The notes under the pieces: model-generated
Database searches by the model: none
Told to the model about the DNA's origin: nothing
Seen by the model: the letters and a program-made list of their open reading frames with translations, nothing else
Origin: Bradyrhizobium sp. CB82
Lineage (GTDB): Bacteria; Pseudomonadota; Alphaproteobacteria; Rhizobiales; Xanthobacteraceae
Assembly: GCF_029714405.1 (NCBI RefSeq)
Contig: NZ_CP121650.1
Span: 8,623,001-8,687,000 of the forward strand
Length of the DNA stretch: 64,000 bases
Direction: 5' to 3'
Shown: in pieces, positions 1-64,000 of the stretch
Position numbering within the stretch: the first letter of the stretch is position 1
Layout: each line of letters starts with the position of its first letter
Position numbers and translations under genes: made by a program

Positions 1-23
1 CGCGCCAAATCGGAAGACGTGTC

Positions 24-722
24 ATGAGACGTGCCGACCGGCTGTTTCAGATCATCCAGGTGCTCCGGCGGAGCCGCAAACCGCTGACGGCGGACGCGAT
101 CGCGGCCGAGCTCGAGACCTCCAAGCGCACCGTCTATCGGGACATCGCAACGCTGATCGGCCAGCGCGTGCCGATCCGTGGCGAGGCCGGCATGGGCTAC
201 ATCCTGGAAAAGGGTTTTGACCTGCCGCCCTTGATGCTGACACCCGACGAGATCGAGGCGGCGGTGCTGGGCGCGCAATGGGTTGCCGGCCACGCCGACA
301 CGGCGCTGGCGCGCGCCGCCGAAGACCTGATGGCGAAGATCGCCGACACAGTGCCCGAGCGCCTGCGCCCCTTCGTGCTCGAGCCGGCAAGCCGCGCGCG
401 GCCGAGCTGGAATCGTGAACCCGACCGCATGGACATGGTGCGCACGCGCACGCAAATCCATGAAGGCAAGAAGATCACGCTGCGCTATCGCGACGAGCAG
501 GGCCGCGACAGCCAGCGCACGATCTGGCCGATTGCCGTCGGCTACCTCGAGGCCGTGCGGCTGCTCGCAGCCTGGTGCGAGCTGCGCAGCGATTTCCGCA
601 GCTTCCGCACCGACCGTGTGGTGGATGCGACCTATCTCGACGAGAGATATCCGGAGCGGCGTGACGTGCTGCGCGCCAAGTGGCGGCAGAGCCTGGTCTG
701 GGGTCCGCCGAAGGACAATTGA
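24..722 (+). CDS. WYL-domain (YafY-type) transcriptional regulator
   Basis: This 232-residue protein starts with a DeoR/HTH_11-type winged helix at about residues 6-60, with a recognition helix containing TSKRTVYRD. A WYL-type domain follows from about residue 138; its core reads TIWPIAVGYLEAVRLLAAWC. Family members are DNA-binding regulators whose WYL domain is thought to sense small ligands or nucleic acid. The ATG at 24 is the first in frame and has a GGAAG nearby. The stop lies 5 bases before the next gene, so the two are probably co-transcribed. The target genes cannot be read from the sequence. Confidence 0.9.
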   Translation: MRRADRLFQIIQVLRRSRKPLTADAIAAELETSKRTVYRDIATLIGQRVPIRGEAGMGYILEKGFDLPPLMLTPDEIEAAVLGAQWVAGHADTALARAAEDLMAKIADTVPERLRPFVLEPASRARPSWNREPDRMDMVRTRTQIHEGKKITLRYRDEQGRDSQRTIWPIAVGYLEAVRLLAAWCELRSDFRSFRTDRVVDATYLDERYPERRDVLRAKWRQSLVWGPPKDN

Positions 723-727
723 GCGAC

Positions 728-1054
728 ATGGACCAGAACTCCACGACCGACCTGTCGCAGCTCTGCCAGGCTTGCGGCGCCTGCTGCGCCTATTCGGCGA
801 ACTGGCCGCGTTTCTCGATCGAGAGCGAGGAGGAGCTCGCGCTGATCCCGCAAGCCCTCGTCAACGAGCGGCAATCGGGCATGCGCTGCGACGGCGATCG
901 TTGTTCGGCACTGAAAGGGAATATCGGGGGTACGACCACCTGCGGCATCTATGCCGTGCGGCCGGAGGTGTGCCGCACCTGCATGCCTGGCGATGCCGAA
1001 TGCGCGATGGCGCGGCGGAAGTTCGGACTGCCGGTGATCGAGATCGGTGCTTAG
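728..1054 (+). CDS. YkgJ-family cysteine cluster protein
   Basis: This 108-residue protein begins with CQACGACC and has further cysteine pairs at MRCDGDRCSAL, CGIYAVRPEVCRTC and GDAEC, the pattern of the YkgJ/UPF0153 zinc- or iron-chelating family. The biochemical role of that family is not well defined. I chose the ATG at 728 because it follows the WYL gene directly and gives the usual N-terminus shortly before the first cysteine cluster. The 3' end overlaps the opposite-strand gene at 1051-1449 by four bases, tail to tail. Confidence 0.88.
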   Translation: MDQNSTTDLSQLCQACGACCAYSANWPRFSIESEEELALIPQALVNERQSGMRCDGDRCSALKGNIGGTTTCGIYAVRPEVCRTCMPGDAECAMARRKFGLPVIEIGA

Positions 1055-1449
1055 GCTGGGACGGCTTCAGCGAGATCGTCGTCGAGTTCGTCCTCGAGCG
1101 GCGCAAGCACCGAGAGTGGTTTGGTCGACAGCGTAATCGGCTTGCGGCTGCCCGACAGCGACGGCGATGCCTTGGCCGTGCTTTCACGCGACAGCGCGTA
1201 AAGCGTGGAGCCGACGCGCCCCCCACTTTCGATCAGTTCGCGCTCCGTGCAGCTCGCCGCGATCGCGACCGCCAGCGAATGCAGATGGCTGCGGCGGTAG
1301 CAGAACAAGGCCAGCCTGGCGCGGGCCTCGGGGGCAACACTCTCAACCAGTCTCGGCAGACCGCTTTCGCTGGCGCGATACATCTCGCCAAGGAGCTCGT
1401 CGCGGACCGGGCAGAAATCGCTTTCGTAGGCGTCTCGGCTTGAAAACAT
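1051..1449 (-). CDS. conserved hypothetical protein
   Basis: This 132-residue protein reads from an ATG at 1449 (MFSSRDAYESDF); an upstream extension to 1485 is possible but less likely. It has no signal peptide or membrane segment. The middle part (RARLALFCYRRSHLHSLAVA) looks helical, and the C-terminus is acidic (LEDELDDDLAEAVPA). I do not recognise a characterised family. Its coding frame continues to the four-base overlap with the YkgJ gene, which supports it as a real convergent gene. Confidence 0.6.
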   Translation of the reverse strand: MFSSRDAYESDFCPVRDELLGEMYRASESGLPRLVESVAPEARARLALFCYRRSHLHSLAVAIAASCTERELIESGGRVGSTLYALSRESTAKASPSLSGSRKPITLSTKPLSVLAPLEDELDDDLAEAVPA

Positions 1450-1578
1450 TGCGGTTCTCCCTCGTATGCGGAAGATGCCGCGCAATTCTCTAACGAAAGG
1501 TTAACCACACGGGCCGGTAGTGTCCCGGGTTTTTGCGTCCCGTCTCGCGAATCGGAAACGCCGCCGCAGCCGGCGGGC

Positions 1579-1965
1579 TCAGTTCGCCGCCATGAAGATC
1601 GACAGCCCAAAACCGGTGAGGTGGTGCAGCGCCTGGTCGACGCCGATCAGGGTCCAGAACCAAGGGTGCTCCTGGTTGACGCCAAAATTGGCCGAGACCA
1701 GCCCCTTGGCTCGATCGACCGTGATGTGGATCGCGAAATCAATCAGGGCGACGAACCAGAATCTTGGCGCGAATATCAGGATCAGCGGCAGCGCAACCGC
1801 AAGGTGAATCAGGCAGTGCACGAGGAGCGGGAGCGCCCAGCCGTGCTTCTGGTCCTTGCCTTGCGCCATCCAGGCGGTCTGAAGGACGAAATCGGCGATG
1901 ATGTGCTTGAAGGTGAGCAGCAGCATCCAGCCAATGAGCGCTTCGACCGGAACCGCCGATGACAT
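1579..1965 (-). CDS. DUF3307 membrane protein
   Basis: This 128-residue protein is dominated by membrane helices (ALIGWMLLLTFKHIIADFVL, PLLVHCLIHLAVALPLILIF, FWFVALIDFAIHITVDRAKG). The pattern of KHIIADFVLQT near the start, LVHCLIH in the middle and HITVDRAKG later is that of DUF3307 proteins, which have no established function. I prefer the ATG at 1965 over a TTG at 1980. It is transcribed alone, away from the TAXI gene. Confidence 0.8.
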   Translation of the reverse strand: MSSAVPVEALIGWMLLLTFKHIIADFVLQTAWMAQGKDQKHGWALPLLVHCLIHLAVALPLILIFAPRFWFVALIDFAIHITVDRAKGLVSANFGVNQEHPWFWTLIGVDQALHHLTGFGLSIFMAAN

Positions 1966-2321
1966 GGGTGGAAACGACAAAGCTGGACGCCCTCATTGAA
2001 CGTGGAAGAAAAAATGGAGCGTTCAGTGCGACTTCTTCTTGGGTCCGGCCAAATCGCCGAGATCGCACTTTTATGACATCTCTCGCGGCGGAATGCACCC
2101 CGGGAGGAACCGGAAAATCGCAAGGTGTGGCCAAACGACGATAGGGACCGGTCGCCGTCGCCGCTCGCGGTAACGTTACCTGCGGCTCGAAATTTGCATT
2201 CTGCCGCCGGAGAGCTATCATCCCAAGCACGGATTATCGTACTTTTTTCAGGCGCTTACGAATTTTCGGGCGGCCTTTGCCGGCAAGCCGGCCGCTGCCT
2301 GGCAACGGGATAAGGCCAGCC
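1966..2321. other. intergenic region
   Basis: This 356-bp gap separates the divergent DUF3307 and TAXI genes, so promoters for both should lie here. I see no convincing -35/-10 pair, operator palindrome or small gene. An AAGG lies upstream of the TAXI start at 2322. Confidence 0.5.
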
Positions 2322-3827
2322 ATGAGTGCTGAAGGCCAGATGTCACCGACCAAGCAGTCCCCAGCGTCGCGCCCGAAGGTCATCAAGACCAACCAGCAAC
2401 AGGTCGTGCTCTATGTCGTGCTGACCTTGATCCTGTCGCTTGCCACCGTCTGGGGCGGCCGGGCCATGCTTCGCCATTCGGAGACCCTGACCTTTGCCGT
2501 CGGCAACGCCAACAGCGACGAGGCGCGTTTCGCCAACAAGCTCGCCGCCGTGCTCAAGAACAATGCCTCACGTTTCCGGATCAAAATCGTCAACAATCCT
2601 GACAACGCCAAGGCGATTGCCCAATTCGATCGCAAGCAGGCCGATCTCGCCATCCTGCGCACCGACGGCAAGATCCCGCCGCGCGCGCGCACGCTCGCCA
2701 TCCTCGAGCACGATCTCGTGCTGCTGCTCGGCCCTGGCAACAAGAAGATCAAGTCGCTCGCGGAATTGAAGAAGAAGAAGGTCGCGGTGCTCGCCGAGAG
2801 CGATTCCTCGCTCGCCTTCGTACGCGGCATCCTCGACGTCCCCGACACGCCGGACGCTGCGGCACGCGTTCAGATGGCCCCGCAGGGCGCAACGCTGGAC
2901 AAGCTGCTGGCGCCTGCGAGCGGCTATTCCGCGGTGATCGCCATCGTCCACGCCTCGAAGGCGGTGCGCGACAAGGCCTATGAGCAGGCCGCCAAGCGCG
3001 GCGGCTTCACGCTGAATGCCATCGACGAGGCCAAGGCGCTGGAGCGCAAGATTCCCGGCATTTCCGAGGAGACCTTGACGGCGGGCACGCTGTCGGCCTC
3101 GCCGGAGATTCCTGACGACGATCTCGATACGATCGGGCTCGAATGGCTGCTGGTCGCACAATCGAAGATGTCGGGAAGCACTGGCGGCGACCTCGCGCGG
3201 ATCATTTACGAGAACAAGTCAGAGCTCGGGCTCGACAGCGGCTTCGCCACCAGGATCGAGCCGGCATCGACCGACAAGGACGCTTTCGTGATGGCCCAGC
3301 AGGGCGCGGCCGACTACATCAACGACGACACCAAGTCGTTCATGGATAAATACAGCGACATGATGTATCTGGGCGCCGGCGCGCTCAGCGTCATCGGCTC
3401 GATCTTCGCCGCGATCTACGCCAAGGTCACCAGGATCGCACCGGAGAAGGCCAGCGAGCTCTCCACGGCCATCCTCGATGTCGGCGAGCGCATCGAGCAT
3501 GCTCATTCGCTGGACGAGCTCGAGTGCCTGGCAGACGAACTCGAAGCGATCCTGCGCAGAGCCGTCGTGGGTCTAAGAGACGGCACGATAAGCACCGACG
3601 GGCTCGATACATTCAAGCTCGGCTATGAATTCGTCCGCGACGAGATCGGCATGCGGCGCGAGCATCTGAAGCGGCACGCCGGCGATGCGCAACGAAATAC
3701 CGGCGACGCCGAGAGGCGCGCCGGCGACGCCGAGAGGCGCGCCGGCGATGCCGACAAAGCCGCGCGCGAGACCGCCGCCCATGACGATACCAACGTGGTG
3801 GTGGTGAAGACCGCACAAAGCGCGTAA
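2322..3827 (+). CDS. membrane-anchored TAXI-family TRAP-type solute-binding protein
   Basis: This 501-residue protein has an N-terminal membrane anchor near residues 28-45 (VVLYVVLTLILSLATVWGG). A TAXI-type periplasmic binding domain follows, up to about residue 340. A second hydrophobic segment near residues 347-367 (MMYLGAGALSVIGSIFAAIY) precedes a helical tail of about 130 residues. Ordinary TAXI proteins are free periplasmic receptors that deliver ligand to a fused TRAP permease; here the domain sits between two anchors and no TRAP permease is nearby. The tail ends in tandem GDAERRA-like repeats. A sensory rather than transport role is possible. The ATG at 2322 is preferred over an upstream TTG at 2277. 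Confidence 0.82.
   Translation: MSAEGQMSPTKQSPASRPKVIKTNQQQVVLYVVLTLILSLATVWGGRAMLRHSETLTFAVGNANSDEARFANKLAAVLKNNASRFRIKIVNNPDNAKAIAQFDRKQADLAILRTDGKIPPRARTLAILEHDLVLLLGPGNKKIKSLAELKKKKVAVLAESDSSLAFVRGILDVPDTPDAAARVQMAPQGATLDKLLAPASGYSAVIAIVHASKAVRDKAYEQAAKRGGFTLNAIDEAKALERKIPGISEETLTAGTLSASPEIPDDDLDTIGLEWLLVAQSKMSGSTGGDLARIIYENKSELGLDSGFATRIEPASTDKDAFVMAQQGAADYINDDTKSFMDKYSDMMYLGAGALSVIGSIFAAIYAKVTRIAPEKASELSTAILDVGERIEHAHSLDELECLADELEAILRRAVVGLRDGTISTDGLDTFKLGYEFVRDEIGMRREHLKRHAGDAQRNTGDAERRAGDAERRAGDADKAARETAAHDDTNVVVVKTAQSA
3676..3760 (+). repeat. short in-gene tandem repeat, about 21 bp per unit
   Basis: Four imperfect units encode GDAQRNT, GDAERRA, GDAERRA and GDADKAA in the C-terminal tail of the TAXI protein. 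The two central units are identical at the DNA level, which points to recent slippage or unequal exchange. Confidence 0.85.
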
Positions 3828-3930
3828 GGCCTGGCCTGCGACGCGGGGAACCCGCCCGCGCGACCGCGCCGCGCACCTGGAACTGACTCGATACGCGACG
3901 GTTGATGCTTCGCGCAACCGGAGATCGACC

Positions 3931-4149
3931 ATGCGTTCACTGCTCGTCATCATCCTGTTCGCGATGCTCGCCGGCGTCGGCTATTTCGCCTACTCCGCCC
4001 TGTCCGTCGATGGTGAGCCGATTCCGACCGAAGGTTACGTGGCGCTCGCGCTGGGCGCCGGCTTCTCGGTGATCGTCGGCGTCGGGCTCATGGCGCTGTT
4101 GTTCTTCTCGAGCCGCCGCGGCTACGACGAGCCACCGCATTTCAAATAG
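3931..4149 (+). CDS. small two-helix membrane protein
   Basis: This 72-residue protein has two predicted membrane helices (LLVIILFAMLAGVGYFAYSA and ALGAGFSVIVGVGLMALLFF) and a short polar tail ending DEPPHFK. A GGAG sits 7 bases before the ATG. It lies about 100 bases after the TAXI gene on the same strand and may belong to that transcript. I cannot assign a function. Confidence 0.65.
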   Translation: MRSLLVIILFAMLAGVGYFAYSALSVDGEPIPTEGYVALALGAGFSVIVGVGLMALLFFSSRRGYDEPPHFK

Positions 4150-4298
4150 CGATCTCAGCCACTCGCCCCCCTGGGTTGTGAGGTGAGCGCCGATAACGCT
4201 GTCAGCGTCCATCGTTGACGGCCCCCGCCTGCGCAGGCACTTTGGCGCCGCAGTCCCGACCGGGACGCAATCCAGCCAAGACCGGACCGCAATCCCGT

Positions 4299-5406
4299 AT
4301 GTTCAAGCCGTTGATATCAGCTCTGGCGAAATTCGTGGCCGCGACGGCCGGCCGGAACATGACCACGGCGGCCTACGTGGCGGTCACAGTCGGCGTCGTG
4401 ACCACGATGCTGTTGACGGTCGACCCCGCCTATGAGGCCGCGCATCACGGGGCGAACGCCTTGCTGTGGGCGTGCCTGGCCTATTTCGTGTTCGAATGGC
4501 TGGTCCGGCTGCGCCATGGCAAGACAGCAGCGGCTGGGACTCTACGTGCGGTCCTCGAGCGGCCTGGTCGATGCGATCGGGGCGCTGGCGGTGCCGGTCG
4601 CCCTGGTGCTGGGAGTCGAACCCAAGACGGCGTGGCTCCTCAGCGTGCTCTGGGTGCTCAAGGTCGTGCCGGGCATCCCGGGCCTGAGGCAGCTGCGCCG
4701 CGTGCTGGTGCTGGAATCGGGGCCACTGCTCAGCGTGCTCGTGATCTTCCTGATGGTGGTGTTCCTCGCCTCCGTTGCCGAATATTTCCTGGAACGCGAC
4801 GTGCAGCCCCAGACTTTCGGCAGCGTGCCGTCGGCACTCTGGTGGGCGGTGGTGACGCTGACGACGACCGGCTATGGCGACGTCGTGCCTGTGACGCCGC
4901 TCGGGCGGATGGTGGCCGCGCTGGTGATGATCTCCGGCCTTGGCGTGTTCGGGCTCTGGACCGGCATTCTGGCAACCGGTTTCGCCGCCGAAACGCGTCG
5001 CGACAATTTCCTCAAGACCTGGGAGACCGTCAGCAAGGTGCCGTTCTTCGCCGCTCTCGGACCGTCCGCGATCGCCGACGTCACCCATATGCTTCGCACC
5101 ATGGACCTGCCCGCCCGCACCATGATCATCAGGAAGGGCGCACAGGGCGACTGCATGTATTTCATCGCCTCCGGCGAGGTCGAGGTCGACCTGCCCGGCA
5201 AGAAGGTGGCGCTCGGCGAAGGCGCGTTCTTCGGCGAAATGGCGCTGCTCGGCAACAATGTGCGCGGCGCCAACGTCACGACCGTCACGGTCTCGCGGCT
5301 GCTGGTGCTCGACCTCGTCGATTTCCGCGTGCTGATGGCGCGGCATCCCGATCTCGCCGAAACCATCGATGCCGAAGCCAAACGCCGCGCGCTCGAAAAC
5401 AAGTAG
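4299..5406 (+). pseudogene. cyclic-nucleotide-gated K+ channel (MlotiK1 type), frameshifted
   Basis: Joined across one frameshift, this reads as a 368-residue six-helix potassium channel close in size to MlotiK1 (355). The downstream frame carries the pore helix and selectivity filter TTTGYGD, the S6 segment (GVFGLWTGILATGF) and a C-terminal cyclic-nucleotide-binding domain (FFGEMALLGNNVRGANV). S1 and S2 are in the upstream frame, up to LRH at codon 4515-4517. An extra G in the GG at 4518-4519 breaks the frame; removing it restores LRHARQQRLGLYV. This is either a true inactivating mutation or a sequencing error. A downstream ATG at 4516 could give a truncated product lacking S1-S2. Confidence 0.85.
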
Positions 5407-5418
5407 ATGGAGACACCA

Positions 5419-6204
5419 ATGTCGGATGCAGCCGAGACCGCCAGCGTGCCCCTGCTCGAGATCGACGGTGCGCGCGCCACCATCCGCCTCAACCGGCCGG
5501 AGCAGCTCAACCGGTTGCAGACCGAAGACCTCGGCGAGCTCGCGAGACTGTTCGACAGGATCGAGGCCGATCCCACGATCCGCGTGCTGGTGCTGACCGG
5601 CACTGGACGCGCCTTCTCCGCCGGCTACGACCTCAATTCGGTCGCCGAGCGTGCGGTGAGCGCGACGGAGCAGCAGAGCGCAGGCTCGGCGTTCGAAGTG
5701 GTCGTCAACCGCCTGGAGGATCTCGGCGTTCCGACGATCTGCCGCCTCAACGGCGGCGTCTATGGCGGCTCGACCGACCTTGCGCTCGCCTGCGACTTCC
5801 GCATCGGCGTCGACACCGCCGAGATGTTCATGCCGGCGGCGCGGCTCGGATTGCACTACTACACCAGCGGCATCAAACGCTACGTGAGCCGACTCGGCGT
5901 CGACAATGCCAGGATGCTGTTCCTGACCGCGCAAAAGATCAGCGCGCCCGAGATGCTGCGGATCGGCTATCTCACCGCCATGGTGGCACCAGAGCTTCTC
6001 GACGAAGAAGTCGACAAGCTCGCCCACATCCTCGCCGGCAACGCCCCGGTCGCGATGCGCGGCATGAAGCGCGCGATCAACGAATTCGCGCGCGGCGCGC
6101 TCGACGAGGCGGCAGCCGACCGCCGCCATCGCGAAAGCATGCGCGGCGACGAGATCAAGGAAGGCATCAACGCCTTTGCGGAAAAGCGGCCGCCAAGGTT
6201 TTGA
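5419..6204 (+). CDS. enoyl-CoA hydratase/isomerase-family (crotonase) protein
   Basis: This 261-residue crotonase-fold protein has the oxyanion-hole motif GRAFSAGYDL and the second oxyanion loop region LNGGVYGGSTDLALACDFRI. The positions that normally carry the two catalytic glutamates of enoyl-CoA hydratase appear changed: the usual PE..LG reads PAARLG, and the later EM.LTG region reads ARMLFLTA. It may therefore catalyse another crotonase reaction. I prefer the ATG at 5419, which has GGAGA upstream, over one at 5407 adjoining the channel stop codon. Confidence 0.85.
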   Translation: MSDAAETASVPLLEIDGARATIRLNRPEQLNRLQTEDLGELARLFDRIEADPTIRVLVLTGTGRAFSAGYDLNSVAERAVSATEQQSAGSAFEVVVNRLEDLGVPTICRLNGGVYGGSTDLALACDFRIGVDTAEMFMPAARLGLHYYTSGIKRYVSRLGVDNARMLFLTAQKISAPEMLRIGYLTAMVAPELLDEEVDKLAHILAGNAPVAMRGMKRAINEFARGALDEAAADRRHRESMRGDEIKEGINAFAEKRPPRF

Positions 6205-6516
6205 GCTTTGCGGACTGCTCGCGATCATTGTGGTGCATTGAGCGCAAATGGCACCACGGCGCCGGTGTCGTCCCCGACAAGCGAGCGCTGATCCGGGACG
6301 ACGAGTGGAGATTGAGGCGCGGCCATCGCACGCGATCGACACGTCGCATGATGCAGTCCCAACGACGCGCAAGGCCTGAGACCAACCCGTCTCCCGCCCT
6401 CCACGAAACAATCCTGAAACACGATTCCTGCTCGCGCGCATGAACGCGTTTCGGAGTCACGCCGACCGAGATGCAGGGACACAACAACGGCTTCGTGCCA
6501 CACTGGAGAGAAGAGA
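6205..6516. other. intergenic region
   Basis: This 312-bp stretch before the secreted-protein gene holds no convincing gene. Open frames here lack family features and run antisense to each other. A purine-rich GAGAAGAGA precedes the ATG at 6517 and is the likely ribosome binding site. I see no clear promoter. Confidence 0.45.
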
Positions 6517-6756
6517 ATGTTTCGCAAGCTTGCCCTTGGTCTCGTCGCCGCCGGTTCGCTCGGCGTTGCCGCCCTCGCGCCCAGCGCCGCGTCGGCCCAC
6601 GGCTTCCATCATCACTGGGGCCCCGGCTGGGGCTGGGGCTATGGCGGCCTCTATGTCAACACCGGCGTGAGCGGCTGCTACCAGGAGCGCGTGGTGCCGA
6701 CCCGTCACGGCCCGCGCGTGCGCATCGTGAACGTCTGCGCGTACGGGATCTACTAA
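6517..6756 (+). CDS. small secreted protein, His/Gly/Trp-rich
   Basis: This 79-residue protein has a typical signal peptide (FRKLALGLVAAGSLGVAALA, cleavage probably after ASA). The mature part starts with a His/Trp/Gly cluster (HGFHHHWGPGWGWGYGG) and includes two cysteines (SGCYQERVV and NVCAYGIY) that could form a disulfide. Similar short secreted proteins are common in Bradyrhizobium and have no known function. It is followed directly by a hairpin terminator. Confidence 0.7.
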   Translation: MFRKLALGLVAAGSLGVAALAPSAASAHGFHHHWGPGWGWGYGGLYVNTGVSGCYQERVVPTRHGPRVRIVNVCAYGIY

Positions 6757-6775
6757 GCGACAACGTCCGGCAACG

Positions 6776-6802
6776 AAGCCCCGATCATGGTGATCGGGGC
6801 TT
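6776..6802 (+). terminator. hairpin terminator
   Basis: Perfect 12-base arms AAGCCCCGATCA and TGATCGGGGCTT are separated by TGG. It starts 20 bases after the secreted-protein stop and lies just before the convergent nitroreductase stop. It could act in both directions, although the T tail is short. Confidence 0.75.
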
Positions 6803-6816
6803 TCGTCGTCGGCAGC

Positions 6817-7515
6817 TCACTCGTCCACGAACGTCACGGTATCGGCCAGGCTCGCCCGCGAAGTGCGGTAGCTGTTGACCTTGTGGGCATGGTCGGCATA
6901 GCCGAACGAGATGCCGCAGACGACGCGGCGGTCGTCGGGCAGATTGAAATGCCGGCGGATCAAGCCGGAATGACGCGCGAGCGCGGCCTGCGGAATCGTG
7001 CCGAGCCCGAGCGCCTGCGCGGCCAGCATGAAGTTCGAGACATAGGCGCCGCAATCGATCGCGCCGTAAATGCCGAGCGGTTCGTCCGTGTGAATGATCG
7101 CGATATGCGGCGCGCCGAAGAAGTTGTAGTTCTCCAGCGCCTGTTTTGCGTAGGCGGCCTTGTCGCCACGGGCGATGCCCAGCGTGTTGTAGAGTTGAAA
7201 GCCGCTCTCGCGGCGCCGCTCCAGGTACACGCCGACATATTCGCGAGGCGGGGTGAAATCGTAATCGTCGCCGCGGCCGCCTGAGGCTTCCTGGTAGATC
7301 GCCTTGCGAAAGCGCTCCTTGGCCTCCCCGCTGGCGATCACGACCTGCCACGGCTGGCTGTTGCACCAGGACGCGGTGCGTTGGGCCGTCGTCAGGACGT
7401 GCGCGATGGTCGCGCGATCGACCTCCTTCGGCAGGAAGGCGCGCACCGAATAGCGCTCGTTGAGGAGCTCTTCGAGCACGCCGATGCGGTCTTTATGGTT
7501 CACGCTTGCGTCCAT
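6817..7515 (-). CDS. nitroreductase-family FMN oxidoreductase
   Basis: This 232-residue protein has the nitroreductase N-terminus (LNERYSVRAFLPKEV), the FMN-contact segment TASWCNSQPWQVVIASGEAK, and the C-terminal GLGTIPQAALARH and VVCGISFGYADH blocks. Family enzymes reduce nitroaromatics, quinones or related compounds with NAD(P)H; the substrate here is not readable. It is the last gene of the minus-strand block that starts with the acyl-CoA dehydrogenases, separated from the one upstream by a palindromic repeat. Confidence 0.88.
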   Translation of the reverse strand: MDASVNHKDRIGVLEELLNERYSVRAFLPKEVDRATIAHVLTTAQRTASWCNSQPWQVVIASGEAKERFRKAIYQEASGGRGDDYDFTPPREYVGVYLERRRESGFQLYNTLGIARGDKAAYAKQALENYNFFGAPHIAIIHTDEPLGIYGAIDCGAYVSNFMLAAQALGLGTIPQAALARHSGLIRRHFNLPDDRRVVCGISFGYADHAHKVNSYRTSRASLADTVTFVDE

Positions 7516-7530
7516 GGATCAACTCGCTTT

Positions 7531-7631
7531 CGTGCCCCAGTAGTGCGCTGCTGAACCGGGGCCCATTGTGGCCATCTGGGTCCCGGCTCTGCGGAGCGGC
7601 ACTTCGTGCCGCACCGGTCCGGGACACGAGG
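7531..7631. repeat. intergenic palindromic repeat, family F
   Basis: This GC-rich imperfect palindrome contains GCGCTGCTGAACCGGGGCCC and GTCCGGGACACGAG. It matches, in inverse orientation, the elements around 15293-15360 and 15525-15663. It fills the gap between the nitroreductase and acyl-CoA dehydrogenase genes. Confidence 0.65.
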
Positions 7632-7635
7632 ATGT

Positions 7636-8880
7636 TCAGCGCCCCTTGGTCGGGATCTTGTTGTACGGCACGTCCTTGTCGACACGGATATCGCCGGGCA
7701 GGCCCAGCACGCGCTCGGCGATGATGTTGCGCAAAATCTCGTCGGTGCCACCCGCTATGCGCATCGAGGGCGACGACAGCAGCATCTGCTGGAACTGCCC
7801 GTGCACGGTCTCCTCGTCCGCACCGGTGAGAACGCCGGCCGCGCCTTGCAGGTCCATCGCGTAGGCCGCGATGTCCTGGAGCATCATGCCCGACACCAGC
7901 TTGCCGATGGAGTTTTCCGGGCCCGGACGCTCGCCCTTCGACAGCGCGGAGATCGCGCGGTAGCTGGTATATTTCAGCCCGTTCGATTTCACCGCCCAGC
8001 TCGCAAGTTTCGAGCGCACGGCGGGATCGTCGATCGCAAGGCCATCCTCCAGCATCAGGTTCGAGCAGAATTCGAACATCTCGGGCACGCCGGTCGCAAG
8101 CCGCGAGCCGATCGACATGCGCTCGTTCATCAGCGTGGTCAGCGACACGTTCCAGCCGTCGCCGACGGCGCCCAGGCGCTGGCTGTCCGGGATCACCACG
8201 TCGGTGAAATAGACCTCGTTGAACTCCTGCATGCCGTTGGCCTGCTTGATCGGCCGCACCTCGACGCCAGGACTCTTCATGCTGAGGAAGAACATGGTGA
8301 GACCCTTGTGCTTGGGCACGTTGGGATCGGTGCGCGCAATCAGGAGCCCGTAATCGGAATAATGCGCACCCGAGGTCCAGATCTTCTGGCCGTTGACGAC
8401 CCAGCTATCGCCCTTCTTCTCCGCGCGAGTACGAAGCCCTGCAACGTCGGAGCCGGCGGCCGGCTCGGAGAAAAGCTGACACCAGATCTCCTCGCCTGAG
8501 GCGAGCTTTGGCAGATAACGGCGCTTCGCCTCCTCGCTGCCCCAGGCCATCACGGTCGGGCCGCACATGCCTTCGCCGATCTGGAACGGCTGCGTCAGCT
8601 TGCCGTAGACGCCCTCCTCCTGCTGCCAGATCACCCGCTCGATCGGCGTTGCGCCGCGGCCGCCATATTCCTTTGGCCAGTGCAGACAGGCCCAACCCGC
8701 CTCTGACTTCTTCTTCTGCCAGGCCTTGCCGACCTCGACCATGTCGTGCTTCGCAAGCCGGATGCGGCCGAGCGAGGATTTCGACAACTCCTCCTCGAAC
8801 TGCTTCGGCGCATTGGCGTCGACCCATGTGCGGGCGATTGCGCGAAACTCGGCTTCCTGTGGCGTGTCGTCGAAATTCAT
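7636..8880 (-). CDS. acyl-CoA dehydrogenase
   Basis: This 414-residue flavoprotein has the full acyl-CoA dehydrogenase fold: an N-terminal helical domain, the FAD/substrate strand region (CQLFSEPAAGSDVAGLRTRA, WVVNGQKIWTSGAHYSDYG) and a C-terminal helical domain ending MRIAGGTDEILRNIIAERVL. It oxidises an acyl-CoA to the 2-enoyl-CoA and passes electrons to ETF. The ATG at 8880 has GAGAGG upstream. It is paired with a second dehydrogenase at 9025-10152; such pairs are often heteromeric in steroid or branched-chain acyl-CoA catabolism, which is only a possibility here. Confidence 0.93.
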   Translation of the reverse strand: MNFDDTPQEAEFRAIARTWVDANAPKQFEEELSKSSLGRIRLAKHDMVEVGKAWQKKKSEAGWACLHWPKEYGGRGATPIERVIWQQEEGVYGKLTQPFQIGEGMCGPTVMAWGSEEAKRRYLPKLASGEEIWCQLFSEPAAGSDVAGLRTRAEKKGDSWVVNGQKIWTSGAHYSDYGLLIARTDPNVPKHKGLTMFFLSMKSPGVEVRPIKQANGMQEFNEVYFTDVVIPDSQRLGAVGDGWNVSLTTLMNERMSIGSRLATGVPEMFEFCSNLMLEDGLAIDDPAVRSKLASWAVKSNGLKYTSYRAISALSKGERPGPENSIGKLVSGMMLQDIAAYAMDLQGAAGVLTGADEETVHGQFQQMLLSSPSMRIAGGTDEILRNIIAERVLGLPGDIRVDKDVPYNKIPTKGR

Positions 8881-8912
8881 GGCGAACCTCTCAATCCTTG
8901 CTCGGTGCGTCC

Positions 8913-9001
8913 GGTGGGTAAGGCGAAGCGTGCCAACCACCTTCAATTGTTATCGACAGAATTGGTGGGCACGGCGCTTGGCGCCTTTGCCCACCCTACG
9001 A
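8913..9001. repeat. intergenic palindromic repeat, family D
   Basis: The two halves are related as GGTGGGTAAGGCGAAGCGTG and GGTGGGCACGGCGCTTGGCG, the second ending GCCCACCCTACG. A second copy lies at 48272-48364. It sits between the two acyl-CoA dehydrogenase genes of one apparent operon. Confidence 0.7.
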
Positions 9002-9024
9002 TTGAGTTCATCGCAGTTCTCTTG

Positions 9025-10152
9025 TCACGCCGCGTTCTTCTTGCGCATGCGGTCGATCAGCTGGTCTTCCCAATACGACAGGCTGCCGAGCCCCAGCGCG
9101 AGCGCGTTGGCTCGGCGGTAATACATGTGGCAGTCGAACTCCCAGGTAAAACCCATGCCGCCGTGAACCTGAATGTTGTTCTTGGCGCAATGCTGGAACG
9201 CCTGCGTCGCGCTGATGCGCGCGGCAGCGGCAGCTTCCGACAGCTCGGATGCATTGGTCGAGAGCGCCCAGGCGGCGTAATAACTGTTGGAGCGCGCCAG
9301 CGTCGCCGAGACATACATGTCTGCGAGCATGTGCTTGATGGCCTGGAAGGACCCGATCGGACGGCCGAAGGCAATGCGGTCGAGCGCGTAGTCGCGGCCC
9401 ATTTCCAGCGCGCGATCGGCGCCGCCGACTTGCTCGAAAGCGGTGAGCACCGCGGCGCGATCGAGCACCTGGGTCAAAATGCTCCAGCCTTCACCCGCGG
9501 CCCCCAGCGGCTCGGCCTTGCAGTTCTTGAAAGTGAGCTCGGCCTGCCCGCGGGTCGGATCGAGATTGGTGAGGCTCCTGGCCTCGGCGCCACCGGCTTT
9601 GAGGTCCACGAGGAACAACGAGATATCGCTCTCGCGGCCGCTCGATCCCGTGCGCGCAGCAAGGATCGCGAAATCGGCAATCGCGCCATCCGGCACCGGC
9701 TTCTTCACACCGTTGAGCAGACCATTGGACGCGGCAAGCCTGATGTTCTTCGGCGACGGATTGCGCGTGCCCTCGAACAGCGCCAGCGTGCCGATCGCCT
9801 CGCCAGAGGCGATCGCCGGCAGCCACTTCTTCTTCTGCGCGTCACTGCCCGCGATCAAGAGCGCTTCGGCGGCGAGATAGACGGTGGAGGAGAACGGCAC
9901 TGGCGCGTTTGCCCGGCCCATCTCCTCCGCGATCACGCAGAGCTCGAGATGGCCGGCGCCCGCGCCGCCGAACTCCTCGGGGATGGCGACGCCGAGGAAG
10001 CCCATCTCGGCGAGGCCCTTCCACAGCTCCTTGTCATAAGGCGCCTTGCCATCAAGCACAACGCGTACCGCCTTAGGCGAGCACTTTTCGCCGAGGAACT
10101 TGCGCGCCTGGTCGCGTAGCTGCTTTTGATCGTCAGAGAAATCGAAATTCAT
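9025..10152 (-). CDS. acyl-CoA dehydrogenase
   Basis: This 375-residue protein has the acyl-CoA dehydrogenase N-terminal domain (GFLGVAIPEEFGGAGAGHLE), a middle beta domain and a C-terminal domain with QVHGGMGFTWEFDCHMYYRR. The middle domain is less conserved than in the neighbouring dehydrogenase, as is usual for the partner subunit of two-gene ACAD systems. It starts at an ATG with AAGG upstream and probably belongs to the operon running from the ligase at 12188 to the nitroreductase. The substrate is unknown. Confidence 0.92.
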   Translation of the reverse strand: MNFDFSDDQKQLRDQARKFLGEKCSPKAVRVVLDGKAPYDKELWKGLAEMGFLGVAIPEEFGGAGAGHLELCVIAEEMGRANAPVPFSSTVYLAAEALLIAGSDAQKKKWLPAIASGEAIGTLALFEGTRNPSPKNIRLAASNGLLNGVKKPVPDGAIADFAILAARTGSSGRESDISLFLVDLKAGGAEARSLTNLDPTRGQAELTFKNCKAEPLGAAGEGWSILTQVLDRAAVLTAFEQVGGADRALEMGRDYALDRIAFGRPIGSFQAIKHMLADMYVSATLARSNSYYAAWALSTNASELSEAAAAARISATQAFQHCAKNNIQVHGGMGFTWEFDCHMYYRRANALALGLGSLSYWEDQLIDRMRKKNAA

Positions 10153-10194
10153 GGCGGCTTACCTTTTTTATTGTCTGGCGCTTGAATTGAGGCC

Positions 10195-10300
10195 GTCATT
10201 CCCGGGCGCCGCGTAAGCGGCGAGCCCGGAATCCATTTCACCACGTTCATGCGGCCCGATGGATTCCGGGCTCGCGCTGCGCGCGCCCCGGAATGACGAG
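10195..10300. repeat. intergenic palindromic repeat, family A
   Basis: This roughly 105-bp near-palindrome starts CGTCATTCCCGGGCGCCGCG and ends CGCGCCCCGGAATGACGAG, with GGAATCCA and TGGATTCC near the centre. A related copy lies at 34674-34776. It separates the ligase gene from the acyl-CoA dehydrogenase downstream. Confidence 0.75.
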
Positions 10301-10316
10301 TAGAGAGAAAGGCGCT

Positions 10317-12188
10317 TCATTTCAGCACGATCACGTCCTGATCAGGCTTCTCGGCATACAGCCGCTCCACCAGTGCCGCGCGGCGCTCCAGGCCGGCGCG
10401 CTGGTTGATGTAGCCTTTGTCCGTCAGTTCGTTGCCGTCGATCGAGGGCGGCTCGACCATCAGCATGGCGCGCGCGATGATCCGGCTGCTCGCGCCTTCG
10501 CACACCCTGTTGTGCGCTTCCAGTCCGCGCCTGAAGCAGGCGATCACCTCTGGGTGCTTCACGGCGTCCTCAAAGCTCAGCTCCGGATTACCAACGAGTT
10601 GGCGGCAGGCATGCAGGTTCGGCCAGGCGAGCAGACCGATGCAGGCGCGATCCTGTCCGGCGACCAGCGCATCATGCACGACCGGCGTCGTGGCCGCGAT
10701 CGCGTCGGTGCGCAGCGAGCCGACATGCACGAAGGTGCCCGTGGTGAGCTTGAAGTCTTCCACCACGCGCCCCGCGAAGATGATGCCCTGCATGGGATCC
10801 TCGTCGTCGACGAAGATGCCGGCATCGCCGATGCAATAGAAACCTTCCTCGTCGAACATCCTCTTCGTCAGCTCAGCCTGGCCGAAATAGCCGGGCGTGA
10901 CGTTGACACCGCGCAGCCGCAATTCGTATTTCGAGCCGCAGGGCACCATCTTCAGTTCGACGCCGGGGAACGGCAGGCCGATCAGACCGACGCGCTCGGT
11001 GTCCCAATAGGTGCCGGTCGAGGTCGGCGCGGTCTCGGTCGAGCCCCAGCCGGTGTAGAATACGATGCGTTCGCCGGTGGTCTTCACCGCCAGCGCCTGC
11101 ATACGGTCGTAGAGATCGTCCGGCAGCCGCGCGCCGCCATAGGCCATGATCGCGAGGTTCTTGAAGAAGGAGCGACAGAGCGCATCGTCCTTCTCCATCG
11201 CCGCCGCAAGCGCTGCATAACCGGCCGGCACGTTGGCGTAGTAGGTCGGCGAGATCTCGTGCAAATTTCGCAGCGTCTCCTCGAACTGGCCCGGCATCGG
11301 GCGTCCATCGTCGATATAGAGCGTGCCGCCATCGATCAGGATCGGATGAAACGCAGCATTGCCGCCCATGGTGTGATTCCAGGGCATCCAGTCGAGCACG
11401 GTCGGCAGCGGGCCTCCGGGCGTGCGCGGCCGGACCTGCATCATCATAGCCGCGTTCGCGCACATCATCGCTTGCGTGTTGATGACGGCCTTGGGCATGC
11501 CGGTCGAGCCGGAGGTGAACAGCAGCTTGCCGATGGTTTCAGGCGTGATCCTCGCGATCGAGGCGTCGACGTCCTTGGTCACCGGCGTTGCCGCAAGCTC
11601 GGCAAAGCTGACGCTCTTGACACTTTCGCAGGCGCGAGCGACGTGCACGACGGTGACGCCGGTGAGATCGATCGCTTTCAGCGCTTTCTCGAAGGTCGGG
11701 CCATCCTGCACCATCACGACGGCCGGCTTGATCAGGTCGAACAGATATTTCAGCTTGACGTGATCGTGGCTCATCAGGGAGTAGGCCGGCGACACCGGCG
11801 CCGCCGGCGAGCGCGCCTGCATCGCAGCCTGCGTCATCAGCGCGTGCTCGATCGAATTGCCCGAGAGGATGGCGACCGGCCGTTCGTCGAGGCCGAGATT
11901 GAGCAGGCCCTGCGTCAGCGCATCCACAGTGCGCTTGGCTTCGCCGTACGACACTTTGCGCCATTGCCGATCGGGACCGCCGCGCTGCGCGAGCCAGATG
12001 CGGTCGGGCGCTTCCCTCGCCCATTTCGCCAGCGACGCCGGAATGTGCGTCTCGTAAGGCTGCAGCGGGATGCGCGACTTCAGCACCACCGTGCCGTCGT
12101 CGCGCCGCTCGACATTGATGTCGCGTGGCAGCCATTCGATCTTGCGAAAGGCGGGCTTCGTCATCACCGTCGCCGCATTCCCACTCAT
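10317..12188 (-). CDS. feruloyl-CoA synthase-like AMP-forming acyl-CoA ligase
   Basis: This 623-residue adenylate-forming enzyme carries the P-loop motif LLFTSGSTGMPKAVI and the A5-type motif YTGWGSTETAPT. The motif FAGRVVEDFKLTTGTFVHVG corresponds to the hinge and C-terminal region of the feruloyl-CoA synthase subgroup. Such enzymes activate hydroxycinnamates or other aromatic or fatty acids to CoA thioesters; the exact acid is inferred only from overall resemblance. The ATG at 12188 has GGGAGA upstream. It probably feeds the adjacent dehydrogenases. Confidence 0.85.
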   Translation of the reverse strand: MSGNAATVMTKPAFRKIEWLPRDINVERRDDGTVVLKSRIPLQPYETHIPASLAKWAREAPDRIWLAQRGGPDRQWRKVSYGEAKRTVDALTQGLLNLGLDERPVAILSGNSIEHALMTQAAMQARSPAAPVSPAYSLMSHDHVKLKYLFDLIKPAVVMVQDGPTFEKALKAIDLTGVTVVHVARACESVKSVSFAELAATPVTKDVDASIARITPETIGKLLFTSGSTGMPKAVINTQAMMCANAAMMMQVRPRTPGGPLPTVLDWMPWNHTMGGNAAFHPILIDGGTLYIDDGRPMPGQFEETLRNLHEISPTYYANVPAGYAALAAAMEKDDALCRSFFKNLAIMAYGGARLPDDLYDRMQALAVKTTGERIVFYTGWGSTETAPTSTGTYWDTERVGLIGLPFPGVELKMVPCGSKYELRLRGVNVTPGYFGQAELTKRMFDEEGFYCIGDAGIFVDDEDPMQGIIFAGRVVEDFKLTTGTFVHVGSLRTDAIAATTPVVHDALVAGQDRACIGLLAWPNLHACRQLVGNPELSFEDAVKHPEVIACFRRGLEAHNRVCEGASSRIIARAMLMVEPPSIDGNELTDKGYINQRAGLERRAALVERLYAEKPDQDVIVLK

Positions 12189-12309
12189 TTTGCGTCTCCC
12201 GGAATTATTGTCCTTTGCGGATCATTCTCGTTCAGCGCTTGATATAGACAGGCTTTCGCTTGTCGAGGAAGTGGACTTCCTGCATCCACGCTTGAAGTGG
12301 CTGTTATTG

Positions 12310-12492
12310 CGCCCTCTCCCCTTGTGGGAGAGGGCATGATCGCTGTGAGCCCAGTCTTCGTTTGGGTGAGGGGTTATCTCCGCGGAGAGAACCCTTCCTC
12401 CGGTGCCATAGCCGATGCGACGGCATCGGCGTCTCTTAAGAACGGCGGCCGAAGGCCGCCTATGCCACCTTCTCCCGCAGGGGAAGAAGGGA
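12310..12492. repeat. intergenic repeat, family B (CTCTCCCC...GGGAGAGG)
   Basis: This gap between the SDR and ligase genes contains CCTCTCCCCTTGTGGGAGAG, a GGGTGAGGGG segment, and a second arm ending CTTCTCCCGCAGGGGAAGAA. It resembles the elements at 28351, 38672 and 43494. I see no gene in it. Confidence 0.6.
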
Positions 12493-12502
12493 AGAAGAGC
12501 CT

Positions 12503-13261
12503 TTACCTCGGCGCCATCCGAATCGCGCCGTCGAGGCGGATGGTCTCGCCGTTGAGCATGGCGTTCTCGACGATGTGCACGGCGAGCGCGCCGTACTCCG
12601 CGGCGTCGCCGAGGCGCGAGGGATGCGGCACCTGTGAGCCAAGGCTCTTCAGCGCCTCTTCGCTCAGACCCATCAACAGCGGCGTGAAGAACAGGCCCGG
12701 CGCGATGGTGTTAACGCGGATCTTCTGGCTCGCGAGATCGCGCGCGGCCGGCAGGGTCAGGCCGACGACGCCGCCTTTTGAGGCCGAATAGGCGATCTGG
12801 CCGATCTGGCCGTCATAGGCGGCAACAGACGCCGTGTTGATGATGACGCCGCGCTCCTCGCCGATCGGCTCTGCCGTGACCAGGCGCTCGGCGAACAGGC
12901 GCAGGCAGTTGAAGGTGCCGATCAGGTTGACGTTGATGATGCGCGCAAACTTCGCCAGCGGATAGACGCCGTCCCTGCCGACGATGCGCTGCGAGCCGCC
13001 GATGCCGGCGCAGTTCATCAGCACGCGCGCGATGCCGTGCGCGCTTTCCGCCTTGGCGATGGCGGCCTTGATGCCGTCCTCGTCGGTGACATCGGCATGC
13101 AGCGCGACGCCCTTCACTTCCGCCGCGACCTTCTCGGCGTTCTCCTTGCTCTGGTCGATTACGCCGATCCTGGCGCCCTTGGCCGCCATGGCGCGGGCGG
13201 TCGCGGCACCTAAGCCCGAACCACCGCCGGTGATGAGAACGGCTACGTCTTTCAATTGCAT
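12503..13261 (-). CDS. SDR dehydrogenase, 3-hydroxyacyl-CoA dehydrogenase type II-like
   Basis: This 252-residue classical short-chain dehydrogenase has the cofactor motif TGGGSGLG, the NCAG motif, and the active-site serine and YSASK motif in NTASVAAYDGQIGQIAYSAS. The C-terminal PHPSRLGDAAEYGALAVHIV resembles type II 3-hydroxyacyl-CoA dehydrogenases, which would supply the third beta-oxidation step. A GGAGAG precedes the ATG. It lies between the ligase and the TetR repressor, all on the minus strand. Confidence 0.9.
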   Translation of the reverse strand: MQLKDVAVLITGGGSGLGAATARAMAAKGARIGVIDQSKENAEKVAAEVKGVALHADVTDEDGIKAAIAKAESAHGIARVLMNCAGIGGSQRIVGRDGVYPLAKFARIINVNLIGTFNCLRLFAERLVTAEPIGEERGVIINTASVAAYDGQIGQIAYSASKGGVVGLTLPAARDLASQKIRVNTIAPGLFFTPLLMGLSEEALKSLGSQVPHPSRLGDAAEYGALAVHIVENAMLNGETIRLDGAIRMAPR

Positions 13262-13313
13262 CGTAAGTCTCTCCTTGGGCGTTTCTTCTCTGGACTTGAA
13301 CGTCTTGGGTCGA

Positions 13314-14015
13314 TCATCCGGCCGCGGCAGCTTGCTCGCCTCCCGTGAGGATGCCGCCGCAGATCAGCGTTTCCATGTGCTTGATGTATTGCCGGCAGAC
13401 TTCGTCGGTGACCGGGCCGACGCCGGTCGCGCGAGACATCGCGTGCCGGCCGAAGAACAGGTGATCGCAGGCGCCGATCAGGCTGGTGTAGAACAACACT
13501 GGATCCGTGACGCGGAACTCGCCGCGGCTGACACCTTCGGCGAGCAGGCGACGGTGAAAGTCGAGCAGCGGCGCGACGAAGAACTTCGAGACCTCGTCGG
13601 CGGACTCCGCCGTGCTTTCATGCAGGAGATAGTGGATCAGCCGGTTCATGTAGGGGAAGCGGTGATAGGCACGGATGATGCCGCCGATATGCAGCTTCAG
13701 CTTCGCCGTCGGCGTGATCGGCTGCGCCAGCAGATATTCGAGGTTCGACAACTCGGTCGCAGCATCCCGCGCCAGCAGCGCGAGCAACAGGCCGTCCTTG
13801 TTGCCGAAGTGATATTTGACCAGCGCGGCGTTGGCGCCGGATTTCTGCGCGATGTCGCTGAGTGAAATCTCGATCGAGGAGCGTTCGATCATCAGCTCGC
13901 TCGCGGCCACCAGCAGTTTCTCCGCAGTGGAACTTTTGCCGCTCGGAAGCCTGTTCGGTACGCTGGTAGTCACTAAAGATCCCTGTCTCGCCCAATGGCC
14001 CGCAGATAAGCGCAT
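13314..14015 (-). CDS. TetR/AcrR-family transcriptional repressor
   Basis: This 233-residue protein has an N-terminal TetR helix-turn-helix (ISLSDIAQKSGANAALVKYH followed by FGNKDGLL) and an alpha-helical ligand-binding C-terminal domain. I prefer the ATG at 14015, which has GGGGAG upstream, over GTG starts at 14030 and near 13973. It is divergent from the thiolase at 14116 and heads the minus-strand acyl-CoA cluster. The arrangement suggests that it represses both directions until an acyl-CoA appears, as FadR- or PsrA-like TetR proteins do. Confidence 0.88.
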   Translation of the reverse strand: MRLSAGHWARQGSLVTTSVPNRLPSGKSSTAEKLLVAASELMIERSSIEISLSDIAQKSGANAALVKYHFGNKDGLLLALLARDAATELSNLEYLLAQPITPTAKLKLHIGGIIRAYHRFPYMNRLIHYLLHESTAESADEVSKFFVAPLLDFHRRLLAEGVSRGEFRVTDPVLFYTSLIGACDHLFFGRHAMSRATGVGPVTDEVCRQYIKHMETLICGGILTGGEQAAAAG

Positions 14016-14115
14016 GCAGCGTCTCCCCACAAGCGTTAATTGATCGATTGACTAAATCATCTGCCACCTCTTAAATCCGCGCCCGACAAACAGAACAATC
14101 CTGGGAGAGACCGAA
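14016..14115. promoter_or_regulatory. divergent promoter region of the TetR and thiolase genes
   Basis: This 100-bp gap lies between divergent starts and includes an AT-rich stretch around 14036-14060 (TTAATTGATCGATTGACTAA), unusual in this GC-rich region. It is the natural place for a TetR operator, but I cannot define a convincing long palindrome. GGGAGA at about 14102 is the thiolase ribosome binding site. Confidence 0.45.
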
Positions 14116-15288
14116 ATGGCCGAGGCTTACATCGTCGCCGCCGCGCGGACCGCCGGCGGGCGCAAGGGGGGCCGCCTCGCCGGCTGGCATCCGGCCGATC
14201 TCGCCGCAAAAGTGCTGGACGAGCTGGTCGACCGCACCAAGGCCGATCCGGCCCTGGTTGAAGACGTCATCATGGGCTGCGTGATGCAGGTCGGCGAGCA
14301 GTCCAACAACGTGGCGCGCAACGCGGTGATGGCCTCGAAACTGCCGGAGAGCGTGCCGGGCACCTCGATCGACCGGCAGTGCGGCTCCTCGCAGCAGGCG
14401 CTGCATTTCGCTGCCCAGGCGGTGATGTCCGGCGCGATGGACGTGGTGATCGCGGCCGGCGTGGAATCGATGACGCGGGTGCCGATGGGCCTGTCCTCGC
14501 AGCTCGCGGCCAAGAACGGCTTTGGCCACTACAAGAGTCCGGGCATCGAGCAGCGTTATCCGAACATCGTGTTCAGCCAGTTCACCGGCGCCGAGATGAT
14601 GGCCGAGAAGTACGGCCTCTCCAAGGATGAGCTCGACGAGTACTCCTACAACAGCCACCAGCGCGCGATTGCGGCGACCCAAGCCGGCCACTTCAAGGAC
14701 GAGATCGTGCCGCTCGAGATCACCCGCGCCGACGGCTCGAAGGACACCCATCACATCGACGAAGGCATCCGCTTCGACGCCAGCCTCGATGGCATCAAGA
14801 GCGTCAAGCTGATCGCCGAGAACGGCAAGCTGACGGCTGCGAGCGCCAGCCAGATCTGCGACGGCGCCTCCGGCGTGATGGTGGTGAACGAGCGCGGCCT
14901 GAAATCGCTCGGCGTCAAGCCGCTCGCGCGCGTGCATCACATGACCATGATGGGCGGCGATCCCGTCATCATGCTGGACGCGCCGCTGCACGCCACCAAG
15001 CGCGCGCTGGAGAAGGCCGGCATGGCAATTGGTGACATCGACCTGTTCGAGGTCAACGAGGCCTTTGCCTCGGTCCCGACCGCGTGGCTGAAGACCACCG
15101 GCGCCGATCCCGCCCGCCTCAACGTCAATGGCGGCGCGATCGCGCTCGGCCACCCCCTCGGCGGCTCCGGCACCAAGCTGATGACGACGCTTGTCCATGC
15201 GCTGAAGCAGCGTGGCAAGCGTTACGGCCTCCAGACCATGTGCGAAGGTGGCGGCATGGCGAATGTGACGATCGTGGAGCGGTTGTAA
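14116..15288 (+). CDS. acetyl-CoA acetyltransferase (thiolase)
   Basis: This 390-residue thiolase has the nucleophilic cysteine at position 89 (SIDRQCGSSQQAL), the GGAIALGHPLGGSGTKL motif with the active-site histidine, and the final cysteine in CEGGGMAN. It either cleaves 3-ketoacyl-CoA to acetyl-CoA or condenses two acetyl-CoA. Given the surrounding dehydrogenases and ligase, the degradative direction is likely. It is divergent from the TetR gene and is followed by a remnant of an acyl-CoA synthetase, which was probably once its operon partner. Confidence 0.93.
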   Translation: MAEAYIVAAARTAGGRKGGRLAGWHPADLAAKVLDELVDRTKADPALVEDVIMGCVMQVGEQSNNVARNAVMASKLPESVPGTSIDRQCGSSQQALHFAAQAVMSGAMDVVIAAGVESMTRVPMGLSSQLAAKNGFGHYKSPGIEQRYPNIVFSQFTGAEMMAEKYGLSKDELDEYSYNSHQRAIAATQAGHFKDEIVPLEITRADGSKDTHHIDEGIRFDASLDGIKSVKLIAENGKLTAASASQICDGASGVMVVNERGLKSLGVKPLARVHHMTMMGGDPVIMLDAPLHATKRALEKAGMAIGDIDLFEVNEAFASVPTAWLKTTGADPARLNVNGGAIALGHPLGGSGTKLMTTLVHALKQRGKRYGLQTMCEGGGMANVTIVERL

Positions 15289-15292
15289 GCCT

Positions 15293-15360
15293 CTCGTGTC
15301 CCGGACGCGATGCAACGCGAAGCGCCGCGTCGCAGATGCTGCGCTGCGTCCGGGGAACGT
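15293..15360. repeat. intergenic palindromic repeat, family F (short form)
   Basis: The arms include CGTGTCCCGGACGCGATGCA and TGCGCTGCGTCCGGGG. It abuts the 5' side of the acyl-CoA synthetase scar at 15370-15516. Confidence 0.6.
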
Positions 15361-15369
15361 CACAGCTAG

Positions 15370-15516
15370 CTGTACGAGCAGGACGAGATCGACTACATCA
15401 TCGGCGATTGCGGCGCCAAGGTCGTCATCACCATGCTGCCGCGCACGCCCACCGGCAAGCTGGTCAAGCGCCATTTGCGCGACCGCTGTTGGCCGAAGGC
15501 GGCGGTGAAGATCTAG
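15370..15516 (+). pseudogene. internally deleted acyl-CoA synthetase remnant
   Basis: This 48-codon frame has no start codon and an in-frame TAG directly before it. Its first half (EQDEIDYIIGDCGAKVVIT) matches the N-terminal region of AMP-forming acyl-CoA synthetases, where ..YIL.DSGAKVLI is typical. Its second half (LPRTPTGKLVKRHLRDRCWP) matches the extreme C-terminus (LPRTPTGKLLKR.LRD.YW). About 400 codons between them are missing. A family F repeat lies on each side. This is a deletion scar, not a functional small gene. Confidence 0.82.
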
Positions 15517-15524
15517 GTGAGCTC

Positions 15525-15663
15525 TCGTGTCCCGGGCGCGACGCGGCGCGCAAGCGGTGCGGCGCAGAGCCGGGATCCATGGCGATTTCCTGTATAGTGT
15601 CGAAAAGCTGGGCCCCGGTTCAGCAGCGCGTCCTTGCATGCCGCGCTGCATCCGGGGCACGAG
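15525..15663. repeat. intergenic palindromic repeat, family F
   Basis: This roughly 140-bp element starts CGTGTCCCGGGCGCGACGCG and ends GCTGCATCCGGGGCACGAG. It contains GGGCCCCGGTTCAGCAGCGC, the inverse of a segment in the copy at 7531-7631. It lies between the synthetase scar and the hydrolase gene. Confidence 0.7.
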
Positions 15664-15702
15664 AAAACTTGCTGCGTAATGCGGCCACGACGAGGAAGTG
15701 CC

Positions 15703-16863
15703 ATGACATCCCTCCCCGACATTCCCCTGCCCGCCGGCATCCGCTCGCGCTATGTCGATGGTATCAACGGGCTGCGCATGCACGTGCTCGAAGCCGGCTT
15801 CGAGACGCGGGAGCGGCCCTGCGTGCTGCTGCTGCACGGCTTTCCGGAGCTCGCCTTTTCCTGGCGCAAGGTGATGCCGGCGCTCGCCGCTGCCGGCTAT
15901 CACGTGATCGCGCCGGACCAACGCGGCTATGGCCGAACCACGGGATGGACCGCCGACTATGACGGCGATCTCGCGCCGTTCCGGCTCTTCAACCTGGTGC
16001 GTGACGCGCTCGGGCTGGTGTCGGCGTTCGGGTACAAGCAGGTCGATGTGGTCGGGCATGATTTCGGCAGCCCAGTCGCATCCTGGTGCGCGCTGGTGCG
16101 GCCCGATGTGTTTCGCTCGGTGGCGATGATGAGCGCGCCGTTCGGCGGGCCGCCGCCCCTGCCGTTCAACACAACCGACAAGCCGATGTCGCCGCCGAGC
16201 GATGATCCCGTGCATCGCGAGCTCGCCGCGCTGCCGCGTCCGCGCAAACACTATCAGTGGTACTATTCGACACGCGAAGCGAATGCCGACATGCATCGCG
16301 CGCCGCAGGGCGTGCACGATTTCCTGCGCGCCTACTATCATCACAAGAGCGCGGACTGGACGGACAACAAGCCCTATCCGCTGAAATCCTGGTCCGCCAG
16401 CGAGCTCGCAAAACTGCCGACCTATTACGTGATGGATTTCGACGAGACCATGCCGCAGACGGTCGCGAAGGAAATGCCCTCGCCAGCCGAGATCGCCGCC
16501 AACCTGTGGCTGCCGGAACGCGAGCTTGCCTACTACGGCGCCGAATACGGTCGCACCGGATTCCAGGGCGGACTGCAATGGTATCGCTGCGGCACGTCGG
16601 GCGCTTTCAATAGCGAATTGCAACTATTCGCGGGCCGCACCATCGACGTGCCCTCCTGCTTCATCTCCGGCAAGCAGGATTGGGGCACGTATCAACGCCC
16701 CGGCGTGTTCGAGGCGATGCAGGCACGCGCCTGCACGAACATGCTCGGCTGTCATCTCGTCGACGGCGCCGGTCACTGGGTGCAGCAGGAGCAACCCGCC
16801 GAGGTGAGCCGGCTGCTGCTCGACTTCCTCGCCCGGGCGCGGGCGGCAAACGGGACGGTTTGA
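15703..16863 (+). CDS. alpha/beta-hydrolase, epoxide hydrolase-like
   Basis: This 386-residue alpha/beta hydrolase has the oxyanion motif HGFP at residues 45-48 and an aspartate nucleophile at about residue 120 in VVGHDFGSPV. The C-terminal histidine is in GAGHWVQQEQP. An Asp rather than Ser nucleophile, together with HGFPE, points to the epoxide hydrolase / haloalkane dehalogenase branch. The cap domain (about residues 150-290) is long and contains PPLPFNTTDKPMSPPSDDPV. The ATG at 15703 has GAGGAAG upstream. The substrate is unknown. Confidence 0.87.
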   Translation: MTSLPDIPLPAGIRSRYVDGINGLRMHVLEAGFETRERPCVLLLHGFPELAFSWRKVMPALAAAGYHVIAPDQRGYGRTTGWTADYDGDLAPFRLFNLVRDALGLVSAFGYKQVDVVGHDFGSPVASWCALVRPDVFRSVAMMSAPFGGPPPLPFNTTDKPMSPPSDDPVHRELAALPRPRKHYQWYYSTREANADMHRAPQGVHDFLRAYYHHKSADWTDNKPYPLKSWSASELAKLPTYYVMDFDETMPQTVAKEMPSPAEIAANLWLPERELAYYGAEYGRTGFQGGLQWYRCGTSGAFNSELQLFAGRTIDVPSCFISGKQDWGTYQRPGVFEAMQARACTNMLGCHLVDGAGHWVQQEQPAEVSRLLLDFLARARAANGTV

Positions 16864-16888
16864 CCGCGGATATCCGGCGTCCTATAAC

Positions 16889-16909
16889 ACTTTAGAATTA
16901 TTCTAAAGT
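16889..16909. promoter_or_regulatory. Irr-type iron control element (ICE) operator
   Basis: Perfect nine-base arms ACTTTAGAA and TTCTAAAGT are separated by TTA, ending 17 bases before the mbfA start. In Bradyrhizobium and relatives, Irr binds TTTAGAA-N3-TTCTAAA-like palindromes, and mbfA is known to be repressed by Irr when iron is low. The position, so close to the start codon, fits direct repression. Irr binding is inferred from motif and gene identity. Confidence 0.85.
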
Positions 16910-16926
16910 AAGCAACGGTACCCAAC

Positions 16927-17898
16927 GTGAAGAATTTCGCTGATCTGACCGAACGCGAGGTGCTCGCGGTCGCCATCGCCTCCGAGGAGGAGGACAGCCG
17001 CATTTACATGGCTTTCGCAGAGGACCTGAAGGACCGCTACCCGGACTCGGCAAAGCTGTTCGAGGAGATGGCCGAGGAGGAGCGCGGTCACCGCCACATG
17101 CTGCTCGAAATGTATGAGCAGCGTTTCGGAAAGCATTTGCCGCCGATCCGCCGCGAGGACGTCAAGGGCTTCCTGCGCCGCCGCCCTATCTGGCTCACCA
17201 AGAACCTGCCGCTCGACACCATCCGCAAGGAGGTCGAGACCATGGAGCTGCAGGCCGAGCGGTTCTACATCAAGGCCGCCGAGCAGGCGCAGGACGTCGG
17301 CGTGCGCCGGCTGCTGGGCGATCTCGCCGAAGCCGAGAAGGCCCACGAGAAGACCGCGACGCGCCTGACCGACAAGATCCTCAGCCCCGATGTGCGCGCC
17401 GAGGAAGATCGCACCAGCCGCCGCATGTTCGTGCTGCAATATGTGCAGCCGGGCCTCGCCGGCCTGATGGACGGCTCGGTCTCGACGCTGGCGCCGCTGT
17501 TCGCGGCGGCCTTCGCGACGCATCAGAACTGGCAGACTTTCCTGGTTGGGCTGGCCGCCTCGATCGGTGCGGGCATCAGCATGGGCTTTGCGGAAGCCTT
17601 GTCGGACGATGGCTCGCTCACGGGCCGCGGCTCGCCCTGGCTGCGCGGCATCACCTGCGGCCTCATGACCGCGCTCGGCGGCCTCGGCCACACCATGCCT
17701 TATCTGGTACCCGATAGCTGGCCGAATGCCTTCTGGATCGCCACCGCGATCGCCTGTGTCGTCGTGTTCTTCGAATTGTGGGCGATCGCCTTCATTCGCG
17801 CGCGCTACATGGACACGCTGTTCCTCCAGGCGGTCTTCCAGATCGTGCTCGGCGGCGCCATCGTGCTCGGGGTCGGGATATTGATCGGAGCGGCCTAG
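16927..17898 (+). CDS. mbfA: membrane-bound ferritin / iron exporter MbfA
   Basis: This 323-residue protein joins an N-terminal ferritin-like (erythrin-vacuolar iron transport) domain, residues 1 to about 155, to a C-terminal CCC1/VIT1-like membrane domain from about residue 165. The ferritin part carries the diiron-type acidic motifs EEEDSRIYM, EEERGHRHM, EVETMELQAERFY and AEAEKAHEK. The membrane part includes GLAGLMDGSVSTLAPLFAAA. MbfA exports iron from the cytoplasm in rhizobia and protects against iron and peroxide stress. Translation appears to start at a GTG. The ICE palindrome just upstream implies control by Irr. Confidence 0.92.
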   Translation: MKNFADLTEREVLAVAIASEEEDSRIYMAFAEDLKDRYPDSAKLFEEMAEEERGHRHMLLEMYEQRFGKHLPPIRREDVKGFLRRRPIWLTKNLPLDTIRKEVETMELQAERFYIKAAEQAQDVGVRRLLGDLAEAEKAHEKTATRLTDKILSPDVRAEEDRTSRRMFVLQYVQPGLAGLMDGSVSTLAPLFAAAFATHQNWQTFLVGLAASIGAGISMGFAEALSDDGSLTGRGSPWLRGITCGLMTALGGLGHTMPYLVPDSWPNAFWIATAIACVVVFFELWAIAFIRARYMDTLFLQAVFQIVLGGAIVLGVGILIGAA

Positions 17899-17999
17899 GT
17901 GGCAACGGTGATCCTGAGCTATCGTCCGTCGGATGCCAACGCAGGCTTGACCAGTGGTCCCACGAATCGGTCCGCGCACACCTATGCGCGAGAAAGGTC

Positions 18000-18104
18000 A
18001 TGGAGTGGGCGCTCCTTGTCACCATCGGCCTCCACGTCGCCGCTGCGCTCGCGCACATCTTCATTTATCGCGACCGCGTGATGCGGCGCATGCTGCCGGG
18101 ATAG
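18000..18104 (+). pseudogene. cytochrome b561 C-terminal remnant
   Basis: This 34-codon frame reads as the last transmembrane helix and tail of a cytochrome b561-family protein: GLHVAAALAHIFIYRDRVMR followed by RMLPG. Family members typically end HVAAALYHHFVLRDGVL.RMLPG. The upstream heme-binding helices are absent. It is probably a 3' relic left by a deletion; it could in principle still be translated from its ATG. Confidence 0.7.
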
Positions 18105-18213
18105 TCTTGCGTCGACGCAATCTCCCGCCACCGCAATAGCTGTCAAACCGCAGTTGCGACTTCATGCCAAACTGCGCATCGTCATCGCCGCCATGAAGAG
18201 CAGGAGAAATGCC

Positions 18214-19686
18214 TTGGCCAAATCGGAATGGAGTTTCAGGAGCGCAACCGAATTGTCGGCCGCGCTGACTGCGAGGAAGGTTTCTGCCGTCGAGCTCACG
18301 CAAGATGCCATCGCGCGCATCGAACGCCACGATGGCAAGATCAACGCGGTCTGCGTACGGGATTTCGACCGTGCGCTCGCCGCGGCGCGCGAGGCGGATG
18401 CCGCGCTGGCGCGCGGCGAGAAGCGACCGCTGCTCGGCCTGCCGATAGCGATCAAGGAATCCTTCAACATCGCCGGCCTGCCCACGACCTGGGGCTTCGT
18501 GCCGCAGAAGGATTTTCGGCCGGCGGAAGATGCGCTTGCCGTGGCCCGCATCAAGACCGCCGGCGGCGTGATCCTCGGCAAGACCAACGTGCCGGTAGGG
18601 CTCGGCGACTGGCAGAGCTACAACGAGATCTACGGCACCACGAACAATCCTTACGATCTCGGCCGCACGCCTGGCGGCTCCTCCGGCGGCTCGTCGGCAG
18701 CACTCGCCGCTGGCTACTGCACGCTTGCGACCGGATCGGACATCGGCGGTTCGCTGCGCGTGCCGGCCTTCCATTGCGGCATCTACGCCCACAAGCCGAC
18801 CATCAATATTTGTGCGGCGCGCGGCATGACGCCCCCGCCGTTTCCGGCCATTCCGCACGACAACGACCTCGCCGTGATCGGCCCGATGGCGCGCACGGCA
18901 GCGGACCTCACCTTGCTGCTGGATGTCATGGCTGGGCCGGATCCACTGGAGGCCGGCGTCGGCTACAGGCTCGAGCTGCCGGCTGCACGCCATCAGACGC
19001 TGAAAGACTTTCGCGTGCTGGTGATCGACAGCCATCCGCTACTGCCGACCGACCGGGAGGTTCGCGGCGCGATCACGAAGCTCGCAGGCGATCTCGCAAA
19101 GGCCGGCGTGACCGTCGCACGCGAGAGTGCCCTGCTGCCGGATTTCGCGGAGACCTCGCGGCTCTATATGCGCATGCTGCTGGGCTTCCTCGGCGCGTTC
19201 TTCATGCCCGACATCTATGCGGGCGCGCAGGCCGGCGCGGGCCAGCTCTCGCCCGCGGACAAGAGCCTCGCCGCCGAGCGGCTGCGTGGCATCGTCGCGA
19301 GCCATCGCGCCTGGGTGCTCGATGCCGGCGCGCGCGCCGGCTTGCGGGCTCAGTGGCGCGCGCTGTTCAAGAGCTTCGATGCGGTGATTTGCCCGATCAT
19401 GCCGACGCCGGCCTATCCGCACGACCATACGCCGGAGCAGGACGACCGGCGCATCATGATCGATGGTGAAGCCTACCCCTATTCAGACCAGCTCGCCTGG
19501 CCCGGCATCGCGACGCTGCCTGGGCTGCCGGCAACCGCGGTTCCGCTCGGGTTTTCCAAGGACGGCCTTCCGCTCGGTGTGCAGGTGGTCGGCCCCTTCC
19601 TCGAAGACCGCACGCCGCTGAAGCTCGCCGAGTTGATCGAGCAAGAATTCGGCGGCTTCAAGCCGCCGCCCATGTTTGGTGATTAG
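18214..19686 (+). CDS. amidase (amidase-signature family)
   Basis: This 490-residue amidase-signature enzyme has the catalytic lysine in GLPIAIKESFNIAG, the serine loop GRTPGGSSGGSSAALAAG, and the nucleophile motif GSDIGGSLRVPA. Family members hydrolyse linear amides through a Ser-cisSer-Lys triad; the substrate is not evident. I prefer a TTG start at 18214, with AGGAGA six bases upstream, giving MAKSEWSFRSATEL. ATG starts at 18193 or 18154 are alternatives without a good binding site. It appears to be a single-gene unit. Confidence 0.88.
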   Translation: MAKSEWSFRSATELSAALTARKVSAVELTQDAIARIERHDGKINAVCVRDFDRALAAAREADAALARGEKRPLLGLPIAIKESFNIAGLPTTWGFVPQKDFRPAEDALAVARIKTAGGVILGKTNVPVGLGDWQSYNEIYGTTNNPYDLGRTPGGSSGGSSAALAAGYCTLATGSDIGGSLRVPAFHCGIYAHKPTINICAARGMTPPPFPAIPHDNDLAVIGPMARTAADLTLLLDVMAGPDPLEAGVGYRLELPAARHQTLKDFRVLVIDSHPLLPTDREVRGAITKLAGDLAKAGVTVARESALLPDFAETSRLYMRMLLGFLGAFFMPDIYAGAQAGAGQLSPADKSLAAERLRGIVASHRAWVLDAGARAGLRAQWRALFKSFDAVICPIMPTPAYPHDHTPEQDDRRIMIDGEAYPYSDQLAWPGIATLPGLPATAVPLGFSKDGLPLGVQVVGPFLEDRTPLKLAELIEQEFGGFKPPPMFGD

Positions 19687-19697
19687 TCTCACCGGAT

Positions 19698-19758
19698 CGT
19701 CATTGCGAGCGTCAGCGAAGCAATCCAGAATCCTCCCGCGGAGATTGCTTCGCTCGCG
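19698..19758. repeat. intergenic palindromic repeat, family C
   Basis: The arms are CGTCATTGCGAGCGTCAGCG with AAGCAATCCAG on one side and GATTGCTTCGCTCGC on the other. The same core is found at 23805-23891. It overlaps the frameshifted C-terminal extension of the alcohol dehydrogenase gene. Confidence 0.75.
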
Positions 19759-20980
19759 GTGTCAGCCCACGTGTCGCGGTGAGATGTGGCGAGCCAACCT
19801 CTCCGCTGTCATGCCCCGCTTCAAGCGGTGCATCCAGTATTCCAGAGGCGGTGAAATTCACAACGACCAGCGCGGCGTACTGGATCGCCCGGTCGACGCC
19901 GGGCGATGACGCCGAGTTAGGGCTAACTGTCGAACACACGCTGCGCAGCGTCTTGCCGGCCTTCATGTTGGCGAAGCCTTCGTTGATCTCGGAGAGTTTT
20001 AGCTTGGCCGAGATCCAGTCCTCGAGGTGCAAGCGGCCGCGCAGGTAGAACTCGACCAGGCGCGGCATGTCGACGCGAAAGTGGTTCGAGCCCATCGACG
20101 AGCCCTGGATCTTGCGCTCGCGCAGGAAGTCGAAGCCGTGCAGCTCGATCGTCGTCGCGGTGCCGCCGGCGGCGAGCATGCCGAACGCCTGCTCGGCGGT
20201 CTCCTTGCGCCCGAGCACCTCGAAGGAATGATGCACGCCGCCATTGGTGAGGTCGCGCACCTGCTTCACCACGTCGCCGTCGGCGGGATTGATGATGTCG
20301 GTGGCGCCGAGCTTGGTCGCAAGCTGGAGTTTTGCCGGGTTGGTATCGATCGCGATGATGCGGCCGGCGCCGGCGATCTCAGCACCGTTGATCGCGGCCA
20401 TGCCGACGCCGCCGCAGCCGATCACCGCCACGGTCTCGCCGGCCTGGACTTTTGCGGTGTTCACGACCGCGCCATAGCCTGTGATCACGCCGCAGCCGAT
20501 CAGCGCGGCGAGTTCGAGCGGCATGTCCTTGCGGATTTTGACGATGGCGTTCTCGTGCACGAGCATCTGCTCGGCGAAGGACGACAGATTGAGGAACTGG
20601 TGCAGCTTCTCCGGCTTCGACCACTGCATCCGATCGGAGACACCGGGCAGCATCTTCACCGTGGTATCGGTGCAGAGCACGGTGCGTCCCGTCGTGCAAT
20701 TGTCGCAAGTGCCGCAGAACACCGAGAGACAAGTGACGACGTGATCGCCCGGCTTCACATAGGTGACATCGGAGCCGACCTGCTCGACGATACCTGCCGA
20801 TTCGTGGCCGAGCACGGCGGGCAGCGGGTGCGGATAGAGCCCCTCCATGAAATGCAGGTCGGAATGGCAAAGACCAGCGACCGCGGTGCGGATCAGAACC
20901 TCGCGCGGGCCCGGCTTCGGCAGGCTGACGTCCTCGATGACGAGCGGCGTGTTGACTTCATAGAGGACGGCGGCCTTCAT
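19712..20980 (-). CDS. zinc-dependent alcohol dehydrogenase with damaged C-terminus
   Basis: The first about 348 residues are a class III-like medium-chain dehydrogenase: LCHSDLHFMEGLYPHPLPAV with GHES (catalytic zinc), CGTCDNCTTGRTVLC (structural zinc), and IGCGGVGMAAINGA (NAD-binding). Two lesions are visible. After GMLAAGGTAT the usual loop of roughly ten residues (IIGMVPFGTK-like) is missing and the chain passes straight to IELHGFDF. After TLRSV at 19937-19951 the frame is shifted: adding one G would give SVVFDS and a stop at 19923-19925. Instead 74 foreign residues, read through repeat DNA, follow to 19712. It is probably impaired. Confidence 0.8.
   Translation of the reverse strand: MKAAVLYEVNTPLVIEDVSLPKPGPREVLIRTAVAGLCHSDLHFMEGLYPHPLPAVLGHESAGIVEQVGSDVTYVKPGDHVVTCLSVFCGTCDNCTTGRTVLCTDTTVKMLPGVSDRMQWSKPEKLHQFLNLSSFAEQMLVHENAIVKIRKDMPLELAALIGCGVITGYGAVVNTAKVQAGETVAVIGCGGVGMAAINGAEIAGAGRIIAIDTNPAKLQLATKLGATDIINPADGDVVKQVRDLTNGGVHHSFEVLGRKETAEQAFGMLAAGGTATTIELHGFDFLRERKIQGSSMGSNHFRVDMPRLVEFYLRGRLHLEDWISAKLKLSEINEGFANMKAGKTLRSVCSTVSPNSASSPGVDRAIQYAALVVVNFTASGILDAPLEAGHDSGEVGSPHLTATRGLTPRAKQSPREDSGLLR
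19806..19910. repeat. intergenic palindromic repeat, family E
   Basis: This element begins CTGTCATGCCCCGCTTCAAG and ends GACGCCGGGCGATGACGCC, with TGCATCCAGTATTCCAG and GTACTGGATCG as inner arms. It is now read as protein in the alcohol dehydrogenase extension. A related element lies at 44637-44724. Confidence 0.65.
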
Positions 20981-21057
20981 TTGTTTGTTTCCTTATTATT
21001 GTCGTTTCGTTGGCGGCGATATCGTCACCTCTCCCATTGGGAGAGGTGACGCGCAGC

Positions 21058-22842
21058 CTACGCTGCCAGAACCAGTTCGCCAACCTCGGCCATCGTAGCC
21101 GCGCGATCACCCAGCAGCAGCGACACGATTGCTTGCTGGGCTGGATTTTCCGTGAGCCGGAACGGATCGCTTGGCGATACCCGATGATCGATCACGAGCC
21201 GCGACAACAGGAGCCGTCGCGCATCGCCGCGCATCTCGTGGATGCGGTGCGATTCCCATGCGAGCGAAACGGCGCTTGCGACGTGATAGAGCAGGCTGGT
21301 GACGCGCCGCGCATCGGCTTCGTTGTCGGCGCTATCCGCGACCTCGCGCGCGAAGCCGACTGCGCGATCCGTGAGCCCGCGCAGTCGATCACGCCAGACC
21401 TGCGGCACGGATGCACTGTCGTCGAGTCGGACGTGCAGATCGGCGGCGAGCGCAGCTTCTGCGCCATGGCGACCCACCGCCCGCGTCAAGGCATCGATGG
21501 CGACGATGTTGCCGGTACCCTCCCAGATCGAGCCGAGATGCGCATCGCGCAACAGGCGCGCGGTGGCGAATTCCTCGATGTAGCCGATGCCGCCGCGCAT
21601 CTCGAGCGCATCGCCGCAGACTTTTCGTGCATCGCGTGTGGCGCGGAATTTCAGCGTCGGGGTCAAGATGCGCAAGAGCGCCGCGGCATCCTGGCTGCCG
21701 GCTTCGGCGCGGTCGAGTGCGTCGGCGGTCAAAAAGCTCATCGACAGTGCCTGCTCGACCGGCAGCATGATCTTCATCATCTGCCGCCGTCCGAGCGGCA
21801 GGTCGATGATGCGCTTGCCGAACACCACGCGGTTGGTCGCGACCGTCATCGCGTCGTGGTAGGCGCGCCGCATCAGCGCAGTCGACTTCACGCCGTTCGA
21901 GAGCCGCGAGGAGTTGACCATCTCAGCCATCTGCACGAAGCCGCGATCGAGCTTGCCGACCGCATAGGCGATTGCGCCTTCGAGCTTGATCTCGCCAGAA
22001 GCCATCGAACGGGTGCCGAGCTTGTCCTTCAGCCGCACGATCCGGTAGTGGTTTTGCGAACCGTCATCGAGGAAGCGCGGCATCAGGAACAAGCCGACGC
22101 CGCGCGTGCCGGGGCCGGCGCCCTCAGGACGCGCAAGCAGCATCACGACTTTGGCGTCGGCATTCGAGCAGAACCATTTTTCGCCATAGAGCCGCCAATG
22201 GTCGCCGTCCCGCACCGCGCGCGTGGTCAGCGTGCCGACGTCAGAGCCGCCCTCCTTCTCCGTCATGAACTGGCCGCCCTGCGTCAGCTTGCTCATATCG
22301 GTCTGGGTCAGGCCGTCCAGATATCTCGCCTTCAACGCCTCGTCGCCGAAATTCGCGAGCAGCTTTGCGCAGCCGTCGGTGACGTTGATCGGGCAGCCCA
22401 TGCCGAATTCGGTCTGGTTGAACAGGAAGGTGAAGGCGTGTTTTGCCACGACGGGATATTTGTCCGGCCAGCCCATGATGCCCTTGCGGATCGACAGCGC
22501 ATGAATGCCGAACTCACCGAACGCAGCCTTCTCCAGCTCGCGATAGGCCGGATGATATTCGATCCACTGCACGTCGCGACCGAACTTGTCGCGCTGGTGC
22601 AGCACCGGCGTATGCCGATCGGCGAGACGCGCGCATTCGTCGAGAATGCCGCCGGCGAGTTCGCCGAGACGGTCGAGATGCGGCTCGATGTGACGGAATA
22701 ACGAATCGGGCAAATGGATGCGCAACAGATCCGTCAACGCCGGATCGGCGCGGTAGAAATTCATGCCCGTGGTGTCGGGCGCAAGCAGACCCGGCTGCTC
22801 GGCCGCGACGTTTTTCCGCTGCGGCGTGCTCGGCTTGTGCAT
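21058..22842 (-). CDS. AidB-like acyl-CoA dehydrogenase
   Basis: This 594-residue protein has the long acyl-CoA dehydrogenase architecture, with an extended N-terminus (LLAPDTTGMNFYRADPALTD). It carries the flavin-site segment LTQGGQFMTEKEGGSDVGTL and the C-terminal MRGGIGYIEEFATARLLRDA and IWEGTGNIVA motifs. These are features of the AidB / FadE-like branch, whose prototype AidB is linked to DNA alkylation response. Whether this one acts on DNA damage or on acyl-CoA cannot be told. It is monocistronic on the minus strand, divergent from an SDR gene. Confidence 0.88.
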   Translation of the reverse strand: MHKPSTPQRKNVAAEQPGLLAPDTTGMNFYRADPALTDLLRIHLPDSLFRHIEPHLDRLGELAGGILDECARLADRHTPVLHQRDKFGRDVQWIEYHPAYRELEKAAFGEFGIHALSIRKGIMGWPDKYPVVAKHAFTFLFNQTEFGMGCPINVTDGCAKLLANFGDEALKARYLDGLTQTDMSKLTQGGQFMTEKEGGSDVGTLTTRAVRDGDHWRLYGEKWFCSNADAKVVMLLARPEGAGPGTRGVGLFLMPRFLDDGSQNHYRIVRLKDKLGTRSMASGEIKLEGAIAYAVGKLDRGFVQMAEMVNSSRLSNGVKSTALMRRAYHDAMTVATNRVVFGKRIIDLPLGRRQMMKIMLPVEQALSMSFLTADALDRAEAGSQDAAALLRILTPTLKFRATRDARKVCGDALEMRGGIGYIEEFATARLLRDAHLGSIWEGTGNIVAIDALTRAVGRHGAEAALAADLHVRLDDSASVPQVWRDRLRGLTDRAVGFAREVADSADNEADARRVTSLLYHVASAVSLAWESHRIHEMRGDARRLLLSRLVIDHRVSPSDPFRLTENPAQQAIVSLLLGDRAATMAEVGELVLAA

Positions 22843-23087
22843 GGCCCACCTCTCTCGTTTCCGTCCCGCGGCATTTTCCGCCGCTTTGGTGCTTGCTGCT
22901 TTGGATGATGTTGATCATGCTCCAGGCAAGAATGCGGATAAAGCCGCAAATCGTCAGGGAGGGATGAACGTGGCGATGACCGGGACCGCTCTGCGGAATT
23001 GTGATCGGCCGCTTCGGCGGGCGCAGCTGGTCGTTCGAGCGAAGCATGCATAGATACGCTGTTCCTGCTCCCGTTAAGGATCGCACC

Positions 23088-23789
23088 ATGGAACATCCCA
23101 AGTACAACATCGCGCTCATCGTCGGTGCCGGTGAAGGCCTAAGCGCCTCGCTGGCACGGCTGTTGTCCGCGCAGGGCCTGCGCGTGGCGCTCGCCGCGCG
23201 AAAGATCGAAAAACTTGGCGCGCTCTGCGGCGAGACGGGCGCGAAGGCCTATGCCTGCGATGCGACCAAGCCGGAGGAGGTCGAACGTCTGTTCGGCCTC
23301 GTCGAGCGTGAAATCGGCACGCCTGATGTCGTGGTCTACAATGCCAGCGGCCGCACGCGCGGACCCTTTGTCGAGCTCGTCGCAGCCGATGTCGCGCAGT
23401 CGATCACCGTCAGCGCCTTCGGCGGGTTCCTGGTGGCGCAGGAAGCGGCCAAACGCATGCTGCCGGGCAAGCACGGTGCGATCCTGTTCACGGGCGCATC
23501 GGCCAGCGTGAAGGGCTATGCGCAGTCGGCGCCGTTCGCGATGGGAAAGTTTGCGCTGCGCGGGCTTGCGCAGAGCATGGCGCGCGAGCTGGCGCCGCAG
23601 GGCATTCACGTCGCCCATTTCGTCATTGACGGCGGCATCCGCAGCGCAGCGCGCGCGGAAGCGCCGGACAAGCCGGATTCGATGCTCGATCCCGATGCGA
23701 TCGCCGCGAGCTATTGGAACGTCCTGCAACAACCGCGCAGCTCCTGGGCCTGGGAAATGGAACTGCGGCCCTGGGTGGAGAAGTTTTGA
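23088..23789 (+). CDS. atypical short-chain dehydrogenase/reductase
   Basis: This 233-residue SDR-fold protein has a cofactor motif VGAGEGLSASL and the NAS strand motif (VVVYNASGRTRGPF). The active-site region reads LFTGASASVKGYAQSAPFAM then GK. Serine 138 is in place, but the usual YxxxK is FAMGK with Phe 150 where the catalytic tyrosine should be. It may bind NAD(P) without classical SDR chemistry, or use another residue. The start at 23088 was chosen because the ATG begins the conserved fold. The crotonase at 23911 follows on the same strand. Confidence 0.83.
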   Translation: MEHPKYNIALIVGAGEGLSASLARLLSAQGLRVALAARKIEKLGALCGETGAKAYACDATKPEEVERLFGLVEREIGTPDVVVYNASGRTRGPFVELVAADVAQSITVSAFGGFLVAQEAAKRMLPGKHGAILFTGASASVKGYAQSAPFAMGKFALRGLAQSMARELAPQGIHVAHFVIDGGIRSAARAEAPDKPDSMLDPDAIAASYWNVLQQPRSSWAWEMELRPWVEKF

Positions 23790-23804
23790 GGCAATAACCG
23801 CAAT

Positions 23805-23891
23805 CGTCATTGCGAGCGAAGCGAAGCAATCCAGAAATGTCTCCGCGGATAAAGGCTGGATTGCTTCGTCGCTTTGCTCCTCACAATGACG
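23805..23891. repeat. intergenic palindromic repeat, family C
   Basis: The left arm CGTCATTGCGAGCGAAGCGA with AGCAATCCAG pairs with a right arm containing CTGGATTGCTTCGTCG and CTCACAATGACGG, forming a large hairpin. A shorter copy lies at 19698-19758. It separates the SDR and crotonase genes. Confidence 0.8.
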
Positions 23892-23910
23892 GAGGAGAAC
23901 GAGGAGCGCA

Positions 23911-24741
23911 ATGACCACCGAAACCACCATCGACACCGGCACGGACGAACTCCTCTGCGTTATTCGCGACCGCGTCGCGGTGATCACGCTGAATCGGCCG
24001 GAGGCGCGCAATTCGCTGTCGGACATGCTGACGCCGGCGCTGCGCACCATGATCCGGACCTGCGGCGAGGATCAAAATGTCGGCGCGTTGCTGATCACCG
24101 GTGCTGGCCATGCCTTCTGCGCCGGCGGCGACGTCAAGGGCATGGGCGCGCATCGCGACAAGGCGAAGCTCGAGATGTCCTTCGACGACCGGGTCGCCGA
24201 TTTGCAGGAACGGCAGCGGCTCCTCACCGGGGCGCTGGTGTCGGTGCGCAAGCCGACGATCGCGGCGCTGCCGGGCCCCGCGGTCGGCGCGGGGCTCGCC
24301 ATCGCCCTGGCCTGCGACATCCGCATCGCCGCGCAGTCGGCGTTCGTCGCCACCGGCTATGCCCGTGTTGCGCTCAGTGGTGACTACGGCATCGCCTGGC
24401 TGCTCACGCGTCTCATCGGCACGGCGCGGGCGCGCGAGTTGATGTTCACGGGCGACAAGGTGGACGCCATCAGGTGCGAGGGGATCGGCCTCGTCAATCG
24501 CGTGGTGCCGGACGACAAATTGCAGGATGAAGCCTTCACGCTGGCCAAGTCGCTCGCCGAGGGACCGCGGCTGGCGCTGCGCTACATGAAGGACAATCTG
24601 GACGAGGCGCTGCTGTTCGATTTCGAGACCGCCCGCGACCATGAGGCCGGACGGCTGATCCGCCTGACCACGACGGCCGATCACAAGGAGGCCGTGCAGG
24701 CCTTCATCGAGAAGCGCAAGCCGGTGTTTGCGGGGAAGTAA
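23911..24741 (+). CDS. enoyl-CoA hydratase/isomerase-family protein
   Basis: This 276-residue crotonase has the oxyanion motif GHAFCAGGDVKGMG and a second loop, LPGPAVGAGLAIALACDIRI. The active-site region reads ARVALSGDYGIAWLLTRLIG followed by TARARELMFTGD. The second glutamate position (RARELMFTG) is kept, and the GLSGDYG-type segment resembles PaaG-like and related subgroups with an aspartate. GAGGAG precedes the ATG. It probably acts in beta-oxidation of an unknown acyl-CoA. Confidence 0.9.
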   Translation: MTTETTIDTGTDELLCVIRDRVAVITLNRPEARNSLSDMLTPALRTMIRTCGEDQNVGALLITGAGHAFCAGGDVKGMGAHRDKAKLEMSFDDRVADLQERQRLLTGALVSVRKPTIAALPGPAVGAGLAIALACDIRIAAQSAFVATGYARVALSGDYGIAWLLTRLIGTARARELMFTGDKVDAIRCEGIGLVNRVVPDDKLQDEAFTLAKSLAEGPRLALRYMKDNLDEALLFDFETARDHEAGRLIRLTTTADHKEAVQAFIEKRKPVFAGK

Positions 24742-24900
24742 GCCGCGCCTTTCATGCCGGAGCCATTGGTAGCCGATCGAGCGAAGCGAAATCTGGAGCG
24801 CCTGCGAACGTGGCACGAATCCCGGATTATGCTTCACTCCATCCGGGCTTCGCGGCAGGCCAACCGACTTCACCAATGAAGACGCCGCGCGAGTAAAGAA

Positions 24901-24932
24901 AAGCCCGGTTCTGGTCCACCAGAACCGGGCTT
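24901..24932 (-). terminator. rho-independent terminator of the GNAT gene
   Basis: Perfect 15-base arms AAGCCCGGTTCTGGT and ACCAGAACCGGGCTT are separated by CC, 9 bases after the GNAT stop. On the minus strand the stem is followed by the T-rich TTCTTTACTC. It may also stop transcripts from the convergent crotonase gene. Confidence 0.88.
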
Positions 24933-24941
24933 CGAGTAGGG

Positions 24942-25565
24942 TCAGGCTGTGGCTGAGGGGCTTTCGGCCTGACGGGAAAGGGCGGCGAGACGCCAGCTTG
25001 CGCAGGGAATGTCCTTCGGCACGACCGCGATCTCCTTGTCGAACCGAACCAGCTTCCAGTCGTCCGGATGACTGACGAAGGCGAAGCCGGATTTGCGCGC
25101 AAGCGAGATCATCACGTCGTTGGAGCGCAGCGTGTCGCCGAAAATGTGCTCGGCGCCGAACGCAGCCGCGCGGCATTCGAGGTTCTCGAGCAGTGCCGTG
25201 CCGATGCCATGGCCCTGCCAGCGGTCGTCGACCGAGAGGCCGAACTCAATGGCCGAAGTCTCGGCGTGGAAGGCGTAGCGCGCTTCGCCGACGATGGTCT
25301 CGAAACCATCGACCATCATGGTTGCGATCACGCTGAAACGCTCACGCTCGCCGACATGGGTGAAGTCGTGCAGCAGCGCCTTCGGCAGCTCGCTCAACGC
25401 GCCGAAGAAACGGTTGTACCGGGAGCGGGACGACAACGAGCGGAAATAGTGCTGGAGCTCATCGGTATCGCGCGGCTCGACGAAGCGCACGGTGAGCGCG
25501 TCCCCGCGACGGGTGCGCAGCGTGTCCGAATATCGCTCAAGATCATCCAGGCGCAGCGTGCTCAT
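24942..25565 (-). CDS. GNAT-family N-acetyltransferase
   Basis: This 207-residue protein has a GNAT fold with the acetyl-CoA-binding motif SVDDRWQGHGIGTALLENL and the preceding strands IVGEARYAFHAETSAIEFGL. The substrate cannot be predicted. The ATG at 25565 was chosen because the fold begins there (MSTLRLDDLERYSDTLRTRR); the longer open frame upstream runs antisense-like through the DUF1127 gap. It is followed by a strong terminator and probably shares a transcript with the DUF1127 gene 67 bases upstream. Confidence 0.88.
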   Translation of the reverse strand: MSTLRLDDLERYSDTLRTRRGDALTVRFVEPRDTDELQHYFRSLSSRSRYNRFFGALSELPKALLHDFTHVGERERFSVIATMMVDGFETIVGEARYAFHAETSAIEFGLSVDDRWQGHGIGTALLENLECRAAAFGAEHIFGDTLRSNDVMISLARKSGFAFVSHPDDWKLVRFDKEIAVVPKDIPCASWRLAALSRQAESPSATA

Positions 25566-25632
25566 GGGAGCCTCCCGCGGGACAAGGGACCGCCGGCGCC
25601 CCTCTCTTGAGGCGGCGCCGGCCGGCGGCCAA

Positions 25633-25836
25633 TCAGGCCCGCCAGAAAGGTTTTTCAGCCTCCAAGGCAATATCGCTCCAGGAGAGACCGACGTCCTGGA
25701 GATCGCGGGTGGTCCACTGCGCGAGCTCTTTCCGGGTGCGGTAGCGCTCGTACCAGACATGCAGCGTGTCGCCGATCTGGTACAGCAGGCCGGGCGCATG
25801 ATGATTTGTCATCGAATGGGTGGTATAAGTGGACAT
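25633..25836 (-). CDS. DUF1127 protein
   Basis: This 67-residue protein ends with the DUF1127 motif YRTRKELAQWTTRDLQDVGL followed by SWSDIALEAEKPFW. In alphaproteobacteria such small arginine-rich proteins are linked to RNA turnover and to carbon and phosphate metabolism. An AGGAG lies upstream of its ATG. It is divergent from the LysR gene at 25948. Confidence 0.88.
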   Translation of the reverse strand: MSTYTTHSMTNHHAPGLLYQIGDTLHVWYERYRTRKELAQWTTRDLQDVGLSWSDIALEAEKPFWRA

Positions 25837-25947
25837 CTTCAGCTCCTGGAGCTAACTTTCAGCCGAAATATCCGCCTCAAAACGTCTTTCGACAAACGAC
25901 AATTTGTACCCTTTCGCATGAAATAAGCTCATGTATCCTGCTGCCAA

Positions 25948-26841
25948 ATGACTGCCAGATTGCCTTCGCTCAACGGTTTGCGGGCCTTTGAGGCCGCCGC
26001 GCGCCACCTCAGCTTCACGCTGGCTGCGGCCGAGTTGAACGTGACGCAGACCGCGATCAGCCATCAAATCCGCAGGCTCGAGGAGGAGCTCGGCACCCGC
26101 CTGTTCGTCCGCCAGAACCGCGCGCTGTCACTGACGCCGGAGGCGCGCGACTACCTCCCCGGGGTCCGCGCCGCCTTCAACGACCTCAGGCTTGCCACCG
26201 ACCGGCTGCTCCGCAAGGACGACGACAAGGTGCTGACCGTCTCGACCATCGCCTCGCTCGCCGCCAAATGGCTGCTGCCGCGGCTGACCAATTTCCAGGA
26301 GCAGCATCCCGGCATCGACGTTCGCATCACCACATCGACCAGCCTCGTCGATTTCCAGCGCGACAACGTCGATGCCGCGATCCGTTACGGCCGCGGCCAA
26401 TGGCCGGGCGTGCGCGCCGAGTGGCTGATGCGGGACGAATTGTTTCCAGTGTGCAGTCCGTCGCTGCTCAGGGGCGACAAGCCGCTGCGCACACCTCAGG
26501 ACCTGAAAGACCACGTGCTGCTGCACACCAACAATGGCGACGACTGGCGGCTGTGGCTGACGGCAGCGGGGCTTTCGACCAGCATTTCCAAGCAGCCCGG
26601 CATCACCTTCGACATGACGCTCATGACCGTGCAGGCGGCCATCGACGGCATGGGGGTGGCGATGGGACGGACTACCTACGTCCAGGACGACATCGCCAAG
26701 GGCCGCCTCGTGGTCCCCTTCCGGATCGCGCTTCCGGCCGATGCCGGCTTCTACCTGGTCGCACCGGACGGCCACCGCCAGGCGCCGAAACTGGTTGCGT
26801 TCCGTGACTGGCTGGTCGCTGCAGCGCAGAATAAAGCCTGA
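25948..26841 (+). CDS. LysR-family regulator, GcvA-like
   Basis: This 297-residue LysR-type regulator begins with the helix-turn-helix RAFEAAARHLSFTLAAAELN then VTQTAISHQI, the typical GcvA-subfamily wording. A PBP2 effector domain from about residue 93 includes AKWLLPRLTNFQEQHPGIDV. GcvA-type proteins activate divergent or adjacent genes on binding a small ligand. The next gene on the same strand is an MFS transporter, which is a plausible target, as is the divergent DUF1127 gene. Confidence 0.9.
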   Translation: MTARLPSLNGLRAFEAAARHLSFTLAAAELNVTQTAISHQIRRLEEELGTRLFVRQNRALSLTPEARDYLPGVRAAFNDLRLATDRLLRKDDDKVLTVSTIASLAAKWLLPRLTNFQEQHPGIDVRITTSTSLVDFQRDNVDAAIRYGRGQWPGVRAEWLMRDELFPVCSPSLLRGDKPLRTPQDLKDHVLLHTNNGDDWRLWLTAAGLSTSISKQPGITFDMTLMTVQAAIDGMGVAMGRTTYVQDDIAKGRLVVPFRIALPADAGFYLVAPDGHRQAPKLVAFRDWLVAAAQNKA

Positions 26842-26981
26842 AAAACCATCAGCATCGGCGGCGAAATCGGTTGACTCCCGCAACCTCACGCGAGAGGGGT
26901 AAGACAGTTTGTCGCAAGCACGTCCGTCGCCTGCCGTGAAAATGAGTTCCGGTCCGGCCACATCCTCAGGGAGCAAGCGTC

Positions 26982-28313
26982 ATGGCTGGACCAGCCACTT
27001 CAACCAATCCGCCCGAGATCAAATCACGAATCGGCGCCATCCTGCGCGCGACCTCGGGCAATTTCCTCGAGCAGTTCGACTTCTTCCTGTTCGGCTTCTA
27101 TGCCGCCGCGATCGGCAAGGCGTTCTTCCCCTCGACCAATGAGACAGCCTCGCTGCTCAACACCTTTGGCGTGTTCTGGCTCGGCGCGTTGATGCGCCCC
27201 GTCGGCGCGATCGTGCTTGGCGCCTATATCGACCGCATCGGCCGCCGCCAGGGCCTGATCGTCACGCTCGCGATCATGGCCGCCGGCACGGTGGTGATCG
27301 CGTTCTGCCCGAGCTATGCGACCATCGGCATCGCGGCGCCGATCATCGTGCTGCTCGGCCGCCTGTTGCAGGGCTTCTCCGCCGGTGTCGAACTCGGCGG
27401 TGTGTCAGTTTACCTTGCCGAGATCTCGACGCCGGGCAATCGCGGCTTCTACACCTCGTTCCAGTCGTCGAGCCAGCAGGTCGCGATCTTCGTGGCGTCC
27501 ATCCTCGGGTTTATCCTTTCCGAGCTGATGCCGGCCGATACCGTCGCCGATTGGGGCTGGCGCATTCCTTTCTTCGTCGGCTGCCTGATCATTCCATTGA
27601 TCTTCTTCCTGCGGCGGACGCTCCAGGAGACGCCTGAATTCCTGGCGATGAAGAAACATCCGACCGCGGCGCAGGTGTTCTCATCGGCGATCGCCAACTG
27701 GCGCATCGTCATCCTCGGCATGATGATCGCGATCCTCACCACCACGACGTTCTATTTCGTCACGGTCTACACGCCGACCTTTGGCAAGAACGTGCTGAAG
27801 CTGTCGACACAGGATGCGCTGCTGGTCACGCTGCTCGTCGCCGTGACCAACTTCATCTGGAATCCGGTCGGCGGCGCGTTGTCGGACCGCATCGGCCGCA
27901 AGCCGGTGCTGCTCGCCATCGCCTGCCTGTCGCTGGTCACAGCCTATCCGGCGTTGCATTGGCTCGTGGCCGCGCCGACCTTCGGCAAGCTGCTCGCGGT
28001 CGAGATGATGTTCTCGTTCTATTTCGGCGTCTACAGCGGCACCATGCTCGGTGCGCTGGTCGAGATCGTGCCGGCGCATGTGCGCACCACCTGCTTCTCG
28101 CTCGCCTTTGCGCTCGCGGCCGCCCTGTTCGGCACCTTCACGCCGTTCGCCTCGACCTGGCTGATCGAAAAAACCGGCGACAAGGCCTCACCCGGCTTCT
28201 GGCTGATGTTCGCCGCCGTGCTCGGCATCATTGCGGCCTCGACGGTCTACCGCGGCGGCGGCCAGGCGGTGGCGACGTATGATCCGGTGGCGGAGCCGAT
28301 CCCAGGCCGTTGA
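26982..28313 (+). CDS. MFS transporter, metabolite:H+ symporter type (citrate/tricarballylate-like)
   Basis: This 443-residue protein has 12 predicted membrane helices. It carries the metabolite:H+ symporter signatures [33 protein letters not shown] and [20 protein letters not shown], as well as the repeat signature [13 protein letters not shown]. The family takes up carboxylates such as citrate, tricarballylate, alpha-ketoglutarate or osmolytes. The order resembles citrate/tricarballylate carriers. It is preceded by a GcvA-like regulator and followed by a palindromic repeat. Confidence 0.88.
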
Positions 28314-28350
28314 TCGTCGTTCCGGGGCGCCTCGAAGAGACGTTCTTTTG

Positions 28351-28499
28351 CCTCTCCCCGCTTGCGGGGAGAGGCCGGATTGCATCGCAAGATGCAATCC
28401 GGGTGAGGAGGACTCTCCGCGGGTCTCACTATCACCGTCCCCGTGGAGACTCCCCCTCACCCCAACCCTCTCCCCGCAAGCGGGGCGAGGGAGCGCAGC
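28351..28499. repeat. intergenic repeat, family B
   Basis: Two hairpins, CCTCTCCCCGCTTGCGGGGA with GAGG and a second arm AACCCTCTCCCCGCAAGCGG, flank GATGCAATCCGGGTGAGGAG. It separates the MFS gene from the convergent Rieske gene. Confidence 0.75.
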
Positions 28500-28513
28500 T
28501 CCGTGCGGTTGGG

Positions 28514-28927
28514 TTACAGCTCCACCACCACGTAATTGCTCTCGACCCGCACCGGAATCGTCTCCGCAACATACGGGCCCTTCACCACGCTGGCGCCGGG
28601 CTCGACATGAGCCGGATAGGCTTTCACGCGGAAGCGGCGCGGGTCGCAGTAGGATTGGCCGGTGCGCACGTCGAATTCCCAGCCGTGCCAGGGGCAACGG
28701 ATGATCTCCCCCAGCCGGCTGTATTCGATCTCTCCGGGATCTTTTGATTGCGCGAGCCCGATCAGCGGTCCCTCGCACAACGCCGCGCCCTGATGCGGAC
28801 AGCGATTCGAGAGACCGAAATACTCGCCCTTGATGTTGAAGACCGCGATCGGCCGGCCGTCGATCTCGAGGAATTTTCGCGTGCCCGGCGGAAACTCATC
28901 CACGGGCGCAATGACGTGTCGCGCCAT
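28514..28927 (-). CDS. Rieske [2Fe-2S] ferredoxin-like protein
   Basis: This 137-residue soluble protein holds a Rieske cluster site: CPHQGAALC and CPWHGWEF supply the two Cys-X-His pairs. There is no membrane anchor or oxygenase catalytic domain, so it is a ferredoxin-type electron carrier or the small partner of an oxygenase. It is the last gene of a three-gene minus-strand unit after two amidohydrolases. No reductase or oxygenase large subunit is nearby. Confidence 0.9.
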   Translation of the reverse strand: MARHVIAPVDEFPPGTRKFLEIDGRPIAVFNIKGEYFGLSNRCPHQGAALCEGPLIGLAQSKDPGEIEYSRLGEIIRCPWHGWEFDVRTGQSYCDPRRFRVKAYPAHVEPGASVVKGPYVAETIPVRVESNYVVVEL

Positions 28928-29007
28928 GCTTTATGTCTTCCGCATGATCTCCGCGCAAACGCCTTCCGCGTTTGCCGCGAGGAAAAACCGCTTCACCCTT
29001 TTTCGGA

Positions 29008-30120
29008 TCATGCGGTGATCCCGTAAAGCTTCCGCGCATTGCCCAGGTAGAACGCCTCACGGTTGGCTTCGCTGACGCCCGGCGGCAGCACGCGCGACGG
29101 CTCGTCATAATCCCAATGCGGATAGTCGGTCGCGAACAGCAGCCTGTCCCAGCCGATCCATTCGATGACGTCGAGCAGGTCCTCGCGCCGCTCCGGATCT
29201 TCCATCGGCTGCGTCGTCCACCACACCTGCTCGCGGATATATTCCGATGGCGGCCGCCGCACATGCGGCACCTCACTGCGCAGCCTCTGCCAGACCTTGT
29301 CGAGCCGCCAGCACAGCGACGGCGCCCAGCCGAAGCCGGCCTCGATCATCACCATCTTCAGTTTCGGGAAGCGCTCGCACACGCCTTCAAGCACCAGACT
29401 CGCAAGCGCCGATTGCTGGCATTGCGAATGTCCCACCATCTCCTCGATGTAATAGCTCGGCCAGCCCGACGGCGTGATCGGATTGCCGCCGAAGCCGAAG
29501 GCGTGCACGCCGACCGGGAGGCCGGCCTCTTCCGCGGCCTGGTAGATCGGCCAATAGCGGCGCTGACCGAGTGGCTCGACATTGCGGCTGAGCAGCAGCA
29601 CCTGGACGAAGTTCTTGTCGCCCGCGCGCTCGCGGATTTCGGCCGCCGCCGTCATCGCATCCTCATTGCCGACGACGATCGAGGCCTTCAGCCGTTTGTC
29701 CTTGGAGGTCCATTTGTCGATCTGCCAGTCGTTGATCGCCGAGCACAGCGCCGCCGAGAGCTCGTGATTGCGGATGCCCTGCCCGGTGCCGAGCGGATTG
29801 AGCACCCCCAGCTGCACGTTGTTGGGATCGAGATGCTGCTGCTGCATGAATGAGAGCGAAGAGCCCTGCGGGCCGCCTTCCGGCGGATAGGCATCGCGGC
29901 GCGAGGCGTTGGGCTGAGCCTTCGGATAGGGCGGGCCTTCCATCATCCCCTGATAGGCGTGCACGCCATAGACGTCGAGATGGTGCTGCCAGCGCTTGGC
30001 GAGATAGGGGTAGAGCTCGGTTCGTGTCGCGCGCGCCGGGTGAATATCGCAGTCCGCGATTGCGGTCTTGATTGTGGGAGGGGAAGCGGACTCGGTCGTT
30101 TCGCGGAATTGGATATTCAT
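29008..30120 (-). CDS. amidohydrolase (Amidohydrolase_2 family)
   Basis: This 370-residue TIM-barrel hydrolase starts with the metal-site strand IADCDIHPA. A conserved histidine is in LPVGVHAFGFGGN, and the chain ends with LLFATDYPHWDYDEPSRVLP. These are features of Amidohydrolase_2 / ACMSD-like enzymes, which hydrolyse or decarboxylate ring-cleavage products. It lies 23 bases downstream of a homologous amidohydrolase and upstream of the Rieske protein. The substrate is unknown; an aromatic-acid pathway is plausible. Confidence 0.88.
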   Translation of the reverse strand: MNIQFRETTESASPPTIKTAIADCDIHPARATRTELYPYLAKRWQHHLDVYGVHAYQGMMEGPPYPKAQPNASRRDAYPPEGGPQGSSLSFMQQQHLDPNNVQLGVLNPLGTGQGIRNHELSAALCSAINDWQIDKWTSKDKRLKASIVVGNEDAMTAAAEIRERAGDKNFVQVLLLSRNVEPLGQRRYWPIYQAAEEAGLPVGVHAFGFGGNPITPSGWPSYYIEEMVGHSQCQQSALASLVLEGVCERFPKLKMVMIEAGFGWAPSLCWRLDKVWQRLRSEVPHVRRPPSEYIREQVWWTTQPMEDPERREDLLDVIEWIGWDRLLFATDYPHWDYDEPSRVLPPGVSEANREAFYLGNARKLYGITA

Positions 30121-30143
30121 CGCCTTGCCTCCTTTGGCAGCGG

Positions 30144-31202
30144 CTAGATCAGGCGGGGGTAGGTCGCATGTGGATTGTCGATCATGATCTTGCGCACGAG
30201 ATCGGGGGATAGACCTTCGGGCAGCGCGTCCTGGCCGTCGAATTGCCAGTGCGGATAGTCCGTGGAGAATAGGACTAATTCGTCGGACTGCATATGATCA
30301 AACAGGCGAATTAATGTCGCCGGTTCCGGCGGCACGTCAAACGGTTGCAGCGAGAAGCGGATGTTGCTGCGCACAATCTCCAGTGGCGCGCGATCGACCC
30401 AGGGCGTCTCCATACGCACCCCGCGCCAGAACTTGTGCAGCCGCCAGAGATAGGGCGCGATCCACGAGATGCCGGACTCCAGCATCACCATCTTCAGCCC
30501 GGGATGGCGGGCGAAGACGCCCTCGACGATCAAGCTGGTGAGCTGGGTCTGGAACGCCTGCGCCTGCCCGACATAATCCTCGATGTGATAGGAGCCCCAC
30601 CCCACCGCGGTCGGTGGGTTGTGATAGGCGGAACCGGCATGGATGCCGATGGCGAGGTTGAGCCGCTCCGCCGCCGCATAGATCGGCCACAGCGCGCGCT
30701 TTCCCAGCGGGGTGTCGCCCATGACAAGCATCAACACCTGCACGAAACGCTTGTCCGTCGCGCAGCGCTCGATCTCGGCCACCGACTTCTCGACATTTTG
30801 AAGGGGAATGACGATCGAGCCACGCAGCCGCGGTTCCCGATCGAGCCATTCCCTCGCCAGCCAGTCGTTCAGCGCGCGGCAGAAGGCGTTTTGCATGTCC
30901 TCGGAAAACACCATCTGCACGCCATAGAGCGGATTGCAGATGGCATAGCTGAGAGCGAAGGGATCGAGCAGATGGCGCTGCATGTCCTCAAGTCTCGATC
31001 CGGGCTTGCCGGTTTCGGCGCGCCAATCGGGGCGGGCCGTGATCGGCGAATTCTGCGGGTAGGACTGCGAGACCAGATCGATCATGCCGCGCGTCGTCAC
31101 CTGGTCGCGCCAGTAATCGTTCAGATACGGCAACAGGCTAGTGAGATGCGGCACCGCCGGGTGCACGTCGCAGTCCACGCCGCCGGCGATCAGGGACGTC
31201 AT
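30144..31202 (-). CDS. amidohydrolase (Amidohydrolase_2 family)
   Basis: This 352-residue paralogue of the next gene has GGVDCDVHPAVPHLTSLLPY at its start, NLAIGIHAGSAYHNPPT in the middle, and LVLFSTDYPHWQFDGQDALP near the end. The ATG at 31202 follows GGAGG; the longer frame to 31400 lacks a binding site. The two paralogues in tandem may form a hetero-oligomer or act in sequence. It is the first gene of the three-gene unit ending in the Rieske protein. Confidence 0.88.
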   Translation of the reverse strand: MTSLIAGGVDCDVHPAVPHLTSLLPYLNDYWRDQVTTRGMIDLVSQSYPQNSPITARPDWRAETGKPGSRLEDMQRHLLDPFALSYAICNPLYGVQMVFSEDMQNAFCRALNDWLAREWLDREPRLRGSIVIPLQNVEKSVAEIERCATDKRFVQVLMLVMGDTPLGKRALWPIYAAAERLNLAIGIHAGSAYHNPPTAVGWGSYHIEDYVGQAQAFQTQLTSLIVEGVFARHPGLKMVMLESGISWIAPYLWRLHKFWRGVRMETPWVDRAPLEIVRSNIRFSLQPFDVPPEPATLIRLFDHMQSDELVLFSTDYPHWQFDGQDALPEGLSPDLVRKIMIDNPHATYPRLI

Positions 31203-31344
31203 GACGCCTCCTCTTCGCAGCGCGCCTTCGTAGCGCGGCTCGTTGACGCCATTCAAGCAGGCCTGCAAGCCGTCCGCAACTCGGCCAGCGCCGCTGTCAT
31301 ATGCTAGAAGAGCGCAGCTAGGTTGCTCGGGAGTGAGGCGCAAG

Positions 31345-31863
31345 ATGAAAGAGCTGGTGGGGATTGCGCAACAGGTCGCGGCCAAACTGATCGCGCGCAA
31401 GGAGACGATTGCGGTCGCCGAATCCTCCGCCGGCGGCCTGATCGCTGCAAGCCTGCTCGCCGTACCCGGCGCGTCGGCCTACTTTCTTGGCGGTGCCGTC
31501 GTCTACACGCGCGATGCGCGGCGCGTGCTGATGGATATTTCAGATGACGGCATGAAGGGCTTGCGCTCCTCGTCCGAGCCTTACGCAAAACTGCTCGCCG
31601 AACGGATGCGCACGCGCTTCGGCAGCGACTGGGGCCTGTCCGAGACCGGCGCGGCGGGCCCCACCGGCAATCGCTACGGCGATGCGGCCGGTCATAGCTG
31701 CATGGCAGTTGCGGGACCCGCGGCAGAAGTTATGACGCTGGAAACGGGCAGCAACGACCGCTTCGCGAATATGCAGACGTTTGCCGCGGCGGCGATGCGA
31801 TTGCTGCTGAAGAATTTGACAAGCGCGAATGCGCGACGTGCGTCGTCCGGGCTCCCGCCATGA
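31345..31863 (+). CDS. CinA C-terminal domain-family amidohydrolase
   Basis: This 172-residue protein matches the stand-alone CinA C-terminal domain: TIAVAESSAGGLIAASLLAV, YFLGGAVVYTRDARR and GLSETGAAGPTGNRYG. The domain commonly has nicotinamide-nucleotide amidase activity in NAD salvage; this divergent, stand-alone form may differ. I chose the ATG at 31345 because the fold begins at MKELVGIAQQVAAKL. Confidence 0.85.
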   Translation: MKELVGIAQQVAAKLIARKETIAVAESSAGGLIAASLLAVPGASAYFLGGAVVYTRDARRVLMDISDDGMKGLRSSSEPYAKLLAERMRTRFGSDWGLSETGAAGPTGNRYGDAAGHSCMAVAGPAAEVMTLETGSNDRFANMQTFAAAAMRLLLKNLTSANARRASSGLPP

Positions 31864-31883
31864 CGACGCTGTGCGCGGCAACA

Positions 31884-32159
31884 CTACCTTCCCAAATGCT
31901 TGGTAAATATCCGCACCACATACCCCCTGAAGCGCGGGGCTTCGTCGTAGAGCTCCGAGGCGATCCGTTCGATGGTCTCGCGCAGCGAGACGAATTGCGC
32001 CTGGCGTGCGCTGCTTTCTGTGCCCTGCATGCCCGCAAGTTCATCCATCGCGGCGTCGCTGATCTGGCACGTCACGACGTCGCCGTCGCTCAGCATGGTG
32101 AAACGGAAGGCCAGCCGCTCGAGGTCATGGCCAATGATCTTGTCACGCGTCAGCGGCAT
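31884..32159 (-). CDS. DUF1488 protein
   Basis: This 91-residue protein begins HDLERLAFRFTMLSDGDVVT then CQISDAAMDEL, the pattern of DUF1488. No function is established for the family. It is transcribed toward the CinA-like gene, with a 20-base gap between the convergent stops. Confidence 0.75.
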   Translation of the reverse strand: MPLTRDKIIGHDLERLAFRFTMLSDGDVVTCQISDAAMDELAGMQGTESSARQAQFVSLRETIERIASELYDEAPRFRGYVVRIFTKHLGR

Positions 32160-32342
32160 CCAATCGTCCCGGTCGCGCCCCCGAGCGGGACAATGCTGAA
32201 ATTTTTGCGGCTTGTCACCGCTTTTGCTGGGTCGTGATTGATGCGGACGGCATCTTCAATGCCGCTAGAAAAAAGGTGGGTTGGGCTTTTCGCCTTTGCT
32301 CTTGGAGTATCGGCGGACAAGTCGTCAACCCACCATGCAACA

Positions 32343-32966
32343 TCAATATACCAGCGCCGTGCCCGTCGGCTTCTCGAGTGCCGCGGCCAGCGACTTGTAT
32401 TCGTCGCAGTTCGTGCCGCAGATCGCGGCGATCCTTTCCAGGTGATACATCGCCTGCTCGCGATTGCCCTGTTCGAGTTGCCACAGGCCGTAATACTGCC
32501 AGGTCAGCACGTGGTTCGGATCGATCGCCAGGGCATGCTCGTACCAGACCTGCGACTGCTTGTAGTCGCCGAGCTTGCGGTAGGAATAGCCGATGAGATT
32601 GGCGACGTTCGGATTGTCGTCACCGCCGAGCGCCTTCAACTGCGCGATCGCTGAAGTGTAGTCGTCGCGCTCGTAAATGGTGTCATAGGCGGCGCGATAG
32701 GCAGCCGCAAAGGCGGGGTCGCCGATGCTCGACTGGTTATTGGGCTTCTTGCCCTTCTGGGTCGCCTTCGTGCCGGAACGGTTCGGATAGGACGGCGCCG
32801 CCTGGCCCGTGGACTTGCTTGCGAAGGGATCCATGCCGCCGGAGCCTCCGCCGCCTCCGCCGCCGCCGCCTCCACCGCCGCCTGCCGCAAAGACTGATGC
32901 CGGCGCCGCGAACAGCGCCGCCGCAACGGTTCCCAGCACGACGTACCTGATCAGGGGATTGCACAT
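32343..32966 (-). CDS. exported tetratricopeptide-repeat protein with poly-glycine tract
   Basis: This 207-residue protein has a signal peptide (YVVLGTVAAALFAAPASVFA) followed at once by thirteen consecutive glycines. The C-terminal half has two or three TPR helices (NVANLIGYSYRKLGDYKQSQ then VWYEHALAIDPN). It also contains two cysteines near the end (AAICGTNCDEY). TPRs mediate protein contacts, so it is probably a periplasmic assembly or scaffold protein. AGGAGG precedes its ATG. Confidence 0.82.
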   Translation of the reverse strand: MCNPLIRYVVLGTVAAALFAAPASVFAAGGGGGGGGGGGGGSGGMDPFASKSTGQAAPSYPNRSGTKATQKGKKPNNQSSIGDPAFAAAYRAAYDTIYERDDYTSAIAQLKALGGDDNPNVANLIGYSYRKLGDYKQSQVWYEHALAIDPNHVLTWQYYGLWQLEQGNREQAMYHLERIAAICGTNCDEYKSLAAALEKPTGTALVY

Positions 32967-33116
32967 GTCTGCCTCCTGTGGCCTTGGTCAAGGGGGCCCC
33001 GGACGACGTGTAAACCCTGCGTGAGCCGTGATATTCCAACCGCGCCGAGCGCTCACAGAGTCGTCAGTGGACGTATGACAGTTGCGCTGCCCAATCGCGC
33101 GCTTGACGCACCGACG

Positions 33117-34607
33117 CTACTGAAATGCGACCTCGGCGAAGCTGCGCAGCTTGCGCGAATGCAGGCGTTCGGACTCCTGGTGCTTCAACCGTTCGAGCGC
33201 CTTCAGACCGATCTCGAGATGCTGGCTGACACGCTGCCGGTAGAATGCGCTCGCCATCCCTGCGAGCTTGATCTCGCCATGCAGCGGCTTGTCCGAGACG
33301 CACAGCAAGGTGCCGTAGGGAACGCGGAAGCGATAGCCGTTGGCGGCGATCGCCGCCGATTCCATGTCGAGCGCAACGGCGCGGGATTGCGACAGGCGGC
33401 GGATGACCGCCGCGCCGCTGATCTCCCAATTGCGGTTATCGACGCTGGCGACCGTCCCGGTCCGCATCAGGCGCTTGAGCTCGAAGCCGGATAATCCCGT
33501 GACCTCCTCGACAGCCTCCTCGAGCGCGACCTGTACCTCGGCGAGCGCCGGTATCGGTACCCAGGGCGGCAGCTCCTGATCGAGCACGTGGTCCTCGCGG
33601 ACGTAACCATGCGCCAGCACGTAATCGCCGAGCCGCTGCGTGTTGCGCAGGCCCGCGCAATGCCCGACCATCAGCCAGGCATGCGGCCGCAGCACCGCGA
33701 CATGGTCGGTGACGTTCCGCGCATTGGAAGGGCCCGTGCCGATGTTGATCAGGGTGATACCCTGATAGCCAGGCTCGACGAGATGGAAGGCCGGCATCTG
33801 CGGCGTGCGCTCCGGCGCAACCCCGCTCGTGCCGCCGCCGAGCCGCGTGTTGCGGGTGACCACGTTACCGGGTGCGACGAAGGCATCGATGCCGTCCTCG
33901 CCCGAGGCGAGCCGCTGCTGGCAAAGCTGCACGAAGGCATCGACATAGAACTGGTAGTTGGTGAAGATCACGAAATTCTGGAAGTGCTCGGGATCGGTGC
34001 CGGTGTAGTGATAGAGCCGCCGCAGCGAATAGTCGACGCGCGCCGCGCGGAACAGGGCCAGCGGCTCCGGCGCGCCCGGCGCCAGCGCGAGCGTGCCGTC
34101 GGCGATCGCATCATCCATGGTGGCGAGATCCGGCGTATCGAATACGTCGCGCATCAGCCGCGTGCCGTTGGTATCGCCCGTGCTGATCGCCGCCTCGATG
34201 TTGATGTCCCTTCGATAGGCGAAATGAATCGGGATCGGCTCGTCGGACTCGCCGATTTCGACCGGCACGCCGTGATTCTTGATCAGGAGGCCAATCTGTT
34301 CGGTAAGATAGGTCCGGAACACGTCCGGCCGCGTCACGCTGGTCTCGTGCACGCCGGGTCCGGCAACGAACCCATAGGCCAGGCGCGAATCAAGCCGCGC
34401 ATGCGTCGCGGTGGTGATGCGGACGAAGGGATAGAACGCCCGCACGCGCGTCGTCGGCGACCTACCGCCCAGATAGGCCTCGAAGTAATCGCGCAGGAAT
34501 TTCGTATTGCGCTCGTAGATCTCTTCGAGGCGGGCGACCGCGAGGCTCGCATCGGTGAAGGCTTCGGTGGCGATGGTCGGCGGGGTCTGGATCGGGGCGT
34601 GATGCAT
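33117..34607 (-). CDS. amn: AMP nucleosidase
   Basis: This 496-residue enzyme matches AMP nucleosidase, which cleaves AMP to adenine and ribose 5-phosphate. An N-terminal regulatory domain (about residues 20-170, with VRAFYPFVRITT) precedes a nucleoside-phosphorylase-like domain with INIGTGPSNARNVTDHVAVL, MVGHCAGLRNTQRLGDYVLA and VALDMESAAIAANGYRFRVP. I chose the ATG at 34607 because the conserved N-terminus follows it; the longer frame runs into a palindromic repeat. It is monocistronic and upstream repeats separate it from the secretion genes. Confidence 0.93.
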   Translation of the reverse strand: MHHAPIQTPPTIATEAFTDASLAVARLEEIYERNTKFLRDYFEAYLGGRSPTTRVRAFYPFVRITTATHARLDSRLAYGFVAGPGVHETSVTRPDVFRTYLTEQIGLLIKNHGVPVEIGESDEPIPIHFAYRRDINIEAAISTGDTNGTRLMRDVFDTPDLATMDDAIADGTLALAPGAPEPLALFRAARVDYSLRRLYHYTGTDPEHFQNFVIFTNYQFYVDAFVQLCQQRLASGEDGIDAFVAPGNVVTRNTRLGGGTSGVAPERTPQMPAFHLVEPGYQGITLINIGTGPSNARNVTDHVAVLRPHAWLMVGHCAGLRNTQRLGDYVLAHGYVREDHVLDQELPPWVPIPALAEVQVALEEAVEEVTGLSGFELKRLMRTGTVASVDNRNWEISGAAVIRRLSQSRAVALDMESAAIAANGYRFRVPYGTLLCVSDKPLHGEIKLAGMASAFYRQRVSQHLEIGLKALERLKHQESERLHSRKLRSFAEVAFQ

Positions 34608-34673
34608 GGGGCGTGATGCCGTTTCGTGCTGAACGACGTGAGTATAGCAACAGGAAAGCGTTTTGTTGCAACT

Positions 34674-34776
34674 CGTCATTCGGTGGCGCGACGAAGTCGC
34701 GAGCCCGGAATCCATAATCTCCAGCAGGGTTATGAATTCCGGGCCTGCGTGCTGCGCGCGCGTCCCGGAATGACGG
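34674..34776. repeat. intergenic palindromic repeat, family A
   Basis: This roughly 100-bp near-palindrome starts CGTCATTCGGTGGCGCGACG and ends GCGCGCGTCCCGGAATGACGG, with CGGAATCCATAATC and GTTATGAATTCCGG as inner arms. It matches 10195-10300. It lies between the secretion adaptor and AMP nucleosidase genes. Confidence 0.75.
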
Positions 34777-34868
34777 CGGAGAATGCGAAGCGATCCCTGC
34801 ATCAACGGCGACCGCGTGGCCCCGCTCAAGCTAACCCACGGCCCGAGATCCCGGGATGGCCCTGCGGG

Positions 34869-36203
34869 TCACTTCTCCCGGAACGCCCGCATCAGTTGAT
34901 CGTGCAGCGGCTTCATCAAATAGGACAGCATGGTGCGATCGCCGGTCTGCACGAAGGCCTCGACCGGCATGCCGGGGATTAGCTTCACCTCGCCGAGGCG
35001 GGCGACCTCCTCCGGCGGCATCGAGACGCGGATGGTGTAATAGCTCTGCCCGGTGCGCTGGTCCGTGGTGACGTCGGGCGAGACGCGGCTCACGACCCCG
35101 TTGAGCTCCGGCGTGGTACGCTGGTTGAAGGCGGACAGGCGCAGCAGCGTCTTCTGGCCGACCTGGAGCTTGTCGATGTCGGTCGGATTGACCTTGGCCT
35201 CGACCTGAAGGTCGTCCTGCTGCGGCACGATCAGCATGAGGGTATCGCCGGCGGTGACGACGCCGCCCACCGTATGCACGGTCGATTGCAGCACCATGCC
35301 GTCCTGCGGCGCGCGGATGTCGACGCGACGGAGCTGATCCTCGGCGGTGACCTTGCGCTCGATCAGCTCGCCGATCTTGTCGTTGGTCTCGCGCAAATCC
35401 TTGGAGACCTCGCTCACCATGTCCTTGTCGACCTGAATGATCTGGAGCTCGGTTTCAGTGATCTTGCCCTTGGCCTGCGCGCGCGAGGCGATGTACTGCG
35501 CGCGCTCGCCATTGAGGCGGGCCGAATCGCGCTCGAGCGTGGTCAGGCGCGAGAGCTGCACCAGATGCTTCTCGTAGAGATCGCGGACGCCGACGAGCTC
35601 CTGCTGCACCAGCGCGATCTCCTTGTCCTTGGCCGTCTCCTGCGCGCTCAGCCCGTCGATCTCCTCGTTGAGCTGCTGAATGCGCTCGCGGAGCTGGGCC
35701 TTCTGTCCGGCGCGGCCGTTGACGCGGACGTCGAACAATTTGCCTTCACTGGCCAGCAGCGCCGCCACGTCGGGGTCGCTTGCGCGCTCGCGCAGGGCCT
35801 GCGGAAATTCCAGCTTGTCCAGGCCGCGCTGCTCGGCCTGCAGCCGTGCCGCGCGCGCCTGGGCGGCGTCGAGGTTCTTGGTGACGATGGCGAGGTTCGC
35901 CTTGGTGACGGTGTCGTCGAGCCGTACCACGATGTCGCCGGCCTTCACTACGTCTCCGTCGCGGGCGCGCAATTCGCCGACCACGCCGCCGGTCGGATGC
36001 TGCACCTTCTTGACGTTGGATTCGACGACGATCTGGCCCGGCGCAATCAGCGCGCCGGAGATCAGCACGGTCGAAGCCCAGCCGCCGAGCCCGCCGGCGA
36101 GCAGCAGCACGATCCCAAGTCCGAGCAGCAGGTGAAACCTGATCGACTGCCGCACGCTTCTCTTTGCCGCGGGCTTGGCGCCCTCCATCGCCATCGTGCT
36201 CAT
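34869..36203 (-). CDS. type I secretion periplasmic adaptor (HlyD family)
   Basis: This 444-residue membrane-fusion protein has one N-terminal transmembrane helix (LLLGLGIVLLLAGGLGGWAS). A short lipoyl half (GVVGELRARDGDVVKAGDIV) is followed by a coiled-coil of about residues 110-290 and the second half DIRAPQDGMVLQSTVHTVGG. It links the inner-membrane ABC transporter to a TolC-like outer channel. Its ATG overlaps the end of the ABC transporter gene by four bases, so they are translationally coupled. No TolC gene is in the window. Confidence 0.93.
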   Translation of the reverse strand: MSTMAMEGAKPAAKRSVRQSIRFHLLLGLGIVLLLAGGLGGWASTVLISGALIAPGQIVVESNVKKVQHPTGGVVGELRARDGDVVKAGDIVVRLDDTVTKANLAIVTKNLDAAQARAARLQAEQRGLDKLEFPQALRERASDPDVAALLASEGKLFDVRVNGRAGQKAQLRERIQQLNEEIDGLSAQETAKDKEIALVQQELVGVRDLYEKHLVQLSRLTTLERDSARLNGERAQYIASRAQAKGKITETELQIIQVDKDMVSEVSKDLRETNDKIGELIERKVTAEDQLRRVDIRAPQDGMVLQSTVHTVGGVVTAGDTLMLIVPQQDDLQVEAKVNPTDIDKLQVGQKTLLRLSAFNQRTTPELNGVVSRVSPDVTTDQRTGQSYYTIRVSMPPEEVARLGEVKLIPGMPVEAFVQTGDRTMLSYLMKPLHDQLMRAFREK

Positions 36204-37951
36204 GGTTTGGCCACTCCGCCTTCGCTGACGATCTTGATCGGCGGCGCCGGTGGGGCGACACGCGGCTGGAGCACCTGCGCGAGCACCTGCTCCTTCGGGC
36301 CGAAGGCCTGCATACGGCCGTCGCGCAGCACCAGGATCTGGTCGACCGCCTCGACGCCGATCGGCCGGTGCGCCACCACGACGACGATCGCCCCGCGCTC
36401 TCGCGCGGCGCGGATCGCGCGGGTCAAGGCCTCGTCGCCTTCGGTGTCGAGGTTGGAGTTGGGCTCGTCGAGCACGATCAGGAACGGATTGCCGTAGAGC
36501 GCGCGCGCCAGCGCCACGCGCTGCGCCTGGCCGGCGGACAACGCCGTGCCCTGCTCGCCGACCTGCGTGTTGTAACCTTCTCGCATCTTGATGATCATCT
36601 CGTGCACGCCGGCCTCTTTCGCGGCGGCAATGATCGCATCGGACGTCGCGTCGGGATCAAACCGGCTGATGTTCTGCGCGATGCTGCCGCCGAACAGCTC
36701 GACGTCCTGCGGCAAATAGCCGATGTGGCGACCGAGCACGTCGGAGGCCCACTGGTCGAGCGCCGCGCCGTCGAGCCGCACCTTGCCGCGCACCGGCTGC
36801 CAGACGCCGACCAGGGCGCGGATCAGCGACGATTTTCCCGAACCGCTCGGGCCGATCACGCCGAGCCCCATGCCGGCAGTGAGCATGAATGTCACGTCCT
36901 GCACGATGATGCGCTGTTCGCCCGGCGGCACGATGCTGACACCTTCGACCGCGAGGCGGCTCGAGGGCGCCTGCAACTGGGTCGGCATCACCTGGGCCGG
37001 AATCTGCTCCAGCAGGCGGCTGAGCCGCTGCCAGCTCTGCCGCGCGGCGACGAAGGACTTCCAATGCGCGATCGCGAGATCGACTGGCGCGAGCGCGCGC
37101 GCCGAGAGGATCGAACCCGCGATGATGATGCCGGCGGTCGCCTCCTGATGAATGACGAGATAGGCGCCGACCGCGAGCACCGCGGATTGCAGCATCATGC
37201 GCAGAACTTTTGCAATGGCACCGAGACCGCCGGCGACGTCGCTGGCGCGCTGATTTCCGGCGAGGTATTTTTCGTTGGCCTCGTTCCAGCGCTGGTTGAG
37301 CCGGCCGGCCATGCCCATCGCGACCAGCACCTCGGCATTGCGGCGGCTGGAGGCGGCGAGATCGTTGCGCCGCGCGGCGAGGCTCGTCGCCTCGCGCGCG
37401 GGCCGGCGTGACATGAACTCCGTCACCAGCGTGAGGCCGACCAGGATGATCGCACCGACCAAGGCGGTGATGCCGATCAAGACGTGGAATGCGAAGCAGA
37501 TGCCGAGATAGAGCGGCAGCCAGGGCAGATCGAAGAACGCGCTCGGGCCCATGCCACCGAGGAAGGAGCGGACGTTGTCGAGGTCGCGCAGGGGCTGGAG
37601 GCCTTCGTTGCGGCTGCCGACCAGAAGCGGCAGCCGCACGATGGTGTCGAACACCCGCTTGTTCAGGGCCTCGTCGAGCGCAGTGCCGACACGGCCAAGG
37701 ATGCGGCCCCGAATCAGGTCCAGAACGCCCTGCACCATGTAGAGGCCGCTCGCGAGGATGATCAGACCGACCAGCGTCGGGATGCTGCGGCTGGGCAGCA
37801 CCCGGTCATAGACCTCCAGCATGAAGATCGACCCGGTCAGATAGAGCAGGTTGATCATGCAGCTCATCAGGCCGACGCCGAGGAACACAGCGCGGCAGGC
37901 GCGCAAGGCGTCACCGAGCTCGGAACGGCGTAAGCCGGGAACCGCTGCCAT
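36200..37951 (-). CDS. type I secretion ABC permease/ATPase (PrtD type)
   Basis: This 583-residue fused transporter has an N-terminal membrane domain (about residues 20-310) and a C-terminal ATPase. The ATPase shows Walker A GPSGSGKSSLIRA, signature LSAGQAQRVALARALYG, and Walker B LIVLDEPNSNLD with the switch histidine in VVVAHRP. There is no N-terminal C39-peptidase or degenerate CLD domain, which is the PrtD subgroup exporting RTX-type proteins with a C-terminal signal. The best candidate substrate in the window is the 2630-residue protein at 50746-58638, whose C-terminus fits. Confidence 0.93.
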   Translation of the reverse strand: MAAVPGLRRSELGDALRACRAVFLGVGLMSCMINLLYLTGSIFMLEVYDRVLPSRSIPTLVGLIILASGLYMVQGVLDLIRGRILGRVGTALDEALNKRVFDTIVRLPLLVGSRNEGLQPLRDLDNVRSFLGGMGPSAFFDLPWLPLYLGICFAFHVLIGITALVGAIILVGLTLVTEFMSRRPAREATSLAARRNDLAASSRRNAEVLVAMGMAGRLNQRWNEANEKYLAGNQRASDVAGGLGAIAKVLRMMLQSAVLAVGAYLVIHQEATAGIIIAGSILSARALAPVDLAIAHWKSFVAARQSWQRLSRLLEQIPAQVMPTQLQAPSSRLAVEGVSIVPPGEQRIIVQDVTFMLTAGMGLGVIGPSGSGKSSLIRALVGVWQPVRGKVRLDGAALDQWASDVLGRHIGYLPQDVELFGGSIAQNISRFDPDATSDAIIAAAKEAGVHEMIIKMREGYNTQVGEQGTALSAGQAQRVALARALYGNPFLIVLDEPNSNLDTEGDEALTRAIRAARERGAIVVVVAHRPIGVEAVDQILVLRDGRMQAFGPKEQVLAQVLQPRVAPPAPPIKIVSEGGVAKP

Positions 37952-38184
37952 CAGTCGCTTCTCATCGGATGAGGGGTAAAACCCCTGATTTCACTAGCTG
38001 AATTTGGGGTACTCGACCCGGATTAATATCGCGTTTGTGGTTATCGTCCAATGCACGACAGTCGATCAACAATCAGGCTCAAAATCTCTAGCGCAGCCGC
38101 GCTGCGGCGCAAATCCGGAACTTCACAGCTTTGCGGCTGCCGCGATGAATTTCTCAACGCGGCAGCCGGTTTGGCAACGAATCG

Positions 38185-38454
38185 CTAGAGCCGCCCGCCG
38201 CCACGCACCAGGCGAACCACCAGAAGCAGAATGATGGCGCCGATCGCCGAGTAGATGATCTCTGAGACAAGCCCGAAGCCGAGATGGATGCCGAGCCGCG
38301 GGAACAGGAAGCTCGCGACGAACGCGCCGGCGATGCCGATCACGATGTCGCCGATGATGCCGAACCCGCTCCCGCGCACCACCTTGCCGGCGAGCCAGCC
38401 GGCAACCAGGCCGACGAACAGGATGACGATCAGGCTTTGGCCAGAAATATACAT
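38185..38454 (-). CDS. GlsB/YeaQ/YmgE-family small membrane protein
   Basis: This 89-residue protein has three membrane segments: SLIVILFVGLVAGWLAGKVV, FGIIGDIVIGIAGAFVASFL and LVSEIIYSAIGAIILLLVVR. It matches the transglycosylase-associated GlsB/YeaQ family, often stress-induced and of unclear function. GAGAGGG lies before the ATG at 38454. It stands alone between the secretion genes and the peptide transporter operon. Confidence 0.9.
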   Translation of the reverse strand: MYISGQSLIVILFVGLVAGWLAGKVVRGSGFGIIGDIVIGIAGAFVASFLFPRLGIHLGFGLVSEIIYSAIGAIILLLVVRLVRGGGRL

Positions 38455-38671
38455 AAGTTGAAGTCCCTCTCCGTGAACGGGGGCATGGAACGGGAACCGG
38501 GATGAACGGGAACTGAATGCTCTTGACCTGTCCCCGGCTGCGCGGCCCGACAAACAAAAATGTCGAAAACAACCCCATGCAAAGTAGGACCGGCCTGGGC
38601 CGGGATGCTTTCGGCCGCGTCGCTACAATTGGCACGGAGGATCTGGACTGAGGGACGCACCGCTCTCTCAT

Positions 38672-38780
38672 TGCCTTCCCGCTTGCGGGGGAGGGGTCAG
38701 GGAGGGGGTGCCACGAACTCCGGCCTCGCCCGGGGCTACCCCCTCCCCAGCCCTCCCCCGCAAGGGGAGGGAGCGCAGCC
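38672..38780. repeat. intergenic repeat, family B
   Basis: CTTCCCGCTTGCGGGGGAGG and CCTCCCCCGCAAGGGGAGGG form terminal hairpins around a central CCGGCCTCGCCCGGGG. It fills most of the 360-bp gap between the transporter operon end and the GlsB gene; the rest of the gap shows no gene. Confidence 0.75.
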
Positions 38781-38814
38781 GACTCGTGGCTTGCACCGAC
38801 TTCATACCAACAGG

Positions 38815-39792
38815 CTACGAAGCGGCCGTCGCCGCCTCCGCCAGCACACACCTCGCGGCCCTGCCCGACCCAACGGCCACGTTCGCAGGCAGCTGCGCCA
38901 GGCACTGCGGCTGGACGACGGCGCAGCGGGGGGCGAACGAGCAGTTGTGCGGCTTCTCGGCGAGCGAAGGCGGGGTGCCCGGGATGGTCTCGAGCCGCAG
39001 CCCCCGCTTGGCGCCGTGAATGGTCGAGGCGAGCAGGCCCTTGGCGTAGGGATGCACCGGCGCACGTACGATGTCGCGCAAGTTCCCCTGCTCCACGATC
39101 TGGCCGGCATACATCACCGCGACACGGTCGCAGATTTCGATCGCCACACCGATGTCGTGGGTGACGAAAATGACGGACATGCCGAACTCCCGCTGCAACT
39201 CGCGCAGCAGCAACAGGATCTGGATCTGCACGGTCGCATCGAGCGCGGTGGTCGGCTCGTCCGCCAGCAGGATTTTTGGCCGGCAGGCGAGCGCCAGCGC
39301 GATCATCGCGCGCTGGCGCATGCCGCCGGACATCTCGTGCGGATAGGCCTCTAACCTACGCTTCGCCGAGGGGATGCGGACGACCTCGAGCATGTCCAGC
39401 GCGCGCGCCCTGCCCTCCGCATAGCTCTTGCCTTCGTGACGCACCACGCTCTCGGCGATCTGCGCCCCGATGCTGTAGACGGGATCGAGCGCGAGCGCCG
39501 GCTCCTGGAAGATCATCGACACCATCTGGCCGCGAAACGACGAGAGCTCCTCCTCGCCCATGGCCAGCACATCGCGGCCCATGACGTTGACGGTGCCCGA
39601 GATCTGCGTGCGCTTCTTCGGCAGAAGCCGCATGAGGGCACGCAGCGTCACGCTCTTGCCCGAGCCGGACTCGCCGAGCAGGCCAAGCACCTCGCCGTCA
39701 CCGAGGGTGAGATCGAGATCGTTCACGGCATGGACCGTGCGTTCGCCGGTGAAGCGGATGTTGAGGCTTGATATCTCGACGAGCTTTGTCAT
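38815..39792 (-). CDS. peptide/nickel-type ABC transporter ATP-binding protein (DppD-like)
   Basis: This 325-residue ATPase has Walker [17 protein letters not shown], signature [15 protein letters not shown], Walker [17 protein letters not shown], and the C-terminal oligopeptide-type extension with two cysteines ([16 protein letters not shown]). It powers import through the two permeases upstream in the operon. Its ATG overlaps the amidase stop by four bases, so the last three steps of the operon (small subunit, amidase, ATPase) are coupled. Confidence 0.93.
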
Positions 39793-41204
39793 GACGGCAG
39801 CTTCGGCACCTTGGCGTGATAGTCGGTCGCGCGCTGGAACGCGGCGCCGATGGTGAGCAGGGTCGCTTCGTCGAATGCGCGCCCGATCAGTTGCATGCCG
39901 ACCGGCAGGCCGCTTCGCGTGAAGCCCGACGGCACGACCAGCGACGGCAGGCCGAGATAGTTCACCGGACGGGTGAACAGCGTCAGCCGCTGCAACACCC
40001 CCGGCGCATTCGCATTCCCGCCGACATCACTCTCGGCAATCGTCGGCGGCGGCCCGGGCGAGACCGGCGCGATCACGGCATCGACGCCGGCGGTGGCCGC
40101 ATGATGAGCGGCGAGCGCAGGCCCGCGCCAGCGCATCGCTTCGAGATAGGTGATGGCGGGGACCGCAAGCCCGTTCTGGAGACGCATCAATACCTGCGCG
40201 CCATAGTCCTGCGGTCGCTCGATCAACCAGCGCTTGTGGAAGGCGGCGGCCTCGACCGCCAGCACGAGCTGGCTCGCCGCCTGCAATTGCCGCTGATCCG
40301 GCAGCTCGACCTTGACGATGTCGGCACCCTCGCGCTTGAGCACCGCGATGGTCTCGTCGAGCACACGTGCCACTTCAGGATCGAGATCATCGACATAGAA
40401 GGATGCGGGCACCCCCAACTTGAGGCCCTTCAGCGAGCCTTTTGTCGCAGCGACGTAATCCGCCACAGGCTCGGCGCTCGCGGTCGGATCCTCAGGATCG
40501 GGCCCCGCCATCAGCGCGAGCAGCAGCGCGCAGTCCTCCGCGGTCTGCGCCAAGGGGCCGACGGTGTCGAGCGATTGCGACAGCGGCATCGCGCCGGCGC
40601 GGCTGATGCGGCCCCAGGTCACCTTCAAGCCGGTGACGCCGCAGAAATTCGCGGGCATGCGGATCGAGCCGCCGGTATCGGAGCCGAGCGCGGCGAAGGT
40701 CAGCCGCGCGGCGACCGCCGAGCCCGAGCCCGACGACGAGCCGCCGGTGACATGCGCGAGGTTCCAGGGATTGCGCACCGGACCATAATGGCTGTTGTGG
40801 CCGGTCGGACCGTAGGCGAACTCGGCCATGTGCAGCGTGCCGAGCCGGATCTGGCCGGCATCCTTCAGGCGCTGGAGTGCCGTCGACGTCGTGGTGGCGA
40901 CATAGTCGCGGCGGATCAGCGAGCCGCAGGTCACGACCTTGCCCACCTCGTAATACATGTCCTTGTGCGCGAGCGGCACGCCGTGCAGCGGCCCGCGCAC
41001 CTCGCCCGCCGCGAGCGCAGCGTCGGCGTCCTCCGCCGCCTGCAGCGCGGCCTCGGCCTCGACCGCCATGAAGGCGTTGAGATGCGGCTGCCATTGCGCG
41101 ATGCGATGCAACAGCGCTTGTGTCACCTCGTGCGAGGACACCTGCTTCGTCGCGATCGCGCGTGCGACCTCGGTCAGCGTCATCAAAGCGGGCTCGGTGC
41201 TCAT
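39789..41204 (-). CDS. amidase, AtzE/GatA-like
   Basis: This 471-residue amidase-signature enzyme has the lysine motif GVPLAHKDMYYEVG, serine loop VTGGSSSGSGSAVAARL, and nucleophile motif GSDTGGSIRMPANFCG. It overlaps by four bases the gene for a 65-residue AtzG-like protein. In the AtzEG and GatCAB systems, a small partner of this sort wraps the amidase and is needed for activity. It is embedded in a peptide-type ABC importer operon, so it probably hydrolyses the imported amide. The substrate is unknown. Confidence 0.9.
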   Translation of the reverse strand: MSTEPALMTLTEVARAIATKQVSSHEVTQALLHRIAQWQPHLNAFMAVEAEAALQAAEDADAALAAGEVRGPLHGVPLAHKDMYYEVGKVVTCGSLIRRDYVATTTSTALQRLKDAGQIRLGTLHMAEFAYGPTGHNSHYGPVRNPWNLAHVTGGSSSGSGSAVAARLTFAALGSDTGGSIRMPANFCGVTGLKVTWGRISRAGAMPLSQSLDTVGPLAQTAEDCALLLALMAGPDPEDPTASAEPVADYVAATKGSLKGLKLGVPASFYVDDLDPEVARVLDETIAVLKREGADIVKVELPDQRQLQAASQLVLAVEAAAFHKRWLIERPQDYGAQVLMRLQNGLAVPAITYLEAMRWRGPALAAHHAATAGVDAVIAPVSPGPPPTIAESDVGGNANAPGVLQRLTLFTRPVNYLGLPSLVVPSGFTRSGLPVGMQLIGRAFDEATLLTIGAAFQRATDYHAKVPKLPS

Positions 41205-41398
41205 ACCGAAACCTTGGTGGCTTGCGCGAGCACGAAGAGCGCAGGCTCCAGATCCATCGGCAACGTGCCGGCGATGGTCGCAAAGCCGTCGAACACCGGC
41301 CCCATGGAATTGGCGATACGGGTTGCAGTCTCCTCGTCCACGGGGACGCCAGCCGTGTCGGCCATCGCCTTGATGTCTTTTGCAGTCGGTCTTGTCAT
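41201..41398 (-). CDS. DUF4089 / AtzG-like small amidase subunit
   Basis: This 65-residue protein begins [20 protein letters not shown] and ends with TLPMDLEPALFVLAQ, which fits the L-x-x-(E/D)-LEPA-x-F pattern typical of DUF4089/AtzG proteins. AtzG is the small subunit of 1-carboxybiuret hydrolase and is structurally related to GatC. It overlaps both neighbours, the ATPase upstream and the amidase downstream, by four bases. I am fairly sure of the partner role and unsure of the reaction. Confidence 0.8.
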   Translation of the reverse strand: MTRPTAKDIKAMADTAGVPVDEETATRIANSMGPVFDGFATIAGTLPMDLEPALFVLAQATKVSV

Positions 41399-42456
41399 GC
41401 TGCTCCCTCTTGCCGCGCGAGGCTGTGGCCCGATCCCGGTATGGCCATATAGCAGGCGGCCTCGTGGCCCATTGTATCGAGCGCAGTGAGCTTTGGCGTA
41501 GCTTTTGCGCAGAGCGGTTCCGCGAACGGACAGCGGGTGTGGAAACGGCAGCCGGGGGGCGGATCGATCGGGTTGGGCGGGTCGCCCGAGATCGGCGGCG
41601 TCTCGGTGCGCTTGTCGGGATCGGAGGACGGCATCGCCGCCAGCAGCGCGCGGGTATAGGGGTGGGCGGGCGCGTCCCAGACCGCATCGACCGGGCCGAG
41701 CTCGACAACCTCGCCGAGATACATCACCAGAACGCGATCTGAGATGTAGCGGACGACGTTGAGATCGTGACTGATGAAGAGATAGGTCAGGCCGAATTCG
41801 CGCTTGAGATCGGCAAGCAGGTTCAGCACCTGCGCCTCGACGGACTTGTCGAGCGCGGAAACGGCTTCATCCAAAATCACCAGCCGCGGCGACAGCGCCA
41901 GGCTACGGGCGATGTTGACGCGCTGGCGCTGGCCGCCGGAGATCTCGTGCGGGTAGCGGTTGGCGAAATTTTCCGGACGCAAGCCCACCTTGCCAAGCAG
42001 CTCGCGCGCCAGCGCGCGCGCCGCGCTATCCGCCATGCCGTGGACCTTCGGGCCGAAGGCAATGGATTCCTCGATGGTCAGGCGCGGATTGAGCGAGGCA
42101 TAGGAATCCTGGAACACCATCTGCATGCCGCGGCGCAGCTCGCGCAAGCTGAGCGCCCGGCCGACCGTCATGCCGTCATAGATGATGTCGCCGGCATCGC
42201 GCGGCATCAGATGCATCAGAAGGCGCGCAGTGGTCGACTTGCCGCAGCCGGATTCTCCGACGATACCGACCGTCTCGCCCTTGGCGACGGAGAAGGAGAC
42301 GTTGTCGACGGCACGTACGGTGCGCTTCGCGCTGAACAGCTCGCCGCGCACGGGGAAATGCTTGGTCAGGCCGTTCACCCTCAACAGCGGCTGCGCGACA
42401 CCGCCGCGATCCTCGACGGGCGCAAGCATGGCGATAGAGGCGTTGGTCTCGCTCAT
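41395..42456 (-). CDS. peptide-type ABC transporter ATP-binding protein (DppF-like)
   Basis: This 353-residue ATPase has Walker [17 protein letters not shown], signature [17 protein letters not shown] and Walker [21 protein letters not shown], with a C-terminal oligopeptide-type region ([15 protein letters not shown]). It is the second ATPase of the importer, the usual DppF partner of the DppD-like protein at 38815. It follows the permease gene by 80 bases and overlaps the DUF4089 gene. Confidence 0.93.
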
Positions 42457-42536
42457 GGTCGCTGTCCTTCACCTCTCCCCATCGGGGTGAGGTGTGTCAC
42501 CGCCGTCGCGGCAATCTGCGTGTCTCTCATCATCTC

Positions 42537-43439
42537 CTAGTTCCTGATGTCCATGGCGCTGCGCAGGCCGTCCGAAAGCAGGTTGAAGCAGATCGAGACC
42601 GCGAAGATCATCGCTCCCGGAAGGGCTGCGACCCAGGGGTTGACGTAGATCGCGGTGCGCAGCGTGTTCAGCATCAACCCCCACTCCGGCTCGGGCGGCT
42701 TCGTGCCGAGCCCGAGGAAGGAGAGACCGGCGGCCAGGATCATCGAGACCGAGATCAGGCTGGTCGCATAGACGAAGATCGCGCCCAGCACGTTGCCGAG
42801 GATGTGCACGCGCATGATGGTGAAGGGCCCCGCACCGGACGCCCGCGCGGCTTCGACGAAATCCATGTTGCGCACGCCGGTGGTGACGCTTTCGGCGACG
42901 CGGGTGATCTGCGGCACGAACACGATGGTGAGCGCCACGATGGAGTTGAGGATGCCGGCTCCGAGCGCGCCGGAGATAGCGATCGCGAGCAGCACGGAGG
43001 GGAAGGCGTAGAACACGTCGACGGTGCGCATGATCGCGGTGTTGAGCTTGCCGCCGACATAGCCGGCGACGAGACCCAGCGAGGTGCCGATGCCAAAGGC
43101 GAGGATCACGGGCAGAATGCCGACGACGAGCGACAGCCGCCCGCCATAGATCAGCCGCGCCAGCATGTCGCGGCCGAGCTCGTCGGTGCCGAGTGGATAG
43201 CCGGTCGTGCCGATGTGGCGCAGGCGGCGGATCATCGAGCCCTTGTAGGGATCCTCCAGTCCAAGCCACGGCGCAAGCAGCGCGGAGAGGAAGATCAACA
43301 GCAGCACCAGCGCGCAGGCCATGCTGACCTTGTCGCGCAGGATGCGGCGGCCGACGGTCGCCCAGTAGCCGCGCGCTTTTGTCACGGGTGCGGCCTGGAG
43401 CGCCGCATCGTTGATGGCTGACAACGGAAGCTCGCTCAT
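42537..43439 (-). CDS. peptide-type ABC transporter permease (DppC-like)
   Basis: This 300-residue permease has an N-terminal cytoplasmic extension, six membrane helices and the EAA loop EAARASGAGPFTIMRVHILG, which contacts the ATPase. The block HIGTTGYPLGTDELGRDMLA is the DppC-family hallmark before the second helix. It pairs with the DppB-like permease at 43649, from which it is separated by a family B repeat. Confidence 0.93.
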   Translation of the reverse strand: MSELPLSAINDAALQAAPVTKARGYWATVGRRILRDKVSMACALVLLLIFLSALLAPWLGLEDPYKGSMIRRLRHIGTTGYPLGTDELGRDMLARLIYGGRLSLVVGILPVILAFGIGTSLGLVAGYVGGKLNTAIMRTVDVFYAFPSVLLAIAISGALGAGILNSIVALTIVFVPQITRVAESVTTGVRNMDFVEAARASGAGPFTIMRVHILGNVLGAIFVYATSLISVSMILAAGLSFLGLGTKPPEPEWGLMLNTLRTAIYVNPWVAALPGAMIFAVSICFNLLSDGLRSAMDIRN

Positions 43440-43493
43440 TGCCGGGCTCCCGTTGCGTATTGGTGCAAACGGTACACGCCAAGGACGGGGTGC

Positions 43494-43620
43494 ACCTCGC
43501 CCGCTTGCGGGAGAGGTCGGCGCGCAGCGCCGGGTGAGGGGTCTCTCCTCTTGGAGGTTCTCGATTGCGGCGACACCCTCTCCCCAACCCTCCCCCGCAG
43601 GCGGGGGAGGGAGCGCGCTG
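43494..43620. repeat. intergenic repeat inside an operon, family B
   Basis: CGCCCGCTTGCGGGAGAGG and CCTCCCCCGCAGGCGGGGGA form the terminal stems with GGGTGAGGGGTCTCTCC between them. It lies between the two permease genes of one operon, so it will be transcribed and could fold in the mRNA. Confidence 0.75.
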
Positions 43621-43648
43621 CCTTCGCGGCTAAAGCTGCGCTCATCGG

Positions 43649-44602
43649 CTAGCCCCGCTTGATGCGCGGATCGATCGCGGCTTGCGCGATGTCGACCAGC
43701 AAATTGAGGAAGACGAAGAACAGGGCCAGCACCAGGATCGTGCCCTGCAACAGCGGCAGGTCGCGCTGGAAGATCGCCGAATTCAGCAGGAAGCCCGAGC
43801 CCGGCCAGGAGAACACGGTCTCGATCAGGATCGAGCCGCCGAGCATGTAGCCGAGCTGGAGGCCCATCACCGCGAGTGCGGTGGGCGCGGCGTTCTTGAT
43901 GACGTGGCGGAACACACCGGTTTCACGCAGGCCCTTTGCGCGCAAGGCCTCGACGAAATCCTGGCTGAGGATATCGCCGGTCAGCGCGCGCACCGTGCGG
44001 GTGACGATGCCCATGGGAATCACCGATGTCGTGATTGCCGGCAGCACGAGGTATTGCAGATGTGCCCAATCCCAGCCCCAGGTGCCGGAGCCGCCGGGAC
44101 CGGCGCCGACCGCGGGCAGCCAGTTCAGCTCGACCGAGAAGATGATGACGAGCAGCATGCCGAGCCAGTAATGCGGCACCGAGACGCCGGCGATGGCAAA
44201 GGATGTCGCCAGCTTGTCGATCCAGGTCTCGCGGAAATAGCCGGCGATCAGGCCAAGCAGGATCCCCATCGTGAAGCCGATGATTGCGGCAGCGATCGCC
44301 AGCGTCACGGTGTTGCCGACCGCGCGCATGACCTCGGCGAGCACGGGACGCCCAGTCGCTATCGAATTGCCGAGATCGCCATGCAGTGCGCGCAAGAGCC
44401 AGAGGCCGAACTGTACCGGCAGCGGCCGGTCAAAGCCGTAGGCCGCGCGGAGCTGCGCCGCGAGCTCCTGCGACGCATCGGCCGGCAGCACGGCGACGAG
44501 CGGGTCGCCCGGCGTGATGTGCACCAGCAGAAAACACACCAGCGCCACGCTGATGACGATGGGGATGACATAGACGATGCGTCTGGCGATATAGGCGAGC
44601 AC
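43649..44602 (-). CDS. peptide-type ABC transporter permease (DppB-like)
   Basis: This 317-residue permease starts at a GTG (MLAYIARRIVYVIPIVISVA) and has the DppB-like layout: a first helix, a periplasmic domain (PGDPLVAVLPADASQELAAQ), and five further helices. The EAA loop is EALRAKGLRETGVFRHVIKN. It pairs with the DppC-like permease. A family E repeat lies between this gene and the binding-protein gene upstream. Confidence 0.92.
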   Translation of the reverse strand: MLAYIARRIVYVIPIVISVALVCFLLVHITPGDPLVAVLPADASQELAAQLRAAYGFDRPLPVQFGLWLLRALHGDLGNSIATGRPVLAEVMRAVGNTVTLAIAAAIIGFTMGILLGLIAGYFRETWIDKLATSFAIAGVSVPHYWLGMLLVIIFSVELNWLPAVGAGPGGSGTWGWDWAHLQYLVLPAITTSVIPMGIVTRTVRALTGDILSQDFVEALRAKGLRETGVFRHVIKNAAPTALAVMGLQLGYMLGGSILIETVFSWPGSGFLLNSAIFQRDLPLLQGTILVLALFFVFLNLLVDIAQAAIDPRIKRG

Positions 44603-44636
44603 GTCGGTTACTCAGGTTGGTACGTAGACATCTCGA

Positions 44637-44724
44637 TCGTCATGGCCGGGCTTGTCCCGGCCATCCAATGCCTCTTGCTCCGTCATTCCGGGGCGATGCG
44701 CAGCATCGAACCCGCAATGACGGA
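44637..44724. repeat. intergenic palindromic repeat, family E
   Basis: GATCGTCATGGCCGGGCTTG with TCCCGGCCATCC forms a strong hairpin, and CCGTCATTCCGGGGCGATGC with GCAATGACGGAG forms a second. It separates the binding-protein and DppB-like genes within the operon. Confidence 0.75.
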
Positions 44725-44764
44725 GTGGAGGAAAAGCTGACGCATGGATCGAGCGACGGCCGCC

Positions 44765-46423
44765 TCACGGTGTCATCGACACCGGCGAGAAGTCGACGAA
44801 CCAGCTCTTCGGTTGCACGAAGCCCTTCACCCTCGGGCTCATGGCGCGCGGGGCGACGTCGTGGGCGACGTAGAGGAAGGCTGCGTCGTCGACGGAGGCC
44901 GCATGCAGCTCGGCGAGCGCGGCATCGCGCACGACGGGATCGAAGCTCTGCCGCGCCTTGGTGACGAGCTCATCGAACTTGGGATTGTTGATGAAGCCCC
45001 AATTGTTCGAGACCGGCGGCGCCATGCTCGATTGCAGGAAGCGCACCATCGCGAAGAACGGGTCCATCGCCGCGTAGGTCACATTGACGGCATTGGAGCC
45101 GTTGGCGGAAGGATCCTTCGCGCCACGCCGCCAGTTGTTGACCAGCGTATTCCACTCGATGACATCAAACTGCACGTCGAAATAACATTCGGCGAGAGCC
45201 TGCTGGAGATATTCGTTCATCGGCAGCGGCATCATCTGGCCGGAGCCGGACGCCGAGGTCTGCACCTTCACCGTCAGCTTCTTGCTTGGACCAAAGCCGG
45301 CCTCCTGCATCAGCTTCTGCGCGGCAGGCTTGTCGTACTTGATCTGGAAGGTCGGATTGCCGCGCCAGGGATGGCCAGGCTCAAAGGTTCCGGTCGCCGG
45401 CACCATGAGGCCGGCGAGCAGGCCATCCCTCAACCCTTCACGATCGACGCAGAGGTTCGCCGCCTTGCGTACGCGGATGTCGTTCCAGGGCGAGCCTTCG
45501 ACGCGCGAGAACTGCCACGGCCACACATGCGGCTCCTCATTGGCGTAGAGCTTGAAGCCGCGCTGCTTGATTTCGGGCAAAGCATCTGGCGCCGGCGCTT
45601 CAATCCAGTCGACCTGCCCCGCGAGCAATGCCGCCGTCCGCGCATTCGCCTCCGGCATCGGCAAGAGCAGCATCTTGTCGACATGGGGAATGCGGGCCTT
45701 GTCCCAATAATTGTCGTTCTTGACGAGCTCGAGCCGCTCACGCGGCGTGAAGCTCGCCATCTTCCAGGGACCCGTGCCGGAGGCATCCTTGGCGAACGTG
45801 GCCCAGGCGGCCTGCGATTTGGCCTTGGCGTCGGCGCCTTCGGCCGCGTCATAGAGTTTTTGCCACTTGGTCGGACTCACCATGAACAAATTGCTGAGAT
45901 TGATCGGCAGGAAGCTGTCCGGCTCCTTGGCGGTCAACTCCACTGTCATGTCATCAATCTTGCGCGCGGAGGCCAATGTCGGCATGCGCGACACGGTGAG
46001 GCCGACCTGGCTTGGATCGAATTGCGGCGCGTCCTGCTTCAAGACCTTCTCGACGTTCCAGACCACAGCGTCGGCATTGAACGGCGACCCGTCATGGAAG
46101 GTGACCCCGGGCCGCAGCTTGAACGTCCACTTCTTCTTGTCGGCATCATCGACCTTCCATTCGGTCGCAAGCCCCGGAATCAACACGCTCGCCTTGTCGG
46201 CCGATGACAGGTCCCACATCGTCAGCGCGTCATACATCGTGAGGCCGGCGAAACGATTGCCCTCGAAGCCCTGATCGGGCTGGCCCAGCGTGCGCGGAAT
46301 ATCGGCAGCGGTCATGCCGATGCGCAGCACGGTCTCGGCGCCGGCCGCCCCCGGCCAGGCGGCCACGACCGTGAGCGACAGCGCCGCAATCAACACCGCG
46401 CGCGTGTTTCTTTCGATAAGCAT
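44765..46423 (-). CDS. peptide-type ABC transporter substrate-binding protein (SBP_bac_5)
   Basis: This 552-residue periplasmic receptor has a signal peptide (MLIERNTRAVLIAALSLTVV, cleavage after AGA). The family 5 blocks include GLATEWKVDDADKKKWTFKL, RPGVTFHDGSPFNADAV and SGTGPWKMASFTPRERLELV. The ATG at 46423 starts the signal peptide. It is the first gene of the importer operon and is clearly paralogous to the divergent gene at 46623. The ligand is unknown. Confidence 0.93.
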   Translation of the reverse strand: MLIERNTRAVLIAALSLTVVAAWPGAAGAETVLRIGMTAADIPRTLGQPDQGFEGNRFAGLTMYDALTMWDLSSADKASVLIPGLATEWKVDDADKKKWTFKLRPGVTFHDGSPFNADAVVWNVEKVLKQDAPQFDPSQVGLTVSRMPTLASARKIDDMTVELTAKEPDSFLPINLSNLFMVSPTKWQKLYDAAEGADAKAKSQAAWATFAKDASGTGPWKMASFTPRERLELVKNDNYWDKARIPHVDKMLLLPMPEANARTAALLAGQVDWIEAPAPDALPEIKQRGFKLYANEEPHVWPWQFSRVEGSPWNDIRVRKAANLCVDREGLRDGLLAGLMVPATGTFEPGHPWRGNPTFQIKYDKPAAQKLMQEAGFGPSKKLTVKVQTSASGSGQMMPLPMNEYLQQALAECYFDVQFDVIEWNTLVNNWRRGAKDPSANGSNAVNVTYAAMDPFFAMVRFLQSSMAPPVSNNWGFINNPKFDELVTKARQSFDPVVRDAALAELHAASVDDAAFLYVAHDVAPRAMSPRVKGFVQPKSWFVDFSPVSMTP

Positions 46424-46622
46424 CGCCTCAATCCTCTTTCGGCTTTCGATGATTAATTTTGATGCAAACGTATGCAATGGCTATGCCAACGAGGAGTTTG
46501 TTCTTCAAATTGCCCCTGCGACGACAAGTCCTTGTGATGTTGCGCCGACGAAGGCGCCGGGCTGCCTATTCTGGCATCAAGATTGCAAGTTTGGCTCCAC
46601 ATTTTCCTTGGGAGCTCTGGTC

Positions 46623-48218
46623 ATGCGCAATCGAATCTCGACCTGTCTCGCCGTGCTTGCGCTGGCGTTCTCCGCAATCCCGGCGCGCGCCGAAACCGTG
46701 GTGCGTTACGGCATCTCGATGGCGGACATTCCGCTGACCACGGGCCAGCCCGATCGTGGCGCCGGCGCCTATCAGTTTACGGCCTACACGATCTACGATC
46801 CGCTCGTTGCGTGGGAGATGGACGTCGCGGAACGGCCGGGCAAGCTGGTGCCGGGGCTCGCCACCGAATGGAAGGTCGACGAGTCAGACAAGACCAAATG
46901 GCGCTTCACCTTGCGCAAGGGCGTGAAGTTTCACGACGGCAGCGACTTCAACGCCGATGCGGTGATCTGGAATCTCGACAAGGTGCTGAACGACAAGGCG
47001 CCGCAATTCGACAAGCGGCAGAGCGCGCAGGTCAAGACGCGCCTGCCTTCCGTTGCAAGCTACGCCAAGATCGACGACGATACGGTCGAGATCACCACCA
47101 AGACGGTTGATTCCTTCTTCCCCTACCAGATGCTCTGGTTCCTGGTGTCGAGCCCGGCGCAATATGAGAAGCTCGGCAAGGACTGGGACAAGTTCGCAAG
47201 CCAGCCCTCCGGCACCGGCCCATTCAAGCTGATAAAGCTCGTGCCGCGCGAGCTCGCGGAGCTAGCCAAGAACCCGGACTACTGGAACAAGAAGCGGATT
47301 CCGAAGGTCGACAAGCTCGTGCTGGTGCCGATGCCGGAAGCGCTGACGCGCACCAACGCGCTGCTCGCCGGGCAAGTCGACCTGATCGAGACGCCCGCAC
47401 CGGACGCCGTGCCGCAGCTCAAGGCCGCCGGCATGAAGATCGTCGACAACGTCACGCCGCATGTGTGGAATTATCACCTGAGCGTGCTGCCGGGCTCGCC
47501 CTGGACCGACATCCGCCTGCGCAAGGCGCTCAATCTCGCAATCGACCGTGATGCGGTGGTCGGGTTGATGAACGGGCTTGCAAAACCTGCGAAGGGCCAG
47601 GTCGATCCGTCGAGCCCGTGGTTCGGCAAGCCGACGTTTGAATTGCAGTACGACCTCGCTGCCGCGAAGAAGCTGGTCGAGGAGGCCGGCTATAGTAAGG
47701 GCAAGCCGCTCAAGACCACCTTCATCATCGCGCAGGGCGGCACCGGCCAGATGCTGTCACTGCCGATGAACGAATTCCTGCAGCAGAGTTTCAAGGAGAT
47801 CGGGATCGACATCGACTTCAAGGTCGTCGAGCTCGAGACGCTCTACACCCATTGGCGCAAGGGCGCAGCCGACGAGATGAATGCCGGCATCAGCGCCAAC
47901 AACATCGCCTATGTCACGTCCGACCCGCTCTACGCCATCGTACGCTTTTTCCACTCGGGACAGGTCGCGCCGGTCGGAGTCAACTGGGGCGGCTACAGAA
48001 GTCCGAAGGTCGACGCGCTGATCGACGAGGCCAAACAGACTTTTGACACTGCCAAGCAGGATGAACTGCTCGCGCAGGCGCATGCAGAGATCGTCGACGA
48101 TGCCGCGCTGGTCTGGGTCGTCCACGACACCAACCCGCATGCGCTATCGCCGAAGATCAAGCAGTTCGTCCAGGCGCAACACTGGTTCCAGGATCTGACG
48201 ACGATCGGCGTGGAGTGA
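46623..48218 (+). CDS. peptide-type ABC transporter substrate-binding protein, divergent paralogue
   Basis: This 531-residue protein has a signal peptide (RNRISTCLAVLALAFSAIPA, cleavage after ARA). It has the same blocks as its neighbour: GLATEWKVDESDKTKWRFTL, RKGVKFHDGSDFNADAVIWN and SGTGPFKLIKLVPRELAELA. GGGAG lies upstream of the ATG. It is read away from the operon, with 199 bases between the two starts, and has no permease of its own nearby. It may feed the same transporter with a second ligand. Confidence 0.92.
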   Translation: MRNRISTCLAVLALAFSAIPARAETVVRYGISMADIPLTTGQPDRGAGAYQFTAYTIYDPLVAWEMDVAERPGKLVPGLATEWKVDESDKTKWRFTLRKGVKFHDGSDFNADAVIWNLDKVLNDKAPQFDKRQSAQVKTRLPSVASYAKIDDDTVEITTKTVDSFFPYQMLWFLVSSPAQYEKLGKDWDKFASQPSGTGPFKLIKLVPRELAELAKNPDYWNKKRIPKVDKLVLVPMPEALTRTNALLAGQVDLIETPAPDAVPQLKAAGMKIVDNVTPHVWNYHLSVLPGSPWTDIRLRKALNLAIDRDAVVGLMNGLAKPAKGQVDPSSPWFGKPTFELQYDLAAAKKLVEEAGYSKGKPLKTTFIIAQGGTGQMLSLPMNEFLQQSFKEIGIDIDFKVVELETLYTHWRKGAADEMNAGISANNIAYVTSDPLYAIVRFFHSGQVAPVGVNWGGYRSPKVDALIDEAKQTFDTAKQDELLAQAHAEIVDDAALVWVVHDTNPHALSPKIKQFVQAQHWFQDLTTIGVE

Positions 48219-48271
48219 GGGAGGTACGCAAGCGCCTCAAATACCGCTGTCATCCCGGGGCGCGCGAAGTT

Positions 48272-48364
48272 GTAGGGTGAGCAAAGCGAGGCGTGCCCAC
48301 CTCTTGGATCGACGATGCTGAACGGTGGTGGGCACGGCGCAATTGCGCCTTTGCCCACCCTACG
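48272..48364. repeat. intergenic palindromic repeat, family D
   Basis: GTAGGGTGAGCAAAGCGAGG with CGTGCCCACC pairs with GGTGGGCACGGCGCAATTGC and GCCCACCCTACG. The other copy is at 8913-9001. It sits between the convergent binding-protein and cyclase genes. Confidence 0.78.
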
Positions 48365-48391
48365 AAACTCGGCCTATTCGCGCACAGCCTT

Positions 48392-50620
48392 CTACTTCGT
48401 CAGCAGCGCGTGGGCACCGTTCCAGTCGTCCGGCGGCGGGTTGGCCTGGTAATTCCTGATCCGCGCCTCGTAGAGGCGGAACAGCTTCTCCAGCGTGTCG
48501 GCGTCTTCGCTTCTGCGGCCGCGCTCGATCGCGTCCAGCGCGCCCTGCCAGTCGCGGCTGCGGTAGCAGGCGAGCATCTCGATGGTGATGTTGCGCAGGC
48601 GCTGGAAGGCCCCCGAATGCATCACGTCCTCGCGGCCGGCGACCGCATAGATCACCTCCGGCTCGGTCTTGCCCTTCACCATGATGAAGTCGAGTTCGAG
48701 GATCGCGAACTTGTCCTTGACGGCGAGCGCGGTCTTGGAGCCGACGATGATGGGGAAGCCGTAGTCCTTGGTTTGTCCTTCCAGCCGCGAGGCCAGATTG
48801 ACGCTGTCGCCGAGCACCGAATAGTTGAACTTCAGGTCGGAGCCCATGTTGCCGACCACGCCCATGCCGGTGTTGAGGCCGATGCCGACATTGAGCGGAA
48901 TATAGACGTGACCGCCCTCGGCCGCCTCCTGCTCGCGTTCCTTGTTGACCTCGTCGATCTTTTCCAGCATGTCGATCGCCGCCTCGCAGGCGTTGATCTC
49001 GTGCTGCTTGTCATCGAGCGGAGCGTTCCAGAACGCCATGATGGCATCGCCCATGTATTTGTCGATGTAGCCCTTGCGCGCCAGGATGGCGTTGGTGAGC
49101 GGCGTCAGGAAGCGGTTCATCAGCGCGGTCAACCCTTGCGGGTCGTGCTTGTAGGTCTCCGAGATGGTGGTGAAGCCGCGCACGTCGGAGAACATGATCG
49201 TCATCTCGCGCTCTTCGCCGCCGAGCACCAGCCGCTCGGGCGCCAGTGCGAGCTGCTCGACCAGCACGGGCGACATGTATTGCGCGAACTGGCCGCGAAT
49301 CTGCTTGCGCTGTTGCTGCTCGCGGACGAAGCTTGCGAAGATCAGCGTCAAATAGATCGCGGTGGTCGAGAGCAGCGGATAGGTGGGATCGATCAAGAGG
49401 CGATAGCGCACATAATAGTACCAGGAGAAGCCGATCAGCACCGAAGCAAACAGCGCGCCGACACCGACCAGCGTGACGGGCCCGAACTTCGGCGCGAAAG
49501 CGATCACCAGAATGCCCATGATCATGGCGGCGAAGAACTCGATCGCGATGCCGTAGTTCGGCTGCGCGATGATCGAGCCGGTCAGCGCGCTTTCCAGCAC
49601 CTGGGCGTGAATCTCGACGCCGGGCATGGCGGGATCAACCGGCGTCGTCTTGATATCGTTCAGCCCTGCTGCCGAGGTGCCAATCAGCACCAGCCGTTGC
49701 GCGATCCTGTCCGGCGCAACCCGCCCTTCCAGCACGTCAACCGCCGGCACATAGATCGAGGGGTCCTGCGGGGCGAAATGCACCCAGAGCTGACCGTTCT
49801 TGTCGGTTGGAATCGAAAAACCCTTCACGCCGACGCTGCGGATACCTTCGCGATCGGTCTTGACCAGCATGGTGTCGGAGCCGGACACCACGCGCAGCAT
49901 TTCGAGGGTCAGCGACGGCAGGATCAAACCCTGGGCTTGCGTGATCATCGGCGCCCGCCGGACGATGCCGTCGCGTTCGGGCTTGATGGTGAGCAGACCG
50001 CGGCCGGCGGAGGCCGCCTCGAGCACGACGGTGTTTCGCAGCAAGCCGGGAAATTCGAACAGGAAACGATGCGGATCTTCACCCAAGGTCGCTAGGCCGG
50101 TCTGCGGAAGCTTGTTGTCGAGTTCCGAGTTGCTGACCGGAAGGCCGGTCTCGCCGAGCACGACGCGGGAACGCTTCATCGCCTCGGCGAACATCTGGTC
50201 GTTGCTCGGCAGCGCCTTCAGCTTCTCGCGCGTCGCCTCGTCCAGGTTGCGGAAGGTCTCGACCGCGATGTCGGGATTGAGCCGATCGGGCTCCGGGAAC
50301 ATCACGTCGAAGGCGATGGAGGCGGCACCGAGCCGGGTCAGGTTGGTGACGAGGTCGGCGAGCTTGGTCCGCGGCCACGGCCACTGGCCGACCGCCTTCA
50401 AAGTGCGATCGTCGATATCGACGATCACGACAGGCCTTGCGGTCTTCTTGCGGGAGTCCCACAGCTGGTAGTGGTCGAAGGTGCGGACGCGAAGCTCCTC
50501 GACCGGTCCCGGATCGGCGATGCGCAGGGCGGCGAAGCCGACGAGCAGCGCAAGGCAGACCAGCCGCGCATAGCCGAACCTGCGCGCGAACCACCGCCGC
50601 CATATCTTGAGCCGCTTCAT
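48392..50620 (-). CDS. CHASE2-domain adenylate/guanylate cyclase
   Basis: This 742-residue membrane sensor has a first helix near residues 15-35 and a periplasmic CHASE2 domain to about residue 330 (RPVVIVDIDDRTLKAVGQWP and VLIGTSAAGLNDIKTTPVDP). Three membrane helices follow (about 355-440), then a class III nucleotide cyclase domain. The cyclase has the metal-binding aspartates in MFSDVRGFTTISE and DKYMGDAIMAFW, plus LNVGIGLNTGMGVVGNMGSD and YSVLGDSVNLASRLEG. It should make cAMP or cGMP in response to a periplasmic cue. It lies 125 bases downstream of the giant surface-protein gene on the same strand, possibly in one transcript. Confidence 0.93.
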   Translation of the reverse strand: MKRLKIWRRWFARRFGYARLVCLALLVGFAALRIADPGPVEELRVRTFDHYQLWDSRKKTARPVVIVDIDDRTLKAVGQWPWPRTKLADLVTNLTRLGAASIAFDVMFPEPDRLNPDIAVETFRNLDEATREKLKALPSNDQMFAEAMKRSRVVLGETGLPVSNSELDNKLPQTGLATLGEDPHRFLFEFPGLLRNTVVLEAASAGRGLLTIKPERDGIVRRAPMITQAQGLILPSLTLEMLRVVSGSDTMLVKTDREGIRSVGVKGFSIPTDKNGQLWVHFAPQDPSIYVPAVDVLEGRVAPDRIAQRLVLIGTSAAGLNDIKTTPVDPAMPGVEIHAQVLESALTGSIIAQPNYGIAIEFFAAMIMGILVIAFAPKFGPVTLVGVGALFASVLIGFSWYYYVRYRLLIDPTYPLLSTTAIYLTLIFASFVREQQQRKQIRGQFAQYMSPVLVEQLALAPERLVLGGEEREMTIMFSDVRGFTTISETYKHDPQGLTALMNRFLTPLTNAILARKGYIDKYMGDAIMAFWNAPLDDKQHEINACEAAIDMLEKIDEVNKEREQEAAEGGHVYIPLNVGIGLNTGMGVVGNMGSDLKFNYSVLGDSVNLASRLEGQTKDYGFPIIVGSKTALAVKDKFAILELDFIMVKGKTEPEVIYAVAGREDVMHSGAFQRLRNITIEMLACYRSRDWQGALDAIERGRRSEDADTLEKLFRLYEARIRNYQANPPPDDWNGAHALLTK

Positions 50621-50745
50621 ACCTGTTGGACTTCCCGTAACCCGATCAGGTTCGATCTTGGATCTTCGGGACGCAAATGGCCATGGCCGCAAGCGACGAT
50701 CTGGGGATTTTTTGCTGGCCTGTAGCCGGGGCAGCGAGGCCCGCG

Positions 50746-53700
50746 CTACGTCGTGCCGTGGTTCGTGACGATGAAATCGCCGGCATGCAGGTTGCCGGCC
50801 ACCACGTTCTTGAGCAGGATCGTCTCGTGGTCGTCCAGGGTGATCAGCGTATCGGCATTTTGCTGCGTGATGGTGAGGTCGGCGACCGAATTGATGGTGT
50901 CGAACTGTCGCAGGTCGATCTTGTCCTGGGTCGTATCGAAGCCGTAGGCGGTGTGCTGGACGGCGTCCGTCGTTGACGCCGGGCCGAACACGAACTGGTC
51001 CTGCCCGCGGCCGCTGATCAGCGTGTCGCTGGACTGGGTGGCGAAGATGACGTCCTTGCTGCTGGTGCCGGTCAGCGTGACCGGAGCAGAGCCGCCTTCG
51101 TCGAAGATGAAGTTGACGGTGTCGCTGGCGCCAAGGCTGTCGGTCACCTTGAAGATAATCATGTCGGTATCGGGCGGGGTGGCGCCCGGATCGTAGGTCA
51201 CGCTGTGGAGAGCCGTGTTGACCTGGTCGAGAGAGACGCCGTCGAGGGACGACGGCGTCACGCCGGTGCCTTCCTGCGCGCCTTCGGTCTCCGCGGTCAC
51301 CGTGTAGGTTTCGGTCGGCGATCCCGAGACCGAGAGGCCCGTGACCGTGTCGATATTCGTCGCCTCGTCGTGCACGTGGGTGAAATGCGTGGTGTCGATC
51401 ACCGGAGACTGGTGGCTCCAGACCAGGTCCGTGCCGCCATGGCCGTCATCGACCTTCGTGAAGCCAGCTTCGTCGTAACCGCCGGTGATGGTGAAGTAGT
51501 CGCCGTCGCCGCTTCCATAATGGACCTGTAGCGCGCCATCGTAATTGGTGAACGAGACGTTTTCGGTATCGATGTCGGCAAGATGGATGGTGTCGCCATA
51601 GCTGAACCCGGTCACCGTGCACGTGAAGTGCGACGTGCTGTCGAGATGCAACGTGCCGACGCCGCTGCCGACGAACTGGATCGCGGAATCGGAGATGCCG
51701 CCGAGCTCGAGGCTCGCGGCCATGATCTGGACCGCGCCCAACCCGGTGAGATCGCCCGTGATCGTCGTGGCACCGGTTTCGACGATGATCGTGCCTTGGT
51801 TGTCGATCGAGCCGTCGTCCGTCACATTCCCGTCGAACACCAGCGTGCCGTGGACGCCGATGCCGAGTTGATGAACCTGCACCTGACTGTCCGTGCCGTC
51901 GAGCGTGGAGTCCCCGATCACCTCTACCATGGCTTGGCCGTCGCCATTGAGCTCGGTGCCATTCAAGGTCGCGTTGTTGAGAACGACGATCGATCCCTCG
52001 TCGGAAGCGTTGATCTGCCCGCCATTGACGATCTCGTTGAAGAGATCGATCGTCGCGCCATTCGCGGCATTGATCTGACCGCCCAAATTGTCGATCATAC
52101 CGCCCGAGGGACCGCCGAGCACCAGAACGGCATGGGGATCGTCGGCCTCGATGATCCCCTTGTTCGTGACGTCCTGGGACGCCAAGAAGATTGCCTTGTC
52201 CACATAGATGGCTCCGGCATTGTACAGCTTCCCGTTCACCGCAAAGAAGCTATCGACGCTTTCCTCATCCGGATTGTAGCCGGTGCCGGTAATATCGACC
52301 TCGGTGACATAGGTAAGTGACAGCCCACCGATGGTGTAGCCGCTATCGCCGAGGTTCAGATTGACCACCTGAACTGAATCGACATAGGCGGTTTCGGTCG
52401 CGGTCGGAATGCGGTCCAGCGTCCAGTTGCCATCGACCGTCCAGGTCTGGTCGACGTTCCCCGTCCACACATTGACGTTCGAGTCGTCAGCGGCGTTCAG
52501 CGTGATCAGCGTGTGGCCGGTCCCGTCGTCACTGCCGGCGAAATGCGCATTGCTGTAGTCGCCGACCAGCTTCACCGTGATGCTGTGGCCGTAGGCATCG
52601 CTGACGACGAGGTTACCGGTCTCCGCGTCGTAGCTCGCGGTGGTGCCGCCGTCGAAGGTGATCGTCGACAGGTCCAGCTTGTCGGTCGCCGCGAAGCCCG
52701 CGACCGAACCGCCGAAACTCGCGGTATCGATCTGGAGCTCGGCGCCGGCACCCGAGAAGGTGAGGGTCTGCCAGACCGTGGCCTTGACGTCGAGCGTCGC
52801 ATTGGCGTCGATGGTGACGGAGCCGGAGCCGGACAGCGAGCCGAACACCGTCAAAGTGCCGCTGTCGATCTCGATGCTGCCGGTGTTGACGATGGCGCCC
52901 GTGATGGAAGTGGAGCCCCAGCTCTCGATCTGGCCGGAATTGGTGATGACGAAGGCCGAACCGTCCGCACCGGAGATCGACGCACCGTCGTGCAGATCGA
53001 TCTCGCCGGCATTGCCGAACGTAGACAAGGTGCCGAAGAAGCTCGATCCGGACACCGTCCATGTACCGCCGGCCTCATTGTTGAAGGTCGTGCTGGCGAC
53101 CGAGATGTTGCCGTTGATATCGCCGGTGTTGTTGATCGTGACGTGACCGCCGGTCTCCACGATGGCATAGGTCGTGGACGTCACCGCACTCGAATTATCG
53201 GGCCCGATGGTGCCGGAATTGTCGATCAGCGCCGCGCCGGTGGCGTTCTGCTGGACGAAGATCGCGGCGTGGCCGTCCGCGCCCACGACCGTGCCCTTGT
53301 TGGTGATGAGGGTCGAGCCGGTCGCGCCCGTGCTGTCCTGCTTGACGACGATGCCAACCGCACCTGTGCCGGTGAGGTCGCCGTCATTGACGATGGTGAT
53401 GTCGCCAGCACCGGTGGCGAGCGCGGACAGGCCGACCGCGCCAGTGGCCGAGCCCTCATTGGTGACGCTCACATCGCCGCCGCCATGATCGAACGCACCG
53501 ATCGCGGTGCCGGCAGCCGTGATCGATGACGTCTCGCCCGTTGTGACCGTGATGTCGCCGACACCCCAAGTAAAGGCCTCGATACCGAAACCCGCATCCG
53601 CCGTGATCGTGGCGTCGCTCTCGACGGTGACGTCGCCGTTCACCGCGCTCGAAAACTCTTTGGTACCCTCAGGCTTGTAGCCGGCGATGATCCCGCCCGG

Positions 53701-56700
53701 CGTGGTTTCGTCGTTATTGAGGCTGGACCCGGAATGGATCGTGCCATGCGCCGTCACGAAGATCGTGCTGTCAACGCCACCTGCGATCGCTGTCGCATAG
53801 TTGACGGCCACGATGCCCGAGCTGCCCGAGGCGATGCTGTCGCCGTTGGACATCGTGACGGCAATGTCGCCCTGGTCGACGCTGTAGGCGAGGATGCCGT
53901 AGCTCGACGTGCCTGTCACCGATGCGTCGGCACCGAGCGCGACGGTAATATCGCCTGCGCCGCCACTCAAGGTCTGGGCCCGGATGCCGACGTCACCGGC
54001 GATCACCGTCGTACCGGCACCGTCATTCACCGTGACGTCGCCATTACCCCAGTTGTGAGCTTCGATGCCGAAACCAGCCGCTGCGGTGATATTGGCGTAG
54101 TTGTTGACGATGACCGTGCCGTTGACGTCGGTATTGGCTAACGAACCGGTCGGGTTTCCGTTGTAGCCGACCTGAATGCCGGCCGGCGCGCTGCCGCTCT
54201 GATTGAGGCTGCTGCCGGAGCTGATCGTACCGTAGGCATTGACGGTGATCGTGCTGCCCTCGGACGCATCGATCGATGTCGCCCGGTTGACCGCGACGAT
54301 GCCGGAGCTGCCGGACGTGACGATGCTGCCAGCGTCGGTGGTGACGGTCTCGCTGCCTGTGCCATAGCTGCGCGCACGAATGCCGTAGATGGCGCCTCCG
54401 GTGATATTGCCGCCCGCCTCGATGCTGACGTCGCCATCGCCGTGGGTCGTGGCGTCGATGCCGTAGGCGCCACCCGCGGCACCGCCGAGCTGCTTGATCG
54501 TGATTTCGCCGTCATTGGCGGCATTGAGGTTCTCGACCAGCACGCCCTCTGAGCCCGCGCCGGTCCCGGTCGCCTTGCCGGTGAGATTGGTCACGGTGAT
54601 GTTGCCGGACCCGCTCGCGCTGTCGCGTAGCCAGATGCCGTTGCCGTTCAGGCCCGTGATGTCCCTTGTCGCCCCCAGCGAGATGTCGCCGCCGCCGTTC
54701 TGGGTGACGAAGATGCCGTTGGCCGCGCCCGTCAGGCTACCTGTCGGCGCGAGCACGATGTCTGCGGGAGCATCGATCGTGCCACCGGACGCCGTGAAGT
54801 CGAGCGCATCGCCGCTCGCCGTGGTGATGTTGCCTGCGCCAGTGGCGGTGAAGGTGCCGCCGGACGTGGACTGGCCGGCGATGGTGCCGGTGAAGCTCTG
54901 GCCCGCGACATTGTCGAGCTGAAGCGTATCGGTGCCGCCGGCAAAGCTGATGGTCTGCGCGGTGGCGCCGGCAAGCTCGAGCGTCGCGCCATTGTCGATG
55001 ATCAGCGAGCCGGCGCCGCTGAGGCCGCCGGCAAGATCGAGCGTGCCGTCCTGCACCTCGATGGTGCCGGTATTGGTGACCCCTGCGGTGACGGTGTTGC
55101 TGCCCGTAACGCTGTAGAGATGGCCGGCATTGCCGAGGTTGCCGCCGTCGATCTCGACGCCCGACAGATACAGCTTCGATGTGCCGTCGACCGTCACCGT
55201 TCCACCCGTATTGGTGACCTTGACGGTGTCGAGCTTCAGGACGCCGCCGTTGATCGCCTCGAGCATACCGGTGTTGACGATCAGATCGCCGGTGACGTCG
55301 AGCTCGCCACCATTCGCCGTGATGAGGTGTTGATTGGTGATGGTGTGCTGCACGAGCGGATCGATCGTCAGCGTTCCGCCGGTGACGTCGATCGTGCCGA
55401 CATTGGTGATGTCGGCATCGTCGATGGCGCTGATGCCGGTCGAGACCAGCGTGCCGGACAGCATCAGCGTGCCGCCGTCGATGGTCGCGCCGACGAAATC
55501 GAGCCTCGAGCCGGCGTCCACCGAAACCGTGGCGCCGGTGTTGGTGACCGTCGTCGACACCAGCTTCAGCATGCCGTCGTTGATCGCCGCCAGCGTTCCG
55601 GTGTTGGTGACCGCCTCGCCATTGACGTCGAGCTCGCCGCCATTGGCCTGCAAAGTGCCTGCGTTGGTGATCGTGGCCGGAGTCGTCGCGACGAGAGCAA
55701 GCAAGCCGCCGATCGCCTCGATCAAATTGTCGTTGGTGATGAAGCTGTTGGTGATCGTGCTGGTACCGTTCGAGGAGAGCGTGCCTGATACGTTGAGCTT
55801 GCCGCCGGTAATCTCGGCCTGATTGAGGACTAACACGCCATGGTCATCGACGGTGATGGTGCCGGACGAATTGGCGATCGTGGTCCACTGGTCCAGCGTC
55901 AGCTTCGCACCGGCCTTGATTTCGATGATCGAGTCGTTGTCGACGGTCTCCTTGTCAAAAGCGACGGTCCCCATGACGGTGACGACGCCGGAATTGTCCA
56001 GCTCGCCATTGATCAGGAAACTCGTCGCCTCCAGCACCAATGTGCCGCCGATGATCAGCTTGCCGCTGTCGATGGTCGCGCCGACAATGTCCAGCGTCGC
56101 ACCGGCATCGACCTTGAGAGTGCCGCCGGCATCGTGAACCTCGGCCAGCGTCTTGAGCGTGCCGCCGGTGAGCTCGATCGTGCCGGCATTGGTGATCGAG
56201 GCGCCGACGGCGAAGTCGCCGCCGCCCGCGAGCGTCAGGGTGCCGGAATTGGTCAGCACGCTGGTGTCCAGGATCTCCGCCTTGCCGCCGACGGAAATCG
56301 TGGCGCCCACGGAATTGGCCAGGATCGAGTCGGCGCTGAGATTGAGCGCTCCGGCGATCGTCAGTATGCTCTTGTTGATGACCTCCGGCGGCGGGCCGCC
56401 GAAATCGTTCATGGTCAGCGATTTGGCGAACGCCGCCTCGTCAATCGTGACCGGATAGGATGGCGTCAGCCCGTGCAGCTGATCGGTGATGACGATGACG
56501 TCGTCGTCGATCGTCGGCACGGTGCCGGTTTCCCAGTTCGCGGCGTCCTTCCAGAAGCCGCCGGGCGGGGAGCCGGCCGCGTTCGTCGCGACCCACACCA
56601 CCGCCGGACTGTCGGTCCCCTTGATGGTGACGGTGATGGTCTGTGTCGTGGTCGCGCCTTGCGAATCCGTGATCGTCACCGTGTAGGTCAGCGTCAGGAC

Positions 56701-58638
56701 CTCGCCCTTCGGAATGAAGTCGGCGAGATAGACGGGCAAATCGGCGAGCGACCAGTCAATGACGCCGTCGCCCGACCCGGTACTGTCGGTGTCGATCGCG
56801 ACCGACATCGCCTTTTCGAAGGCGGCAAGCGGTCCCGGCGGCACGGTGCCGCCGTCCGGCAGCGTTGCTCCCGTCAGTTTGACCGACACCTTGTGGGTGT
56901 CGGTGAGATCGACGTCGGTGAAGGTCAGCGTTCCAGCGGTCGGCACCTCTGAGGTGAGCGGACCGCCGGGCACGCTCGTGCCGCCTTCGAAGGTGATGGT
57001 CGGGACGCTCGAGGTGATCACCGGCAGGTCGTTGGTGCCGGTAACCGTGATGGTGATGTCGATGAAGGCGGTTTGATTGTCTTGCGCGAAATTGTTGTCG
57101 ACGCGGACCCGGTAGGTCAGCGTCAGCGTTTCACCGGCGGCAAGGAAGTCGAAGGCGTTGTCCGGAACGCTGTAGCTCCAGGCCGCCGAGCCGATGTTGG
57201 TGTTGGCGGATGCGGGAACGACGGTGATCCTGGCCTCGGTCGCGACGATGTCGGCCTTTTGCAGGTCTGACAATCCCGCAGTGACGTCGTTATTCAGGGC
57301 GTCGTGGTAGGTGAAGGACGCGAAGGCCACCTTCACCGTCGGGCGGTCACCGACATTGAAGTCGAAGAACGTGATCTTGCCGCTGATCACGTCGAGATCG
57401 GCGGTATCACCCGTCTTGTTGCCGAGCTCGGTGAGAGCGAACGCCGTCTTCACGCTGCCGCTCGAGTCGAGGCTGCGCGCCTCCGGCGGGCCGGGAACGC
57501 GGCTCAAGGACGTCGGCTTGTCGGGGGTGTTCGTCGGCTGCCCGTTGTTGCCGTTACTGACCGTATTGACGTAGGTCGCCTGCGCCGTCGCGCCGCTCGC
57601 CGTCTTGATCAGCACGAGATTGGCGTCCTGCGTGATCGAATCGGTCGAGTTGTTCGTCAGCTTGGTGTTGGTATTGTTGTCCGTGAACTTCAGCGAGAAC
57701 ACGTCCGTGATCAGTTTCTGCACGTCCGGCGACAGCAGCGCGTTGGTGACCGAGACGTTGCCGCCGCTGATCTGGATCATCTGCCCCGCCTGGTTGACGG
57801 TGGCGATCGGCAGCAGCGTGACCTTGTCGAACAGGATGTAGGAGCCGGTGGTGCCGTCCGGCTCGACCAGCACCTGGAAATTCGCCTGCGGCTGCGGGTC
57901 ACCGCCGCCCGACGGAATCGAGAAGCTGATTTCCGTCAGCACAGCGGTGCCGCGGATGCCCATGGTGGCGACCGGCGTGTCGATCTTCATGTCGCCGTGC
58001 TTGGCGGTCTCGCCGGCGACGAAAGTGATGGTGCCCGCGACCAGGCTCAGCAGCGAGGAGTTGCTCGACCCGTTGGGATCGTAGACCATCTCATTCAGCA
58101 CCATCCGCGCGTTGGACGAGAGGCCGAAGACGGTGCCATCAATGAAGGTGACGCCGAGGGTCGAGTCCGACCCGGTCGAGAGCACGTCGCCCTTCTCGAC
58201 GTTGTCGCCGTTGTTCAGGATGATCGAGACGCCGTTGCGGACCGCGGTCGCGCTGCCGGTCAGCTTGGTGATATGGCCGATGACCTGCGCGGTGGCGGCG
58301 CCGGACGCCGCCTGCGCATACTGGATGTTGCCGGCGAGCGCGTTGACGATGTCACCGGTGAGATGGGCGCCGTCGGGCGAGGCGATCGCGGCGCGCTTCT
58401 CGCCCTTGAAGTAATCGTGAATGACGAACTCGTGTCCGTCGTTGGACAGCAGGAGATCGACACCTGTGCGCTTGAACTCGCCATGGAACAGGAGATTGGG
58501 ATCGGGAACAAAGTACGCGCCTTGTGGCACCTGCCCATGTCCCGAGACGGAAAACGCGTCGACATGGCCACTGGCAGGCGCGTGGAAACCCTGGCCATGC
58601 AAGGAGAGCGCGGCGTCAAAATTGCCAGCGTATTTCAA
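50746..58638 (-). CDS. giant FecR-VCBS-beta-helix protein, predicted type I secretion substrate/adhesin
   Basis: This 2630-residue protein has no classical signal peptide. Residues 55-105 are an N-terminal module (DLLLSNDGHEFVIHDYF) and residues 120-235 a FecR domain (GDVLSTGSDSTLGVTFIDGT and MKIDTPVATMGIRGTAV). Two VCBS/cadherin-like domains follow at about 390-540 and 545-680. From about 680 to 2480 there are hundreds of short beta-helix repeats of the TNSGTLTL and GGTLTI kind, restarted at about 2053 by a second WTVDGNW module. The C-terminus has one degenerate RTX-like turn (SGRGQDQFVFGP) and a hydrophobic tail typical of type I secretion signals. I found one cysteine only. The start is a TTG with no clear binding site, so the exact N-terminus is uncertain. 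Confidence 0.9.
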   Translation of the reverse strand: MKYAGNFDAALSLHGQGFHAPASGHVDAFSVSGHGQVPQGAYFVPDPNLLFHGEFKRTGVDLLLSNDGHEFVIHDYFKGEKRAAIASPDGAHLTGDIVNALAGNIQYAQAASGAATAQVIGHITKLTGSATAVRNGVSIILNNGDNVEKGDVLSTGSDSTLGVTFIDGTVFGLSSNARMVLNEMVYDPNGSSNSSLLSLVAGTITFVAGETAKHGDMKIDTPVATMGIRGTAVLTEISFSIPSGGGDPQPQANFQVLVEPDGTTGSYILFDKVTLLPIATVNQAGQMIQISGGNVSVTNALLSPDVQKLITDVFSLKFTDNNTNTKLTNNSTDSITQDANLVLIKTASGATAQATYVNTVSNGNNGQPTNTPDKPTSLSRVPGPPEARSLDSSGSVKTAFALTELGNKTGDTADLDVISGKITFFDFNVGDRPTVKVAFASFTYHDALNNDVTAGLSDLQKADIVATEARITVVPASANTNIGSAAWSYSVPDNAFDFLAAGETLTLTYRVRVDNNFAQDNQTAFIDITITVTGTNDLPVITSSVPTITFEGGTSVPGGPLTSEVPTAGTLTFTDVDLTDTHKVSVKLTGATLPDGGTVPPGPLAAFEKAMSVAIDTDSTGSGDGVIDWSLADLPVYLADFIPKGEVLTLTYTVTITDSQGATTTQTITVTIKGTDSPAVVWVATNAAGSPPGGFWKDAANWETGTVPTIDDDVIVITDQLHGLTPSYPVTIDEAAFAKSLTMNDFGGPPPEVINKSILTIAGALNLSADSILANSVGATISVGGKAEILDTSVLTNSGTLTLAGGGDFAVGASITNAGTIELTGGTLKTLAEVHDAGGTLKVDAGATLDIVGATIDSGKLIIGGTLVLEATSFLINGELDNSGVVTVMGTVAFDKETVDNDSIIEIKAGAKLTLDQWTTIANSSGTITVDDHGVLVLNQAEITGGKLNVSGTLSSNGTSTITNSFITNDNLIEAIGGLLALVATTPATITNAGTLQANGGELDVNGEAVTNTGTLAAINDGMLKLVSTTVTNTGATVSVDAGSRLDFVGATIDGGTLMLSGTLVSTGISAIDDADITNVGTIDVTGGTLTIDPLVQHTITNQHLITANGGELDVTGDLIVNTGMLEAINGGVLKLDTVKVTNTGGTVTVDGTSKLYLSGVEIDGGNLGNAGHLYSVTGSNTVTAGVTNTGTIEVQDGTLDLAGGLSGAGSLIIDNGATLELAGATAQTISFAGGTDTLQLDNVAGQSFTGTIAGQSTSGGTFTATGAGNITTASGDALDFTASGGTIDAPADIVLAPTGSLTGAANGIFVTQNGGGDISLGATRDITGLNGNGIWLRDSASGSGNITVTNLTGKATGTGAGSEGVLVENLNAANDGEITIKQLGGAAGGAYGIDATTHGDGDVSIEAGGNITGGAIYGIRARSYGTGSETVTTDAGSIVTSGSSGIVAVNRATSIDASEGSTITVNAYGTISSGSSLNQSGSAPAGIQVGYNGNPTGSLANTDVNGTVIVNNYANITAAAGFGIEAHNWGNGDVTVNDGAGTTVIAGDVGIRAQTLSGGAGDITVALGADASVTGTSSYGILAYSVDQGDIAVTMSNGDSIASGSSGIVAVNYATAIAGGVDSTIFVTAHGTIHSGSSLNNDETTPGGIIAGYKPEGTKEFSSAVNGDVTVESDATITADAGFGIEAFTWGVGDITVTTGETSSITAAGTAIGAFDHGGGDVSVTNEGSATGAVGLSALATGAGDITIVNDGDLTGTGAVGIVVKQDSTGATGSTLITNKGTVVGADGHAAIFVQQNATGAALIDNSGTIGPDNSSAVTSTTYAIVETGGHVTINNTGDINGNISVASTTFNNEAGGTWTVSGSSFFGTLSTFGNAGEIDLHDGASISGADGSAFVITNSGQIESWGSTSITGAIVNTGSIEIDSGTLTVFGSLSGSGSVTIDANATLDVKATVWQTLTFSGAGAELQIDTASFGGSVAGFAATDKLDLSTITFDGGTTASYDAETGNLVVSDAYGHSITVKLVGDYSNAHFAGSDDGTGHTLITLNAADDSNVNVWTGNVDQTWTVDGNWTLDRIPTATETAYVDSVQVVNLNLGDSGYTIGGLSLTYVTEVDITGTGYNPDEESVDSFFAVNGKLYNAGAIYVDKAIFLASQDVTNKGIIEADDPHAVLVLGGPSGGMIDNLGGQINAANGATIDLFNEIVNGGQINASDEGSIVVLNNATLNGTELNGDGQAMVEVIGDSTLDGTDSQVQVHQLGIGVHGTLVFDGNVTDDGSIDNQGTIIVETGATTITGDLTGLGAVQIMAASLELGGISDSAIQFVGSGVGTLHLDSTSHFTCTVTGFSYGDTIHLADIDTENVSFTNYDGALQVHYGSGDGDYFTITGGYDEAGFTKVDDGHGGTDLVWSHQSPVIDTTHFTHVHDEATNIDTVTGLSVSGSPTETYTVTAETEGAQEGTGVTPSSLDGVSLDQVNTALHSVTYDPGATPPDTDMIIFKVTDSLGASDTVNFIFDEGGSAPVTLTGTSSKDVIFATQSSDTLISGRGQDQFVFGPASTTDAVQHTAYGFDTTQDKIDLRQFDTINSVADLTITQQNADTLITLDDHETILLKNVVAGNLHAGDFIVTNHGTT
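53480..54360 (-). repeat. tandem protein-module duplication inside the giant gene
   Basis: Two adjacent modules of about 160 and 130 codons share the order SGSSGIVAVN, TI.SGSSLN, NGTVIV/NGDVTV, ITA.AGFGIEA and GVGDITV. The copies are near 54360-53875 and 53874-53480, with a period of roughly 490 bases. They have diverged, so the duplication is old. Confidence 0.75.
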
Positions 58639-59247
58639 CGGGGGAGCACCGAAAAAGGGTTAATATTTAAAGAAGTATCTGCTGCCTAAGCTTGCATATC
58701 ATTACCAAGTCCTTAGCGGAACCGTTGATTGCTTGCGCGAATCCACGCGGCATCCCCGCCATGGCCCGCACGAGACAGGGCGACCGCAGGGTAGCAAAGG
58801 TATTTGCTGGAATATTTGTAGGTATAGCCTCGCCGAATCAGCGGCATGTCCCATCATCCGAAGTATATTGAGGTATAAGTCTCGCAACGGATACTTACAT
58901 CATCTACCCATCGCATTGCTCTGCAACATACTGCGGCAAATACGGAGTTTTAACTGTGATCTGCCTAACAGAAGCGGTGCTATAAGCCCGCCATTAGTCA
59001 TATGCGGCAGATTCGGCCGCTGACTCAAGGTGGACCCGCAATTGGTTCCATTTCGCGGCAGAGGGCCTTCCCCGGGGCCCGACGCATAAAATCTTACGCA
59101 ACCCAGCGAGACCGGTTTCAGCCTGTTTGGCGGTTTTGGGACCCCTGCCGAGCGCGTTAAGCAGAACAAAACGGCCCTTTCTCACTATCTCCGAGCCGGC
59201 ACGTCGGGTCAGGGGTGTCCCTGCCGATGCTGGACAGGGGAAGTCAG
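58639..59247. promoter_or_regulatory. 609-bp divergent upstream region of the giant gene and the BTLCP gene
   Basis: This gap between divergent starts is visibly richer in A and T than its surroundings (for example TTAATATTTAAAGAAGTATC near 58662). I see no supported gene in it. It should hold promoters in both directions. A long 5' leader or small RNA is possible, but I cannot define one, nor a clear -35/-10 pair or operator. Confidence 0.5.
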
Positions 59248-59997
59248 ATGGAGACCGTTGCTCACTCGCGCGTCTGGCGCGCAGTCCTGCTGTTGTGCGG
59301 ACTGATCCTGTTCGGATCGGCCGCCGATCTTCGCGCCGGCACGCTGCTGTCGCCCGGGTCTGCCGTCAACGTGCGGAAATCCGCCGAGCCGTTCGGCGTG
59401 TTCGCCTTCGCGATCTCCGCAGGTCGCGTCCGCGACAAGTGGTTCCACCTGAAAGACAGGCTCGACGACGAGATGGTGCAGCTCGCGCTGTGCGACGGCG
59501 ACCGCGACAACTGTGTCTCACCCGCCGCATTGAAGCTGCTCGCCATCGTCGACCAGGCGCGTAGCCGCGAAGGCCGCGCCCGCCTCGGCGAAGCCAACCG
59601 CGCCATCAATCTCGCGATCAAGGCGGCCAGTGACGGTGCCGACGACATCTGGAACTCGCCGCTCGCCACCTTCCAGCGCGGCGCAGGCGATTGCGAGGAT
59701 TATGCGATCGCAAAGCTCGCCGCGCTCCGCCTCGTGGGCATTCCGCCGGAGGATCTGCGCATCGTTTTCGTGCGCGACACGCAAGTCGGCGCGGAGCATG
59801 CGGTCGTGGCCGCCAGGCTCGACGGCCACTGGCTGATGCTCGACAACCGCCGCATGGCCATGGTCGAAGATGACGCGGCGCGGATCTATCAGCCGCTGTT
59901 CGTGTTCTATCAGTCCGCGGTGCTGAAATATGTCGACGAGCCGGCTTTCGTCGCGGCGCCTGACAGCAGCCGCGCGGCGGTGATCGCGGCGCGCTGA
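59248..59997 (+). CDS. BTLCP (transglutaminase-like cysteine peptidase, LapG-related)
   Basis: This 249-residue protein has an N-terminal export signal (VLLLCGLILFGSAADLRA) and the BTLCP catalytic residues: cysteine in RGAGDCEDYAIAKLAAL, histidine in GAEHAVVAARL, and aspartate in HWLMLDNRRM. Bacterial members include LapG, which releases LapA-type adhesins by cutting near their N-terminus. AGGGGA precedes the ATG at 59248. It lies divergently next to the giant secreted protein, its most obvious substrate. No LapD-like inhibitor is in the window, so the functional link is inferred. Confidence 0.92.
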   Translation: METVAHSRVWRAVLLLCGLILFGSAADLRAGTLLSPGSAVNVRKSAEPFGVFAFAISAGRVRDKWFHLKDRLDDEMVQLALCDGDRDNCVSPAALKLLAIVDQARSREGRARLGEANRAINLAIKAASDGADDIWNSPLATFQRGAGDCEDYAIAKLAALRLVGIPPEDLRIVFVRDTQVGAEHAVVAARLDGHWLMLDNRRMAMVEDDAARIYQPLFVFYQSAVLKYVDEPAFVAAPDSSRAAVIAAR

Positions 59998-60070
59998 CAG
60001 ATCGAACCGGAATTCGGCGAGGGGGACTCGCGGAAGCTCCGCCTCACCCGCAGACGGGGAGAGGCAAAGA

Positions 60071-61270
60071 TCAGAACATCAGATTGTCCTTCACGAGCAC
60101 CCAGCGGCCGCCCTTGACCTGCTGCACCTGGGTGATGGTGTTGGCGAGGTGATCGGTCTTGGTGAACTTCGTCGGCGGCGAGTTGAAGATGTCGAGAAAC
60201 TTCTCGCCAGACTCCAGCGAGTCCAGCATCTTCTGTCCGGTGAGATCCTTGCCCGCCTTCTGCGCATAGAAAGCGAACGTCATCACCGCGTTATAGCCGA
60301 TGATCGCCTGCGTATTGGCGTCCGAATTGAACATCTTCTTGTAGTTGACGAGCCAGTCGTGGACCTTGCCCTTCGCCGTATCCTCGTACGGGATCTCGAA
60401 GCCGCTCGCCGCATAGAGCCCTTCGACGGCATCCTTGCCCAGCGTCGGCACTTCCAGCACGTTGGTCGGCGTGGCGCCTAGGAAGGTAACGTCCCAGCCG
60501 AGCTTCCTCGCTTCCGACATCGCGCCGATGGTCTCGCGGATCACGGTGCCGAGCACGACGAGATCGCAGCCGTCGGATTTCATCTTGGCGACCTGCGCGC
60601 TGAAATCGGAGGCGCCACGCTTGTAGCTCGTCACCGAGGCCGGCTGCACCTTCATGGCCTGGAGCTGTTGGTTGAAGCCATCCAGCACGTTTTTGCCGTA
60701 CTCATCGTCCTGGTACATGATGCAGGGTTTCTCGAAGTTCTTGAGTTCCTTCATGTACTTGAGCGCAGCGCGCGTGCTCTCCACATAGGGCAGGAGGTTG
60801 CTGAATTTCAGCCGCTCCTGAGGCTTGTTGGGGTCGAACTTGAAGGTGAATTCGGCCGAGCTCAGGGGGAACAGCTGCAGCACGCCGGCGTCGAACAGGG
60901 TGTCCTGCGCGGCAAGCACTGTCGGCGAGCCCATCGGGCCGACCATGGCAAATATCTTGTCGCGCTCGACCAGCTTCTGCGACGCCAACACGGCCTTCTT
61001 CGGATCGTATCCACTGTCTTCGACCACCAGTCGAACCTTGCGGCCGTTGATACCGCCCGCCCTATTGATCTCCTCCACCGCCATCTTCATGCCGTTGGAA
61101 ACGGGCACCCCCCATCCCTTGACAGGGCCCGACAGATCCTGGTGGGTGCCGATAACGATCTCGTTTGCCGAGATGCCTTCATTGGTGACCTTGATCTGCG
61201 CCGCGGCCGGCAGACAGGTGAGCACCATCGCACCTGCCGCCAGGCCGAACGCCAAAAACGATTTCGACAT
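60071..61270 (-). CDS. branched-chain amino acid-type ABC transporter substrate-binding protein
   Basis: This 399-residue periplasmic receptor has a signal peptide (SFLAFGLAAGAMVLTCLPAA, cleavage after AAA). The type I binding fold shows NEIVIGTHQDLSGPVKGWGV, AVEEINRAGGINGRKVRLVV and FAMVGPMGSPTVLAAQDTLF. I prefer the ATG at 61270, which gives better spacing from GAGGAG, over one at 61276. It is the third gene of the LivF, acyl-CoA synthetase, receptor unit. With an acyl-CoA synthetase in the operon, the ligand may be an organic or aromatic acid. Confidence 0.92.
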   Translation of the reverse strand: MSKSFLAFGLAAGAMVLTCLPAAAQIKVTNEGISANEIVIGTHQDLSGPVKGWGVPVSNGMKMAVEEINRAGGINGRKVRLVVEDSGYDPKKAVLASQKLVERDKIFAMVGPMGSPTVLAAQDTLFDAGVLQLFPLSSAEFTFKFDPNKPQERLKFSNLLPYVESTRAALKYMKELKNFEKPCIMYQDDEYGKNVLDGFNQQLQAMKVQPASVTSYKRGASDFSAQVAKMKSDGCDLVVLGTVIRETIGAMSEARKLGWDVTFLGATPTNVLEVPTLGKDAVEGLYAASGFEIPYEDTAKGKVHDWLVNYKKMFNSDANTQAIIGYNAVMTFAFYAQKAGKDLTGQKMLDSLESGEKFLDIFNSPPTKFTKTDHLANTITQVQQVKGGRWVLVKDNLMF

Positions 61271-61392
61271 CGACATCTCCTCTCTCTTCAAGGCCCTGTT
61301 TGCGCGACGGGCGTGGCCATCGCTCCCTCGCTTGTTCTCTGCGCATGCCCCTTGTCGGGAAACAGGTGTCCACTTTTCCTGGAGCATGCGCC

Positions 61393-63231
61393 TCATGCTA
61401 GCGCGCGCTCGCGATACATCGCGTCGATCTCGCCGGCGTAACGCTTGCTCACGAAGCTGCGCTTCAGCTTCATGGTCGGCGTCAGCTCCTCGTCCTCCGG
61501 TGTGAGCTGGCGCTCGATCAGGTGGAATTTCTTGATGGTCTCGACGCGGGCGAAATTGCCGTTGACCTCTTCGATCTCGCGCCAGATCAGGTCCTGGATT
61601 TCCCTCGCCCGGCACAGGCTCGCATAGTTGGTGAAGGGAATGTCGTGGTCCTGCGCGAACTTCTCGACGTTCTCCTGATCGATCATGACGAGGCAGGTGA
61701 GATACGGCCGCTTGTCGCCGATCACGACGGCGTCGGAGATGTAGGGCGAGAATTTGAGCTGGTTCTCGATCTCCGACGGCGTGATGTTCTTGCCGCCGGA
61801 GGTGATGATGATGTCCTTCATCCGGTCGGTGATCCTGACGAAGCCTTCGTTGTCCATGGTGCCGACGTCGCCGGTGTGCAGCCAGCCGCGCGTATCGATG
61901 GTCTCGGCGGTCTTCTCCGGCTGGTTCAAATAGCCCATGAACAGGAAGTCGCCCTTGATCAGGATCTCGCCGTCCGGCGAGAGACTGACCTCACCCCAAG
62001 GTACCGCTTTGCCGACCGAGCCGAGCTTGATGCGCTCGGACGGCATCATGGTGGCGACCCCGCAATTCTCGGTCTGGCCGTAGATCTCGCGCATGTCGAT
62101 GCCGAGTGCTAGATACCAGCGAATCAGGTCGGGCGAAATTGGCGCGGCACCGGTGAACGCGATGCGACAACGATCGAGGCCGATCATGCGGCGGATGTTG
62201 CGGAATACCAGTCGATAGGCGAGGCGGTTGGCGATCCTGAGCGAGAGGGATGGCACACCTCCCTCGAGCCGGCAATTGGCCACGCGCAGGCCGATGTCGA
62301 TGGCACGGCGGTAGATCCATTGCTGGAGCGGCGTCGCATCATTCAGCGCGATCGTGATCGCGGAATAGAATTTTTCCCAGATCCGCGGCACTGCGAAGAA
62401 GATGGTCGGCTGTACCTCGCGCAGATTGTCCGGCACGGTTTCCGGGCTCTCCGCGAAATTCATCACCGAGCCGAGCGCAACCGAGATGTAGCAGCCGCCG
62501 ACGCGCTCGGCGACATGGCAGAGCGGGAGGAAGATCAGCCGGTCCTCCTCTTCCCGAGCCGGGATGAAATCGTTGGCGTGGCGCATCTGATGCGTCACGC
62601 TGCGGTTGGAATGCATCGCCCCCTTGGGCAGACCGGTCGTGCCGGAGGTGTAGACGAGAATCGCGAGATCGCTCGCGCTGCGGCTGTCGATCATCTCCTG
62701 CCAGAGCTGTTCGCGTCCGGCCCTGTGATTGCGCCCGAGCGCGCGAAACTCGTCCAGCGACATCACCATGTCGTCGGCAAAGCCGCTCAGGCCCTCCATG
62801 TCGAACACGATGATCCTTTGCAGCGTCGGGCAGCGTGCGCGGCAGGCAAGGATCTTGTCGAGCTGTTCCTCGTCCTCGGCAAAGATGATCCGGGTAGCGG
62901 AGTCGTTGACGAGATATTCGACCTGCGCCGACGAATCGGTCGGATAGATTCCCGAGGAGACGCCGCCCGCGCACAGGATGCCCATGTCGGCATAGACCCA
63001 TTCCGGCACGGCGTTGGCGATGATGGAGGCGACGTCGCCGGGCCTGAAACCCGAGGCGCGCAGGGCGTAGGCGATCTCCCTGGAAATTTCCAGCCACGCG
63101 CGCCAGCTCGTCGGCTGCCAGATGCCGAACTGCTTCTCGCGGATCGCAACCCTCTCCCCGCGCGTCTCCACCGCGCGTACAAAACTCCTTGCGATCGTGT
63201 CTGCGACCGTCAGCACCGCCGGTCGGGCCAT
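61393..63231 (-). CDS. long-chain acyl-CoA synthetase-like AMP-forming ligase
   Basis: This 612-residue enzyme has the AMP-binding P-loop LVYTSGTTGLPKGAMHSNRS, the A5 motif IYGQTENCGV, the A8 region GWLHTGDVGTMDNEGFVRIT followed by DRMKDIIITSGGKN, and the C-terminal MKLKRSFVSKRY. It activates a carboxylic acid to the CoA thioester, and the sequence is closest to long-chain (FadD15/FACS-like) enzymes. AAGGAGGG precedes the ATG at 63231. It sits between livF and the receptor gene, coupling uptake to activation. Confidence 0.92.
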   Translation of the reverse strand: MARPAVLTVADTIARSFVRAVETRGERVAIREKQFGIWQPTSWRAWLEISREIAYALRASGFRPGDVASIIANAVPEWVYADMGILCAGGVSSGIYPTDSSAQVEYLVNDSATRIIFAEDEEQLDKILACRARCPTLQRIIVFDMEGLSGFADDMVMSLDEFRALGRNHRAGREQLWQEMIDSRSASDLAILVYTSGTTGLPKGAMHSNRSVTHQMRHANDFIPAREEEDRLIFLPLCHVAERVGGCYISVALGSVMNFAESPETVPDNLREVQPTIFFAVPRIWEKFYSAITIALNDATPLQQWIYRRAIDIGLRVANCRLEGGVPSLSLRIANRLAYRLVFRNIRRMIGLDRCRIAFTGAAPISPDLIRWYLALGIDMREIYGQTENCGVATMMPSERIKLGSVGKAVPWGEVSLSPDGEILIKGDFLFMGYLNQPEKTAETIDTRGWLHTGDVGTMDNEGFVRITDRMKDIIITSGGKNITPSEIENQLKFSPYISDAVVIGDKRPYLTCLVMIDQENVEKFAQDHDIPFTNYASLCRAREIQDLIWREIEEVNGNFARVETIKKFHLIERQLTPEDEELTPTMKLKRSFVSKRYAGEIDAMYRERALA

Positions 63232-63308
63232 GCCGTTCCCTCCTTGTCGCCTCCCATCAGTTGCCTGCCTTGCCGGCGGTCTATGTCTTACGGACGGGCA
63301 ATCCCCAT

Positions 63309-64000
63309 TTAACGCCACGTTTTCTTCTTTTTCCAGCGCCGCTCGCCCCGTGCGCCGGCCTCCTTGGCGCCAAGGTAAAATTCCTGGATGTCCTTTGAAT
63401 GCATCAAGCGGTCGCAGGTGTCGTTCATCACGACCCGGCCGATCTCCAGCACGTAGCCGTAATGCGCCGTTTCCAGCGCCACCTTGGCATTCTGCTCAAC
63501 GAGCAGGATCGACATGCCCTGCTCCTCGTTGATGCGGCGGATGATCGTAAAAATCTCCTTCACCAGGATCGGCGACAGCCCCAGCGATGGCTCGTCCAGC
63601 AGCAGCAGCATCGGCCGGTTCATCAGCGCCCGCCCGATCGCCAGCATCTGCTGCTCGCCGCCGGAGAGCTGGCCGGCCGGCTGGTTGATGCGCTCCCTCA
63701 GCCGCGGGAAATAGCCGTAGACCCGCTGGAGATCCTCCGCGACCGCGTCGCGATCCTTCCGCGGATAGGCGCCCATCATCAGGTTCTCGCGCACGGAGAG
63801 GAACGGAAACACCTCGCGCCCTTCCGGCACGTGGCTGAGGCCGAGCCGGACGATCTTGTCGGCCTCCATGCGCTGGATCGGCTTGCCCATGAACTCGATC
63901 GTGCCCTTCTGGGGATCGAGGATGCCGGAAATGGTCTTCAGCACCGTGGTCTTGCCCGCGCCATTGGCGCCCAGCAAGGTGACGATGCGGCCGCGCGGCA
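63309..64000 (-). CDS. livF: branched-chain-type ABC transporter ATP-binding protein LivF, 5' end outside window
   Basis: The visible C-terminal part of about 230 residues includes Walker A LLGANGAGKTTVLKT, signature LSGGEQQMLAIGRALM and Walker B LLLLDEPSLGLSPILV. The LivF hallmark LSHVPEGREVFPFLSVRENL is present. The reading frame runs off the window end through IVTLLGANG, so the start lies beyond 64000. The chain ends with a basic tail (GERRWKKKKTWR). It energises import together with permeases expected just outside the window. Confidence 0.93.
   Translation of the reverse strand, partial: PRGRIVTLLGANGAGKTTVLKTISGILDPQKGTIEFMGKPIQRMEADKIVRLGLSHVPEGREVFPFLSVRENLMMGAYPRKDRDAVAEDLQRVYGYFPRLRERINQPAGQLSGGEQQMLAIGRALMNRPMLLLLDEPSLGLSPILVKEIFTIIRRINEEQGMSILLVEQNAKVALETAHYGYVLEIGRVVMNDTCDRLMHSKDIQEFYLGAKEAGARGERRWKKKKTWR

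Follow-up and report, generated by a model that had tools for sequence, protein, structure and literature searches.

A FecR-bearing T1SS-type giant protein encoded beside a CHASE2 cyclase and a BTLCP protease in Bradyrhizobium: a possible surface-to-cAMP signalling module

Gene content of the locus

The window, a 64,000-nucleotide stretch of Bradyrhizobium sp. CB82 DNA, contains an ORF at 50746..58638 (minus strand) that encodes a giant T1SS-type surface protein of 2630 aa with a FecR domain near its N-terminus. The ORF list and the Pfam match to FecR (PF04773; residues 151-233, 57940..58188, minus strand) agree with the preliminary description of this protein. FecR was the sole family called by Pfam in the 2630-aa sequence (30.6 bits), whereas the VCBS and beta-helix repeats that formed the rest of its earlier label received no Pfam call. 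Alignment of the N-terminal region in 64 sequences, including that of the window, revealed a prefix domain (approximately residues 41-113; 58300..58518, minus strand; bounds set by eye), which ends with a conserved (Y)AQA linker. The profile of the giant N-terminus matched PDB chain 5ix9, presumably the N-terminal region of an adhesin, with an E-value of 2.7e-4 over profile positions 114-187; an AF2 model of the giant N-terminus was set aside given its pLDDT of 42. A C-terminal T1SS-type target region (50749..51201, minus strand) was assigned from reading of the sequence. Curated models (Pfam, NCBIfam) gave no match to this region, and similar C-termini were found upstream of CHASE2 in many loci. 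The giant is probably an exported surface protein.

The neighbouring ORF (48392..50692), located on the minus strand like the giant gene as initially proposed, encodes a nucleotide cyclase with Pfam matches to CHASE2 (193.5 bits) and Guanylate_cyc (72.7 bits). Translation probably starts at the ATG near 50620, since most of the listed relatives have a length of 742 aa. Its catalytic domain carries sequence motifs that we take to mark adenylate cyclases, and on these motifs the membrane-bound CHASE2 cyclase probably produces cAMP. No terminator-like site was observed between the giant and cyclase genes (scan total of 5 vs 6.9 in shuffled sequences), and the folding of this intergenic stretch was unremarkable.

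Upstream of the giant gene and divergent from it, as first described, lies a BTLCP gene (59215..59997, plus strand; probable start ATG 59248) with a Pfam score of 53.3 bits to Peptidase_C93. Its product displays a signal-peptide-like N-terminus, as judged by eye, and an intact Cys-His-Asp triad, the positions of which are invariant across 16 aligned members; against the NCBIfam LapG model it scored 57 bits, far below the cut-off of 320. Two further ORFs on the minus strand encode a PrtD-type T1SS ABC transporter (36200..37951) and a HlyD-type membrane fusion protein (34869..36203). Both exceed their NCBIfam cut-offs (type_I_sec_PrtD, 732 vs 510 bits; type_I_hlyD, 398 vs 209 bits), bearing out the earlier observation of a PrtD/HlyD pair near the giant.

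Conservation of the cluster

The giant and CHASE2 genes occur together in 76 of the 78 judgeable loci among 80 named ones, nearly all from Bradyrhizobium, and a divergent BTLCP gene is present in all 61 judgeable named loci. Because genus-level flanks are conserved as well (SBP5 match in 65/80 loci, permease in 63/80), synteny within the genus was discarded as proof of a module. In two other genera of the family (L132 and L133), the cluster of BTLCP, giant, ABC, HlyD and CHASE2 is intact with different flanks; the relative of the window ABC transporter sits between giant and CHASE2, and the relatives of the pump adjoin both. Given that these two genera keep BTLCP, giant, pump and CHASE2 together in other surroundings, the window PrtD/HlyD pair is probably the cognate exporter of the giant, and the T1SS appears to belong with the module in related genera. 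Further away, in eight other families, CHASE2 was found near 11 of 13 judgeable giants (the exceptions being L157 and L158) and a T1SS ABC gene in 10 of 19 stretches, while no window-type BTLCP was found in the 19 stretches examined. Within the family of the window, BTLCP is missing from L134, L137, L139 and L140; the first two lack CHASE2 as well, and in the other two the CHASE2 side lies beyond the sequence end. This distribution supports a conserved module of giant, T1SS and CHASE2, to which BTLCP is best read as a lineage-specific addition.

Sixteen genomes encode a BTLCP that scores above 270 bits, and in every one of them a copy among the matches listed lies within 0.8 kb of the N-terminal match of a giant. 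With neighbours controlled, the partial correlation between giant N-terminal and BTLCP distances was 0.24 (48 loci) and -0.03 (20 loci), and that between BTLCP and CHASE2 distances, with kinship (species tree) ignored, was 0.54 (48 loci) and 0.69 (20 loci). This co-evolution test is not decisive and is in part unfavourable to the module.

The linker before FecR and a candidate operator

The linker preceding FecR contains Ala-Ala in 56/73 giants from the family of the window (49/64 and 7/9), compared to 4/19 in other families, so this part of the linker leans toward the BTLCP-bearing family. The published LapG motif, [TAP]AAG, was found inside the linker in 3/64 and 3/9 giants of the family and in 0/19 of other families. 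In a count over 67 giants, among which L054, L061 and L075 lack part of the N-terminus, the motif was missing from the searched part of 59, including that of the window, and present in eight, three of which carry it at the linker. AQA was ruled out as a BTLCP-specific site because it is kept in giants with no adjacent BTLCP. A BTLCP cut in the linker is possible given the distribution of Ala-Ala.

Between the giant and BTLCP genes lies a CRP-like palindrome, TGTTA-N6-TCACA (58955..58970; read on the minus strand). A site within one mismatch was present in 51 of 62 giant-BTLCP intergenic regions, with 92-100% conservation at the fixed half-site positions and 52-74% in the spacer, the core positions having been picked after the motif was seen. 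Less favourably, the operator was present in 2/7 further giants of the same genus and 2/21 others, and genome-wide its exact form gave two matches vs four for the reversed control; within the window, the Sinorhizobium meliloti Clr-box pattern occurred at chance level (5 found vs 6.19 expected) and TGTGAN6TCACA with up to two mismatches was found 8 times vs 16.5 expected. It is thus conservation across loci that supports this sequence as a candidate CRP-like operator.

FecR and CHASE2 genes pair widely

Of 135 CHASE2 matches (eight of the 143 rows, being fragments or weak, were left out), at least 54 have a FecR gene no more than 9 kb away, a lower bound given that the 87 FecR rows were chosen by eye among the matches listed. 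The FecR neighbours of CHASE2 cyclases include small proteins as well as FecR domains joined to architectures unrelated to one another. The CB82 genome itself holds a second FecR-CHASE2 pair, the small FecR of which gave no significant match to the giant N-terminal profile in a comparison of a single sequence with a shallow profile. Among plasmids, 122 records matched, and in all five regions read the FecR gene adjoins the CHASE2 cyclase or is one small gene apart. One of these regions encodes S. meliloti CyaK, the gene of which overlaps by 1 bp with that of a 1190-aa FecR-TPR protein. We infer that this neighbour may be NsrA, the outer-membrane partner of CyaK, because its size fits the published NsrA beta-barrel (residues 600-1200). 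According to the available part of the report, cAMP signalling in response to an external protein requires both NsrA and CyaK (PMC7529298). A link between FecR and CHASE2 has already been published for other bacteria, as far as the accessible parts of those papers go (PMC9239204, PMC5192318).

Discussion

Combining gene content, conservation and published genetics, we propose a surface-to-cAMP signalling module, similar to NsrA-CyaK and built on the T1SS giant as FecR partner, and consider this proposal about evenly balanced. The PrtD/HlyD pump would export the giant, the N-terminal prefix and FecR region of which would remain periplasmic and serve both retention and signalling. There, the FecR domain may act on CHASE2, the periplasmic part of the neighbouring cyclase, to set cAMP output, a step suggested by the recurrent FecR-CHASE2 pairing and by the NsrA-CyaK genetics, and cAMP with a Crp/Clr-type regulator would act on the candidate operator in the BTLCP-giant intergenic region. 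In the Bradyrhizobium family, the added BTLCP would probably cut the Ala-rich linker before FecR, ending adhesion or signalling, which is the weakest step of the scheme. With a giant, its likely pump, a putatively cAMP-making cyclase and a protease, the cell may be able to monitor from within what becomes of the protein on its surface. In a bolder form, offered tentatively as possible if rather doubtful, the ligand of the CHASE2 cyclase would be the T1SS adhesin's own FecR end, which is retained, such that the anchored, loaded or clipped state of the giant is read from the periplasm and answered with cAMP, the BTLCP cut doubles as a signal switch, and the whole forms an outside-in counterpart of Lap.

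Other explanations account for part of these observations. Three unrelated neighbours might simply be kept together by Bradyrhizobium collinearity, as the conserved SBP5 and permease flanks would allow, but the cluster persists with different flanks in L132 and L133 and the giant-CHASE2 unit recurs in eight other families. Regional synteny is therefore already contradicted by these comparisons for giant, T1SS and CHASE2, survives best for BTLCP, and appears highly improbable overall. The preliminary description had suggested a variant of Lap, with the giant set free by BTLCP cleavage and the cyclase taking over the controlling role of LapD. The divergent BTLCP at every judgeable locus, its proximity to the giant in the 16 genomes, its intact triad and the greater frequency of both Ala-Ala and [TAP]AAG in linkers of the family favour cleavage of this kind. 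However, giant-CHASE2 units stand without BTLCP in the stretches examined of eight families, [TAP]AAG is absent from most giants, AQA is kept without an adjacent BTLCP, and no finding places the cyclase in control of the protease. Together with the wide pairing of FecR and CHASE2 genes, this argues that the cyclase is not simply a LapD stand-in, and the Lap variant seems quite improbable.

The FecR region could also be a mere structural retention plug, with CHASE2 sensing another cue, for instance one from the plant or the envelope, and the giant being an output of cAMP. The CRP-like operator upstream of the giant and the match to 5ix9 would fit such an arrangement, as would the S. meliloti FecR protein SMc02177, which is encoded near cyaD1, is a Clr target and proved dispensable in the perception assays that were run (PMC5498481). 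A plug would nevertheless leave unexplained why small FecR proteins and FecR in unrelated architectures sit beside CHASE2 cyclases, and we regard it as unlikely. CHASE2 ligands were largely unknown according to the available text of a 2016 Burkholderia paper (PMC5192318). The proposed signalling module, with FecR-CHASE2 pairing across an order and FecR carried on a T1SS giant with its own pump, offers a concrete and testable candidate ligand; if true, surface adhesion in root-nodule bacteria would be tied to cAMP rather than c-di-GMP.

Comparison with known systems

Like Lap (LapA/LapD/LapG), the window encodes a T1SS-type giant, the N-terminus of which may serve for retention, judging by its 5ix9 match though poorly modelled by AF2, and a nearby BTLCP with its triad. 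It differs in having a cyclase in place of the c-di-GMP receptor, and membership of the Lap system was rejected because neither a canonical LapD match nor a conserved [TAP]AAG cleavage site was found. Across the genome, PF16448 matched a single protein (E <= 0.001), a histidine kinase, and to the extent of this model the earlier remark that no LapD is visible applies to the whole genome. The DDxP giants of Bradyrhizobium share T1SS clusters with BTLCP-like genes, but these are reported with LapD-like genes and FecR is unmentioned in the available part of the report (PMC7730722). In the Desulfovibrio Dvh system (DvhG/DvhD), a BTLCP likewise has a non-LapD controller; DvhD, however, is a dCache HD-GYP c-di-GMP protein according to the portion of the source at hand (PMC13090378).

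On the FecR side, the BiofilmReg operon, with LysM-FecR and a CHASE2 histidine kinase (PMC5192318), and the FecR/CHASE2 adenylate cyclase cluster of Campylobacterota (PMC9239204) share with the window a FecR gene adjoining a CHASE2 sensor, but the accessible parts of these papers describe no T1SS giant or BTLCP there. The NsrA-CyaK-Clr system of S. meliloti, which works via cAMP and a Crp-type regulator as the available parts of the reports state (PMC7529298, PMC13001267), shares a CHASE2 adenylate cyclase encoded beside a FecR envelope protein, the arrangement found at the window. Its FecR protein carries TPRs and has a size fitting the NsrA beta-barrel, whereas that of the window is a T1SS-type giant accompanied by a pump and a BTLCP. 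Among known systems, the nearest in logic is outside-in NsrA-CyaK-cAMP signalling rather than inside-out LapD-LapG control.

Gene content and conservation in close relatives

ORF and Pfam analysis confirmed, at the places and strands proposed in the preliminary description, the genes of the giant FecR-domain protein (50746-58638, - strand), the CHASE2 nucleotide cyclase (48392-50692, - strand) and the divergent LapG-type BTLCP protease (59215-59997, + strand) in the window, which lies in a 10.14-Mb genome of two contigs. The proposed PrtD-type ABC and HlyD pump genes near the giant were likewise confirmed with Pfam/NCBIfam models at 34.9-38.0 kb. Of the FecR-VCBS-beta-helix architecture ascribed to the giant, FecR is called by Pfam, while VCBS and beta-helix are a reading of its repeats with no Pfam call.

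A cyclase-based scan provided 80 loci, the best 80 of 190 confirmed, with Bradyrhizobium as the named close relatives of the window. The N-terminal region of the giant was found upstream of CHASE2 in 67 loci. In eight of the remaining 13 (L025, L028, L040, L041, L044, L072, L078 and L095), a long open frame of the giant type precedes CHASE2 and either leaves the stretch or enters N; in L028 a 1.4-kb gap follows. L043 shows such a frame but no match to the N-terminal region, no giant was found in L026 and L060, and the stretches of L027 and L079 start at or just before CHASE2. With these last two set aside as not judgeable, the 67 N-terminal matches, eight open frames and L043 therefore place giant and CHASE2 together in 76 of 78 loci. 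The BTLCP is divergent in 61 of 63 loci with the giant start inside the stretch (seven of the 61 cut by the stretch edge), or 61 of 61 judgeable loci, because fewer than 700 bp precede the giant in the L029 and L055 stretches. The giant frames are 1300 to 3288 aa long. Since flanking genes are conserved too, synteny among the named loci alone is weak evidence.

Individual loci deviate. The giant frame stops about 4 kb before CHASE2 in L031 and L057, where the giant may be broken or split. The giant-type frame of L043 is accompanied by no more than a remnant of BTLCP, and in L026 BTLCP and CHASE2 persist while little of the giant is left.

Distribution in other genera and families

In-house profiles were run on stretches around distant giants. 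In L132 and L133, from other genera of the window's family, the BTLCP is divergent to a giant-ABC-HlyD-CHASE2 cluster. Five genes of the window's outer flanks (SBP5, its neighbour, permease, PeriBP6 and AMP-ligase) had no match there; the gene at 63309 has a weak match (30%) in L132. Identity to the window pump is 72-79% for the ABC and 76-80% for the HlyD proteins of L132 and L133. In L024, L025, L040 and L060, CHASE2 is followed 2-5 kb downstream by the pump, the L025 stretch containing the ABC only. These arrangements suggest that the window pump is probably the cognate exporter of the giant, now set apart by a peptide-transporter region. BTLCP, giant and CHASE2 also occur together in three further same-genus units (L135/L136, L138 and L161); L134 and L137 contain a giant but neither BTLCP nor CHASE2, and L139 and L140, with stretches cut on the other side, a giant but no BTLCP.

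Nineteen giants come from other families (L141-L160, with L152 and L153 as a single stretch). CHASE2 was found near 11 of them and not near two (L157 and L158), and six run off contigs. A T1SS ABC is present in 10 of these stretches, along with an OEP/TolC-type gene in L148, L154 and L155, and a BTLCP match in none of the 19. When 397 genomes across the order were searched, 17 BTLCP matches scored above 270 bits, and every one belongs to the window's family. Sixteen of them have a giant's N-terminal match at most 0.8 kb away, and the remaining one neighbours a small FecR protein of 223 aa. Giant plus CHASE2 therefore form the core, often joined by the pump, and the BTLCP, specific to the window's family, is an addition that accompanies FecR-domain genes. 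The three-gene adjacency expected in distant genomes held for giant and CHASE2 and, in the stretches of other families, failed for the BTLCP.

In L199 (8158-9822), a second window-type BTLCP directly precedes a 223-aa FecR protein on the same strand, and neither giant nor CHASE2 is present in the 10.8 kb covered, up to the contig end.

The BTLCP and the linker of the giant

The window BTLCP scores 53 bits against PF06035, as a divergent member, and its own genome has three stronger matches elsewhere; at least 110 of 121 genomes of the order have a PF06035 match. The triad is invariant in 16 aligned members, and the profile matches the solved BTLCP-type chains 4u65 (2.5e-17) and 4fgo (2e-11). 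The published cleavage motif is [T/A/P]AAG (PMC13090378). Of 67 giants, 59, including that of the window, lack this motif in the N-terminal part searched; among the eight that have it, it lies in the linker before FecR in three. AQA at the linker start is conserved, and this is true as well of giants that have no BTLCP next to them. Among the 64 named giants, counting the window's, 49 contain Ala-Ala in the stretch after AQA, as do 7 of 9 further giants from the family and 4 of 19 from outside it. [TAP]AAG occurs in this stretch in 3/64, 3/9 and 0/19, respectively. These counts are not independent because the giants are related. BTLCP cleavage in the Ala-rich linker before FecR is plausible from these sequences.

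The FecR region of the giant matches PDB chain 5ix9 (named 'Antifreeze protein', E 2.7e-4), presumably the N-terminal region of a cell-surface RTX adhesin. The conserved (Y)AQA linker (58288-58329) occupies the position of a signal-peptidase-like ARAQ site in the small FecR proteins of L019 and L199, so that the T1SS prefix domain of the giant would seem to stand in place of a signal peptide.

The preliminary description had proposed a Lap variant, with the BTLCP cleaving the giant and the cyclase in LapD's place. Membership of the module in the Lap system was rejected, given that no canonical LapD was found in the genome with PF16448 and that most giants, the window's included, lack the motif. 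The stretches of other families, in which giant and CHASE2 occur with no BTLCP match, speak against the proposal too.

A candidate CRP-like operator

Conservation across loci supports a candidate CRP-like site, TGTTA-N6-TCACA (58955-58970), between BTLCP and giant. Among 62 intergenic regions (61 loci and the window), 51 have at most one mismatch to TGTGA-N6-TCACA against 0.85 in base shuffles, and 55 at most two against 12.3. The fixed half-site positions are 92-100% conserved compared with 52-74% for the spacer, and the half-site core ranks first within the intergenic region, whereas the mean over all 16 bases ranks 37th of 608; because the loci are related, this internal contrast weighs more than the shuffle counts. 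A site with at most one mismatch lies upstream of 4 of 28 giants from genome searches (2 of 7 same-genus, 2 of 21 others) against 0.38 in shuffles. The exact form is rare in the genome (two matches, four for the reversed control). Two of the Crp-family loci read in the genome have a motif resembling that of a cyclic-nucleotide pocket. Compared with the published Clr core GTNNCN4GNNAC (PMC10127613), the window site is a variant, not a match.

Relation to known FecR-CHASE2 systems

A FecR match lies within 9 kb of at least 54 of the 135 CHASE2 matches used (143 in all; 121 genomes of the order), on the same strand in 34 pairs, with about one pair expected by rough arithmetic from genome sizes. 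A second pair, in which the FecR protein has 184 aa, occurs in the window's own genome, where no FecR match was found near the third CHASE2. In the same genome, L019 (3702-7960) has a 248-aa FecR protein divergent to a 1076-aa one, with neither CHASE2 nor a window-type BTLCP matched in the 17-kb stretch. By Pfam domains, a FecR gene stands by a CHASE2 cyclase in all five plasmid regions read, with 40 hits listed and 122 records matched. It directly precedes the cyclase in Paracoccus, Shinella, Ruegeria and S. meliloti (CyaK), and in Ensifer it is divergent and one small TPR gene away. The Shinella (L194) and Ensifer (L192) loci are inside NHLP-type peptide export clusters that also contain a cyclic-nucleotide-binding protein gene.

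For Bradyrhizobium, T1SS clusters that combine giants with BTLCP- and LapD-like genes have been published (PMC7730722), as have FecR-CHASE2 clusters for Campylobacterota (PMC9239204) and Burkholderiales (PMC5192318). No published account of FecR-CHASE2 with a T1SS giant was found in the literature searched, which mostly excludes subscription journals. According to PMC7529298, CyaK requires the outer-membrane protein NsrA, whose barrel comprises residues 600-1200, to raise cAMP signalling upon an external protein. The neighbour of CyaK is a 1190-aa FecR-TPR protein with a 1-base overlap, and its place and size suggest that it may be NsrA. We conclude that the gene set of the window is a real module, which would represent a new variant of FecR-CHASE2 surface-to-cAMP signalling, with signalling steps that we infer.
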